The position numbers were made by a program, and so were the translations under genes. From Oceanospirillales bacterium (lineage in GTDB: Bacteria; Pseudomonadota; Gammaproteobacteria; Pseudomonadales; Balneatricaceae): DNA of 55,432 nt. Below are positions 1 through 55,432 of the stretch, piece after piece (position 1 is the first letter of the stretch; the number at the start of each line of letters is the position of its first letter). Under the pieces are notes generated by a model, which was given only the letters and a program-made list of their open reading frames with translations, was not told where the DNA came from and searched no databases. Location of the stretch: assembly GCA_018223185.1 (NCBI GenBank), contig JAAEYW010000024.1, positions 1 to 55,432 of the forward strand, written 5' to 3'.

Positions 1-56
1 TCGTGGCTCGTGGCTCGTGGCTCGTGGCTCGTGGCTCGTGGCTCGTGGCTCGTGGC
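1..56. repeat. Perfect tandem heptamer repeat (8 x TCGTGGC)
   Basis: Eight uninterrupted copies of the 7-bp unit TCGTGGC fill the first 56 bases. The array touches the window edge and may be longer. It lies beyond the 3' end of tpm and has no coding role that I can see. Pure 7-mer arrays are prone to slippage, so copy number probably varies between strains. The motif resembles the CTAGTGGCTAG flank of the hairpin cluster near 22530, but a link between the two is only a guess. Confidence 0.95.
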
Positions 57-149
57 CAGAATTATCAAACTAGACCGCCCAAATAAAAAACTCTTTTTTC
101 TTTGTCTTTTTCGAGCAACGAACAAGACACGTTCTTTGTGACGTTCGGA

Positions 150-794
150 CTACGGGCAACGGCCTTTACGGTCGGTTAAAATATAAACAGATTCCATTTC
201 TGCCCGCCCATCCCGACCGACACCCTCTTCCACCGCAAGCTTTTCTATCTCAAACCGCTCACCATAGAGCGCCCGAACTTCACTCTCCGGCACAGAAAAC
301 GGCGGGCCCTCAAGCCCTTCAAATTCGAGGGTTATCAGTAACATTCCAACCCCTGAGGGCAACTTATCAGCCATCACCCGGGCATAGTTCCTGCGCATCT
401 GCTGCGGAAATGCAATCAGCGCCGCCCTGTCATAGACCCAGTCAAACGCTTCAAACTTTGCATCGGGCAGCGCAAAAAAATCACCACACAAAATACACAA
501 CCCATCTTTCTCCCGGGCAGTAAACTCACCTTCCTGTTGAATATTAGCTGCGACGGACTGTTCATCCCAGAAAGCCTGACAAGCCAGCTCATTAAGCTCC
601 ACCCCCGTCACCTCATGCCCCTGCTCCCGCAGCCAGAGCATATCCAGACTTTTACCGCACAGAGGTACAAGCACCCGCCCCTTTCCGCAGCTTTGCAACT
701 GCGACCAGTAAGTATTCAAAAACGGATTAACCTGCTGCTGATGAAAACCTATCCGGCCTGTTTCCCAACGTTCGTGCCAAAACTCACTGTGCAT
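150..794 (-). CDS. tpm: Thiopurine S-methyltransferase
   Basis: SAM-dependent cytosolic methyltransferase of the TPMT family. In bacteria these enzymes methylate thiopurines and also selenium and tellurium oxyanions. The 214-residue product matches the usual length of about 215. It begins with the family signature FWHERWETGRIGFHQ. The SAM-binding loop VLVPLCGKSLDMLWL lies at about 42-56, followed by the acidic GVELNELA strand, the CGDFF segment and the YDRAALIAFP motif. The ATG start gives the conserved N-terminus. The gene is divergent from fabA across a 137-bp spacer and stands alone. Downstream on its strand is only A/T-rich sequence and the heptamer array, with no clear terminator. Confidence 0.93.
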   Translation of the reverse strand: MHSEFWHERWETGRIGFHQQQVNPFLNTYWSQLQSCGKGRVLVPLCGKSLDMLWLREQGHEVTGVELNELACQAFWDEQSVAANIQQEGEFTAREKDGLCILCGDFFALPDAKFEAFDWVYDRAALIAFPQQMRRNYARVMADKLPSGVGMLLITLEFEGLEGPPFSVPESEVRALYGERFEIEKLAVEEGVGRDGRAEMESVYILTDRKGRCP

Positions 795-857
795 TTTGCC
801 TAAACCCTCATAAAAACGACCATATCTGTCTTAATTTTCGGTTTTTGGTGATGCAGG

Positions 858-888
858 TCGTGATCCCAGACCACTAACCCGGTATAAT
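858..888 (+). promoter_or_regulatory. Candidate fabA promoter
   Basis: A perfect TATAAT -10 box sits at 883-888, 43 bp upstream of the fabA ATG. The matching -35 region (around 859-865) is poor, at about 3 of 6 consensus bases. That would fit an activator-dependent promoter such as FadR-type control, but I found no convincing FadR or FabR palindrome. Confidence 0.45.
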
Positions 889-931
889 CCCCCGATATTT
901 TGGCTAAAAAAAAAGTGGATATACAGCTCAA

Positions 932-1447
932 ATGACAAAACCTTCCTCATTTAATCGAGAAGAACTTCTTCAGTGCGGCCACGGCGAAATGTTCGGCGAG
1001 GGCAATGCACGACTGCCCGTCGGCAACATGCTCATGATGGATCGCATCACAATGATCACCGGCGAAGGTGGCAAATATGGCAAAGGCTATATCGAAGCGG
1101 AGCTGGATATCCATCCTGACCTGTGGTTCTTCGAATGTCACTTCCCAACTGACCCTGTTATGCCTGGCTGCCTGGGACTGGACGCTATGTGGCAGATCGT
1201 TGGCTTCTTTCTGGGCTGGCGTGGCAACAAAGGCCGCGGACGTGCGCTAGGCTGCGGTGAAGTTAAATTCACCGGCCAGATTTTGCCAACCGCAAAGAAA
1301 GTGACGTATCGTATCGATCTGTCACGGGTTATCGAACGCAAACTGGTTATGGGCATCGCTGATGGTTCCGTTTCAGTCGATGGCCGTGAGATCTACACCG
1401 CTAAAGATCTGCGTGTTGGTCTGTTCGTATCTACCGATAGCTTCTAA
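932..1447 (+). CDS. fabA: 3-hydroxydecanoyl-ACP dehydratase/isomerase FabA
   Basis: FabA dehydrates 3-hydroxydecanoyl-ACP and isomerises trans-2- to cis-3-decenoyl-ACP, the branch point of anaerobic-type unsaturated fatty acid synthesis. It acts in the cytosol as a dimer. The 171-residue length equals that of the E. coli enzyme. The catalytic His70 lies in WFFECHFP and Asp84 in [11 protein letters not shown], exactly where expected. The closing segment is also typical ([16 protein letters not shown]). fabB follows after 80 bp on the same strand, the classic fabAB operon that couples isomerisation to elongation. Confidence 0.98.
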
Positions 1448-1527
1448 TCTTATAAGCCTGTTTACAGGCTTTAGCTCTGCTGTAGATCTATACTTACAAT
1501 GTTTTTACTGAATAAAAGAGGCATCCT

Positions 1528-2745
1528 ATGAGACGTGTCGTTGTTACCGGAATGGGTATCGTATCTTGCCTGGGTACTGATAAAGAAGCCGTCCTGGACT
1601 CACTGAAAGAGGGCCGTTCCGGCATTAAATTTCAGGAAGAGTACAAAGAACTTGGGTTTCGCAGCCAGGTAGCGGGCAGTATTGATCTGGATTACACAGA
1701 CCTGATCGACCGCAAACTGGTTCGTTTCATGGGTGATGCCGCTGCTTATGCGTATCTGTCTATGGAGCAGGCGATCAAAGACGCTAATCTGAGCGAAGAT
1801 ATGGTATCTAACGTGCGCACCGGTCTGATTGCAGGCTCTGGTGGTGCATCGTCTGCTGACATCGTTGAAACAGCTGATATTCTGCGCACTAAAGGTGTTC
1901 GTCGTGTTGGCCCCTACCGCGTAACCCGCACCATGGGCTCCACCGTTTCTGCCTGCCTGGCAACCCCTTTCAAGATTAAGGGCATCAACTATTCCATCAC
2001 CTCTGCCTGCGCCACCAGCGCCCACTGTATTGGTAATGCGATGGAACAGATCCAGATGAATAAGCAGGATATTGTTTTCGCTGGCGGCGGCGAAGAGCTT
2101 CACTGGTCTCTGAGTGTTATGTTTGATGCTATGGGCGCACTGTCCAGCAAATACAACGACACTCCGGAGAAAGCATCCCGCGCATACGATGCAAACCGTG
2201 ACGGTTTTGTTATCGCAGGCGGTGGCGGCATGCTGGTTCTGGAAGAACTGGAACACGCTAAAGCCCGTGGAGCCAAGATCTATGGCGAGCTGGTTGGCTA
2301 TGGCGCAACGTCTGATGGCTACGACATGGTTGCACCTTCCGGTGAAGGAGCAATGCGCTGCATGAAGCAGGCAATGAGCACCGTAAACGGCAGTATCGAC
2401 TACATCAATGCCCACGGCACCTCGACGCCTGCAGGCGACATTCAGGAGCTGAAGGCGATGAAAGAGACCTTCGGTAGCGAGATGCCTCCGGTCAGCTCAA
2501 CCAAGTCACTGACAGGCCACTCACTGGGCGCAACCGGCGTTCAGGAAGCGATCTACAGCTTGCTGATGATGGAAAACAACTTCATCTGCGCATCAGCTAA
2601 CATTGATGAGCTTGACCCTGCAGCGGAAGGCCTGCCGGTTGTCACAGAACGTCGCGACAATGTTGATCTGCAGAGAGTAATGTCTAACAGCTTCGGCTTC
2701 GGTGGTACTAACTCAACGCTGGTATTCCAGAAATATACCGACTGA
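1528..2745 (+). CDS. fabB: Beta-ketoacyl-ACP synthase I FabB
   Basis: Condensing enzyme that elongates cis-3-decenoyl-ACP made by FabA, so it is needed for unsaturated fatty acids. The product is 405 residues (E. coli 406). The Cys-His-His triad is complete: Cys161 in [12 protein letters not shown], His296 in [11 protein letters not shown] and His331 in [12 protein letters not shown]. The glycine-rich C-terminus [14 protein letters not shown] is intact. AAAGAGG lies a short distance before the ATG as ribosome binding site. Last gene of the fabAB unit, it is followed by a strong terminator. Confidence 0.98.
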
Positions 2746-2765
2746 TTAGTCAGGCTTAGCAAGAC

Positions 2766-2792
2766 AAAAAACCCGCCAATGGCGGGTTTTTT
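2766..2792. terminator. Bidirectional intrinsic terminator after fabB
   Basis: Stem CCCGCC / GGCGGG with a 3-base loop (AAT), flanked by an A-run on the left and a T-run on the right. It therefore works on both strands: it ends fabAB on plus and the plsC-containing operon on minus. Confidence 0.9.
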
Positions 2793-2809
2793 ATTCATCG
2801 GATTACGCT

Positions 2810-3613
2810 TTATTCATCGGCCACTTTCAGATCACGCATCTGCGCTTCGAGCCAGCCGATTGAATCGGTGTGGATCTCGTCTACAGTCCGGCCAGCTACC
2901 GGCACCTGAGTACCTATCCGTACAGTAATCGTGCCCGGATATTTGACATAACTTTTGCCCGGCCAGTAAAGTCCGGCATCATGAGCTAACGGCACAACCG
3001 GCACCTGTGCGCTTGCCGCCAGCATAGCGCCACCCTTATTAAATTTACCCAGCTTTCCGGTTTCCACCCGGGTTCCCTGAGGAAAGATAACCACGTTAAT
3101 TCCCTCCTCAAGCCGCTCTTTACCCTGAGTCAGCAACTGCTTTAATGCTCCACGACGCTTACTACGATCCAGCGCAATAGGCTTGAGCATTGCCAACGCC
3201 CAGCCAAAAAAAGGAATTTTCAGCAGCTCTTGCTTCAGCACTGCACTCTGCGGCCGAATCAGGGTTTGCAGAAAAAACGTCTCCCACTCACTGGAATGAT
3301 TCGCGACTACCACATAAGCATTGCCTTTACCCTTCGGCAAATTTTCAAGCCCCTCGACCCGGTACCGGACCCCGCAGGCCAGGTACAACCAGAACATCGT
3401 AAAGTAGTTCATCAGCGTAAACAGTTTAAAGCGGGGACGAAATGGCAAAGCCCAGCCCACCAGTAGACAGAAAGCCGCAAACACCAGTGTTACCGGATAA
3501 AAAACCGCATAGAAAAGCGTTGCTCGCAGATATAAAAACAGAGAGGGTTTTCGGGTCATCGCCTGATCACTATCCTTTTCGGCATTAACATCAATTTCAA
3601 CAGAGGGCTTCAA
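2810..3613 (-). CDS. plsC: 1-acyl-sn-glycerol-3-phosphate acyltransferase (PlsC family)
   Basis: Inner-membrane acyltransferase that makes phosphatidate from lysophosphatidate. The 267-residue product has an N-terminal hydrophobic region (about 27-78) and then motif I as NHSSEWE, His106 with Glu111 (HX4E in place of HX4D). A Glu there is common in proteobacterial PlsC-like proteins. Motif III is FPQGTR at 177-182, and a proline-rich motif ([11 protein letters not shown]) follows. I keep the TTG start because it overlaps the moaC stop by 4 bp (TTGA) and has GGAAGGTGA just upstream. An alternative ATG lies 18 codons downstream. Last gene of the operon with moaC. Confidence 0.88.
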
Positions 3614-4089
3614 GAGCTCACCTTCCAGTGACCACTTTTTCCGCCCCGCTTTTCCAACAGTTTCACCTCAGAGATCACCATCCCTTTATCCACTGCTTTA
3701 CACATATCATAGATAGTCAGCGCCGCGACCGATGCCGCGGTCAGCGCCTCCATCTCAACACCGGTCTGACCCGCCAATTTACACGTTGCCAGAATCAGCA
3801 CCGAGCAGGACTCCGGCCGGGGAGTCAGCTCAACCGACACTTTACTCAGCATCAGTGGGTGGCACAGAGGGATCAGATCGGAACAGCGTTTAGCCGCCTG
3901 AATGCCGGCGATTCTGGCCACCGCCAGCACATCACCCTTTTTATGTTCACCGGTAGTGATCATCGCCAGAGTTTCAGCCGTCATGGTGACGACGGCCTGC
4001 GCAGTGGCTTCCCGACTGGTGACCGCCTTTTCAGAAACGTCCACCATATTGGCATGACCATTTTCATCCAGATGAGTAAGACGGCTCAT
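3610..4089 (-). CDS. moaC: Cyclic pyranopterin monophosphate synthase MoaC
   Basis: With MoaA, MoaC converts GTP to cyclic pyranopterin monophosphate, the first intermediate of molybdenum cofactor synthesis. It acts as a cytosolic hexamer. The 159-residue product has the family landmarks LCHPL (about 75-79), [13 protein letters not shown] and [13 protein letters not shown]. Asp128 and Lys131 fall at the E. coli active-site numbers. AGGAGG precedes the ATG, and the start overlaps the preceding acyltransferase stop by 4 bp (ATGA). Its own stop overlaps plsC. It is sandwiched between two acyltransferases, with moaA as the next gene upstream. Confidence 0.97.
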
Positions 4090-5210
4090 GCGGCCTCCTG
4101 AGGTTTCTTTTTATTCAGTACCGGATTGGCATACATCTGCTTCAGAATCGTTGCCGCAGACTCCGACACCCCCTCAGTACGGGCAGCAAACAGCGCTTTC
4201 TGCTCATCACTGATACTATCGAGCCCGACACCCGCCGCCAATAAGTTGGAGGGGTGCAGATAATAATTTTCAATAATCTGCCGATCGATCTCAGCCGCCA
4301 GTTCTTCCGGGGAGTTCTTGTCGGTAATAACGTCACCAAACGCAACGTGGACATGGCCTTTGTTACCGGTAATCCCGGTCACGATGCTATCGATATCCTC
4401 AAACTGGGATTTTTCATACTTCACCCCCTGAGATCTGGCATCAAGCTCCAGGGCTTTCGCCCGGTCGCAGGGGTCATACTCATAGGAGATCGAAACGGGG
4501 ACAATTTTTACCCGTTCCAGAAACTCAGAAAAGCTGCGCTGTTTCCGGTGCGCCATATAAAACATTTTCAGAATCGCAGGGTCAGTAAAATCATTACCAT
4601 CTTTTGCCCGCCCTTCCCGTTGAGCAATCCAGACGCTCGCCTCATCCTGCACCAGAGAGTGATCAATATACGCAGACAGCTGGCCCAGAGCGGTGAGAAC
4701 CTCTCGCCCTTTAGCCGATCGATTAACAATAAAACTCTTATTCAGGCGCATCAGATCAGACACATACTGCTTACGCAGCAGATTATCGCCGATGGCGATG
4801 CGCAACGTATCAAAACCGTTTTGATACAGCGCCCAGTTAACGAATGCCGGGTCCATTGCAATATCACGATGATTTGAAACAAACAAATAGGCCTCATCCC
4901 GTTCAAGATTTTCAATGCCACTGCAGGACAGACGGGTAGTGGTACGCCCTATCATTTTAGTCATATAGCGGGCAATCAGCGTCTGAAACTGCTGAACAGT
5001 CTCGATTTCACCGGTTTTCTGCGCCAGAAAAATACGCACGGCAGGCTTCAACAGCCAACCAAACAGGGATGCCATTCGGGGAAACTGATAACGGGTGAGG
5101 ACTGAGATAAGTTCATCATCATGGATCAGCCGGTTCAGAACGTCGCTTACCTCGCTATCATGGTAAGGGCGGATATTCTGAAATGGATCATTGATAGAGC
5201 TGGCTGCCAT
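4086..5210 (-). CDS. PlsC-like glycerolipid acyltransferase, divergent 1-acylglycerol-3-phosphate family
   Basis: A 374-residue acyltransferase-domain protein, longer than and distinct from the nearby PlsC. The catalytic motif appears as [10 protein letters not shown] with His114 and Asp120, so the His-Asp spacing is one residue longer (HX5D) than the canonical HX4D. A later [12 protein letters not shown] segment stands in place of FPEGTR. I see no strong membrane span, so it may be peripheral. Proteins of this type occur in marine gammaproteobacteria as putative 1-acyl-sn-glycerol-3-phosphate acyltransferases; the acyl donor and acceptor cannot be told from sequence. AGGAGG precedes the ATG. 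It overlaps moaC by 4 bp. Confidence 0.8.
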
Positions 5211-5311
5211 TCTGCCTCCTGAGGCACTGCGAATAATAAGGCGGGTATTTTACAGGGAGATAGGAATAATTTCAGCGCACTTTACCAATTCTTTAGATTA
5301 ATCCGTTCAGA

Positions 5312-6325
5312 TCAGCCTCCGGTCATATTCATAAACCGGACAATCTGAGGCATTTCATCATCGAGATCAAAGTGATGCCGCTCCGGCTTCAGCTCCATCG
5401 CCTGGATCAGATGTTGTTTCAGCACCTCGATATCTCCTGGATGATCACGGAGTACCTGACGCAGATCCATCGAATGCTCATTCCCCAGACAGAGCAATAA
5501 ACGCCCCTCCACAGTCATCCGCACCCGGTTACATTCGCTACAGAAATTATGGCTGTGCGGAGAGATAAAACCGATCAGGCTGTCGCTGTCAGCCATTCGA
5601 TAATAACGTGATGGTCCTCCGGTTTTCTCGCTGCAATCAATCAGAGGGTGCTCAGCCATGATCGTCTCCAGCAACTCATCACTGGAACAGTAAACTTCTG
5701 CCCGGTCATGCTCTGTGATCGCGCCAAGCGGCATCTCCTCAATAAAGGTGATATCCACCCCTTTATTGCGGGCAAACGCGATAAGATCAAGCACTTCATC
5801 ATCATTACGGCCTTTCAGCACAACTGCATTCAACTTAATCCGCTTGAAGCCTGCGGCTATCGCGGCATCAATACCCGCCAACACCTGCTCAAGACGCCCG
5901 GTCCGGGTTAACCGTTTAAACTTATCCGCCTGTAAACTATCGAGGCTGATATTCAGACGATCAACGCCCAGTCGTTTCAGATCAGCAGCCATACCGGGTA
6001 ACTGAGACCCATTGGTGGTAATCAGCAACTCAACCGGAAGCTGTCCCAGCTGCTCCACCAGCGTGAGAATTCCGCGTCTCACCAGAGGCTCACCACCGGT
6101 CAGACGGATTTTATTCACCCCCAGTTCAACGAATGCCCGGGCCACCAGAAACAACTCCTCCAGCGACAGAACCTCGCTACGGGGCAGAAACTGCATCTCT
6201 TCTGCCATGCAGTACACACAACGGAAATCACACCGGTCCGTGACAGACAGGCGGATATATTCAACCCGCCGGCCAAACCGGTCGACCAGTTGAGTGGTAA
6301 CGTTGCTGCTCTGATTTATCTGCAT
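5312..6325 (-). CDS. moaA: GTP 3',8-cyclase MoaA (radical SAM)
   Basis: Radical-SAM enzyme that starts molybdenum cofactor synthesis by cyclising GTP to the substrate of MoaC. The 337-residue product has the SAM-cluster motif CX3CX2C at Cys32, Cys36 and Cys39 (CDFRCVYC) and the second [4Fe-4S] site at Cys262, Cys265 and Cys279 (FCSECNR...LLLCLG). It also has LTGGEP (75-80) and the conserved C-terminal Gly-Gly (MTGG) that reaches into the active site. It precedes the acyltransferase-moaC-plsC run by 101 bp on the same strand and is divergent from the SirB2-like gene. Confidence 0.97.
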
Positions 6326-6416
6326 ACCCGGCTAGTATCTCTTGTTTATTTAGGTAAAAATATACCCGATTATTTTAGTCAGTTATTCAATTAATTGTTA
6401 GGCGAGTTTTCAAGCA

Positions 6417-6788
6417 ATGTATATGGTACTTAAGCACACCCACATCACCTTTGCCGCTCTGAGCATACTGTTTTTCACTCTGCGCGGTTACTGGATGCTC
6501 TCAACACCGGAGAAATTAAAACGACGCTGGGTCAGAATTGCACCACATATTATCGACACGCTGTTGCTGGTAAGCGCCATCGCTCTCACCATTACCGTCA
6601 GCCAGTATCCGTTTACCCATAGCTGGCTGACAGCAAAGCTAATCGCTCTGGTTGCTTATATTGTGCTGGGCACTATCGCCCTGAAGCGGGGGAAGACCAG
6701 GAGAACACGGACACTGGCATTTATTATGGCGCTGGCTTGTGTGGCCTATATCATCTGGGTCGCACTGCACCACACTCCGTTACCCTGA
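6417..6788 (+). CDS. SirB2-family small integral membrane protein
   Basis: A 123-residue, very hydrophobic protein with four predicted membrane helices (about 5-27, 44-62, 70-88 and 98-118), separated by short basic loops. It matches the SirB2 family, named from a Salmonella invasion regulator, but has no established biochemical role. The HTHITFAALSILFFTLRG start is typical of the family. It stands alone between divergent moaA and convergent rmlD. Only 6 bp separate its stop from the rmlD stop, and a GATATCA / TGATATC inverted repeat (6787-6809) covers both ends. Confidence 0.82.
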   Translation: MYMVLKHTHITFAALSILFFTLRGYWMLSTPEKLKRRWVRIAPHIIDTLLLVSAIALTITVSQYPFTHSWLTAKLIALVAYIVLGTIALKRGKTRRTRTLAFIMALACVAYIIWVALHHTPLP

Positions 6789-6794
6789 TATCAG

Positions 6795-7727
6795 TCACGC
6801 AGTGATATCGTTGATCTCCTCTTTTTGGTACTGCTCACGGATCATCGCCACCAGCTGACTCCGCCAGGGCAGCTGGCGGATACCAAAATGATTCAGTAAC
6901 TTAGTACAAACCAGTACGGAAGAAGCCGGGCGCTCAGCATCGCTGCCCAGCTCGGAGGAGCTGATCGGTATAAGTTTCTCCACCTTAAGCTTTTCATACT
7001 GACCTGCAGCGGCCAGCACCGCTTCAGTAAAACCATAGCGGGTGGTGATCTCTGAACAACAATAATGATAGGTGCCCCAGTTTTCCGCACCATTATGCAG
7101 TTGCTTGAGAATAGCAACGATTACCCGGGCAATATCGCTGGCAGAGGTCGGACACCCCCGGCGATCATCTGCGGCAAAAATCTCTTCTTCCTGACGTGCC
7201 TGGAGTAGCGCCCGGCGCATAAAATTATCGCCAATAGTGCTGAATACCCAGCTGACCCGCAGAATCAGATGCTGCGGCAACGCCGCACGTAACACCTCTT
7301 CGCCCTGCCATTTACTGTCACCATACAAGCCCAGCGGACGCGCCTGGTCATCCTCTTTATAACCACTCTCATAGTGACCATCGAACACATAGTCAGATGA
7401 CAGGTGAATCAGCGGAATAGATAACTCGCCACACGCCAGCGCCAGATTTTTTACGGCATCCCGGTTCAGCGCATAACAGCGCTCAGCCTGCGCTTCAGCC
7501 CGGTCAACCGCATTAAATCCAGTTGTATTGATAACATAATCAGGCAGGTGTGCATCCAGCTGTTTCTGAACCTGCTCGCGACTGCTGATATCCAGTTTTT
7601 TATCGGTAAAGGCAACTACCGAAAAAAACGGATCACTCTGTGTCGCCTGATTTAAAAAATAGCCAATCTGGCCATCAACGCCGGTAATTAAAATTTTCGC
7701 CGGGGTGGACAGAAAATCCTGAGTCAT
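6795..7727 (-). CDS. RmlD-type dTDP-4-dehydrorhamnose reductase family protein
   Basis: Extended SDR of the RmlD family. Known members reduce dTDP-4-keto-rhamnose; relatives act on other nucleotide sugars, and the MAT2B subfamily is non-catalytic. The 310-residue product has the NAD(P)-binding TGVDGQIG (15-22), LSSDYVFDG (109-117), the active pair Tyr135/Lys139 in YGDSKWQGE, and a substrate-side LRVSWVFS segment. No rmlA, rmlB or rmlC is nearby, so a role in rhamnose synthesis cannot be assumed. It is convergent with the SirB2-like gene and divergent from the TetR gene. A perfect GTTTCGCT / AGCGAAAC inverted repeat lies just upstream. Confidence 0.82.
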   Translation of the reverse strand: MTQDFLSTPAKILITGVDGQIGYFLNQATQSDPFFSVVAFTDKKLDISSREQVQKQLDAHLPDYVINTTGFNAVDRAEAQAERCYALNRDAVKNLALACGELSIPLIHLSSDYVFDGHYESGYKEDDQARPLGLYGDSKWQGEEVLRAALPQHLILRVSWVFSTIGDNFMRRALLQARQEEEIFAADDRRGCPTSASDIARVIVAILKQLHNGAENWGTYHYCCSEITTRYGFTEAVLAAAGQYEKLKVEKLIPISSSELGSDAERPASSVLVCTKLLNHFGIRQLPWRSQLVAMIREQYQKEEINDITA

Positions 7728-7745
7728 TAAGTTACAGCTCCACCT

Positions 7746-7791
7746 GTTTCGCTTTCAAATTAACGATACCACATCAAAACGACAGCGAAAC
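7746..7791. repeat. Inverted repeat upstream of the rmlD-like gene
   Basis: Perfect 8-bp arms GTTTCGCT (7746-7753) and AGCGAAAC (7784-7791) are separated by 30 A/T-rich bases. They lie in the intergenic space shared with the TetR gene. Possibly two half-sites for a regulator; function unknown. Confidence 0.5.
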
Positions 7792-7943
7792 CAAAAAAGC
7801 GATCTGGATGCTAAAAGTTTTGTCAAAAACCTCACCGCAGAGGTGGCCGTTTCAGGTATTGTTATAAACAGGCAGAATATACCACCGGACGACCGATCCT
7901 TCGGCGTAATTCTGTGTGCTTTTTTGAAATACGGGGCCCTCCA

Positions 7944-8600
7944 ATGGCTTTAAATATCAGCTCTCACCGGGGCGAAAAACCTGCTGGCCGGATTCGCCAG
8001 CGTAACGAACAGCTGATTCTGGCAGCAGCAGAGCAGGAATTTGCAGCCTGCGGGTTTAAAGGTGCCAGCATGCGGGAGATTGCCAGTCGCGCCAACCTGC
8101 CAAAAGCCAATATTCACTACTATTTCAAAAATAAACTGGGACTCTATTTTGCTGTTCTCAGTGACATTATTGATCTGTGGGACAGCACCCTGAGCAACAT
8201 GAAAGCAGAGGATGACGCTGCCGAAAGCCTGACCCGATATCTGCGCAAAAAGATCGAGTTTTCTCGTGACCATCCTCTGGCATCGCGTATTTTTGCCAGC
8301 GAGATTATCAGCGGTGGCCCTAATCTGGGCAGCTATTTCACGGAAGGCTATGAGGAGTGGTTCAGATCCCGGACTGCCGTCTTCGACCAATGGCAGAAAC
8401 AGGGTAAGCTTGATAGCAATATAGCGCCGAACCATCTCATTTTTTTACTCTGGTCCAGCACACAGCACTATGCAGACTTTGCACTTCAGGTGTCTTCAGC
8501 GCTGGGAAAAGAAACTCTGGAAAACAGCGACTATGAACAGGCGATCGAAACACTGACGCACATTATCCTTAAGGGTTGCGGCATAGCTCCACCAGCGTAA
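7944..8600 (+). CDS. TetR-family regulator, RutR-like
   Basis: DNA-binding repressor or activator of about 218 residues. The N-terminal helix-turn-helix is MREIASRANLPKANIHYYF (43-61). The ligand domain carries segments strongly reminiscent of E. coli RutR, including SRDHPLASRIFASEIISG and HLIFLLWSSTQHYADFA. RutR senses uracil/thymine and controls pyrimidine and purine genes through TTGACCA-NN-TGGTCAA sites. A GTG in frame 10 codons upstream could also start translation, but the ATG gives the normal N-terminus. It precedes the nucleobase importer and is probably its regulator; RutR-like sites occur before both importer units. Confidence 0.83.
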   Translation: MALNISSHRGEKPAGRIRQRNEQLILAAAEQEFAACGFKGASMREIASRANLPKANIHYYFKNKLGLYFAVLSDIIDLWDSTLSNMKAEDDAAESLTRYLRKKIEFSRDHPLASRIFASEIISGGPNLGSYFTEGYEEWFRSRTAVFDQWQKQGKLDSNIAPNHLIFLLWSSTQHYADFALQVSSALGKETLENSDYEQAIETLTHIILKGCGIAPPA

Positions 8601-8851
8601 TACGGCAAAACAGCCCAGCGATATCACTTTAAAGTTTCAGCCCCCGGGCATCGGCCTGCCGATGCTCCCGGTTTATCTTGTACCCGCCGATTACCGCTCC
8701 GCTAAAGCGCAGCACCTCTTCAACCAGGATCAGATCTGGTGCGATATACTGCAGACACATAAAAGTCATCATTCAGAATTGTATGACGAGCCGGCCAATT
8801 GTGAATACTGCCCCGCCTGAATCCATCTAAAATGGCCACAACCCAAAAAAA
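8601..8851. other. Intergenic region between the TetR gene and importer promoter
   Basis: No gene is supported here. The only ORF of any length (61 codons, minus strand) lacks a ribosome binding site and recognisable motifs. A short ACCAG / CTGGT inverted repeat around 8722-8739 is the only structure noted. The region is a plausible place for upstream activator binding, but no clear site is seen. Confidence 0.5.
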
Positions 8852-8877
8852 CTGACCAGATGGCCAGCTTTTTGCTT
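8852..8877 (+). promoter_or_regulatory. Sigma-54-like promoter overlapping a RutR-like operator
   Basis: CTGACCA-GA-TGGCCAG (8852-8867) is a near-perfect inverted repeat resembling the RutR site TTGACCA-NN-TGGTCAA. Its right arm is also the -24 element: TGG at 8861 is followed by TTGC at 8872-8875, with exactly 10 bp between GG and GC, as in sigma-54 promoters (TGGCAC-N5-TTGC). The predicted start is about 12 bp further on, roughly 75 bp before the ABC gene. The same geometry is found before the binding-protein gene. Confidence 0.55.
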
Positions 8878-8960
8878 CACTTATTAGGATATATACAAGA
8901 CTCAACTATTTTGTTTCAGTATAGTTTTCTTTTAGCTCCATTATCGGCGAGGTAGCCAGC

Positions 8961-10508
8961 GTGAAGCAGAACTCATCACCACCGCGACTCACCCTGCGCG
9001 GGATCACCAAACAGTACCCAGGCTGTCTGGCCAATGACAATGTTCATCTGGACATTGCACCGGCTGAGATTCATGCCCTGCTGGGTGAAAATGGCGCGGG
9101 TAAAAGCACCCTGATGAAAGTGATCTACGGGCTGGTAAAACCCGATAGTGGTGAAGTACTCTGGGATGGGCTGCCCATTGACGTGAGAGACCCGGCCCAT
9201 GCCCGCAAGATGGGGATCGGCATGGTGTTTCAGCACTTTTCATTGTTTGAAACGCTGACCGTCACTGAAAATATCGCTCTGGCGCTGGGCGATGATGCCG
9301 GCGAACTGAACTCACTCGCCAACAAGATCCGTACCGTATCAGAAAAATATGGTATGGCGATCAACCCGGATCGGGAGATTCATACCCTGTCCGTGGGCGA
9401 ACGGCAACGGGTTGAGATCGTCCGCTGTCTGGTGCAGGAGATCAAACTGCTGATTCTTGATGAACCCACCTCCGTATTAACACCGCAGGAGGTAGATACA
9501 CTGTTCATCACCCTGCGACAACTGGCGGATGAAGGCTGCTCAATCCTGTTTATCAGTCACAAACTGAATGAAGTCAAAGCCCTGTGCCATAAAGCCACCG
9601 TATTGCGCGCGGGCAGGGTGTCTGGCGAGTGTATTCCCGCTGAAGAAGACACCATCAGCATGGCTAAGCTGATGGTCGGTGACGATACCCCGGTCAGTAC
9701 CACCTACCCTAAAAAGCTCGGCAGTACGCCACTACTAAGTATCACAGACCTGAATTTACACAGCCCCGACCCGTTCGGTGTGCATCTGAAAAACATCAAC
9801 CTGACGGTTAACGCCGGAGAGATTGTCGGCATCGCCGGTATCGCCGGCAATGGTCAGGAGGAACTGCTGGCCAGTCTGAGTGGTGAACACCTCTGTCCGG
9901 ATGGCAAAACCATTACCTTCGCAGAAGACGAAGTCGCAAATCTGCCCCCCGATCAGCGCCGACAGTGGGGCCTGGCTTTTGTCCCCGAAGAGCGGCTTGG
10001 CCGTGGCGCGGTACCCGGAATGAGCCTGACGGAAAATGCACTGCTCACCGGTTTTCTGACCGGACTGGTCAGTAAAGGAATGATCGCCTGGAAGAAAGCG
10101 GAAGCCTTTGCCGATGAAATTATCGACCAGTATAAAGTTAAAGCCGCAGGCCGCCATGCCCAGGCCGACAGCCTTTCAGGAGGTAATCTGCAGAAATTTA
10201 TTATCGGCCGGGAGATCATGCAAAACCCGAAAATTCTGATCGCTGCCCACCCCACCTGGGGGGTTGATATCGGTGCCGCAACGGCAATTCACAAAGCTCT
10301 GATTACCCTGCGGGATCAGGGGGCTGCGATTCTGGTGGTGTCAGAAGATATCGACGAGCTGTTCCTGATCTCCGACCGGATCGGGGCAATCTGTAACGGC
10401 GCACTGTCTCCGATTAAACCCACCCCCGAATCATCGATACAGGAGCTTGGACGGATGATGGCCGGTGACTTTAATCAATCCGTCAATAACGGGAGTACAG
10501 CCCTATGA
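8961..10508 (+). CDS. Nucleoside/purine-type ABC importer, duplicated ATPase subunit
   Basis: Cytoplasmic ATPase (515 residues, two fused ABC domains) of the BMP-linked nucleoside importer family, the NupO/YufO type. Domain 1 is complete: Walker A GENGAGKST (42-50), signature LSVGERQR and Walker B LLILDEPT. Domain 2 is degenerate: GIAGNGQEEL replaces Walker A and AHPTWGVD replaces the usual DEPT motif, while the signature LSGGNLQKF is kept. One site is therefore probably non-hydrolytic, as is usual in this family. GTG start with GAGG nine bases upstream. Its stop overlaps the first permease by 4 bp. Confidence 0.9.
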   Translation: MKQNSSPPRLTLRGITKQYPGCLANDNVHLDIAPAEIHALLGENGAGKSTLMKVIYGLVKPDSGEVLWDGLPIDVRDPAHARKMGIGMVFQHFSLFETLTVTENIALALGDDAGELNSLANKIRTVSEKYGMAINPDREIHTLSVGERQRVEIVRCLVQEIKLLILDEPTSVLTPQEVDTLFITLRQLADEGCSILFISHKLNEVKALCHKATVLRAGRVSGECIPAEEDTISMAKLMVGDDTPVSTTYPKKLGSTPLLSITDLNLHSPDPFGVHLKNINLTVNAGEIVGIAGIAGNGQEELLASLSGEHLCPDGKTITFAEDEVANLPPDQRRQWGLAFVPEERLGRGAVPGMSLTENALLTGFLTGLVSKGMIAWKKAEAFADEIIDQYKVKAAGRHAQADSLSGGNLQKFIIGREIMQNPKILIAAHPTWGVDIGAATAIHKALITLRDQGAAILVVSEDIDELFLISDRIGAICNGALSPIKPTPESSIQELGRMMAGDFNQSVNNGSTAL

Positions 10509-11614
10509 TTAAACTTGAACCCCGTGGTGAACGCTCCAGCACAATGGCATATCTGTCGCCGGTATTCGCAGCGTTACTGACCATGCTGACCGGTTTGATA
10601 CTGTTTACCCTGCTGGGTGTTGACCCTGTAGAAGCACTGCTCACTATTCTCTACGTGCCGGTCTCTGATACCCACGGCATTGCAGAGCTCTGTGTAAAAA
10701 CAACCCCAATTTTACTCTGTGCTATCGGCCTGTCGGTGGTATTCAAAGCAAAGATATGGAATATAGGCGCCGAAGGGCAGCTGTTAATGGGCGGACTCTT
10801 TGGCAGCTATATTGCCCTGCAACTGATCGAAGCGGAGGCCTTCTGGGTGTTGCCCATCGTGCTGATCTCCGGCGTACTGGGCGGGATGTTCTGGTCTGGC
10901 CTTGCCGCCATACTCAAAGTTCGCTTTAACACCAATGAGATCCTCACGACCATTATGATGAACTATATCGCCCTGAATATTCTGCTCTGGGCGGTTCACG
11001 GCCCCCTGAAGGATCCGGAGGGCTTCAACTTCCCGGAATCGGCTCTATTTGGTGATTCAGCTCTGTTACCGGTATTGATCGAAGGTACCCGGGTGAACTT
11101 TGGTATGGCGCTGGCGCTGCTGGCAGTTGTCGCCGTCTGGGTATTGATGAGCCGCAGTTTTTACGGCTTTCAGATCAAAGTCATGGGCGTGGACGCCGGT
11201 GCCGCGCGACTGTCAGGTTTTAAGGAGAAACGGCTGACCTATTTTGCCCTGTTGCTGAGCGGCGGATTAGCCGGTCTGGCTGGCGTTGGCGAAGTGACCG
11301 GACCTATTGGTCAGCTCATTCCACAGATCTCCCCCGGGTATGGATATGCCGCTATTATTGTGGCATTTCTCGGTCGCCTGCATCCGCTGGGAATACTATT
11401 GGCAAGCCTGCTAATGGCGTTGCTCTATATGGGTGGTGAGATGGCACAGATCAGTCTTGGACTGCCGCTGGCGCTTACCGGACTATTTCAGGGAATGCTG
11501 CTGTTTTACCTGCTCGCCTGTGATGTCCTGATCACCTTCCGTATCCGCCTCAAACCAGGGAAAGTCACCTCCCGCCCACCTTTGCCACCATTAGCGCCAG
11601 AGACACAAGGATAA
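10505..11614 (+). CDS. Nucleoside/purine-type ABC importer permease 1
   Basis: A 369-residue inner-membrane permease of the BPD_transp_2 superfamily (NupP/YufP type). It has about eight to ten hydrophobic spans from residue 17 to 350 and the family motif NIGAEGQLLMGG near residue 85, followed by NEILTTIMMNYIA. It pairs with the second permease to form the translocation pore. The ATG overlaps the ATPase stop (ATGA), implying translational coupling. Substrate (purine nucleobase or nucleoside) is inferred from family and neighbours. Confidence 0.88.
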   Translation: MIKLEPRGERSSTMAYLSPVFAALLTMLTGLILFTLLGVDPVEALLTILYVPVSDTHGIAELCVKTTPILLCAIGLSVVFKAKIWNIGAEGQLLMGGLFGSYIALQLIEAEAFWVLPIVLISGVLGGMFWSGLAAILKVRFNTNEILTTIMMNYIALNILLWAVHGPLKDPEGFNFPESALFGDSALLPVLIEGTRVNFGMALALLAVVAVWVLMSRSFYGFQIKVMGVDAGAARLSGFKEKRLTYFALLLSGGLAGLAGVGEVTGPIGQLIPQISPGYGYAAIIVAFLGRLHPLGILLASLLMALLYMGGEMAQISLGLPLALTGLFQGMLLFYLLACDVLITFRIRLKPGKVTSRPPLPPLAPETQG

Positions 11615-11617
11615 ATC

Positions 11618-12544
11618 ATGGATATTGATCTGATCACCAACATACTCTACGCCATGATCCGCACCGGAACACCACTCCTTATTGTGGCACTGGGGGAACT
11701 GGTGTGTGAAAAAAGCGGGGTGCTCAACCTCGGCCAGGAGGGGATGATGCTGATGGGCGCGGTGGTTGGCTTTATCGTCACCCTGCTCTCCGGGAGTCTG
11801 CTGTTAGGCTTCCTGCTGGCGATGGTCGCCGGCGTGCTGATGTCACTCATTTTTGGCCTGATCACAATGGAGCTCAGCGCGAATCAGGTTGCCACCGGAC
11901 TGGCGCTGACCATCTTTGGCACCGGTTTGTCTGCATTTGTAGGTAGTGAGTTCGTCGGCAAACCCATCGAAGGACTGGACCCTGTGTTTATTCCCGTACT
12001 CACCGATCTGCCGGTCATAGGCCGGATGCTGTTTGGCCAGGATCTGATCGTCTATCTCTCCTTTGTACTGTTTGGCGCCGTTTACTGGTTTATCAACTAC
12101 TCCCGCCCTGGACTGATTCTCAAGGCCGTGGGAGAAAACCCTCACGCGGCGAATGCGATCGGATTGCCGGTTTTCAGAACCCGCTATCTGGCAATTATCT
12201 TTGGCGGTGCTATGGCGGGACTGGCCGGAGGTTACCTGTCACTGGCATATACTCCTCTGTGGGCCGAGAATATGTCCGCCGGACGTGGCTGGATTGCCCT
12301 GGCTCTGGTGGTGTTTGCCAGCTGGAAAGCGGAACGGGTATTACTGGGAGCCTGGCTGTTTGGCCTGGCCAGTATCTTACACCTGGTATTTCAGGGACTG
12401 GGCTTTGCGGTTTCACCAAACCTGCTGGCGATACTGCCCTATTTAGCTACAGTAGTGGTACTGGTGCTCCTTTCCAGTAACCAGACCCGCAGCCGACTGG
12501 TGGCACCCATCTCTCTGGGGAATCCATTCCACGCCAGAGGCTGA
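11618..12544 (+). CDS. Nucleoside/purine-type ABC importer permease 2
   Basis: Second integral membrane subunit (308 residues, NupQ/YufQ type). It opens with the conserved TPLLIVALGELVCEKSGVLNLGQEGMMLMGA region and continues through about eight hydrophobic segments; AVGENPHAANAIGLPV marks the cytoplasmic coupling loop. It follows permease 1 by only 3 bp. The binding protein gene comes 250 bp later with its own promoter, so its expression can be raised independently of the membrane subunits. Confidence 0.88.
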   Translation: MDIDLITNILYAMIRTGTPLLIVALGELVCEKSGVLNLGQEGMMLMGAVVGFIVTLLSGSLLLGFLLAMVAGVLMSLIFGLITMELSANQVATGLALTIFGTGLSAFVGSEFVGKPIEGLDPVFIPVLTDLPVIGRMLFGQDLIVYLSFVLFGAVYWFINYSRPGLILKAVGENPHAANAIGLPVFRTRYLAIIFGGAMAGLAGGYLSLAYTPLWAENMSAGRGWIALALVVFASWKAERVLLGAWLFGLASILHLVFQGLGFAVSPNLLAILPYLATVVVLVLLSSNQTRSRLVAPISLGNPFHARG

Positions 12545-12696
12545 CTGGCTGATTTTAACAACGCTCTGTTGTTGTGGTCTGAATGAAAGCAATCACAGAG
12601 CGGCTGCACCAGAACAGGGCTGTTTTGCCTGCACTGAGGCAGCCACAACAGATCCATAATGATTCACAACAGTGTTCACAGCGATATAACAAAAAC

Positions 12697-12722
12697 ATGA
12701 CTGATTGGTCAGAGTTTTGCTT
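12697..12722 (+). promoter_or_regulatory. Sigma-54-like promoter with overlapping RutR-like site, before the binding-protein gene
   Basis: TGGTCAG at 12706-12712 is followed by TTGC at 12717-12720, again with 10 bp between GG and GC, matching the -24/-12 layout. The same TGGTCAG is the right arm of a RutR-like element (12697-12712) whose left arm ATGACTG is weaker. Upstream, TGCACCA (12605-12611) and TGCACTG (12630-12636) resemble NtrC half-sites but are not properly paired. Confidence 0.55.
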
Positions 12723-12734
12723 AAATAGTAACAA

Positions 12735-12750
12735 CTGACTGACAGGTCAA
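12735..12750 (+). promoter_or_regulatory. Second RutR-like element, start-site proximal
   Basis: CTGACTG-AC-AGGTCAA resembles TTGACCA-NN-TGGTCAA, with a good right arm (6 of 7) and a weaker left arm. It lies just downstream of the start site predicted from the -24/-12 promoter, a position suited to repression. Confidence 0.4.
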
Positions 12751-12794
12751 CTTTAAGCCAGTCAAAACCAAATGAACGAACAGGAGAAGGACGC

Positions 12795-13886
12795 ATGAAA
12801 CGTCGTCAATTTAACAAACTGGTTACCGGTCTTGCTGCCGGTGTGTGCATCTCTGCACTCTCGGCTTTATCAGCCCAGGCCGCTACCCCCCTCAAAGTTG
12901 GCTTTGTTTATGTCGGCCCTGTTGGTGACCATGGCTGGTCATATCAACACGATCAGGGACGCAAATCGGTTGAAGCGAAGTTTGGTGATAAAGTACAAAC
13001 GACGTATGTAGAAAACGTTGCCGAAGGTGCTGACGCCCAGCGGGTAATTTATAACCTGGCAAAAACAGGGCACAACCTGATTTTCACCACCTCATTTGGT
13101 TTTATGAACCCAACGCTGAAGGTCGCTAAGCAGTTCCCCAATGTAGTCTTTGAGCATGCCACCGGCTATAAGATGGCGAAAAACCTGGGCACCTATATCT
13201 CCACCACCTTTGAAGGTCGTTATGTGGCAGGTTATGTCGCCTCTCAGGTGACAAAAAGCAACAAGATCGGCTATATCGCCTCCTTCCCGATTCCAGAGGT
13301 TATCCGCGATATCAACGCTGTACAGCTGGCACTGAACAAATACAACCCGGACGCGGAACTCAAAGTGATCTGGGTGAACAGCTGGTTTGATCCGGGTAAA
13401 GAGGCTGACGCCGCCAACGCCATGATGGATCAGGGTGTCGACGTTATTCTGCAGCATACCGACAGCCCGGCTGCGATGCAGGCAGCGGAACGCCGCGGTG
13501 CCTATGCCGTAGGTCAGGCCTCTGATATGTCTTCCTTCGGCCCACACGCTCACCTGTTATCGGTTGTAGATGAGTGGGGACCACACTATATCAAGACAGT
13601 CAAAGCGGTAATGGATGGCACCTGGACAGCCAAAGCCAATGTCGAGGGGATGAAAGAGGGATCGATTGTGGTTCCGGGCTTTAATGAAAGTATTCCTGCC
13701 GATGTTGTTCTCCATGCGAAAGAACTGATAGCCGGCATAAAAGATGGCAGCGTCTACCCGTTTGCCGGACCGATCAAAAACAAAGCCGGTGAACTGGTTG
13801 TTGCTGAAGGCGAGCGCCTTAATTATGAAGCACTGGAAAAAATGAACTGGTACGTTGAAGGGATCGACTCCGAGATCCCTAAGTAA
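12795..13886 (+). CDS. BMP-family (PnrA-like) substrate-binding lipoprotein/periplasmic protein of the purine-type importer
   Basis: A 363-residue periplasmic ligand-binding protein of the basic membrane protein (Bmp/PnrA) family, whose members bind nucleosides or purines. The signal peptide MKRRQFNKLVTGLAAGVCIS... contains a twin-arginine pair and likely cleaves after AQA (about residue 29), so Tat export is possible. No lipobox is obvious. Mature landmarks are KVGFVYVGPVGDHGWSYQHD and the conserved NVAEGADAQRVIYNLAKTGHNLIF. AGGAGAAGG precedes the ATG. It has its own -24/-12 promoter and a strong terminator, so it is a separate unit from the membrane genes. Confidence 0.9.
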   Translation: MKRRQFNKLVTGLAAGVCISALSALSAQAATPLKVGFVYVGPVGDHGWSYQHDQGRKSVEAKFGDKVQTTYVENVAEGADAQRVIYNLAKTGHNLIFTTSFGFMNPTLKVAKQFPNVVFEHATGYKMAKNLGTYISTTFEGRYVAGYVASQVTKSNKIGYIASFPIPEVIRDINAVQLALNKYNPDAELKVIWVNSWFDPGKEADAANAMMDQGVDVILQHTDSPAAMQAAERRGAYAVGQASDMSSFGPHAHLLSVVDEWGPHYIKTVKAVMDGTWTAKANVEGMKEGSIVVPGFNESIPADVVLHAKELIAGIKDGSVYPFAGPIKNKAGELVVAEGERLNYEALEKMNWYVEGIDSEIPK

Positions 13887-13920
13887 GGCGAAGCGGATCG
13901 TTCAACAGTGACAGATCCAT

Positions 13921-13958
13921 GACTTCCCCTCGCCCCTGGCGACGGGAAGTCTGTTTTT
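13921..13958 (+). terminator. Intrinsic terminator after the BMP gene
   Basis: Arms GACTTCCC (13921-13928) and GGGAAGTC (13944-13951) enclose an inner TCGCC / GGCGA stem, followed by a T-rich tail with seven consecutive T. This is a strong rho-independent terminator on the plus strand. Confidence 0.9.
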
Positions 13959-13980
13959 TTAACCGAAGCCCGATACTATT

Positions 13981-14943
13981 ATGAATATTCCTCTGATCAA
14001 TATTTCCAGTTTATATTCCGATGATGAGTCAGAAAAGCTGAAGGTTGCCAAAGCAATCGATACCGCCTGCCGGGAAAGTGGTTTTTTCTATATTCAGGGA
14101 CACCCCATCAGCAGAGAACGTCTCCAGAAGATGCACGATCTGTCACGGGAATTTTTCGCTCTCCCGGAAGCAGAAAAGATTAAAATTGATATCGCTCTGT
14201 CGGCCAACCATCGCGGTTATGGCAAGATGAAAGCTGAACAGCTGGACCCGAAACGTCCCGGTGATATCAAAGAGACCTTTGATATGGGCCTCAACCTGCC
14301 GTCTGATCATCCGTTGATCGGAGCGAACCGCCCCCTCTATGGCCCCAATCAGTATCCGCAACGGCCTGTTGATTTTCAGCTAAAAATGGAGCGTCACTAC
14401 CGGGATATGCTGGAACTGGGTAAAACGGTACTCAGCGCGCTGGCACTGGCCTTAGGGATCGACAAGGATTTTTTTACCGACAAGTTTGACCACCCGCTGA
14501 GTGTGCTGCGTTTTATCCATTACCCCGAAGTAGTAACGGATAACGGCGAAAAGCATATCGGTGCCGGCGCCCATACCGACTATGGCTGCATTACCATCCT
14601 CTGGCAGGATGAAACCGGCGGCCTGCAGGTCCAGGACACAAACGGTGAATGGATCGACGCTCCGCCTATCGATGATGCTTTTGTTATCAACATTGGCAAT
14701 ATGATGGCGCGCTGGAGCAACGACCGTTATAAGTCAACAGCCCACCGGGTCTTCAGCCCCAGCGGACAGGAGCGTTACTCGATGCCGTTCTTTGTCGAGC
14801 CGGACTTTGATACCAGAATCAGCTGTCTGGAAAACTGCTGTGCGCCCGGTGAAGCCCCCAGATATGAGCCGATTTCTGCCGGTGACTGGATGATCTACTG
14901 CTTTAACAATACCTACGCCTATCGAACTGAAGAGACCGCTTAA
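13981..14943 (+). CDS. 2-oxoglutarate/Fe(II)-dependent oxygenase, isopenicillin-N-synthase-like family
   Basis: A 320-residue non-haem iron oxygenase. The N-terminal DIOX_N region (IPLINISSL...SGFFYIQGHPI) is followed by the jelly-roll core. Iron ligands are His198, Asp200 (AHTDYG) and His255 (STAHRVF), and the 2-oxoglutarate-binding RxS is Arg265/Ser267 (RYSMPFF). The reaction is unknown. Its position straight after a purine-type importer suggests it may oxidise an imported purine or related compound, but that is inference from context. It begins 94 bp after the BMP stop, beyond a terminator, so it probably has its own promoter. Confidence 0.87.
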   Translation: MNIPLINISSLYSDDESEKLKVAKAIDTACRESGFFYIQGHPISRERLQKMHDLSREFFALPEAEKIKIDIALSANHRGYGKMKAEQLDPKRPGDIKETFDMGLNLPSDHPLIGANRPLYGPNQYPQRPVDFQLKMERHYRDMLELGKTVLSALALALGIDKDFFTDKFDHPLSVLRFIHYPEVVTDNGEKHIGAGAHTDYGCITILWQDETGGLQVQDTNGEWIDAPPIDDAFVINIGNMMARWSNDRYKSTAHRVFSPSGQERYSMPFFVEPDFDTRISCLENCCAPGEAPRYEPISAGDWMIYCFNNTYAYRTEETA

Positions 14944-14958
14944 CGCGGTCCTTGTTTT
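14934..14958 (+). terminator. Terminator overlapping the oxygenase stop codon
   Basis: GACCGC (14934-14939), loop TTAAC, GCGGTC (14945-14950), then CTTGTTTTAT. The TAA stop lies in the hairpin loop. The T-run is interrupted, so strength is moderate. Confidence 0.55.
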
Positions 14959-14988
14959 ATAGCACGGCATTACACATCTGCAGCAACA

Positions 14989-16500
14989 CTAACGGCCTTT
15001 CGCTGAGGAAAAGGGTGGTTTCGCAAACCAGACTGCAGCCATCAGTGCCAGAAAGATCCAGCCGAGCAAAGCAAAATAATCAACGGTCGAGATCATATAG
15101 GCCTGCCCATCAATCAGCCTTTCGATGCGGGCATAGTTTTGCAGCGAGGCTCCGCCCAGCAGATCCAGATAATGCTGGGTTTGCGGACTGTAAGCCGTTA
15201 TGTTTTCAGTCAGCTGCGCATGCTCTACCGCTGCCTGGCGATGCCACCACCAGGTGGTCAGCGACGACGCAAAGCTTCCCCCGAGTACCCGTAAAAAAGT
15301 CGCCAGCCCCGAGCCATCGGCAATCTCTTTATGAGACAAACTGGAAAGCAGTATCGTTGTGGCTGGCATAAAGAACAGCGCCACACCCAATCCCATTACC
15401 AGCTGAACCATGGCGATATGGTAATAGTCGATATCGATGCTGAACTGCGCCCGGGCAAAGCTAGACAGTGACATCGCCAAAAACGCGAGACTGGTCAGCA
15501 GACGCATATCAACCCGATGACCAAAACGACCCACGACAGGTGACAGTATTACCGGCACAATACCGATCGGTGCTGCCGCGAGTCCGGCCCAGACCGCGGT
15601 ATAACCCAGCTGTGTCTGCAACCATACCGGCAGTAACAGATTAAGTCCAAAAAAGGCTGAATAACCAAGTACCAGCGCGATCGTACCAAAAGTAAAATTT
15701 CGATGCCGGAACAAGCGTAAGTTGATCACCGGGTGCTCTTCCGTCAACTCCCAGATCACCATAGCGATCAGCGATACCACGGCGACCACTGTACCATAGA
15801 GCACCAAATCTGATTCAAACCAATCCAGATCATTACCCTTATCGAGCACAACCTGCAACATCCCTACTCCCAGCACCAACAGCGACAACCCAATATAATC
15901 GATAGGCACCTTTTTAGTTTCTTCCGGGCGTTTACCCAGCTGCGACCAGACAACCAGCATAGCAAACAGGCCGATCGGCAAATTGATAAAAAAGATCCAG
16001 GGCCAGGAGTAGTTATCAGTCAGCCAGCCACCGGAAATAGGCCCCAGTATAGGAGCCACAACGGCAACCATCGCCAACAGGGCCAGCGCCATACCCCGGC
16101 GTGCTGGAGGGTAGATCGATATCAGCAGAGTCTGAGCTATCGGATAGAGCGGACCAGCTACAAATCCCTGCAGCGCACGAAAGAACACCAGCTCGGGCAT
16201 CGAAGTGGCAATACCACAAAGAAACGAGGTAAACATAAACAGGAAGACAGAACCGATAAACAGTCTCACCTCACCGATACGACGGGCCATCCAGCCAGTC
16301 AGTGGCAATGCAATCGCATTACAGACTGCAAACGAGGTAATAACCCAGGTGCCCTGTTCACTACTGGCCCCGAGATTACCGGTAATCGATGTCAGTGCCA
16401 CATTAGCAATGGTGGTATCCAGTACCTGCATAAAGGTTGCCAGTGCCAGACCGATTGTGCAGAGCACCCGGTTTGACGGTATGAAACCGGTACTACTCAC
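14989..16500 (-). CDS. emrB: EmrB/QacA-type multidrug efflux MFS transporter (DHA2)
   Basis: A 503-residue proton-driven drug exporter with about 14 membrane segments. The hallmark motif C of drug antiporters is visible as APILGPISGGWLTDNYSWPWIFFINLP, and LDTTIANVALTSITGNLG is the DHA2 motif in helix 1. It forms a tripartite pump with the adaptor EmrA and an outer-membrane TolC-like channel encoded elsewhere. The ATG overlaps the emrA stop by 4 bp, so the two are translated as a coupled pair, downstream of a MarR regulator. Confidence 0.93.
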   Translation of the reverse strand: MSSTGFIPSNRVLCTIGLALATFMQVLDTTIANVALTSITGNLGASSEQGTWVITSFAVCNAIALPLTGWMARRIGEVRLFIGSVFLFMFTSFLCGIATSMPELVFFRALQGFVAGPLYPIAQTLLISIYPPARRGMALALLAMVAVVAPILGPISGGWLTDNYSWPWIFFINLPIGLFAMLVVWSQLGKRPEETKKVPIDYIGLSLLVLGVGMLQVVLDKGNDLDWFESDLVLYGTVVAVVSLIAMVIWELTEEHPVINLRLFRHRNFTFGTIALVLGYSAFFGLNLLLPVWLQTQLGYTAVWAGLAAAPIGIVPVILSPVVGRFGHRVDMRLLTSLAFLAMSLSSFARAQFSIDIDYYHIAMVQLVMGLGVALFFMPATTILLSSLSHKEIADGSGLATFLRVLGGSFASSLTTWWWHRQAAVEHAQLTENITAYSPQTQHYLDLLGGASLQNYARIERLIDGQAYMISTVDYFALLGWIFLALMAAVWFAKPPFSSAKGR

Positions 16501-17708
16501 GGGACCTGTGCCACCCCGGTAGTCGCGCTCACCGACTGACCTGAGCTGTTATCCCGAATAAGCTGAGCGGCCAGAAGGCCTGCTTCCTTTATCAGGTGCT
16601 CGTAAACATCGGTAGTGTAACGGGCCTGCAGATGAGGCATCGTCGCCAGCACCTCGCCACCCTGCTGACGCAGGTCCACCTGTACCTGAGTCGACATACC
16701 AATACGCAGCGGATGCTGCTGTAACTCGGCACTGATCAAACCGATCCTCACCGGAACCCGCTGAACAATTTTGATCCAGTTGCCACTGGCGTTCTGTGCA
16801 GGCAACAGGGAGAAAGCTCCACCGGTTCCCACCCCCAGACTCTCGATACGCCCCTGATAATGGACCTCATCACCATACAGATCAGCGATAACATCAACAG
16901 ACTGGCCTATCTGCATCTGCCGCATCTGAGTCTCTTTAAAGTTCGCGCTGATCCATAACTGATCCAGAGGAACCACAGCCATCAACGGCTGGCCAGGCTC
17001 AACCCGGGAACCCGGCTGCACATTGCGCATGGCGACATAACCACTCACAGGGGCCACAAGATGAGTACGGGCATGATTGATATAGGCCTGATGCAACCCC
17101 GCTGAAGCTGCCTGCACCGCAGGATGGGTTGCGATGGTGGTTCCCTCAACCAGAGCCAGAGTACTGTTTAACTGCTGCCGGGCGCTGGTCAGGGCATTCT
17201 CAGCCTCGCCCAGTGCATCACGGGAATGGGACATCGCCTCTTCAGATAGGGCGCCGGAGACGGCCAGTTTACGCCGCCGGTTAAAATCACTGTGCGCCTG
17301 CTGCAGTTGAAGCTTGCGGGTTTCTAGCTGAGCTCGATAATTATCAACGCTGGCAAACAGACCCCGAACCTGACGCACCGCTGTCGCCAGATCAGCTTCC
17401 GCCTGTTCAAGAGCGATGATTTTATCGCTGGGATCCAGTTGAACGAGCACCTGCCCCTGTTCGACATAGTCACCGTCATCGACATTAATACGTACCACCG
17501 TACCGGTTATCCGGGAACCGATCTGTACCCGATCCCCATCCAGATAAGCGTCCTCTGTGTCCTCATAAAAACGACCATAGAAATGCTCATAACCAAACAC
17601 ACAGCTCCCGGCGATCAGCACCACCAATAACAGGCTGCTCAATAGCACCCGGCGACTGCGTTTTGCTGATTCAGGCTGCCCTTCAATCTGTTTGATATCT
17701 TCACTCAT
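16497..17708 (-). CDS. emrA: EmrA/HlyD membrane-fusion adaptor of a multidrug efflux pump
   Basis: A 403-residue periplasmic adaptor anchored by one N-terminal helix (about 20-41, LLLVVLIAGSCVFGYEHF). Biotinyl-lipoyl halves flank a long alpha-helical hairpin: EDAYLDGDRVQIGSRITGTV on one side and APVSGYVAMRNVQPGSRVEPGQ on the other. NFKETQMRQMQIGQ belongs to the beta-barrel. It links EmrB to an outer-membrane channel. It sits between marR (51-bp gap) and emrB (4-bp overlap), which indicates one transcript marR-emrA-emrB. Confidence 0.93.
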   Translation of the reverse strand: MSEDIKQIEGQPESAKRSRRVLLSSLLLVVLIAGSCVFGYEHFYGRFYEDTEDAYLDGDRVQIGSRITGTVVRINVDDGDYVEQGQVLVQLDPSDKIIALEQAEADLATAVRQVRGLFASVDNYRAQLETRKLQLQQAHSDFNRRRKLAVSGALSEEAMSHSRDALGEAENALTSARQQLNSTLALVEGTTIATHPAVQAASAGLHQAYINHARTHLVAPVSGYVAMRNVQPGSRVEPGQPLMAVVPLDQLWISANFKETQMRQMQIGQSVDVIADLYGDEVHYQGRIESLGVGTGGAFSLLPAQNASGNWIKIVQRVPVRIGLISAELQQHPLRIGMSTQVQVDLRQQGGEVLATMPHLQARYTTDVYEHLIKEAGLLAAQLIRDNSSGQSVSATTGVAQVP

Positions 17709-17759
17709 CTATTCTGTTCCACGATAGTCTGTATTCGCGCACGACCTGTTCAAACCGCT

Positions 17760-18239
17760 TCACTCAGGACCGGCCGGTTTATTCCACTCGTCCATTAACC
17801 CGGTTGGCGCCAGCATCTTACGGATAATCCGGTCCAGCTCATTCAGCTCATCACCCGTCAGCTCACCGGTCAGTTCATTCAGCAAATCTGCCGCAATCCC
17901 ATGCACTTTGTTACCAAGCTCTATTGCCTCTTCAGTGGGTTTAAGGCGTACCTGCCGACGGTCGCTGGGGCAGCGTTCACGCACCAGCAAATGACGTTGC
18001 TCAAGCCGGTCAAGCATACGGGTCATGGCACCACTGTCGATTGAAAGCAGACGGGTCAGATCCGAAGGCGTGTCCACCTGTTCCACCATAATCAGCCTCA
18101 TCACCCGAAACTGAGCGCCGGTGATGTTAAACGGCTTAAGATATTGCTCCAGCAACCGGTCTTTCTGCTGATTCAACAAAAAAATCAGATGAGCAATGCT
18201 AAGGCGGGTTGGCACATTGTCGTCGGTATAGTGAATCAT
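17760..18239 (-). CDS. MarR-family transcriptional repressor of the emrAB operon
   Basis: A 159-residue winged-helix regulator. The HTH region reads DTPSDLTRLLSIDSGAMTRMLDRLE (about 56-80), followed by the wing with ERCPSDRRQVRLKPTE, the conserved DxRxxxxxLT-like pattern of MarR/EmrR/SlyA proteins. It is first in the emrAB operon, with two perfect palindromes in its promoter, so autorepression relieved by drug or phenolic ligands is likely. EmrR/MprA is the nearest functional analogue. Confidence 0.9.
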   Translation of the reverse strand: MIHYTDDNVPTRLSIAHLIFLLNQQKDRLLEQYLKPFNITGAQFRVMRLIMVEQVDTPSDLTRLLSIDSGAMTRMLDRLEQRHLLVRERCPSDRRQVRLKPTEEAIELGNKVHGIAADLLNELTGELTGDELNELDRIIRKMLAPTGLMDEWNKPAGPE

Positions 18240-18272
18240 CGTTACTCTCTTATACTAATCAAACCCATATAT

Positions 18273-18284
18273 CTGCCTAGGCAG
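18273..18284. promoter_or_regulatory. MarR operator 1 (perfect palindrome)
   Basis: CTGCCTAGGCAG is a perfect 12-bp palindrome located 34 bp before the marR start, in the predicted 5' leader. It differs from operator 2 only in the central two bases. Confidence 0.7.
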
Positions 18285-18302
18285 CTATTATTAAAACAAA
18301 TA

Positions 18303-18314
18303 CTGCCATGGCAG
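18303..18314. promoter_or_regulatory. MarR operator 2 (perfect palindrome)
   Basis: CTGCCATGGCAG is a perfect palindrome centred 30 bp (about three helical turns) from operator 1. On the minus strand it lies directly after a perfect TTGACA (plus-strand 18323-18328), i.e. between -35 and -10 of the marR-emrAB promoter. Confidence 0.7.
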
Positions 18315-18417
18315 GTATAATTTGTCAAAATGATTAAAAGCGCTGCACCGAAGCAAACAGATACAATGCACTAAGTCTGACGTTCACTTGTCTACCCGGT
18401 GTGATGGAGAATTTAAC

Positions 18418-18873
18418 ATGATGACAAAGCTGAAATCCCTGCTGGACACCCTCCTGCCGCCGGAAAGTAACTTCCCCGGCGACCCACAGAACGTTATATC
18501 CCTCGCGTCAGCCGCCCTGATGGTAGAGGTACTGCTGTCAGACTACGAGCGAAAGCCTGAAGAGAAAAAAACACTGCGGGATGTTCTGAAAAAAAGTTTT
18601 GCCCTGAATCAGGCCACTGCAGATGAGCTGCTCCAGCAGGCCCAAAAGGCGCAGCGGGATGCAACCGATTATTTTCGCTTCACGTCACAGATTAATGAGA
18701 TCTGCACGCCTCAGGAAAAGATCTTGCTAATCGAGAATCTGTGGCGGGTGGCCTATGCCGACGGCGAGCTACACCATTACGAAGAGCATGTAATTCGTCG
18801 TATAGCCGATCTGATCTATGTTTCACACACTGATTTTATTACGGCTAAGTTGCGGGTTATTGAGTCAGTCTGA
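18418..18873 (+). CDS. TerB-family protein (tellurite-resistance-like domain)
   Basis: About 152 residues, all-helical. It fits the TerB/DjlA-like fold family: acidic and hydrophobic helices, a central ALMVEVLLSDYE segment, and the diagnostic VAYADGELHHYEEHVIRRIADL near residue 116. Despite the name, single TerB proteins of this type are not shown to give tellurite resistance; metal binding by the acidic residues is possible. GGAGA seven bases before ATG 18418 supports this start over an upstream TTG. Monocistronic, divergent from marR, and ended by a terminator shared with ssb. Confidence 0.83.
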   Translation: MMTKLKSLLDTLLPPESNFPGDPQNVISLASAALMVEVLLSDYERKPEEKKTLRDVLKKSFALNQATADELLQQAQKAQRDATDYFRFTSQINEICTPQEKILLIENLWRVAYADGELHHYEEHVIRRIADLIYVSHTDFITAKLRVIESV

Positions 18874-18893
18874 ACACCCGGCAAACCAGACAT

Positions 18894-18919
18894 AAAAAAC
18901 CCGCCGATGCGGGTTTTTT
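18894..18919. terminator. Bidirectional terminator between terB-like gene and ssb
   Basis: CCCGC / GCGGG stem with loop CGAT, six A on the left and six T on the right. It serves both convergent genes. Confidence 0.9.
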
Positions 18920-18944
18920 ATAGTAAACAACTTCTTCATATCAT

Positions 18945-19484
18945 TCAGAACGGGATATCATCGTCAAAATCATCCAGGCCCGGAGCAGGCTGCGGTGCTG
19001 GATTCTGTCGCGGCTGTTGCTGCGGCTTCTGATAATTTTGTTGTGGTGCCTGTTGTGGCTGGTAGTTCTGCTGCGGAGCCTGTTGTGGCGCCTGCTGATA
19101 GCCACCGGCCTGAGGTTGTTGATAACCGCCACCGCTTCCACCTTCAGCACGACCATCCAGCATCTGCATTTCACTGGCTACAATCTCAGTGGTGTAACGA
19201 TCCTGTCCCTGCTGATCCTGCCATTTACGGGTGCGCAGCGAACCTTCCAGATAGACTTTAGAACCTTTATGCAGGTACTCACCGGCGATCTCAGCCAGAC
19301 GGTTGAAAAACACCACCCGGTGCCACTCGGTACGCTCCTGCTGCTGACCTGTCTGCTTATCTTTCCATGATTCAGAGGTCGCCACCGTGATGTTGGTCAC
19401 CGCATTGCCGCTCGGCATATATTTAGTTTCAGGCTCATTGCCCAGGTTACCAATCAGGATGACTTTGTTAACACCGCGTGCCAT
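18945..19484 (-). CDS. ssb: Single-stranded DNA-binding protein
   Basis: Homotetrameric OB-fold protein that coats single-stranded DNA in replication and repair. The OB domain spans about residues 1-115 ([15 protein letters not shown] ... [12 protein letters not shown]). It is followed by a Gln/Pro/Gly-rich linker with repeated QQAPQQNYQ-like units and the acidic tip DDFDDDIPF that recruits partner proteins. I choose ATG 19484 (GGAG nearby) over a TTG four codons upstream. This gives 179 residues, matching E. coli. It is divergent from uvrA, an arrangement common in gammaproteobacteria. Confidence 0.97.
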
Positions 19485-19656
19485 TGATTTCTCCAATTTT
19501 CTTTAACTTTTTGCAACCGTTGCTGCACATTTATTACAGCCAATGCATTGGGCTAAAGCATATCATAAATAACCATGGAAAATATCTTCAGATCAGGTGT
19601 TGGCGACACGCATAACTCTTTATACTTGTCCTTTTGCATTGGACACGGATACAACG

Positions 19657-22491
19657 ATGGACAAGATAGTGGTTCGCGGCGCCAGAACACACAACCTGAA
19701 AAATATCGACATCGAGATCCCCCGGGATAAACTGGTTGTTATTACCGGGCTGTCTGGTTCCGGTAAATCGTCACTGGCATTTGATACGCTCTACGCTGAA
19801 GGCCAGCGCCGCTATGTAGAATCTCTCTCTACTTATGCCCGTCAGTTCCTGTCAATGATGGAAAAGCCTGATGTCGATCATATTGAGGGACTCTCACCCG
19901 CCATCTCAATTGAACAGAAATCCACCTCTCACAACCCTCGTTCCACCGTCGGCACCATTACCGAGATCTATGACTATCTGCGTCTGCTATTCGCCCGTGC
20001 AGGCGAACCGCGCTGCCCGGATCACGATCTGCCATTAACAGCACAAACTGTCAGTCAGATGGTCGACCAGGTTCTTGCGCTACCGGAAGGCACCAAACTA
20101 ATGCTGCTGGCTCCGGTGATTCAGGGGCGCAAAGGTGAGCACTTACACACTATTAGTGAACTGCGTGCTCAGGGCTTTGTCCGTGCCCGCGTCAACGGCA
20201 TCGTCTGCGATATCGACAGCATTCCGGATCTGGATAAGAATAAAAAGCACCACATAGAAGCGGTTGTTGATCGCTTTAAAGTCCGTGATGACCTGCAGAT
20301 CCGCCTGGCCGAATCGTTTGAAACAGCACTGGCCATGACCGACGGTATCGCCACCATCAGCTATATGGATGGTGATGGTGAAGAGCTGGTATTTTCCGCC
20401 CGGTTTGCCTGCCCGAAATGCGGTCACAGCATCCAGGAACTGGAACCACGGATGTTCTCTTTCAATAACCCTCACGGAGCGTGTTCGTCCTGTGACGGAT
20501 TGGGTGTGAAGCAGTTTTTTGACCCTCGCAAAGTAGTTTCCGATAACACTCTGACACTATCAGAAGGGGCTATCAGAGGCTGGGACCGCCGCGCGCTATA
20601 TTACTTCCAGCAGCTGAAGGCCGTAGCCGATCATTACGGTTTCAATATGGACACCCCGTTCCAAGAACTGACCACTAAACAACAGAAAATGATTCTGGAA
20701 GGCAGTGGCAAAGAGGATATCGCATTTCGTTATCTGAATGACCGCGGCGATGTAATAAGTAAATCCCACCCCTTTGAAGGCGTGCTGAACAACCTCTCCC
20801 GCCGCTACCGGGAAACTGAATCCGACATGGTGCGGGAGGATCTGGCCAAATATATCAATATGCAGGAGTGCCCCGCCTGCCATGGTAGCCGGCTACGCCG
20901 TGATGCCCGCCATGTATATATTGATGAGAAAACATTGCCTGAACTGGTGCGTCTGTCAATCGGCGACAGCTGTGATTATTTTGATAACCTTCACCTGACA
21001 GGTAAGCAGGGTGAGATCGCTGAGAAGATCCTCAAAGAGATCCGCCTGCGACTGGAGTTCCTCGTCAATGTCGGGCTCGATTACCTCTCTCTGGAACGCA
21101 GCGCCGAAACCCTCTCCGGCGGTGAAGCACAACGGATCCGACTGGCCAGCCAGATCGGTGCCGGACTGGTCGGGGTGATGTACATTCTCGACGAGCCCTC
21201 AATCGGGCTGCATCAACGCGATAACGACCGTTTGCTGAAAACCCTGATCCATCTGCGGGATCTTGGTAATACCGTGATAGTCGTGGAGCATGACGAGGAT
21301 GCAATACGTCTGGCCGACTATGTCATCGATATCGGCCCCGGCGCCGGTGTCCATGGTGGTGAGATTATCGCGCAGGGCACCCCGGCAGAACTGATGCAAT
21401 GCAAAGAATCAATGACCGCCGACTATCTCTCAGGCCGGCGCAGAATCGAAGTTCCAACCGAGCGTCACGAATCCGACGGACGCTGGCTGCAACTACATGG
21501 TGCGACAGGCAACAACCTGAACAGTGTTAACCTTGATATACCTCTGGGCCTGTTGACCTGTGTTACCGGCGTATCAGGCTCAGGTAAATCCACCCTGATC
21601 AACGGTACCCTCTACCCGATTGCCGCCACCGAACTGAATGGTGCCACCACCCTCGATGCTGCACCTTATAAAGAGCTGAAAGGAATGGATCTGCTGGATA
21701 AAGTGATCGATATCGATCAGAGCCCTATCGGGCGGACACCGCGCTCCAACCCAGCCACCTACACCGGCATTTTTACCCCCATCCGCGAACTGTTTGCGGG
21801 CACTCAGGAAGCACGTTCCCGGGGTTATAAACCGGGACGCTTCAGTTTTAATGTCAAAGGCGGCCGCTGTGAGGCCTGTCAGGGCGATGGCGTTATCAAG
21901 GTAGAGATGCATTTCCTGCCCGATATCTACGTTCCCTGCGACGTCTGTAAGGGCAAACGTTACAACCGGGAAACCCTGGAAGTTAAATACAAAGGCAAGA
22001 GCATCCACGAAGTACTGGAGATGACAGTTGAAGATGGCCGCGAATTCTTTGACGCGATTCCAGCCCTCTCCCGCCGACTACAAACCCTGATTGATGTGGG
22101 TCTCTCCTATATCCGTCTCGGGCAGGCCGCTACCACTCTGTCCGGTGGTGAAGCGCAGCGGGTAAAACTGGCCAAAGAACTGAGTAAACGGGATACCGGT
22201 AAGACCCTCTATATCCTCGATGAGCCAACCACCGGCCTGCACTTCTACGATATTCAGCAACTACTGAATGTCCTCTATCGCCTGCGCGATCATGGCAACA
22301 CCATCGTAGTGATAGAGCACAACCTGGATGTGATCAAAACCGCAGACTGGATTATCGATCTGGGCCCTGAAGGCGGCACACGCGGCGGGCATATCATCGC
22401 CACCGGCACGCCGGAAGCGGTTGCAGATATTGCAGGATCGTATACCGGGCAGTTTCTTAAGCCTTTGTTAGATAGAGCTAAGAGTAGCTAG
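19657..22491 (+). CDS. uvrA: Excinuclease ABC subunit A (UvrA)
   Basis: ATP-dependent damage recognition subunit of nucleotide excision repair. Starting at [17 protein letters not shown] gives 944 residues (E. coli 940); the extra 20 upstream codons in frame look untranslated. Domain 1 has Walker [10 protein letters not shown] (31-39), a zinc finger from CPKCG to CSSCDG, signature [14 protein letters not shown] and Walker [13 protein letters not shown]. Domain 2 has [10 protein letters not shown], a second finger from CEAC to [18 protein letters not shown] and [13 protein letters not shown]. Divergent from ssb. A LexA-box-like sequence in between is one base too long, so SOS control is not shown. 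Confidence 0.97.
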
Positions 22492-22550
22492 AACGTCGCT
22501 TCGCGACTCGCTAGACGCGGCTGCGCCGCTTGCTAGTGGCTAGAAAAAAC
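22485..22550 (-). repeat. GNA mini-hairpin cluster 1 (two units, minus orientation)
   Basis: Two tiny perfect hairpins at 22495-22507 and 22517-22529. Read on the minus strand they are GCGGC-GCA-GCCGC and GTCGC-GAA-GCGAC. Each has a 5-bp stem and a GNA triloop closed by C-G, in CTAG-containing flanks (ctagcaa before, gtctag or gttctag after). The cluster begins at the uvrA stop codon. It belongs to the same family as cluster 2 but faces the other way. Confidence 0.8.
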
Positions 22551-22561
22551 GTGAAGAGCAG

Positions 22562-22593
22562 AAAGGCTGATGCTGGTTCCATCGGCCTTTTTT
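22562..22593 (+). terminator. Intrinsic terminator of uvrA
   Basis: AAAGGCTGATG (22562-22572) pairs with CATCGGCCTTT (22580-22590) with one G-T wobble, a 7-base loop, and a T-tract of six. Confidence 0.85.
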
Positions 22594-22880
22594 ATAGGTA
22601 TTCGATACAGGTCAGTCGAACACTTAAAAAAGAGCTCAAATCGCAATACGGATGCATTATCATTATCCAAAACGATATTGGTAAACAGGGGCGCAATTAC
22701 CATCCAAAAGACTAGGGAAAAATCTACATTCAAGCGGATATTCATACTGCTGACAATCGCAATGGTCATTGTGATTACCGTTTAGCTGATATATTTTTCT
22801 ATAAATATTTTCTCCTCAAATATGAAATTAACATTTCACTGAAGATGGCAGAGACTTAATGATTCGTGCGTTTGACTTCC
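22594..22880. other. A/T-rich intergenic segment between the two hairpin clusters
   Basis: About 290 bp of lower GC than its surroundings. Short ORFs on both strands (71 codons plus, 78 codons minus) run into the uvrA terminator or hairpins and have no ribosome binding site or recognisable domain. One ends in a hydrophobic stretch, but I do not support a gene here. Confidence 0.6.
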
Positions 22881-22996
22881 TAGCAAGTCCCGAAGGGACG
22901 TCTAACCACTAGCAGGAAGCGTAGCTTCCGTTCTTGCCAGCACCGCAGGTGCGTTCTGCTTTTATCCGTTCTAGCGAGCGCCGCAGGCGCGGTCTG
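22880..22996 (+). repeat. GNA mini-hairpin cluster 2 (four units)
   Basis: Four consecutive hairpins at 22887-22899 (GTCCC-GAA-GGGAC), 22915-22929 (GGAAGC-GTA-GCTTCC), 22940-22952 (GCACC-GCA-GGTGC) and 22978-22990 (GCGCC-GCA-GGCGC). Flanks follow tagcaa or tagcga before and gttct or gtct after. Stem sequences differ from unit to unit but pairing is always perfect, and the loop is always GNA with a C-G closing pair. Confidence 0.85.
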
Positions 22997-23025
22997 CGGG
23001 TGTTTTTGAGCCCGATTTCCAGGCG

Positions 23026-23054
23026 AAAAAAAACCCGGCATAAGCCGGGTTTTA
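23026..23054. terminator. Terminator of the alpha operon (after rplQ)
   Basis: AAACCCGGC (23031-23039), loop ATAA, GCCGGGTTT (23044-23052), flanked by A-run and T-rich sequence. It acts on the minus strand at the end of the ribosomal protein block. Confidence 0.9.
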
Positions 23055-23070
23055 TTAAGAGTCGAAGAGA

Positions 23071-23463
23071 TTAATCTTCAGAATCTTCTACCGCTACAGC
23101 ATCCGCTGGACGGTCAACCAGTTCAACGTAAGCCATCGGAGCGTTGTCACCAGTACGGAATCCACATTTCAGAATGCGAATGTATCCGCCTGGACGACCT
23201 TCGTAGCGAGGACCCAGTTCGTTAAACAGTTTACCGACAGCTTCTTTGCTGCGGGTACGGGCAAAGGCCAGACGACGGTTAGCAACCGAGTCTACTTTTG
23301 CCAGTGTGATCAGAGGCTCAGCAACACGACGCAGCTCTTTAGCTTTAGGCAGCGTGGTCTTGATGAGCTCATGTTCGAACAGGCTTACAGCCATGTTCTT
23401 GAACATTGCTTTACGGTGCGCACTTGTACGATTAAAGTGACGACCTGATTTACGATGACGCAT
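23071..23463 (-). CDS. rplQ: 50S ribosomal protein L17
   Basis: Large-subunit protein near the peptide exit tunnel. The 130-residue product opens with [24 protein letters not shown], the invariant L17 N-terminus, and ends with an acidic tail (VAVEDSED). It is the last gene of the alpha operon, directly after rpoA and before a terminator, as in E. coli. Confidence 0.98.
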
Positions 23464-23503
23464 CTTTTTATCCTTGCCAAACTGTTAGGTTTAAAACCGC
23501 AGA

Positions 23504-24508
23504 TCAGGAAGCGACTTTATCGTCGTTTCTGATGCTCGCCGGTGGCCAGTTTTCCAGGCGCATACCAAGCGACAGACCTTTAGACGCCAAAACGTCCTTG
23601 ATCTCGGTCAGCGATTTCTTACCCAAGTTCGGAGTCTTAAGCAGTTCTACTTCGGTACGCTGAATCAGATCACCGATATAGTAGATCTGCTCTGCCTTCA
23701 GACAGTTGGCGGAACGTACAGTCAGCTCCAGATCATCAACCGGACGCAGCAGGATCGGATCGATCTCTGGTTCTTCCGGTTCATCGTTAACCTGATCCTT
23801 ACCACCTTCCAGATCTACAAATACAGCCAGTTGCTGCTGCAGAATAGTTGCAGCACGACGGATGCATTCTTCCGGATCGATAGTACCATTGGATTCAATG
23901 TCAATAACCAACTTATCTAAGTCAGTACGCTGTTCAACACGAGCACTTTCAACTACATACGAAACCAGGCGAACCGGGCTGTAGGTAGCATCGAGCTGCA
24001 GGCGACCGATGGTCCGTGACTCGTCTTCATCAGATACGCGCGCATCAGCTGGCACATAGCCACGACCACGCACGATCTTCAGTTGCATGTTAAGGCTTGC
24101 ACCTTCGCTCAGATGAGCGATGACATGCTCTGGATTCGCGATTTCAACGTCCTGATTCAGCTGAATATCAGCTGCTGTAACAGGACCCGCTTCGCTCTTA
24201 GACAGAGTCAGGGTTGCTTCGTCACCATTGTGCAGCGCGACTGCAACACCTTTAAGGTTGAGCAGGATTTCAATTACGTCCTCCTGCACACCCTCGATGG
24301 TGCTGTACTCATGCAGCACACCCTCGATCTCTACTTCAGTGATGGCACAGCCAGGCATTGAAGAGAGAAGGATACGGCGTAGCGCATTACCCAGCGTATG
24401 GCCAAAACCGCGCTCCAGTGGTTCCAAAGTAACTTTTGCACGAGTTGCACTAATTTCCTGAACGTCGATGTGACGGGGACTTAGAAACTCGTTTACTGAA
24501 CGCTGCAT
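23504..24508 (-). CDS. rpoA: RNA polymerase alpha subunit
   Basis: Assembles RNA polymerase and contacts UP elements and activators. The 334-residue protein is slightly longer than E. coli's 329. The N-terminal dimerisation domain includes [26 protein letters not shown] (31-56) that nucleates beta binding. A linker ([20 protein letters not shown]) leads to the C-terminal domain with the DNA-contact region [19 protein letters not shown] and [16 protein letters not shown]. It sits between rpsD and rplQ in the alpha operon. Confidence 0.98.
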
Positions 24509-24534
24509 AGTTCCACCAATTAAGAAGTCAATAT

Positions 24535-25155
24535 TTACTTAGAGTACAGTTCGACAATCAGCTGCTCGTTGATATCAGCAGACAGATCGCTACGCTCTGG
24601 CAGGGACTTGAAAGTACCTTCCATCTTCGCAGCATCAACGTCTACCCACTCAACAGAGGTGCGCTGAGAAGCCAGCTCAAGTGCGTGTTTGATACGCAGC
24701 TGAGTCTTAGACTTTTCACGAACGGCAACCACGTCACCAGCTTGTACCTGGTAAGATGGAACGTTCACAGACTGACCGTTAACTGTAATCTGGCGATGAG
24801 AAACTACCTGACGCGCTTCAGCACGAGTAGATCCAAATCCCATACGATAGACAACATTGTCTAGACGCCCTTCCAGCAGCTGAAGAAGGTTAGTACCAGT
24901 CGCTCCAGAGCGACGGGCAGCTTCCTTGTAGTAGCTGCGGAATTGCTTTTCAAGTACGCCGTATGTACGACGAACTTTCTGTTTTTCACGAAGCTGTAAA
25001 CCGTAATCAGATAAACGACCACGACGAGCGCCATGTACACCTGGAACATTTTCAGCTTTACACTTACTGTCCAGAGCACGAACACCGCTCTTCAGGAAAA
25101 GGTCGGTACCTTCACGGCGAGACAGCTTACATGTTGGTCCTAAATAACGAGCCAT
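24535..25155 (-). CDS. rpsD: 30S ribosomal protein S4
   Basis: Primary 16S rRNA-binding protein of the small-subunit body, and translational repressor of the alpha operon in E. coli. The 206 residues match the E. coli length, with [21 protein letters not shown] at the start and the S4 RNA-binding domain [31 protein letters not shown] at about 92-122. The alpha leader upstream of rpsM has a hairpin that could be its autoregulatory target. Confidence 0.98.
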
Positions 25156-25173
25156 ATTATTACTGTCTCCGGA

Positions 25174-25563
25174 TTAAACGCGACGTTTCTTCGGTGGACG
25201 ACAACCGTTGTGAGGAATCGGTGTCACGTCCGTGATGTTGTTAACCTTGTATCCACATGCATTCAATGCACGTACAGCGGATTCACGGCCTGGGCCTGGG
25301 CCCTTAACAAAAACGTCTAAATTCTTTAGACCATACTCTTGAGCAGCTACACCTGCACGTTCCGCAGCAACCTGTGCCGCGAAGGGTGTACTCTTACGAG
25401 AACCACGGAAGCCGGAGCCGCCTGCGGTTGCCCAACTCAGGGTATTGCCCTGACGATCAGTAATAGTAATGATCGTGTTGTTAAATGAAGCGTGGATGTG
25501 AGCGAATCCGTCAACAACCTGCTTTTTAACCTTTTTACGTGTGCGATTACCTGGCTTAGCCAT
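25174..25563 (-). CDS. rpsK: 30S ribosomal protein S11
   Basis: Platform protein of the small subunit, near the mRNA exit and Shine-Dalgarno helix. The 129 residues have the typical basic N-terminus, [19 protein letters not shown] and the conserved end [18 protein letters not shown]. Alpha operon, between rpsM and rpsD with short spacers. Confidence 0.98.
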
Positions 25564-25587
25564 ACTGGAAATTCCTATCGCTTACCA

Positions 25588-25944
25588 TTACTTACGGATT
25601 GGCTTACGTGGGCCCTTACGGGTACGCGCATTAGTCTTAGTGCGCTGACCACGGAGAGGCAGACTACGGCGATGCCGCAGACCACGATAACAGCCCAGAT
25701 CCATCAAGCGCTTGATGTTCATGGATACTTCACGGCGAAGATCGCCTTCAACTGTCATCTTGGCAATTTCGCCACGTACGATGTCCAGTTGCTCTTCTGA
25801 CAAATCTGCAATCTTAGTGGATTCTGCAATCCCACAAGTAGCGCAGAGGTCCTTCGCTGTAGTGCGGCCAATTCCGAAGATGTAAGTCAATGAAATTACC
25901 GCATGCTTATTGTCAGGAATATTGACGCCAGCTATACGGGCCAT
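25588..25944 (-). CDS. rpsM: 30S ribosomal protein S13
   Basis: Head protein of the small subunit contacting the P-site tRNA and intersubunit bridges. 118 residues beginning [26 protein letters not shown] and ending in a basic tail ([13 protein letters not shown]). GGAG precedes the ATG. It is the first gene of the alpha operon, preceded by a near-consensus promoter and a leader hairpin. Confidence 0.98.
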
Positions 25945-25971
25945 TCAATTTACTCCAACTCATTAGCATGC

Positions 25972-25990
25972 ACCTGTGCTTTTCACAGGT
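25972..25990 (-). promoter_or_regulatory. Alpha-operon leader hairpin, candidate S4 regulatory element
   Basis: A perfect 7-bp stem (plus-strand ACCTGTG / CACAGGT) with a 5-base loop, lying between the predicted transcription start and the rpsM ATG. In E. coli the equivalent leader forms a pseudoknot bound by S4. Position supports the same role, but the pseudoknot is not verified. Confidence 0.45.
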
Positions 25991-26023
25991 ACTGCAAATT
26001 CTTCTATTAATGGAAGGCGCGAG

Positions 26024-26052
26024 ATTCTACACTTTGATCAAAAATAAATCAA
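26024..26052 (-). promoter_or_regulatory. Alpha-operon promoter (before rpsM)
   Basis: On the minus strand TTGATT (26052-26047) and TAGAAT (26029-26024) are separated by exactly 17 bp. This gives a leader of roughly 75 nt before rpsM, matching the separate alpha promoter of enteric bacteria. Confidence 0.75.
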
Positions 26053-26087
26053 GGCTTCGCGCCAACCACTCCCAGACCAGGCGTTAA

Positions 26088-26204
26088 TTAACCCTGGCGC
26101 TGCTTGTGTCGTGGTTCAACTTTGCAGATTACCCGCAGAGTACCGTTACGACGTACGATCTTGCAGTTACGGCAGATTTTCTTAACAGATGCACGTACTT
26201 TCAT
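26088..26204 (-). CDS. rpmJ: 50S ribosomal protein L36
   Basis: A 38-residue large-subunit protein: [20 protein letters not shown]... ending PRHKQRQG. Zinc ligands Cys11, Cys14, Cys27 and His33 are all present, so it is the zinc-binding C+ form. GGAG lies before the ATG. Located right after secY, at the end of the spc operon as in E. coli. Confidence 0.97.
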
Positions 26205-26228
26205 GATCAACTCCAAATAGCAGGAGGG

Positions 26229-27557
26229 CTAGCGCAGCAGGCCAGCACCGCCTCCTTTAAGATTCGACTTCTTCATCAGGGATTCATACTGATGAGACAT
26301 CAGGTGCGACTGTACTTGTGCCATGAAATCCATCACAACAACAACTACAATCAGCAGTGATGTACCACCGAAGTAGAAAGGTACATTCCAGGCCACAACC
26401 AGGAACTGAGGCATCAGAGATACCGCAGTGATGTACAGAGCGCCAAACAGTGTCAGACGTCCCAGCACATTATCGATGTACTTAGCAGATTGCTCCCCTG
26501 GGCGGATACCCGGGATGAATGCACCAGATTTCTTCAGGTTATCAGCCACATCTTTCGGATTGAAAACAATCGCGGTGTAGAAGTAACAGAAGAAAATGAT
26601 ACATACCGAAAACAGCAGGATATACAGCGGCTGACCCGGGCCCAGCGCAAGTGCGATATCCTGTAGCAGCTCCATGCCTTCAGTCTGGCCAAACCACTGA
26701 CCAAGTGAAGCAGGGAACAGCAGAATGCTTGAAGCGAAGATCGGCGGAATAACACCAGCCATATTTACCTTTAACGGCAGATGGCTGGTCTGTGCAGCGT
26801 ACATACGACGCCCCTGCTGACGTTTCGCATAGTTAATGGTGATACGGCGTTGGCCGCGCTCCATAAACACTACGAAACCAACAGTGGCAACCGCCAGCAC
26901 AGCAATGGCCAGCAACGCCAGGATATTAAGATCCCCCTGACGTGCTGATTCAAAGGACTGACCGATCGCACTAGGCAGACCGGCAACAATACCAGCGAAG
27001 ATCAGGATTGAGATACCGTTACCGATACCCCGCTCAGTTACCTGTTCACCCAGCCACATCAGGAACACTGCACCCGCTACCAGAGTGACAACCGCTACAA
27101 AGTAGAAATTGGCATCTGCTGAGAATGCTACGCCCTGATTCGCCAGACCAACCGCCATACCAAACGACTGTACAGTCGCAAGAATGACAGTGCCGTAACG
27201 AGTATACTGATTGATCTTCCGACGACCAGCCTCACCCTCTTTCTTAAGCTGCGCCAGAGAAGGGCTCACCACCGTCATCAGCTGCATAATAATAGATGCA
27301 GAGATGTACGGCATGATACCCAACGCCAGAATACTCATTCGCTCCAGCGCACCACCTGAGAACATGTTAAACATGCTCAGAATAGTGCCCTGATTCTGTT
27401 CAAAGAGTGCTGCCAGACGATCAGGATTGATACCAGGTACCGGAATATGTGCACCGATACGGTATACAACGATCGCGATCAGAACAAACAGCAGGCGGGA
27501 TTTAAGCTCGCCTAAGCCGTTCTGATTGCCTGCTGGTACTGGTCCTTTCTTAGCCAT
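26229..27557 (-). CDS. secY: Protein translocase channel subunit SecY
   Basis: Ten-helix inner-membrane channel of the Sec translocon, working with SecE (also in this window) and SecG. The 442 residues match E. coli (443). Landmarks are [14 protein letters not shown] near the N-terminus, the plug region and helix 2 ([23 protein letters not shown]), the cytoplasmic loop [19 protein letters not shown], and the C-terminal [31 protein letters not shown]. Its ATG abuts the rplO stop without spacer. Confidence 0.98.
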
Positions 27558-27992
27558 TTATTCCTCGACTTTTCCGCCTGCAGCTTCAATTGCAGCCAGA
27601 GCGCCTTTGGTCACTTTAAGACCTTTAACGGTAACTGCTTTGGTGATTTCACCTGACAGGATCACGCGCGCACGCTTGATGCTGTCTTTGATGATATCCG
27701 CTTTTTTCAGTGCATCCAGGTCGATCACTTCAGCATCAATCTTTGCCAGCTCATTCAGGCGAATTTCTGCAACGAATGCAGCCTGACGAGAGGTAAAACC
27801 GAACTTAGGCAGACGACGCTGCAGTGGCATTTGACCACCTTCGAAACCTGGTTTCACAGAACCGCCGGAGCGGGATTTCTGACCCTTATGGCCACGACCA
27901 CCGGTTTTACCCAGGCCGGAACCAATACCGCGGCCTACACGCTTAGGAGCGTGCTTAGAACCTTCGGCAGGACTCAGTGTATTAAGACGCAT
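27558..27992 (-). CDS. rplO: 50S ribosomal protein L15
   Basis: Late-assembly large-subunit protein. 144 residues with the glycine/basic N-terminal region [43 protein letters not shown] that threads into 23S rRNA, and a globular C-terminus. spc operon, between rpmD and secY; the stop abuts the secY start. Confidence 0.98.
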
Positions 27993-28002
27993 AACGGACT
28001 CC

Positions 28003-28185
28003 TTATTCGCCTTCTACACGAACCATGTAGTTAACTTTGTTGATCATACCGCGTACGGAAGGAGTGTCTTCCACAACAACAGAGTGACCGATACGGCGCA
28101 GACCAAGACCCTGGACACACAATTTGTGCTTAGGCAGGATACCGATGGTGCTGCGTACAAGTGTTACCTTGAGAGTAGATGCCAT
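28003..28185 (-). CDS. rpmD: 50S ribosomal protein L30
   Basis: Small 60-residue large-subunit protein with the typical [18 protein letters not shown] start and [32 protein letters not shown] core. spc operon between rpsE and rplO. Confidence 0.97.
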
Positions 28186-28191
28186 CGTTGA

Positions 28192-28692
28192 TTACCCCAG
28201 AATGTCTTCTACGGACTTACCACGCTTAGCAGCAACATCTTCAGGAGATGTCATGCTAGCAAGACCGTTGATAGTTGCGCGAACAACGTTTACTGGGTTG
28301 GTAGAGCCGTAGCACTTAGCCAGTACGTTGTGAACACCAGCGATTTCCAGTACGGCACGCATTGCACCACCGGCAATTACACCGGTACCTTCAGAAGCTG
28401 GCTGCATGTACACTTTAGAAGCACCGTGACGGGCTTTAATTGGGTACTGCAGAGTTGTGCCATTCAGCTCAACTGTGATCATATTGCGACGCGCTTGCTC
28501 CATCGCTTTTTGAATCGCCGCAGGCACTTCACGCGCCTTACCGCGACCGAAGCCTACGCGGCCATTTCCGTCACCAACAACAGTCAAAGCGGTGAAACCG
28601 AAGATACGACCACCCTTAACTACTTTGGCAACACGGTTAACCTGTACAAGTTTCTCTTGCAGGTCACCGTCTTTCTGTTCGTGATTTGCCAT
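28192..28692 (-). CDS. rpsE: 30S ribosomal protein S5
   Basis: Decoding-fidelity protein at the mRNA entry. I choose ATG 28692 (AGGGG eight bases upstream) over a TTG two codons earlier, giving 166 residues. The double-stranded RNA-binding N-domain ([40 protein letters not shown]) and the conserved loop region ([21 protein letters not shown]) are intact; no spectinomycin-resistance deletion is apparent. Confidence 0.97.
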
Positions 28693-28703
28693 TGTCAAAC
28701 CCC

Positions 28704-29054
28704 TTAGAATTCCAGGCCGCCTTCACGGGCTGCATCTGCCAACGCTTTAACTCGTCCATGGTATTTAAAACCAGAACGGTCGAAAGCAACCTTAGTCACG
28801 CCAGCGTCTTTTGCGCGCTGAGCGATCAGTGTGCCTACTTTAGTAGCGGCATCAGTGTTACCGGTAGTGTCACTACGCAGGTCTTTCTCTACAGTTGAAG
28901 CTGCAGCCAGAACCTGACCACCATCAGCAGAGATAACCTGTGCATAGATGTGACGTGGTGTACGGGTTACACACAGACGTACTGCGCCCAGTTCACGCAT
29001 TTTGTAACGGGCACGGCGGGCACGGCGAATACGAGATGTTTTCTTTTCGTTCAT
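28704..29054 (-). CDS. rplR: 50S ribosomal protein L18
   Basis: 5S rRNA-binding protein of the central protuberance. 116 residues beginning [22 protein letters not shown] and ending in the conserved [26 protein letters not shown]. spc operon between rplF and rpsE. Confidence 0.98.
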
Positions 29055-29063
29055 GACCCTACC

Positions 29064-29597
29064 TTACTTCTTCTTAGCTTCTTTACGGCGAACAAATTCG
29101 TCAGCGTAACGTACACCCTTACCTTTGTAAGGCTCTGGTGGACGGAAAGCACGAACTTCTGCAGCGGCCTGGCCCAGAGCTTGTTTATCGGCTGCATTCA
29201 GCACGATAGTCGTCTGGCCTTCCATTGCTGCGGTAACGCCTTCAGGCAGTTGGTAATCGATTGGGTGTGAATAACCCAGAGTCAGGCTCAGCGTATTGCC
29301 GTTTACGGCAGCACGATAACCAACACCCTGAAGCAGCAGTTTCTTAGAGAAACCAGTACTTACACCAACAACCATGTTATTAACCAGAGAACGGGTAGTA
29401 CCAGCCAGCGCATTAGCAGACTTGCTGCCATCGCGTGCTGCGAACTTAAGAGTGTTCTCTTCAGTGGTTACTTCTACAGACGGGTGAACAGCCAGACCCA
29501 GGGCACCATTACCGCCCTTTACATTGATCTGCTGACCTTCAACCTTAGCTTCAACACCTGCCGGTAGGACAACGGGACTTTTAGCAACTCGAGACAT
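29064..29597 (-). CDS. rplF: 50S ribosomal protein L6
   Basis: Protein near the factor-binding centre, with two similar domains. 177 residues as in E. coli. [16 protein letters not shown] opens the protein and [25 protein letters not shown] closes it. spc operon between rpsH and rplR. Confidence 0.98.
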
Positions 29598-29608
29598 ATT
29601 TCCAGCTC

Positions 29609-30001
29609 CTAGAATACCGTGCAGATGACTTCGCCGCCGATACCGGCAGCACGCGCAGCGCGATCAGTCATCACACCGTGAGAGGTGGAAACGATAGCTA
29701 CGCCCAGACCGCCAGCAACTTTAGGCAGATCAGACGCGCCTTTATATACTCGCAAACTTGGACGGCTAACTCGCTGGATTGACTCAATAACCGGCTTGCC
29801 TTCGAAGTATTTCAGTTCAACAGTCATCACTGGCTTACCTTCGCCTTCAACAGCGAAGTCAGCAATGTAACCTTCCTCTTTCAGAACTGCAGCAACAGAT
29901 GCTTTCAGTTTAGAAGCAGGCATAGTTACAGCTGATTTCTCAGCCATATGACCATTACGAATACGGGTTAGCATATCCGCAAGAGTGTCTTGCATACTCA
30001 T
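29609..30001 (-). CDS. rpsH: 30S ribosomal protein S8
   Basis: Primary 16S rRNA-binding protein and, in E. coli, translational repressor of the spc operon via the rplX-rplE region. 130 residues, [18 protein letters not shown] at the start and the typical [26 protein letters not shown] end. Two nearby ATGs allow a start two codons later. Confidence 0.98.
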
Positions 30002-30069
30002 GGTTTATTTTCCTTTGTGCAGCGCAATGCGGTAGCAGGATGGGAATCATCCTGCCCTGACCACTGTGC

Positions 30070-30375
30070 TTACCAACTTGCTTTTTTCAGGCCCGGTACG
30101 TCACCACGCATTGCAGCTTCACGCAGTTTGATCCGACTCAGACCAAACTTACGGTAAACAGCGTGTGGACGACCCGTTACCTGACAACGACGCACCTGGC
30201 GAACCGGGTTAGCGTCACGCGGCAGCTTTTGCAGAGCTACCTGAGCTTCCCATACATCATCTTCAGAAGATGCCGGGTTCTTAACGATTGCTTTAAGAGC
30301 AGCACGCTTTTCAGCATACTTGGCAACCATTTTTGCGCGTTTAGCTTCGCGCGCTTTCATACATACCTTAGCCAT
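30070..30375 (-). CDS. rpsN: 30S ribosomal protein S14 (zinc-free form)
   Basis: Head protein of the small subunit. [20 protein letters not shown] gives the standard 101 residues; longer upstream extensions in frame run into rplE and are rejected. The zinc CxxC pairs of C+ paralogues are absent, so this is the long C- form. The C-terminus [39 protein letters not shown] is invariant-like. Confidence 0.97.
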
Positions 30376-30385
30376 TACTCTACCC

Positions 30386-30925
30386 TTACTTTTTGAATGG
30401 GAAGTTGAGGGCTGCCAGCAGGGCACGACCTTCGTCGTTAGTGCGAGCAGTGGTGGTGATGGTAATATCCATACCACGCAGCTTATCTACCTTATCGTAT
30501 TCGATTTCAGGGAAGATGATCTGCTCTTTCACGCCCATGCTGTAGTTACCACGACCATCAAAAGATTTCGGGTTCAGGCCACGGAAGTCACGAATACGTG
30601 GGATCGAGATATCAACCAGACGGTCCAGGAATTCCCACATACGCTCACCGCGCAGAGTAACCTTACAACCGATTGGCCAACCTTCACGAACCTTAAAGCC
30701 AGCAATTGACTTGCGGGCCAGGGTTACAACAGGCTTCTGACCTGCAATTGCCTGCATTTCTGCTACGGCATTATCCAGCTGCTTTTTATCACCCAGCGCT
30801 TCACCAACACCCATGTTCAGGGTGATTTTGGTCAGGCGTGGTACAGCCATCACGTTAGGGCAGCTCAGATCGTCTTTCAACTGCTGCTTAACGGACTCGT
30901 TATAGAGTGCTTTTAATCTAGACAT
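30386..30925 (-). CDS. rplE: 50S ribosomal protein L5
   Basis: 5S rRNA-binding protein of the central protuberance contacting P-site tRNA. 179 residues as in E. coli; [19 protein letters not shown] and the C-terminal [28 protein letters not shown] are typical. spc operon between rplX and rpsN. Confidence 0.98.
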
Positions 30926-30939
30926 GGCATCAACTCCTA

Positions 30940-31257
30940 TTACTTAGCGATAAGTTCGCCGTTGGATTTGAAGATCCGGACTTTGTTGCCATCTTCCAGA
31001 ACTTTGAAACCAACACGGTCACCTTTACCGGTAGCAGAGTTGAAGATAGCGATGTTAGATACTGCAATCGCTGCTTCTTTCTCTACGATACCGCCAGCTT
31101 TACCCAGCATTGGGTTAGGCTTGGTGTGTTTCTTAACCATGTTGATGCCAGACACGATCAGGCGGTCATTAGCAAGAACACGCAGAACCTTGCCGCGCTT
31201 GCCTTTGTCTCTGCCTGCAATAACGATTACTTCGTCGTTACGAATGATTTTACGCAT
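30940..31257 (-). CDS. rplX: 50S ribosomal protein L24
   Basis: Assembly-initiating large-subunit protein with an N-terminal KOW motif ([21 protein letters not shown], about 7-27). 105 residues. It is preceded by a 101-bp gap containing two terminator-like hairpins, so its expression may be tuned separately from rplN. Confidence 0.98.
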
Positions 31258-31292
31258 TAATTTCCATCCTTTCCTACTACCCTCTCATGCTT

Positions 31293-31326
31293 AAAAACGC
31301 CAAGCCCTTTCGAGCTTAGCGTTTTT
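31293..31326 (-). terminator. Terminator-like hairpin inside the spc operon (rplN-rplX gap)
   Basis: A 13-bp stem (AAAAACGCCAAGC with GCTTAGCGTTTTT on plus; a G-U wobble on the transcript) with an 8-base loop, followed on the minus strand by T-rich sequence. It lies mid-operon upstream of essential genes, so it presumably acts as a partial terminator, attenuator or processing site. Confidence 0.6.
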
Positions 31327-31330
31327 GCAT

Positions 31331-31358
31331 AAATCCTGACTTGCGACGGTCGGGATTT
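31331..31358. terminator. Second hairpin directly after the rplN stop
   Basis: AAATCCTGAC (31331-31340) pairs with GTCGGGATTT (31349-31358) through an 8-base loop. The stem is fully paired (one G-T) on plus and has one mismatch on minus. It abuts the rplN stop codon. Confidence 0.45.
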
Positions 31359-31727
31359 TTATAGCACTTCAGGCGCCAGGGAAATGATTTTCATAAACTT
31401 CTCAGAGCGAAGTTCACGAGTTACTGGGCCAAAGATACGAGTACCGATCGGTGCGGAGTTGGCGTTCAATAGAACCGCTGAGTTTGTATCAAAGCGAATA
31501 ATTGAACCGTCCGGGCGCCGAACACCTTTACGGGTACGTACCACAACAGCATTAAGGACCTGACCTTTTTTCACCTTACCGCGAGGAATTGCTTCCTTAA
31601 CAGTAACTTTGATGATGTCACCTACACCGGCATAACGACGGTGTGAGCCACCCAGGACCTTGATACACTGTACTCGCTTGGCGCCGCTGTTATCAGCAAC
31701 ATCAAGCATAGATTCTGTTTGAATCAT
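31359..31727 (-). CDS. rplN: 50S ribosomal protein L14
   Basis: Intersubunit-bridge protein. 122 residues; [27 protein letters not shown] and the C-terminal [18 protein letters not shown] are characteristic. First gene of the spc operon by E. coli convention. An 82-bp gap separates it from rpsQ, where an AGGCTATTTT / AAAATAGTCT stem is found but no convincing promoter. Confidence 0.98.
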
Positions 31728-31809
31728 GGGTCTCTACTCCAAAATTCAGACTATTTTCTTCGCTCTTTAGGGCTCAAAAATAGCCTGCCAGAAGCAAAGG
31801 TGCGTTATA

Positions 31810-32073
31810 TTACACCTTTACTGCCTGTTCTTCAATCTTAACTAGCGTCCAAGACTTACTTTTTGAAAGCGGACGGGATTCAGCAACAGTCACTGTATCT
31901 CCCATCTGACATTCATTCTGTTCGTCATGCGCATGCAGCTTAGTGGAGCGAGTTACGAATTTCCCGTAGATCGGGTGCTTCTCTTTACGCTCAACCAGAA
32001 CGGTAATAGTTTTGTCAGCTTTGTTGCTGATAACTTTACCGGTCACAGTACGTGTACGTTTTTCTGCAGCCAT
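31810..32073 (-). CDS. rpsQ: 30S ribosomal protein S17
   Basis: Primary 16S rRNA-binding OB-fold protein. 87 residues with [32 protein letters not shown] and the conserved [18 protein letters not shown] segment. End of the S10 operon, directly after rpmC. Confidence 0.98.
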
Positions 32074-32074
32074 A

Positions 32075-32266
32075 TTAGTTACCTGCTTTCTGATTCAGTA
32101 CGGTCTTAACGCGCGCGATGTCGCGACGCACCTGACCCAGCATATGATTCTGAGCCAGCTGACCAGTTGCTTTCTGCATACGCAGATTGAACTGATCCTT
32201 CAAAAGACCCAGCAAAGTCTGCTGGAGTTCTTCGGCGGATTGTTCGCGCAGTTCAGTTGCTTTCAT
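32075..32266 (-). CDS. rpmC: 50S ribosomal protein L29
   Basis: Coiled two-helix protein at the tunnel exit near the SRP and trigger factor dock. [22 protein letters not shown] gives 63 residues, as in E. coli. The ATG overlaps the rplP stop by one base (TGATG); a GTG one codon earlier would give a 4-bp overlap. Confidence 0.96.
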
Positions 32267-32679
32267 CACATCACCGTCCGTTTAACAATGGTGGTAGCCA
32301 ACGGCAATTTTGCCGCAGCCAGATTGAATGCCTCAGTTGCAAGATCATCAGGCACACCGCTCATTTCGAACAGTACTTTACCTGGTTTGATCTGGCATAC
32401 CCAGTATTCAACACTACCCTTACCTTTACCCATCCGCACTTCGAGTGGCTTACCTGTAATCGGCTTGTCCGGGAACACGCGAATCCAGATTTTACCACCA
32501 CGCTTTACGTGACGAGTCATAGTACGACGAGCAGCCTCGATCTGACGAGCAGTGATACGACCACGCTCTGTCGCTTTAAGTGCAATTTCACCGAAGCTGA
32601 CTGCACTACCGCGCTCTGACAGACCGCGGTTGCGGCCTTTCATAACTTTGCGGAATTTAAGTCTCTTAGGTTGCAGCAT
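32266..32679 (-). CDS. rplP: 50S ribosomal protein L16
   Basis: Protein at the A-site side of the peptidyl transferase region. 137 residues; [21 protein letters not shown] and [25 protein letters not shown] are diagnostic, including the arginine loop hydroxylated in E. coli. S10 operon between rpsC and rpmC. Confidence 0.98.
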
Positions 32680-32691
32680 TGATAATTACCC

Positions 32692-33378
32692 CTACTTTGA
32701 ACCTTTCTTCTTAGGTTGAGCATTTTTCTGAGCGCGCACTTCTTCAATGCCACCCAGAATCTCACCTTTGAAGATCCAGACTTTAATACCAAGCACACCG
32801 TAAGTAGTGTGCGCCTCATAAGTACCGTAATCGATATCAGCACGCAGGGTGTGCAGTGGCACACGACCTTCGCGGTACCATTCGGAACGTGCAATCTCAG
32901 CACCGCCCAAACGACCACCTACCTGAATCTTGATACCCTCAGCACCCTGGCGCATAGCGTTCTGCACAGAACGCTTCATAGCACGACGGAACATCACTCG
33001 ACGCTCCAGCTGGCTAGCTACGCTTTGTGCAACCAGTTTGGCATCCAGATCTGGTTTACGGATCTCTTCGATGTTGATGTGAACCGGAACGCCCATCATT
33101 TTAGAGATAGCGTTACGCAGTTTTTCTACATCTTCACCTTTTTTACCAATTACAATGCCTGGACGGGCAGTGAAAATGGTGATTTTAGCATTCTGTGCAG
33201 GACGCTCGATTTCGATGCGGCTTACAGATGCTGCTTTTAATTCGCCTTCCAGATACTCACGTACCTTAAGGTCGTTCAACAGCTTATTAGCGTATTCATT
33301 CTTGTCTGCATACCACACAGAAGTGTGATCTTTAACAATTCCAAGACGAATACCTGTTGGATGTACCTTCTGACCCAT
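32692..33378 (-). CDS. rpsC: 30S ribosomal protein S3
   Basis: mRNA entry-tunnel protein with helicase activity. 228 residues; N-terminal [24 protein letters not shown], the KH domain centred on [18 protein letters not shown], and the C-terminal domain with [31 protein letters not shown]10 operon. Confidence 0.98.
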
Positions 33379-33388
33379 GTGGTATCTC

Positions 33389-33721
33389 CTAGCAGTCAGC
33401 TACCTTGACGGTGATGTGGGAGGTGCGCTTCAAAATACGGTCAGCGCGACCCTTCGCACGCGGTCTAATGCGCTTCATAGTCATACCTTCATCAACGAAG
33501 ATCTGTGAAACACGCAGCTCATCAATATCAGCACCTTCGTTATGCTCAGCGTTAGCAATAGCAGACTCAAGTACTTTCTTAACAAGCACCGCACCTTTTT
33601 GCGGGCTGAAAGCCAGAATATTCAGGGCTTCACCCACCGCCTTTCCGCGGATTTGATCGGCAACCAAACGCGCTTTCTGAGCGGAGATATGGGCGCCTTT
33701 ATGCTTAGCGGCTACTTCCAT
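33389..33721 (-). CDS. rplV: 50S ribosomal protein L22
   Basis: Lines the nascent peptide tunnel with an extended beta-hairpin. 110 residues; [24 protein letters not shown] and the hairpin [27 protein letters not shown] are intact, with no macrolide-type deletion apparent. S10 operon between rpsS and rpsC. Confidence 0.98.
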
Positions 33722-33736
33722 TTTCTTAACTCCCGA

Positions 33737-34012
33737 TTAGCGTTTAGCTTTCTTGTCTGCAGCATGACCCTTGTACGTACGGGTAGCAGCAAACTCGCCT
33801 AATTTATGACCAACCATATCCTCGGTGACAAACACCGGTACGTGCTGACGGCCATTATGAACTGCAATCGTCAGTCCTACGAAGTTTGGAAAAACTGTAG
33901 AACGGCGAGACCATGTTTTGATCGGACGACGATCATTGGCCTCAATTGCAGCTTCTACCTTTTTCAACAGGTGAAGGTCGATAAAAGGACCTTTCTTCAG
34001 TGAACGTGGCAC
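33737..34012 (-). CDS. rpsS: 30S ribosomal protein S19
   Basis: Head protein bridging to the large subunit near the A site. 91 residues; [20 protein letters not shown] and [43 protein letters not shown] are characteristic. S10 operon between rplB and rplV. Confidence 0.98.
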
Positions 34013-34027
34013 AGCTGTATCCTCTGA

Positions 34028-34855
34028 TTATTTCGCTTGACGACGGCGTACGATCATCTTATCGGTACGCTTGTTCGAACGAGTTTTCTTACCTTTAGTC
34101 GGAACACCCCATGGCGTCACAGGATGACGACCACCAGATGTACGACCTTCACCACCACCATGCGGGTGATCTACCGGGTTCATCGCCACACCACGAACGG
34201 TAGGACGAACACCACGCCAGCGCGTAGCACCAGCTTTACCCAGACGACGCAGAGAGTGCTCGGAGTTACCGACCTCACCCAGTGTCGCGCAGCAGTCAAC
34301 CAGCACTTTACGCATCTCACCTGAACGCAGACGCAGAGTCGCATGAGCGCCTTCACGAGCAATCAGCTGTGCAGATGTACCAGCGGAACGTGCAATCTGA
34401 GCACCCTTACCTGGCTTCATCTCGATACAGTGAATTACGCTACCAACAGGGATGTTACGCAGTGGCAGGCAGTTACCTGGTTTAATATCAGCATTCTGAC
34501 CAGATATCAGAGTATCACCAGCTTTAACGCCTTTAGGGGCGATAATGTAGCGACGCTCACCATCGGCGTACATCAGCAGAGCGATGTGCGCAGAGCGGTT
34601 TGGATCATATTCCAGACGCTCAACGGTAGCAGGGATATCCAGCTTGTTGCGACGGAAATCGATTACACGGTAGTGTTGCTTATGACCGCCACCAATGTGA
34701 CGAGTCGTAATGCGACCATACGTGTTACGACCACCGGTCTTGCTTTTCTTTTCGACCAGAGCAGCGTGTGGCTTACCCTTGTGCAGATCCGGGGTAGATA
34801 CCCGAACTACGTGACGGCGTCCAGCGGAGGTCGGTTTAGATTTAACAATAGCCAT
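34028..34855 (-). CDS. rplB: 50S ribosomal protein L2
   Basis: Conserved protein needed for subunit joining and peptidyl transferase assembly. 275 residues; the functional histidine region [27 protein letters not shown] is present near residue 224, as is the N-terminal basic region. S10 operon between rplW and rpsS. Confidence 0.98.
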
Positions 34856-34869
34856 TCTTGTAACCCCTC

Positions 34870-35166
34870 TTATTCGCCATCGATGAAGTCGATGTCATGA
34901 CCATCAGCCAGGCATACATATGCCTTGCGAACGTCAGAGCGCTTACCCACACCGCGCTGTGTGCGCTTGGTTTTGCCCTTAACGTTGACGATGTTCACGC
35001 CAGTTACTTTTACGTCGAACAACTGTTCAACAGCCTTTTTGATTTCAGGCTTAGTTGCATCAGTTGCTACACGGAATACAACCTGCTGAGAACCTTCAGC
35101 AACAATTGTTGCTTTCTCAGAGATATGCGGCCCTAGCAGTACTTGATAGATGCGTCCTGGATTCAT
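34870..35166 (-). CDS. rplW: 50S ribosomal protein L23
   Basis: Tunnel-exit protein that docks trigger factor and SRP. 98 residues with [43 protein letters not shown]. Its start overlaps the rplD stop by 4 bp, a coupling typical of S10 operons. Confidence 0.98.
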
Positions 35167-35768
35167 GCTAACGCCTCCTCAATTTTCTTGAGAGCAGCAA
35201 CAGTCACAACAACCTTCTCAAAACCAACCAGGCTGACAGGATCGATGCCAGCTGCATCGCGAACGTCAACGTGCGGTACGTTGCGTGCGGCCAGATACAG
35301 ATTCTGCTCTACGTCTTCTGTGATCAGCAGTGCGTTAGTCAGCTCAAGCTCGTTCAGCTTAGCAACAAACTGCTTAGTCTTAGGCGCATCAACCTGGAAG
35401 CTGTCTACAACAACCAGACGCTCCTGACGAACCAGCTCAGACAAGATGCAACGCATCGCAGCGCGATACATTTTCTTGTTAACTTTTTGAGCGTGGTCAC
35501 GCGGCTGAGCAGCGAATGTTACGCCACCAGTACGCCACAGAGGACTACGAATAGTACCGGCACGTGCACGGCCAGTACCTTTTTGACGCCATGGCTTAGC
35601 ACCACCACCGCTTACAGCGGCGCGGTTCTTCTGAGCCTTGGTGCCTTGACGACCACCGGCCAGGTATGCCGTAACAACCTGATGAACCAGTGATTCATTG
35701 AATTCTTTACCAAACGCCAGATCGGAAACTTCTACGCTTCCTCCAGCTCCTGCAAGATTCAGATTCAT
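35163..35768 (-). CDS. rplD: 50S ribosomal protein L4
   Basis: Tunnel-constriction protein; in E. coli it also represses the S10 operon by attenuation and translation block. 201 residues as in E. coli. The loop [30 protein letters not shown] (about 61-90) is intact. Overlaps rplW by 4 bp; the hairpins before rpsJ could be its regulatory target. Confidence 0.98.
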
Positions 35769-35779
35769 TTCAAACCCCC

Positions 35780-36418
35780 TCAGGCACCAGCTTTAACAGC
35801 TGATTTAACGATTACGTCGCCGCCGGTAGCACCAGGTACAGCACCTTTCACTAACAGCAGATTGCGCTCGGCATCGATGCGAACAATTTCCAGGGATTGA
35901 ACGGTTACACGTTCAGCACCCATGTGTCCTGCCATCTTCTTGCCTTTCCACACGCGACCAGGAGTTTGACACTGACCAATAGAACCAGGAGCACGATGAG
36001 AAAGAGAGTTACCGTGCGTCGCATCCTGCATGGAGAAGTTCCAGCGCTTAATACCGCCCTGAAAACCTTTACCTTTGGATTGACCGGTTACATCAATTTT
36101 CTGACCCGCTTCAAAGCGTTCAACAGTCAGTTGATCACCAACATTTACTTCTTCGTCACCTGACAGACGGAACTCCCACAAACCACGACCCGCTTCGGTC
36201 TCTGCTTTCGCAAAGTGACCAGCAGCAGCTTTAGTAACGCGGCTAGCACGACGAGTACCTACAGTTACCTGCACAGCAGAATAACCATCAGTCTCTTCGG
36301 TCTTAACCTGTGTTACACGGTTCGGTTCCACCTCGATGACAGTGACTGGCACTGACACGCCGTCTTCTGTGAAGACTCGAGTCATACCTGCTTTACGTCC
36401 GATTAAAGATACAGACAT
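35780..36418 (-). CDS. rplC: 50S ribosomal protein L3
   Basis: Early-assembly protein with an extension to the peptidyl transferase centre. 212 residues; [20 protein letters not shown] and the methylated-Gln region [27 protein letters not shown] are present. A 102-bp gap to rpsJ contains a GCAGATT / AATCTGC hairpin. Confidence 0.98.
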
Positions 36419-36520
36419 TTTATAAACCTCACATTGCCAGTTGTGTACGGGGCTAAAACCCGCTATGGCTGCCTAAAAGGCATTCCACACGCAGATTTAC
36501 TAATCTGCGCAATCGTCTAA

Positions 36521-36832
36521 TTAGCCGAGGCTAATTTGCACTTCAACACCCGCAGCAAGATCCAGCTTCATCAGAGCATCAACAGTTTTTTCTGTTGGTT
36601 CAACGATGTCCAGAACGCGTTTGTGAGTACGGATCTCATACTGGTCACGTGCATCTTTGTTCACGTGTGGTGAGATCAGAACGGTAAAACGCTCTTTGCG
36701 AGTAGGAAGCGGGATCGGACCATGCACCTGAGCACCTGTCCGCTTAGCAGTCTCAACGATCTCCTGAGCGGAAGAGTCAATCAGGCGATGATCAAAAGCC
36801 TTCAGACGGATTCTGATTTTCTGGTTTTGCAT
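36521..36832 (-). CDS. rpsJ: 30S ribosomal protein S10 / NusE
   Basis: Head protein of the small subunit and, with NusB, part of the antitermination complex. Starting at [34 protein letters not shown] gives the standard 103 residues; a longer in-frame extension is rejected. It leads the S10 operon, with its own near-consensus promoter and leader upstream, separated from tuf by a long repeat-bearing gap. Confidence 0.98.
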
Positions 36833-36853
36833 TTGACCACAATTCCTAGAATT

Positions 36854-36892
36854 AAAAAAAGGCTTTCGCCACCTAACCCCATTTAACGGGGT
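36854..36892 (-). promoter_or_regulatory. S10-operon leader hairpins
   Basis: In the leader, ACCCC / GGGGT (arms 36876-36880 and 36888-36892) is followed by a GGC-GAAA-GCC mini-stem and seven T on the transcript strand (36854-36870). The layout resembles the L4-controlled attenuator of the E. coli S10 leader, but the second stem has only three strong pairs. Confidence 0.4.
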
Positions 36893-36897
36893 AGCGC

Positions 36898-36926
36898 ATT
36901 CTACATACCCCATACCCCCAAGTCAA
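36898..36926 (-). promoter_or_regulatory. S10-operon promoter
   Basis: Minus-strand TTGACT (36926-36921) and TAGAAT (36903-36898) with a 17-bp spacer rich in G. The predicted leader before rpsJ is about 60 nt. It shows that S10 has its own promoter even though tuf lies upstream on the same strand. Confidence 0.75.
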
Positions 36927-37074
36927 GCCAGTATCGGTTACGAATTATACAGTCCGATTTTTGAGCAACTACTAACAAAGAAAGCCCGATAAAGATAAAG
37001 CAAACTGAAGGACCAGCATTTAAGAACAAGAGAGTTACGAAGCACCCACTTTTATCTCATTTACCGAAGCAGAT

Positions 37075-37186
37075 ACTACGAAGTGATCATCTACTCCGCC
37101 ATTAGCGGACGCAAATGCGAGCGAGTAAATCCAGGCAAAGTTTCTTTGCGCCAGGATTCACGATGCGACAGTGGATATGGCCGCAC
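37075..37186. repeat. Structured intergenic repeat, copy A
   Basis: A 112-bp element about 88% identical to copy B (13 differences). It contains the hairpin GCAAAG-TTT-CTTTGC and the arm GATATGGC, whose complement GCCATATC follows at 37216-37223. Confidence 0.8.
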
Positions 37187-37237
37187 CATCATGAGCAAAG
37201 AAATCGAAACCTTAAGCCATATCAGCTAAAAAAACGT

Positions 37238-37280
37238 CTTTGCGCCTGACTTAACAATGCGACTTTTGATATGGCCGCAC
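37238..37280. repeat. Structured intergenic repeat, partial copy C
   Basis: A truncated copy matching the right part of the repeat, from CTTTGCGCC to TTTTGATATGGCCGCAC. It lies between copies A and B. Confidence 0.65.
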
Positions 37281-37318
37281 ACCAACTTGGAACACTCCAA
37301 ACCCTGACCAGAATCAAA

Positions 37319-37430
37319 ACTACGAAGCGATCATCCACCCCACCATTTGCGGACGCAAATGCGAGCGAGTCAATCCAAGCAATGTTTCATTGCGCCAGGA
37401 TTTACGATGCGACTTTTGATATGGCCGCAC
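37319..37430. repeat. Structured intergenic repeat, copy B
   Basis: A 112-bp partner of copy A. The hairpin reads GCAATG-TTT-CATTGC, i.e. one A-T pair became T-A with pairing kept. The arm TTTTGATATGGC (37414-37425) pairs perfectly with GCCATATCAAAA (37457-37468), a 12-bp stem with a 31-base loop. Confidence 0.8.
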
Positions 37431-37483
37431 ACAAGCTTTAAATACACCGATCCCCAGCCATATCAAAAAACAAAAAGCCAAAA

Positions 37484-37508
37484 CAAAAAAAAGACCCCCG
37501 AAGGAGTC
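37484..37508 (-). terminator. Terminator after tuf (end of str operon)
   Basis: On the minus strand GACTCC-TTCG-GGGGTC (one T-G wobble, stable TTCG loop) is followed by eight T. It separates the str operon from S10. Confidence 0.88.
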
Positions 37509-37528
37509 TTTTTTCACATCAGCGAATA

Positions 37529-38752
37529 TTATTCGATGATTTTTGCTACAACGCCTGCACCTACTGTACGACCGCCTTCACGGATCGCAAAACGCAGACC
37601 TTCTTCCATCGCGATTGGGTTGATCAGGGTAACATCCATCTTGATGTTATCACCTGGCATTACCATCTCAACGCCTTCCGGAAGCTCACAAGCACCGGTG
37701 ATGTCAGTTGTACGGAAGTAGAACTGTGGACGATAGCCTTTGAAGAATGGAGTGTGACGACCACCCTCATCTTTTGACAGTACGTATACTTCACCTTCGA
37801 AACGAGTGTGAGGCGTAATTGTACCCGGCTTAGCCAGTACCTGACCACGCTCAACGTCGTCACGCTTAGTACCACGCAGCAGCGCACCAATGTTCTCACC
37901 TGCACGACCTTCGTCAAGCAGCTTACGGAACATCTCTACACCTGTACAGGTAGTAGTCTGAGTGTCACGGATACCAACGATCTGGATCTCTTCACCTGTT
38001 CTGACGATACCACGCTCTACACGGCCTGTTACTACAGTACCACGACCAGAGATAGAGAATACGTCCTCGATAGGCATCAGGAATGGCTGATCGATTGCAC
38101 GCTCTGGCTCAGGGATGTAACTATCCAGCGCTTCTACCAGCTTAATTACAGCAGAAGTACCCAGACCGTTCTCATCTTCACCGTTCAGCGCCATCAGTGC
38201 AGAACCTGCAATGATTGGAGTGTCATCACCTGGGAAGTCGTACTGGTCCAGCAGCTCACGCAGCTCCATTTCAACCAGTTCCAGCATCTCAGCGTATTCT
38301 TCAGAGTCAACGCCGCCGCAATCTTCAGCCAGCAGGTCAGCTTTGTTCAGGAATACTACGATGTAAGGTACACCAACCTGACGGGACAGCAGGATGTGCT
38401 CACGAGTCTGTGGCATAGGACCATCAGTCGCGCCACATACCAGAATCGCACCGTCCATCTGTGCAGCACCGGTGATCATGTTCTTCACATAGTCAGCGTG
38501 TCCCGGGCAGTCAACGTGCGCGTAGTGACGAATAGCTGAATCGTATTCAACGTGAGAGGTAGCGATAGTGATACCACGCTCACGCTCTTCAGGTGCATTG
38601 TCGATACCGTCGAATGCGACAGCCTGACCACCAAACGTTTCAGAACATACACGAGTCAGTGCAGCTGTCAGAGTTGTTTTACCGTGGTCAACGTGGCCGA
38701 TTGTACCAACGTTAACGTGCGGTTTATTACGTTCAAATTGTGCTTTAGCCAC
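37529..38752 (-). CDS. tuf: Elongation factor Tu (copy 1)
   Basis: GTPase that delivers aminoacyl-tRNA to the ribosome. 407 residues from a GTG start ([20 protein letters not shown]), longer than E. coli's 394; an insertion around [30 protein letters not shown] resembles the Pseudomonas form. G1 is GHVDHGKT (19-26), G3 [13 protein letters not shown]4 NKAD. Last gene of the str operon, 30 bp after fusA. Its coding sequence looks identical to the second copy except the last sense codon (GAA here, GAG there). Confidence 0.98.
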
Positions 38753-38782
38753 GATTAATTCCTCATTAATATATTGGGCAAA

Positions 38783-40873
38783 TTATCTTGCATTGATTAT
38801 AGCTTCAGCGACATTATTTGGCGCTTCAGCATAATCAAAGAATTCCATTGAGTATGTTGCACGACCCTGGGTAGCCGAACGCAGGTCGGTAGCATAACCA
38901 AACATCTCGCCCAGTGGAACCTGCGCATTGATTATCTTACCGGAACTACAATCATCCATACCCTGAACCAGACCACGACGACGGTTCAGGTCACCCATCA
39001 CGTCACCCATGTAATCTTCGGGCGTTACAACCTCTACCTTCATCATCGGCTCAAGCAGACAGGGACTTGCTTCCTGTGCAAATTTCTTGAGCGCCTGAGA
39101 GGCAGCAATTTTAAACGCCATCTCGTTAGAGTCAACTTCATGGAAGGATCCATCATAGAGACGAGCTTTCAGGCCGATGAGCGGATAGCCGGCAATAACG
39201 CCGTTCTTCATCTGCTCTTCGATACCCTTTTCAATCGCCGGGATGTATTCCTTTGGAATAGAACCACCCACGACCTCATTGATGAACTCCAGGCCTTCCT
39301 TGTCAGACGGACTGAACTCAATGACTACATGGCCATACTGACCACGACCACCAGACTGACGAATAAACTTATGGTTTGCATCGACAGACTGACGGATTTT
39401 CTCGCGATAGGCTACCTGTGGCTTACCGATGTTCGCTTCCACGCTGAATTCACGCTTCATACGATCCACCAGAATATCCAGGTGCAATTCGCCCATACCA
39501 GAGATAATTGTCTGACCGGTCTCCGGATCAGTCGCTACCCGGAAAGAGGGATCTTCCTGAGCAAGCTTGCCCAGCGCGACACCCATTTTTTCCTGGTCTG
39601 CCTGTGATCTTGGCTCAACCGCTACAGAGATAACCGGCTCAGGAAACTCCATACGCTCCAGAATGATCTTATGATCAGGATTACACAGAGTATCTCCGGT
39701 AGTTACATCTTTCATACCGATCAGAGCAGCGATATCGCCTGCGCGAACCTCTTTAATCTCTTCACGGTTATTTGCGTGCATCTGCACCATCCGCCCAACG
39801 CGCTCTTTCTTACCCTTAACAGTGTTAACAACACTGTCGCCGGAAGCCAGCACGCCGGAGTACACCCGAACAAACGTCAGGGTACCGACAAACGGGTCAG
39901 TCGCTATTTTAAAAGCCAGAGCCGCAAAAGGCGCAGAGTCATCCGCTTCACGTGTCTCAAGGGTTTCATCGTCATCGAGCGTACCCTCAATCGCCTTAAC
40001 TTCTACCGGCGACGGCATATACTCAATCACAGCATCCAGCACTGCCTGAACACCCTTATTCTTGAACGCAGAACCTGCCTGCATCAGAACAAGGTCGTTA
40101 TCCAGGGTGCGGCGACGCAGACCCGCCTTGATCTCTTCGTTGGACAGATCACCTTCTTCAAGGTACTTATCCATCAGCTCTTCAGATGCTTCCGCTGCAG
40201 CCTCAATCAACTGCTCACGCAGTGTTTCAGCCTGCTCCTGCAACTCGGCAGGGATATCGTAAAGCTCGTATGTCATCCCCTGATCAGCTTCGTTCCACAT
40301 AATGGCCTTCATGCGAATCAGATCGACAACACCTTTAAACTCGTCTTCTGCACCGATCGGAAAATTGAGCGGCACAGCGTTAGCGCCCAGACGCTCTTTC
40401 AACTGCCTGACCACCATAAAGAAGTCAGCACCGGCACGGTCCATCTTATTGACGAACACCATGCGCGGAACTTCATACTTATCGGCCTGACGCCAGACAG
40501 TCTCAGTCTGAGGCTGCACACCGGAAGATGCACACAACACCACAACCGCACCATCAAGCACTCGCAGAGAACGTTCAACCTCAATAGTGAAGTCAACATG
40601 CCCCGGGGTGTCGATAATGTTGATCCGATGCTGATCAAACTGCTGACTCATGCCACTCCAGAAACAGGTGGTCGCAGCGGAGGTGATAGTGATACCACGC
40701 TCCTGTTCCTGCTCCATCCAGTCCATGGTCGCTGCGCCATCATGAACTTCACCGATCTTATGAGACATACCGGTGTAGAACAAAATACGCTCAGTCGTCG
40801 TGGTTTTACCAGCATCAACATGGGCACAGATACCGATATTTCGGTACCGGTTAATAGGCGTTTTACGAGCCAA
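38783..40873 (-). CDS. fusA: Elongation factor G
   Basis: GTPase driving ribosomal translocation and recycling. 696 residues (E. coli 704). G1 AHVDAGKT, the switch region [12 protein letters not shown]3 DTPGHVDF and G4 NKMDRAGA are all present; domain IV includes [12 protein letters not shown]. The only possible start for [14 protein letters not shown] is TTG (plus-strand 40871-40873): an in-frame TGA lies two codons upstream and no Met follows nearby. GAGG sits about eight bases before. A TTG start is unusual for so highly expressed a gene. Confidence 0.97.
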
Positions 40874-40915
40874 AACTCAATCCTCAGAACTTACATCAAA
40901 AGCTTTAACAAAAGC

Positions 40916-41401
<486 letters not shown>

Positions 41402-41483
41402 CTACAGGTCTTCAGGTTATTTCAGGAATTGATACCTGACCTTACTCTTATTGCTTGCGGTCTAGCTCTAGTTGTATAGGCGG

Positions 41484-41497
41484 GCTGTTTAAACAGC
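41484..41497. promoter_or_regulatory. Palindrome in the rpsL-rpsG spacer
   Basis: GCTGTTTAAACAGC is a perfect 14-bp palindrome in the transcribed spacer where E. coli S7 binds its own mRNA. A regulatory role is inferred only from position. Confidence 0.35.
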
Positions 41498-41530
41498 GGT
41501 GCCGGACTTCTGTCGCCGTCCCGTAAACAC

Positions 41531-41905
41531 TTAAGACTTAGGACGCTTGGTACCGTACTTAGAACGACCCTGTTTACGGTCGTTAACGCCACTGGTATCC
41601 AGTGCGCCACGTACTGTGTGGTAACGAACACCCGGCAAGTCTTTTACACGACCACCACGGATCAGAACAACAGAGTGCTCCTGCAGGTTATGACCTTCAC
41701 CACCGATGTAGGAAGTAACCTCATATCCGTTTGTCAAACGAACACGACACACTTTACGCAGTGCTGAGTTCGGTTTCTTAGGGGTTGTTGTATAGACGCG
41801 GGTACAAACGCCACGGCGCTGAGGACATGCCTGCAATGCAGGTACATCACTCTTTACCACTTTGCGCTTGCGCGGCTGTCGTACCAGCTGGTTAATAGTT
41901 GCCAT
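41531..41905 (-). CDS. rpsL: 30S ribosomal protein S12
   Basis: Decoding-centre protein. 124 residues as in E. coli. The streptomycin-relevant positions are wild type: [11 protein letters not shown] and [13 protein letters not shown] keep their lysines. First gene of the str operon, with its own promoter upstream. Confidence 0.98.
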
Positions 41906-41941
41906 TAAGCAAACTCCACGCTTTTATTTAAGCACTAAAAA

Positions 41942-41963
41942 ACAGGATTTTTTTCACTCCTGT
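41942..41963 (-). promoter_or_regulatory. Attenuator-like hairpin in the str leader
   Basis: ACAGGA / TCCTGT arms with a 10-base loop, followed on the transcript strand by six T. It sits between the str promoter and rpsL, so it could act as a weak attenuator. Confidence 0.45.
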
Positions 41964-41978
41964 CACGAAAGGGCCGAG

Positions 41979-42008
41979 ATTGTACTCAATCACGGCCCAT
42001 CAGGTCAA
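41979..42008 (-). promoter_or_regulatory. str-operon promoter (before rpsL)
   Basis: Minus-strand TTGACC (42008-42003), 18-bp spacer, TACAAT (41984-41979). A GGGCCG / CGGCCC inverted repeat spans the -10 region. It shows independent transcription of rpsL-rpsG-fusA-tuf downstream of rpoC. Confidence 0.7.
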
Positions 42009-42086
42009 TATTCGACCAGATAATAGATAGTAATTTTTGGATCTTTCTTTCGATCACCGCCAGGAACTATCTGTATATGACCCTGC

Positions 42087-42118
42087 GGACAGGCCCTGAA
42101 ACTAATCAGAACCTGTCC
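42087..42118 (-). promoter_or_regulatory. Inverted repeat after the rpoC stop
   Basis: GGACAGG (42087-42093) and CCTGTCC (42112-42118) with an 18-base loop directly follow the rpoC stop. There is no T-tract, so this is more likely a stabilising or processing hairpin than a terminator. Confidence 0.45.
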
Positions 42119-42125
42119 AGGCTCA

Positions 42126-45100
42126 TTATTCTGAATCGGGCATCGCTGCCTGATTCAATGCAGCAGTCAGAGCCAATTGAACGTCTTCTGCACTAACAGA
42201 AACGTTATCATCGACTTTGAGCGCCTTACGCTTACGCGCCTTGTGGTATGCCAGACCAGTACCGGCCGGTATCAGACGACCCACAACAACGTTCTCTTTG
42301 AGACCGCGCAGATAGTCTTTCTTACCACACACCGCACCTTCTGTGAGTACGCGGGTTGTCTCCTGGAAGGACGCCGCAGAGATGAACGACTCAGTCGCCA
42401 GAGAAGCCTTGGTAATACCCAGCAGTACACGATCATACTTAGCCAGAATCTTACCTTCCGCTTCCAGCCGCTTGTTCTCCTCAACAACCTGATGGTATTC
42501 AACCTGCTCACCGTTGATGAACGAGCTGTCACCGCTGGCGGTAATATCTACCTTACGCAGCATCTGACGCACGATCACTTCGATATGCTTATCGTTGATA
42601 CCTACACCCTGCAGACGGTAAACGTCCTGTATCTCAGAGGTGATGTACTTCGCCAGCTCAGCTACACCCTTGATACGCAGAATATCATGCGGGTTAGACG
42701 GGCCGTCGGATATGATCTCACCCTTCTGTACGGTTTCACCTTCGAATACGTTCAGGTTACGCCACTTAGGAATCATGATCTCCATCGGATCTGCATTCTG
42801 CGGGCTGATAACCAGACGCTTCTTACCCTTAGTCTCCTTACCAAAAGTAACGGTACCGGAGATCTCTGCCAGGATAGAGGACTCTTTTGGCCTACGCGCC
42901 TCGAACAGGTCAGCAACCCGTGGCAGACCACCGGTGATATCCTTGTTCACAGAACCTTCCTGCGGAATACGCGCCAGTACGTCACCAATACCAACCTCTG
43001 CACCGTTGTTCAGGTTCAGGATCGCTTTTGCTGGCAGCAGGTACTGTGCCGGAGAATCTGTTCCCGGGTGGAACAGGTCATCACCGGTGGCTGCGTCGAC
43101 CAGACGAATCATCGGACGGATCTCTTTACCCGCCGCCGGACGTACAGCCGGATCGAGAACCTCGATAGTCGACAGGCCTGTCAGTTCGTCGGTCTGCTGC
43201 TTGACGGTAATACCATCATCAATACCCACAAACTCAAGTTTACCCGCTACCTCAGAGATGATCGGGTGGGTATGGGGATCCCAGTTAGCAACGATAGAGC
43301 CAGCTTCAACGCGGGAGCCATCCTTAACCTTGATAACAGAACCGTACGGCAGCTTATAACGCTCTCGCTCACGACCGTGCTCATCAGTTACACCCAGCTC
43401 ACCGGAACGGGAGGTTGCAACCAGAGAACCATCAGCCTTCTCTACCGACTTCAGGTTGTGCATCCGGATCTCACCGGAGTTCTTAACCTGAACGCTGTCA
43501 ACCGCTGCTGCCCGTGATGCCGCACCACCGATGTGGAAGGTACGCATGGTGAGCTGTGTACCCGGCTCACCGATAGACTGAGCAGCAATAACACCGACCG
43601 CTTCACCCGGGTTAACCCGATGACCACGACCCAGATCACGACCATAACACTTAGAGCACAGACCGAAGGTTGTTTCACAGGTAATCGCACTGCGAACAAT
43701 AATCTCATCGATAGAGGAGTAACGCTCCTCATCATCAAGACGCTTAACCCAGGCCTCGTCCATCAAAGTGCCCGCTTCGATCAGCACTTCTTTACCCGTT
43801 GGGTCCATTACATCCAGAGCCACTACACGACCCAGAACACGGTAACCCAGACCTACCACAACATCGCCACCTTCAATCAGCGGCTGCATGATCAGACCTT
43901 CTTCAGTACCACAGTCTTCTTCAGTGATAACCAGATCCTGTGCCACGTCAACCAGACGACGGGTCAGGTAACCGGAGTTCGCTGTTTTCAGTGCGGTATC
44001 AGCAAGACCCTTACGAGCACCGTGAGTAGAGATGAAGTACTGAAGTACGTTCAGACCTTCACGGAAGTTCGCAGTGATTGGCGTTTCGATGATCGAGCCA
44101 TCCGGCTTAGCCATCAGACCACGCATACCGGCCAGCTGACGAATCTGCGCCGCACTACCCCGGGCACCGGAGTCAGCCATCATATAAACAGAGTTGAAAG
44201 AGTCCTGAGCTTCAAGCTCACCGTCACGGTTAATGACCTCTTCCTTCTTCAGGTTATCCATCATCTTCTTAGCCAGAATCTCGTTGGCACGAGACCAGAT
44301 ATCGATAACCTTATTGTATTTCTCACCCTGGGTAACCAGACCGTCAGCATACTGCATCTCGATCTCTTTCACTTCTGCATCAGCGGAGGTGATGATATCG
44401 ACTTTCTCATCCGGGATAACGAAGTCGTTAACACCGATTGAAGAACCGGAAACAGTTGCCTGACGGAAACCCATGTACATCACCTGGTCTGCGAAGATAA
44501 CGGTATCCTTCAGACCAACGATACGGTAAGCGGTGTTGATCAGGCGCGAAATCGCCTTCTTCGTCATCGCCTGGTTTACCAGTTCAAACGGCAGACCTTT
44601 TGGCACGATATTAAACAGCATGGCACGGCCAACAGTAGTGTCCTGAATGGTCGTACGGTGCTCTTCATTACCTTCGATGTCACGAATGGTCTCACTGATG
44701 CGGACTTTTACCCGCGCCTGCAGATCAACCTGTTTGGCGCCGTAGGCACGCTGAACTTCCATGATATCGGCAAATACCATACCTTCGCCCTGAGCGTTGA
44801 TACGGTCACGGGTCATCCAGTACAGGCCCAGTACCACGTCCTGAGACGGTACGATGATAGGCTCACCGTTCGCTGGTGACAGAACGTTGTTGGTTGACAT
44901 CATCAGCGCGCGGGCTTCCAGCTGCGCTTCGATAGTCAGCGGTACGTGTACCGCCATCTGGTCACCGTCAAAGTCGGCGTTGTAGGCAGCACACACCAGC
45001 GGGTGCAGCTGAATCGCTTTACCTTCGATCAGTACTGGCTCAAACGCCTGGATACCCAGACGGTGAAGTGTTGGCGCACGGTTCAGCATGATAGGGTGTT

Positions 45101-46352
45101 CACGGATTACTTCATCCAGAATATCCCAGACCAGCGACTCTTCGCGCTCAACCATCTTCTTAGCGGCTTTAATGGTAGTCGCATGACCACGCAGCTCCAG
45201 CTTGGAGAAGATAAATGGCTTAAACAGTTCCAGCGCCATTTTCTTAGGCAGACCACACTGATGCAGACGCAGGTATGGACCTACCACGATTACCGAACGA
45301 CCGGAGTAGTCAACCCGCTTACCCAGCAGGTTCTGACGGAAACGACCCTGCTTACCCTTGATCATATCAGCCAGGGATTTCAGAGGACGCTTGTTAGAAC
45401 CGGTGATCGCACGACCGCGACGACCGTTATCCAGCAGCGCATCAACAGATTCCTGCAACATACGCTTTTCGTTACGTACGATGATATCCGGTGCGCTAAG
45501 ATCCAGCAGCCGCTTCAGACGGTTGTTACGGTTGATAACCCGACGGTACAGATCGTTCAGGTCAGAGGTCGCGAAACGACCACCATCCAGAGGCACAAGC
45601 GGGCGCAGATCTGGCGGCAGAACCGGCAGAACCTGGAGAATCATCCACTCGGGCTTGTTACCGGAGGTGTAAAAACCTTCCAGCAGCTTCAGACGCTTGG
45701 ACAGCTTCTTAATCTTGGTTTCAGAGTTAGTCGCAGGCAGCTCTTCACGCATAACCTCGATCTCTTCAGCAAGATCGATAGACTTCAGCAACTCCTGGAT
45801 AGCTTCAGCACCCATACGGGCATCAAAGTCATCACCAAACTCTTCCAGCGCTTCAAAATACTGCTCATCATTCATCAGCTGACCACGCTCAAGCGTAGTC
45901 ATACCCGGATCGATAACAACAAACGATTCGAAGTACAGCACCCGCTCAATATCACGCAGCGTCATATCCAGCATCAGACCGATACGGGACGGCAGAGACT
46001 TCAGGAACCAGATATGAGCAACAGGAGAAGCCAGCTCAATGTGACCCATACGTTCACGACGAACCTTAGCCAGTGCAACTTCAACGCCACACTTCTCACA
46101 GATAACACCACGGTGCTTGAGACGTTTGTATTTGCCACAAAGACACTCATAGTCTTTTACCGGACCAAAAATTTTGGCACAGAACAGACCATCACGTTCA
46201 GGCTTAAACGTACGGTAGTTGATGGTTTCTGGCTTTTTAACTTCACCAAAAGACCAGGAACGGATCATCTCAGGTGATGCCAGACCGATACGGATCGAGT
46301 CAAACTCGTCGTTCTGTCCCTGGGATTTCAACAGATTAAGTAAATCTTTCAT
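42126..46352 (-). CDS. rpoC: RNA polymerase beta' subunit
   Basis: Catalytic subunit of RNA polymerase, 1408 residues (E. coli 1407). The N-terminal zinc ribbon uses Cys70, Cys72, Cys85 and Cys88. The active-site magnesium motif [12 protein letters not shown] lies near residue 460, the second zinc site is built from [17 protein letters not shown], and the trigger-loop region ([12 protein letters not shown]) is intact. It follows rpoB by 72 bp, with a GCGCAGC / GCTGCGC hairpin between. GAGGAG lies before the ATG. Confidence 0.98.
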
Positions 46353-46380
46353 TTCATTCAGCTCCTCGGGGGAGTTGACC

Positions 46381-46403
46381 GCGCAGCGGTTAATCAGCTG
46401 CGC
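46381..46403 (-). promoter_or_regulatory. Hairpin in the rpoB-rpoC spacer
   Basis: Perfect 7-bp arms GCGCAGC (46381-46387) and GCTGCGC (46397-46403) with a 9-base loop, no T-tract. Probably an mRNA processing or stability element. Confidence 0.5.
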
Positions 46404-46424
46404 AGCAAACTATCTGTTAAAGGG

Positions 46425-50525
<4,101 letters not shown>

Positions 50526-50591
50526 CTAAGTTCCCCAGCATCTGCACCTGAAAAATTCAAACAAACCGAAGGAAATTTCTCGGTTTGTGAA

Positions 50592-50620
50592 CCGTTATTA
50601 TTTGCTCTTACTAATAACGG
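50592..50620 (-). promoter_or_regulatory. Long stem upstream of rpoB, RNase III-like processing site
   Basis: Perfect 9-bp arms CCGTTATTA (50592-50600) and TAATAACGG (50612-50620) with an 11-base loop. It comes right after the rplL-rpoB attenuator, the place where E. coli transcripts are cut by RNase III. Confidence 0.5.
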
Positions 50621-50650
50621 AAAAAGGCCGGTGGCATGTTGCCACCAGCC
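50621..50650 (-). terminator. Attenuator between rplL and rpoB
   Basis: An 11-bp stem (plus GGCCGGTGGCA with TGCCACCAGCC; a G-U wobble on the transcript) with a 3-base loop, then five T on the minus strand. It matches the position of the E. coli partial terminator that lowers rpoBC expression relative to ribosomal proteins. Confidence 0.75.
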
Positions 50651-50697
50651 GTAGATGTATCAGCTACTAAATAGTCTGATACGAAGCATAGCGCTGC

Positions 50698-51072
50698 TTA
50701 CTTAACTTCAACAGTTGCGCCAGCTTCTTCCAGAGCAGCTTTAAGTGCTTCTGCGTCTTCCTTGCTAACACCTTCTTTAACAGCAGCAGGAGCGCCGTCA
50801 ACCATACCTTTAGCTTCTTTCAAGCCCAGGCCAGTTGCTGCACGAACAGCTTTAATTACGTTTACTTTCTTCTCGCCAGCAGAGGTAAGAATAACGTCGA
50901 ATTCAGTCTGCTCTTCAGCAGCAGCACCAGCATCAGCGCCAGCAACACCTGCAACTGCAACAGCGGCAGCAGATACACCGAATTTCTCTTCCATTGCTTC
51001 AACCAGTGCAACGACGTCCATTACAGACATTTCAGCGATTGCGTTCAGGATATCTTCTTTAGATACGGACAT
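50698..51072 (-). CDS. rplL: 50S ribosomal protein L7/L12
   Basis: Stalk protein that recruits translation factors, present in several copies. Starting at [21 protein letters not shown] gives 124 residues; a TTG two codons upstream is less likely, as AGGA spacing favours the ATG. N-terminal dimerisation helices, Ala/Gly-rich hinge ([14 protein letters not shown]) and the factor-binding domain with [22 protein letters not shown] are clear. Confidence 0.97.
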
Positions 51073-51135
51073 GTTCAATTCCTAAAATATTCGAGCCTGA
51101 GGCTCTTAAACTCGTTTCTTAAGCGGCTTTTAAAA

Positions 51136-51630
51136 TTAAGCAGCTTCTTGTTCTTTCTGTTCGCGAACAGCCGCGATAGTGCGGACCAGCTTGCCTGCTG
51201 CAGCTTCTTTCATGCAGCCCATCAGCTTGGCGATCGCTTCGTCGTATGTTGGCAGAGAAGCCAGCATAGAAATATCAACGATCTGTCCTTCGAAAGCAGC
51301 GGTCTTCAGCTCCAGCTTGTCATTTCCCCTTGCGAAATCTTTCAGAATTCGCGCACCGGCACCTGGGTGCTCAGTAGAGAATGCAATCAGAGTCGGACCT
51401 ACGAATGAATCCGTGATACATTCGAAATCAGAGCCTTCTACTGCACGACGTGCAAGCGTGTTACGTACGACGCGCAGCCATACTCCCGCCTCACGTGCCT
51501 GCTTACGCAGTTCAGTCATCTTCTCAACGGAAACACCGCGAGAATCTGCAACTACAGCAGAGAGAGCGCCCTTGGCAGCTTCCTGGACTTCAGCGACAAT
51601 CGCTTTTTTATCTTCGAGTCCTAATGCCAC
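51136..51630 (-). CDS. rplJ: 50S ribosomal protein L10
   Basis: Stalk base that binds L7/L12 dimers and 23S rRNA; in E. coli the L10-L12 complex represses its own leader. 164 residues; [33 protein letters not shown] is diagnostic, and the C-terminal helix binds L12. A 221-bp structured leader precedes it. Confidence 0.97.
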
Positions 51631-51639
51631 GATTTACTC

Positions 51640-51760
51640 CTGGGTTTAGTCTTTTCGACTGTTTACCATTCACTTCAGCATCAATCACTGAAGCGCCGAG
51701 TACGGTGGTTAAATTGATCCTGTGAAGGGGATCACACCGTCTGCGCAGGTTGATAGATTA
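51640..51760 (-). promoter_or_regulatory. rplJ mRNA leader, probable L10(L12)4 autoregulatory site
   Basis: The leader contains a CTTCAG / CTGAAG stem (arms 51673-51678 and 51688-51693), and its transcript reads GGTGTGATCCCC... CAGGATCAATTTAAC before it, resembling the known gammaproteobacterial L10 leader. A covariance search with the L10_leader model would settle it. Confidence 0.55.
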
Positions 51761-51805
51761 AGAGTCCGGTCACATTCGCCATCCTCACCTGCGGTCTTTG
51801 ACGAC

Positions 51806-51826
51806 CTCTGCAGCCAGGCTGCAGAG
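51806..51826. promoter_or_regulatory. Strong hairpin in the rplA-rplJ spacer
   Basis: Perfect 9-bp arms CTCTGCAGC and GCTGCAGAG with a 3-base loop, 25 bp after the rplA stop. There is no T-tract on the transcript strand, so it is more likely a processing or stabilising hairpin than a terminator. Confidence 0.5.
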
Positions 51827-51851
51827 ACCCTCAATTTTTCCTGAAAACCGA

Positions 51852-52547
51852 TTAAACGCTCAGAGAGCTCTGATCGATTGCCAGGCCTGGCCCCATAGTG
51901 GTGGACAGGGTAACTTTCTTCATGTATACGCCTTTAGCGGAAGCAGGCTTCAGCTTTTTCAGCTCGCCCAGCAGCGCCTCAAGGTTGGCTTTGATAGCGT
52001 CAGCTTCGAAGCCAACTTTACCAACGCCAGCGTGAATAATACCGTTTTTGTCAGTACGGAAACGCACCTGACCTGCCTTGGCGTTGTTTACCGCAGTAAC
52101 AACATCAGGCGTTACAGTACCAACCTTAGGGTTTGGCATCAGGCCGCGTGGACCCAGAATCTGACCCAGCTGACCGACAACACGCATCGCATCCGGAGTT
52201 GCGATAACAACGTCAAAATTCAGGTCGCCACCTTTAATCTGCTCGGCAAGATCATCAAAACCAACAACATCAGCGCCAGCTTCTTTAGCTTTCTCAGCGT
52301 TTTCGCCCTGAGCAAATACAGCTACACGAACATCTTTACCAGTACCGCTTGGCAGAACACTTGAACCACGAACGTTCTGGTCAGATTTACGCGGGTCAAC
52401 ACCCAGATTTACTGCAACATCCACAGACTCTTTAAAGCCAACAGAAGACAGTTCATTCAGCAGCGCAACAGCATCAGCAACAGAGTACTGCTTGCCTGAC
52501 TGAACTTTTTCAGCAATCGCCTTTTGGCGTTTAGACAACTTAGCCAT
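51852..52547 (-). CDS. rplA: 50S ribosomal protein L1
   Basis: L1-stalk protein that escorts E-site tRNA; in E. coli it represses the rplKA m[21 protein letters not shown] gives 231 residues. The ATG overlaps the rplK stop by one base (TGATG), with AAGGAG upstream; a GTG one codon earlier is also possible. The conserved [18 protein letters not shown] segment is present. Confidence 0.97.
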
Positions 52548-52981
52548 CACTCAGCTCCTTCCACGATCAGACCCATGCTACGAGCACTACCTGCGATAGT
52601 ACGAACAGCCGCATCCATATCAGCAGCAGTCAAATCAGCCATTTTAGTTGTGGCGATCTCTTCCAGCTGAGCACGGGTAACAGTACCCACTTTCTCAGTA
52701 TTAGGACGACCAGAACCGCTTTTCAGACCAGCAGCCTTCTTCAGCAGAACAGCAGCCGGAGGAGTCTTGGTAATAAAAGTAAAGCTACGATCAGCGTAAA
52801 CAGTAATTACAACAGGAGTTGGCAGACCCAGCTCCATACCCTGCGTAGCCGCATTAAACGCCTTACAGAATTCCATGATGTTAACACCATGCTGACCCAG
52901 AGCCGGACCAACGGGTGGACTTGGATTCGCCTGACCGGCGGCAACCTGCAGCTTAATATAAGCCTGGATTTTCTTAGCCAT
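52547..52981 (-). CDS. rplK: 50S ribosomal protein L11
   Basis: Stalk-base protein of the GTPase centre, needed for RelA activation and release-factor function. 144 residues; the N-terminal proline-rich switch [32 protein letters not shown] and the RNA-binding C-domain are typical. First gene of the rplKA pair, 104 bp after nusG. Confidence 0.98.
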
Positions 52982-52995
52982 GTTTCACTCCTGGT

Positions 52996-53020
52996 GGGTA
53001 GTAACGCCTTTCGGCTCCCC
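52996..53020 (-). promoter_or_regulatory. Candidate L1-binding hairpin in the rplK leader
   Basis: A GCC-GAAA-GGC inner stem (on the transcript) enclosed by GGG / CCC with an asymmetric internal loop, shortly before the rplK ribosome binding site. E. coli L1 binds a structure in the same place. The match is by position and shape only. Confidence 0.3.
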
Positions 53021-53085
53021 GGTTTAAAGACGGAAAAACCCCAGCACCTATTCAAGCGCCGAGGTCAGTTCCTACAATACAACTA

Positions 53086-53619
53086 TCAGGCTTTTTCGAC
53101 CTGACCAAACTCCAGCTCGACCGGAGTCGAACGACCGAAGATCAGCACCGCAACATGCAGCCTGTTCTTCTCATAATTCACTTCTTCAACAACACCATTA
53201 AAGTCTGCAAACGGACCATCAACCACTCGAACCATTTCACCCGGCTCAAACAGAGTCTTAGGACGCGGCTGATCAACACCACTCTCCACACGCTGCAGAA
53301 TAGCCTGAGCTTCTTTCTCAGTAATCGGCGCAGGCTTATCAGCCGTACCACCAATAAAACCAAGCACACGCGGCGTATCTTTCACAAGATGCCAGGTATC
53401 GTCATTCATTTCCATCTGAACCAAAACATAGCCAGGATAGAACTTACGCTCAGACTTACGCTTTTTACCTTCACGGATCTCAACAACTTCTTCTGTAGGA
53501 ACCAGAATTTCACCGAAACCGTCCTGCATATTATGCAGCTCGATACGCTCCTTCAGAGAGTTCATCACACGCTTCTCATAACCGGAGTACGCATGTACAA
53601 CAAACCATCGCATAGCCAT
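53086..53619 (-). CDS. nusG: Transcription termination/antitermination factor NusG
   Basis: Processivity factor that binds beta' and links RNA polymerase to S10 or Rho. 177 residues (E. coli 181). The NGN domain starts [15 protein letters not shown]; the KOW domain is [31 protein letters not shown]. Two ATGs two codons apart are possible. It follows secE by 12 bp, the conserved secE-nusG pair. Confidence 0.98.
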
Positions 53620-53631
53620 GCCTCTTCCCTC

Positions 53632-54000
53632 TTATCCGATTACAGCTGCGACGCCCAGACTCAACAACGAATCAAGACCCCATAAAAGCAAACCTACAAT
53701 CAAAACCACAACAGTCACAATCAGAGTTGTCTGAAGTGTTTCCTGACGGGTTGGCCATACAACTTTGCGAATTTCAGATCGCGCTTCTTTAAACAGCGTA
53801 AAGAAAGCCAGACCTTTAGCTGTCTGCAGCGCAACGAAGCCCGCAAGACCAGCAAGAACTAATAATGCAATTACGCGATACAGCAGAGACTCTTCTGAAT
53901 AAACAGAATTACCTACTACGCCAGCAGCTACAATTGCTACCACTACGACCCATTTCAGGCCATCCAGCTTTGAACCTTCGGAAGACACTTTAGAATTCAC
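53632..54000 (-). CDS. secE: Preprotein translocase subunit SecE
   Basis: Clamp subunit of the SecYEG channel. 122 residues with three hydrophobic segments (about 16-33, 41-60 and 92-112), the E. coli-type three-span form. The conserved cytoplasmic motif EARSEIRKVVWPTRQETLQTT precedes the last span. GTG start with GAGG upstream. Between tRNA-Trp and nusG. Confidence 0.96.
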   Translation of the reverse strand: MNSKVSSEGSKLDGLKWVVVVAIVAAGVVGNSVYSEESLLYRVIALLVLAGLAGFVALQTAKGLAFFTLFKEARSEIRKVVWPTRQETLQTTLIVTVVVLIVGLLLWGLDSLLSLGVAAVIG

Positions 54001-54060
54001 GATGGGCCTCGGTTATCGATAATTTGCTATGACTTGTTAGATGCCAACTCAGATTAGAGT

Positions 54061-54136
<76 letters not shown>

Positions 54137-54156
54137 AGTGCTAACTAGGGAGGCGT

Positions 54157-54185
54157 ATATTACACGCATCCCTACTAGGTGGCAA
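54157..54185 (-). promoter_or_regulatory. Promoter for tRNA-Trp / secE-nusG
   Basis: Minus-strand TTGCCA (54185-54180), 17-bp spacer, TAATAT (54162-54157). The -10 lies in the loop of a TAGGGA-T-GCGT / ACGC-C-TCCCTA hairpin, and the -35 is in the right arm of a GGCAAC / GTTGCC hairpin that follows tuf. Confidence 0.55.
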
Positions 54186-54209
54186 CCATTAAGTTGCCTT
54201 AATCACCGA

Positions 54210-55432
54210 TTACTCGATGATTTTTGCTACAACGCCTGCACCTACTGTACGACCGCCTTCACGGATCGCAAAACGCAGACCTTCTTCCATCGCGATTGGG
54301 TTGATCAGGGTAACATCCATCTTGATGTTATCACCTGGCATTACCATCTCAACGCCTTCCGGAAGCTCACAAGCACCGGTGATGTCAGTTGTACGGAAGT
54401 AGAACTGTGGACGATAGCCTTTGAAGAATGGAGTGTGACGACCACCCTCATCTTTTGACAGTACGTATACTTCACCTTCGAAACGAGTGTGAGGCGTAAT
54501 TGTACCCGGCTTAGCCAGTACCTGACCACGCTCAACGTCGTCACGCTTAGTACCACGCAGCAGCGCACCAATGTTCTCACCTGCACGACCTTCGTCAAGC
54601 AGCTTACGGAACATCTCTACACCTGTACAGGTAGTAGTCTGAGTGTCACGGATACCAACGATCTGGATCTCTTCACCTGTTCTGACGATACCACGCTCTA
54701 CACGGCCTGTTACTACAGTACCACGACCAGAGATAGAGAATACGTCCTCGATAGGCATCAGGAATGGCTGATCGATTGCACGCTCTGGCTCAGGGATGTA
54801 ACTATCCAGCGCTTCTACCAGCTTAATTACAGCAGAAGTACCCAGACCGTTCTCATCTTCACCGTTCAGCGCCATCAGTGCAGAACCTGCAATGATTGGA
54901 GTGTCATCACCTGGGAAGTCGTACTGGTCCAGCAGCTCACGCAGCTCCATTTCAACCAGTTCCAGCATCTCAGCGTATTCTTCAGAGTCAACGCCGCCGC
55001 AATCTTCAGCCAGCAGGTCAGCTTTGTTCAGGAATACTACGATGTAAGGTACACCAACCTGACGGGACAGCAGGATGTGCTCACGAGTCTGTGGCATAGG
55101 ACCATCAGTCGCGCCACATACCAGAATCGCACCGTCCATCTGTGCAGCACCGGTGATCATGTTCTTCACATAGTCAGCGTGTCCCGGGCAGTCAACGTGC
55201 GCGTAGTGACGAATAGCTGAATCGTATTCAACGTGAGAGGTAGCGATAGTGATACCACGCTCACGCTCTTCAGGTGCATTGTCGATACCGTCGAATGCGA
55301 CAGCCTGACCACCAAACGTTTCAGAACATACACGAGTCAGTGCAGCTGTCAGAGTTGTTTTACCGTGGTCAACGTGGCCGATTGTACCAACGTTAACGTG
55401 CGGTTTATTACGTTCAAATTGTGCTTTAGCCA
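54210..55432 (-). CDS. tuf: Elongation factor Tu (copy 2), lacking the first base of the start codon
   Basis: The second EF-Tu gene, cut by the window edge: the first base of the start codon is missing, so ATG or GTG cannot be told. Reading on gives the same 407-residue protein as copy 1. All regions compared, including the reverse-strand shadow frames, are identical at the nucleotide level, with the one difference at the final Glu codon (GAG against GAA). Sequences beyond the stop are unrelated. It is followed by tRNA-Trp-secE-nusG. Such identity points to gene conversion between the copies. Confidence 0.98.

Follow-up and report, generated by a model that had tools for sequence, protein, structure and literature searches.

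The spacer between uvrA and rplQ raises the question of why six short hairpins with different stems should share one type of loop and similar flanks, and by what means such structures are spread and kept. The spacer is part of a 55,432-nucleotide contig of an Oceanospirillales bacterium (JAAEYW010000024.1; this whole stretch is termed the window) and lies between uvrA (19597–22491, forward strand; UvrA domains) and rplQ (23071–23463, reverse strand; ribosomal protein L17, PF01196), the upstream genes of hairpin arrays 1 and 2, respectively. The hairpins belong to a family that is dispersed in the genome and, within the searches made, restricted to one part of the genus Amphritea. It resembles bacterial palindromic repeats (REPs) but breaks several of their rules.

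Two hairpin arrays between uvrA and rplQ

All six C-GNA-G hairpins of the original prediction were found, each of them within the uvrA–rplQ spacer. As had been claimed, pairing is perfect in every unit (5, 5, 5, 6, 5 and 5 bp) while no two stem sequences are alike, and both the GNA loop and the closing C-G pair are constant. The proposed flanks held in part: CTAGC(A/G)A precedes four of the six hairpins, but the flank of unit 4 lacks one base (CTAGCA) and that of unit 5 is CTTGCCA; on the 3′ side, the expected GTCT and GTTCT are joined by GGTCT. Array 1, consisting of two modules behind uvrA (22485–22550, reverse strand), reads from CGTTTTTTCTAGCC towards the uvrA stop codon, and this stop (TAG, 22489–22491) is part of the first CTAG of the array. 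Its hairpins, likewise on the reverse strand, are GTCGC-GAA-GCGAC (22495–22507; flanks CTAGCGA and GTTCT) and GCGGC-GCA-GCCGC (22517–22529; flanks CTAGCAA and GTCT). Array 2, with four modules behind rplQ (22877–22996, forward strand), reads towards the rplQ stop and carries, on the forward strand, GTCCC-GAA-GGGAC (22887–22899; perfect 5-bp stem), GGAAGC-GTA-GCTTCC (22915–22929; 6 bp), GCACC-GCA-GGTGC (22940–22952; flanks CTTGCCA and GTTCT) and GCGCC-GCA-GGCGC (22978–22990; flanks CTAGCGA and GGTCT). Between this array and the rplQ stop lies a terminator-like inverted repeat with A/T tracts (23027–23056, no strand assigned).

By-eye alignment with related genomes revealed changes in both stems and module number. 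In G306, the counterpart of the hairpin at 22887–22899 is GTGGC-GAA-GCCAC, in which two pairs differ and the stem is still paired. A 38-nt module (22935–22972, forward strand) is shared with A. pacifica (L191) and missing from the same place in G306, and the uvrA–rplQ locus of G301 and G302 contains degenerate units only. In line with the earlier view that the hairpins belong to no named family, a search of positions 22300–23100 against Rfam 15 returned no match at gathering score; its 12 sub-threshold hits all fell over the terminator-like repeat.

Distribution and placement behind stop codons

Across the window, eight C-GNA-G hairpins with stems of at least 5 bp were counted, as compared to a mean of 1.4 and a maximum of 5 in 50 first-order shuffles; the two outside the arrays are isolated. 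A descriptor for CTAG-flanked hairpins in which no stem letter was fixed gave 27 matches in the window's genome and one when reversed as a control, the pattern being thus commoner than its control. Covariance-model matches in this genome numbered at least 73, such counts being lower bounds with 150 candidates scored per genome. With a stricter descriptor, 68 stretches matched among 84,980 species, every one from Amphritea, and the named carriers are A. atlantica, A. pacifica and A. balenae. A pattern search of viral contigs gave no matches, nor did the uvrA–rplQ spacer match the plasmids searched with it. The modules are intergenic, with 18 of 370 inside open reading frames as called by a simple script.

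Most loci were picked for holding units, the check on this being ten 20-kb stretches per genome at round coordinates (one of which, G295 100001–120000, overlaps a selected locus). These samples contained four and eight intergenic GNA hairpins of at least 5 bp in carriers G299 and G295, none in G294 and two in G298, neither of the latter a unit; among the 12 from the two carriers, 11 stand directly after CTAG and one after CCAG. Coding GNA hairpins numbered 2, 8, 3 and 9 in G299, G295, G294 and G298, and an ANG-loop control yielded 1, 0, 1 and 1 intergenic and 4, 6, 5 and 9 coding hairpins in the same order. G294 belongs with G300 and G305 to a clade that stands in contrast to the carriers.

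The median distance from the nearest facing stop codon is 55 nt, and the tag itself supplies the stop codon in 28 of the 80 genes that have a unit within 25 nt, a set from which duplicates were not removed. In tandem spacers, 106 units have the preferred orientation to the upstream gene and 23 the opposite one; in convergent spacers, 111 face the nearest gene end as against 31. Arrays in convergent spacers run in opposite directions, which makes replication direction an unlikely cause of the orientation. Where neighbouring units lie within 60 nt of each other, 167 of 168 share one direction, so that they are arranged head-to-tail rather than in the inverted dimers or BIME order typical of REPs. 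This order, the orientation behind stop codons, the element ends, the correlated flank bases and the restriction to part of a genus had not been part of the first reading.

Such placement is what a 3′-UTR RNA element would display, whose transcribed sense hairpins (loop UNC) would bind a protein or block exonucleases, with selection keeping the pairing and some copying process spreading the units. The link to the upstream gene in tandem and convergent spacers, for which binomials were computed, speaks for it, as do the opposed arrays of convergent spacers, the in-place re-pairing described below, and terminator-like sites, which follow 34 of 174 sense-placed arrays, precede 18 of 174 and are present in 159 of 1331 unit-free genes. 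However, this excess is modest, Rfam returned nothing, and the sheared-pair triloop has its fixed G and A mostly on the antisense strand. In the round-coordinate sample, moreover, the tandem units of G295 were split 2 to 2 in orientation, albeit in small numbers. We consider an RNA element somewhat unlikely.

Module structure and stem changes between species

On the GNA-carrying strand, the module reads CT/AG-CNA-[GNNNC-GNA-GNNNC]-GN-T-CT/, with the consensus AGCNA–stem–GNA–stem–GNTCT and CT present on both sides of the hairpin. Stems span 4–7 bp overall and enclose a triloop. Of 346 flank-defined units, 281 have perfect stems, which invariably carry G-C at position 1 and C-G at position 5 but 18 combinations at positions 2–4. 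The tag is CTAG in 280 and CTGG in 23 of the 303 units with CT[AG]GC flanks, and the two N bases that flank the hairpin are correlated. The element has defined ends, extending from GCTTTTTCT to A[AG]CNACT, after which conservation ceases. In 56 kb of array-bearing 3′ regions, GCTTTTTC was found 79 times in antisense and 24 times in sense direction, as compared to 8 and 9 times in 95.5 kb of array-free 3′ regions; because of its scarcity in the latter, the T-tract is disfavoured as a pre-existing target.

DNA minihairpins of the type d(GCGNAGC) are known from synthetic oligonucleotides to be extra-stable, and most units have exactly this core, which here forms part of a repeat dispersed over the genome. 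As the first reading had it, the extra-stable GNA triloop is the constant feature of the family. Among the 27 descriptor matches, 128 of 135 stem positions were paired, against a mean of 98 (maximum 111 in 2000 trials) when 3′ arms were shuffled among units, which argues for stem covariation and against simple duplicates. An alignment (A1) that admitted a unit when four or more of its five pairs were intact was kept out of the evidence, its pair counts being biased. Stems with single mismatches (n = 38) comprised 12 G.T and 14 A.C; as neither strand shows a tolerance of G.U, pairing in DNA is favoured over pairing in RNA. A strand test on wobble pairs gave 7 versus 12 and, with more loci, 12 versus 14, i.e. 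no strand signal. For an RNA element, the 14 A.C mismatches of the GNA strand, which correspond to G.U in the sense RNA, hardly outnumber the 12 of the opposite kind, and folding energy was not lower than that of shuffles on either strand.

Between species, 391 gap-free of 501 comparisons gave changes of 2.6% at the loop G, 1.8% at the loop A, 26% at the middle base and 6.3% at stem bases (these comparisons are not independent, and their rates, like those of re-pairing below, are conditional on the query units, which had to be perfect); the alignable intergenic background changed at 13.7%. Where stems had changed, 80 of 134 were fully re-paired, with two or three pairs replaced in 39 of the 80, bearing out the claim that structure is kept while sequence drifts. 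By contrast, among GTAG REPs drawn from this set of loci, none of 14 changed stems was fully re-paired (two of the 14 were mixed). The difference has a Fisher probability of 8e-6 when the comparisons are treated as independent, which they are not, as the 80 go back to 31 distinct hairpin pairs. A different loop base is seen in 23 of the 80 re-paired units and in 99 of 389 unchanged ones, whereas a random swap of units would give 61%. Re-pairing thus took place in the resident unit, and swapping of whole units is disfavoured as its source. Two hairpin families share genomes and loci, the CTAG stems being often re-paired in place and the GTAG stems examined never fully, which offers a natural comparison for selection on single-stranded DNA (ssDNA) hairpins in bacteria.

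Would such changes arise with no function and no dedicated enzyme? Arrays of passive DNA hairpins may change by slippage or recombination at CTAGC, with template switching re-making the palindromes. Many indels do carry microhomologies such as CTAGC, large local duplications were seen, pairing is strictly Watson-Crick with no preference for G.U, and the replacement of two or three pairs at once fits as well; template switching can fix the base pairing of stems (PMC8794818). Yet GTAG REPs in the same loci went without full re-pairing, template switching leaves the conserved loop ends and flanks unexplained, and passive change provides no route to tens of separate loci or to an orientation behind stop codons. 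Passive hairpins therefore seem quite unlikely to us. We hold it unlikely, too, that the units form a host-maintained DNA hairpin code, in which a genus-specific, non-RAYT factor would read GNA mini-hairpins that follow tens of genes in each genome, with joint selection on their pairing, on the loop ends and on both flanking N bases. If true, this would be, to our knowledge, the first REP-like repeat with both in-place structural selection and gene orientation.

Relation to REPs and candidate enzymes for spread

REPs are usually viewed as mobile relics. The family shares with them a short palindrome, many copies and an extragenic location, but not the GTAG/GTRG tag, a REP-associated tyrosine transposase (RAYT) gene flanked by copies, or inverted dimers; GTAG does not occupy the tag position in any of the window's six units. 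In PMC3733652, the GTAG and CGTC superfamilies are 20–40 nt extragenic palindromes behind genes whose tags give TAG stops, and CGTC REPs, like the Amphritea units, have no dedicated transposase. Unlike the latter, with their CTAG tag, 4–7 bp stems and triloop, CGTC REPs are described there with a CGTC tag, an 8–9 bp stem and a 4–5 nt loop, and inverted head-head dimers predominate among REPs. The closest likeness is to REPMb of Marinomonas sp. MWYL1 (REPtron group 3), for which PMC8266576 reports a substrate with a perfect 5-bp stem whose positions 2 and 3 are replaceable and in which a mismatch is harmful, a loop with three of four positions fixed, and the AG of GTAG guiding cuts at CT. Shared with the Amphritea units are the short perfect 5-bp palindrome, the small, mostly fixed loop, the 5′ tetranucleotide ending in AG, CT on both sides, and inner pairs that can be replaced without mismatch being tolerated. 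The Amphritea tag, however, is CTAG rather than GTAG, three instead of two bases separate it from the stem, and a GNA triloop replaces the 4-nt loop; the copies of the family are genome-wide, head-to-tail and gene-oriented, not clustered at a tnpAREP gene. Within the literature portions searched, Amphritea with repeats or palindromes yielded nothing on such hairpins, and Oceanospirillaceae with REP nothing.

We tentatively favour, at somewhat less than even chances, a new REP-like family in which an ssDNA hairpin module on the GNA strand spreads via hairpin-guided nicking at CT and is kept by a DNA-level role. Nicking of this kind is probably how the modules spread. The GNA strand would fold into a hairpin when single-stranded, and a hairpin-reading, CT-cutting nuclease of Y1/HUH type (a putative RAYT in the wide sense) would excise modules and join them at CT; re-insertion beside an existing module would build head-to-tail arrays. 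Since mobility alone leaves in-place repair unexplained, resident copies are assumed to keep some role or to be processed further: pairing may be kept because unpaired modules lose the hairpin's DNA-level role behind the stop codon. Against this stands that ssDNA transposition does not predict gene orientation, nor selfish mobility in-place re-pairing.

Modules were gained or lost between species, and 18 of 39 indel ends permit placement at CT (3.2 expected). As CTAGC is repeated, GC (18), AG (16) and TA (15) fit as often as CT, and ordinary recombination fits too. Of 66 split-alignment comparisons (unsplit alignments were skipped), five had a unit-free partner, none with a clean empty site. 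The indistinct CT ends, the absence of a clean empty site and the degenerate units of G301 and G302 all weigh against the favoured explanation.

The linked transposase that had been anticipated was not borne out. Across 36 RAYT-like loci of the genus, fetched with flanks of about 1–2 kb, a two-flank CTAG unit occurred at L084 in G299 only, ~1.1 kb from the gene, and L354 in G293 had a one-flank unit; this is about chance level, as by our own estimate 1–2 are expected at the copy density of carriers, whose share of the fetched sequence was some 65 kb. Across 17 genomes, Pfam Y1_Tnp had 26 matches, and a profile built from seven RAYTs of the genus had 40 at E up to 10, many of them partial; no convincing second RAYT emerged from these in G000, the window's genome, or G295, and none at all in carrier G296. 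The candidate enzyme's absence from these searches and the chance-level linkage (1/36) count against the favoured explanation. The one significant match of G000 (G000:C17:46847-47161) is flanked by a different, GTAG-tagged repeat and, like that of carrier G295, is of a GTAG-repeat-carrying type. RAYT types do not track unit copy number. Carriers and non-carriers alike have type A (148 aa, with GTAG repeats) and type B, which resembles E. coli YafM; type C was seen in carriers G293, G299 and G306 only, being absent from G000, G295, G301 and G302 (G303 was outside the typing). At type-B loci, GTAG-type palindromes were present at L091, L092 and L107, with one base changed at L093, and none was seen at L090 or L103.

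Type-A repeats (L028) are intergenic in the same genomes and sometimes lie in the same duplicated segment as CTAG units (L245). Unlike these, they carry GTAGGAGC, mostly combine a 6-bp stem with a 3-nt loop (53/71), and show no full in-place re-pairing; where two neighbours lie within 100 nt, 12 of 19 pairs are inverted. That the units are simply GTAG-type REPs whose tag has mutated and which the resident RAYT mobilises is very improbable. Size, copy number, an intergenic site near gene ends and tag-given stops (28/80) are indeed as in REPs (PMC3733652), but CTAG replaces GTAG, RAYT linkage is not above chance, order is head-to-tail rather than mainly inverted, stems are re-paired in place, and the resident RAYT has GTAG repeats of its own.

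Reverse transcriptase was rejected as a copier, its matches in four of 17 genomes (one under cut-off) being out of line with the carriers; six fetched loci of G295 and G306 held no unit, and the G000 locus L304 had one at its edge. For a search for a new hairpin-reading enzyme, the units are a clear substrate, given a precise descriptor and carriers that include named species. Among 453 proteins adjoining arrays, only an EAL-like family was represented three or more times in a genome.

Hairpin arrays between uvrA and rplQ

Six hairpins, all perfectly paired and each with a GNA triloop closed by a C-G pair, lie in the 579-base spacer between uvrA (+ strand) and rplQ (− strand); the window sequence bears out the original observation of six such hairpins with fully paired stems. 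Two form an array behind uvrA on the − strand and four an array behind rplQ on the + strand. Each gene end thus has its own array opposite it, the two being oriented alike relative to their own genes, and the TAG of the first CTAG is the uvrA stop codon. Modules come and go between species, as exemplified here by a 38-nt module common to the window's genome (G000) and Amphritea pacifica and absent from the related genome G306. At the same locus in two further relatives, G301 and G302, units survive, as judged by eye, only as degenerate versions. Degeneration and module turnover both argue against a strict function. In G306, a signal-peptidase gene (PF10502; L145:2107-2667) lies between uvrA and rplQ; by eye, only a short stretch of the window between both arrays (about 22690-22800) resembles its start, and the A. 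pacifica locus (L191) is without it.

Read on the GNA strand, an array begins with GCTTTTTCT, followed by modules of the form AGCNA-stem-GNA-stem-GNTCT, with a hairpin-less heptamer, A[AG]CNACT, sometimes lying between modules or at the array end. The GC preceding the T-run is conserved at 79% and 77% (146 array starts), farther out there is just a T-rich patch (51-64%), and beyond the heptamer (125 cases) conservation is nil. Runs of a single unit number 132, of two units 116, of three 18 and of four 5; all but 15 of 167 linkers (152) measure either 9-10 or 15-17 nt. Stems are 4-7 bp long, mostly 5. Among 346 flank-defined units, whose loops read GAA (171), GCA (128), GTA (38) or GGA (9), 281 have perfect stems; these comprise 18 sequences, which differ in pairs 2-4 while the outer pairs 1 and 5 stay fixed. 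Where the 3′ flank is short (GTCT), the free 5′ base is A in 134/144. In long flanks, the joint distribution of the two free bases is far from independence (chi-square 150, 9 d.f.; G.T 57, A.T 35, C.A 35, T.G 22, G.G 16, C.T 14, T.A 6, and G.C and C.G 5 in total), a correlation suggesting contact between them once the unit is folded. In 11 cases, flanks of this kind enclose a second hairpin, GCAACG-NGCTYTT-CGTTGC. In one region (L207, L235, L199), several successive genes are each followed by an array, and the stems are alike locally (GTCGC with GGGC), as if homogenised.

Distribution and placement of the family

In G000 (4.6 Mb, 43 contigs), the pattern CTAGCNA-N5-GNA-N5-GNTCT matched 27 times, versus once for its reversed control, indicating a dispersed family. 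Among 293 genomes drawn from the order, the window's genome alone was enriched; among 116 genomes of its taxonomic family, only its own genus was, the others having 0-2 matches. A stricter pattern, run on one genome per species across 84,980 species (a set that may lack records of the window's own genome), returned 68 stretches, every one assigned by its title to Amphritea: A. atlantica, A. balenae, A. pacifica or uncultured members of the genus. Covariance-model searches (E up to 0.1), whose counts are all lower bounds, gave at least 73 matches in G000, 120 in G293, 118 in G306, 88 in G295, 77 in G299, 72 in G301, 44 in G302, 28 in G303, 19 in G296 and 11 in G304, and at least 0-2 in each of seven further genomes. 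In an rpoA-rplQ tree covering 16 of the 17 genomes (G303, without an rplQ match, was omitted), rich carriers fall into two clades, one of which has the non-carriers G294, G300 and G305 as its sister group; poor carriers G296 and G304 diverge earlier, and four outgroup species are without units. Most simply, the units were gained within the genus and then lost once.

The units are mainly intergenic, only 18 of 370 distinct units lying within ORFs. In these loci, which were chosen for containing the pattern, the GNA strand is antisense to the upstream gene for 106 units in tandem spacers and opposite for 23, and in convergent spacers 111 units properly face the nearest gene end and 31 do not; the remainder lie in divergent spacers (41) or at locus edges (40). 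Stretches taken at round coordinates held few units (convergent proper 6, tandem proper 2, tandem opposite 2). The nearest facing stop is a median of 55 nt away (271 units), or 49 nt for the 217 majority-orientation units. Neighbouring units within 60 nt share orientation in 167/168 cases, unlike the GTAG-tagged REP palindromes of the same genomes (7/19 neighbours within 100 nt). This orientation relative to genes is better explained by a role of the units in RNA.

Stem changes between species

The claim that structure is kept while sequence drifts is supported when perfect units are set against the corresponding aligned positions of other species: in 684 such comparisons, 389 stems were identical, 80 had changed with all changed pairs restored, 10 were mixed, 44 were broken and 161 had a gap within the unit. 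GTAG REPs treated likewise, albeit few, included no re-paired stem: 29 were identical, 12 broken, 2 mixed and 13 gapped. The loop middle base differs in 23/80 re-paired and 99/389 unchanged units, that is, about equally often, while random unit swaps would give 61%; re-pairing therefore probably hit the same resident unit rather than reflecting replacement by another. Template switching (PMC8794818) could have produced part of this re-pairing.

The units are constrained in the way of a substrate that is recognised as a single strand in its folded state. AG is constant before the hairpin and CT on both sides, and pairing is of the Watson-Crick kind: among 38 single mismatches (G.T 12, A.C 14) no tolerance of G.U is visible on either strand. 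The first and last bases of a GNA triloop form a sheared pair, and the middle base changes about ten times as fast as the loop ends.

According to an experimental study (PMC8266576), a Marinomonas REP has a perfect 5-bp stem in which positions 2 and 3 can be replaced; its loop is fixed at three of four positions, its guide ends in AG, and cutting takes place at CT or CA. This likeness, together with the folded-strand constraints, favours as the most likely reading that a Y1/HUH-like single-strand nuclease would have made and spread the modules and that a DNA-level role would keep them paired. Neither an RNA role alone nor template switching alone covers all the facts.

Relation to REPs and their transposases

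Like REPs, the CTAG units are short, palindromic, dispersed and extragenic, but they lack three defining features, namely the tag, linkage to a REP-associated tyrosine transposase (RAYT) and inverted order. We file them as a new REP-like variant; no description of the family was found in the open-licence literature. No transposase linkage beyond chance emerged: 1/36 RAYT-like loci had a unit with both flanks, which is chance level. In this locus, in G299, a type-C RAYT gene has an array about 1.1 kb away (L084:405-452). The only significant RAYT match in G000, as in G295, goes with GTAG repeats, and carrier G296 has no significant match.

Beside this G000 gene (a Y1_Tnp match), an 89-bp unit bearing GTAG REPs is repeated about six times in tandem (L028:847-1397, contig C17). 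In G304 (L107:1058-2320), a type-B RAYT gene is accompanied by five GTAG-tagged GGTGCGTT palindromes, which make up a third REP sequence for the genus. In G295, GTAG-type and CTAG hairpins occur together in tandem arrays that follow neighbouring genes (L245:8680-9203 and 13723-15072; unit lengths 128-259 bp and 210-413 bp). An EAL-like signalling family, named from reading the sequence (L251:6537, L187:2, L177:1944, L216:2231), is the sole protein family found three times beside arrays within one genome, probably by chance.
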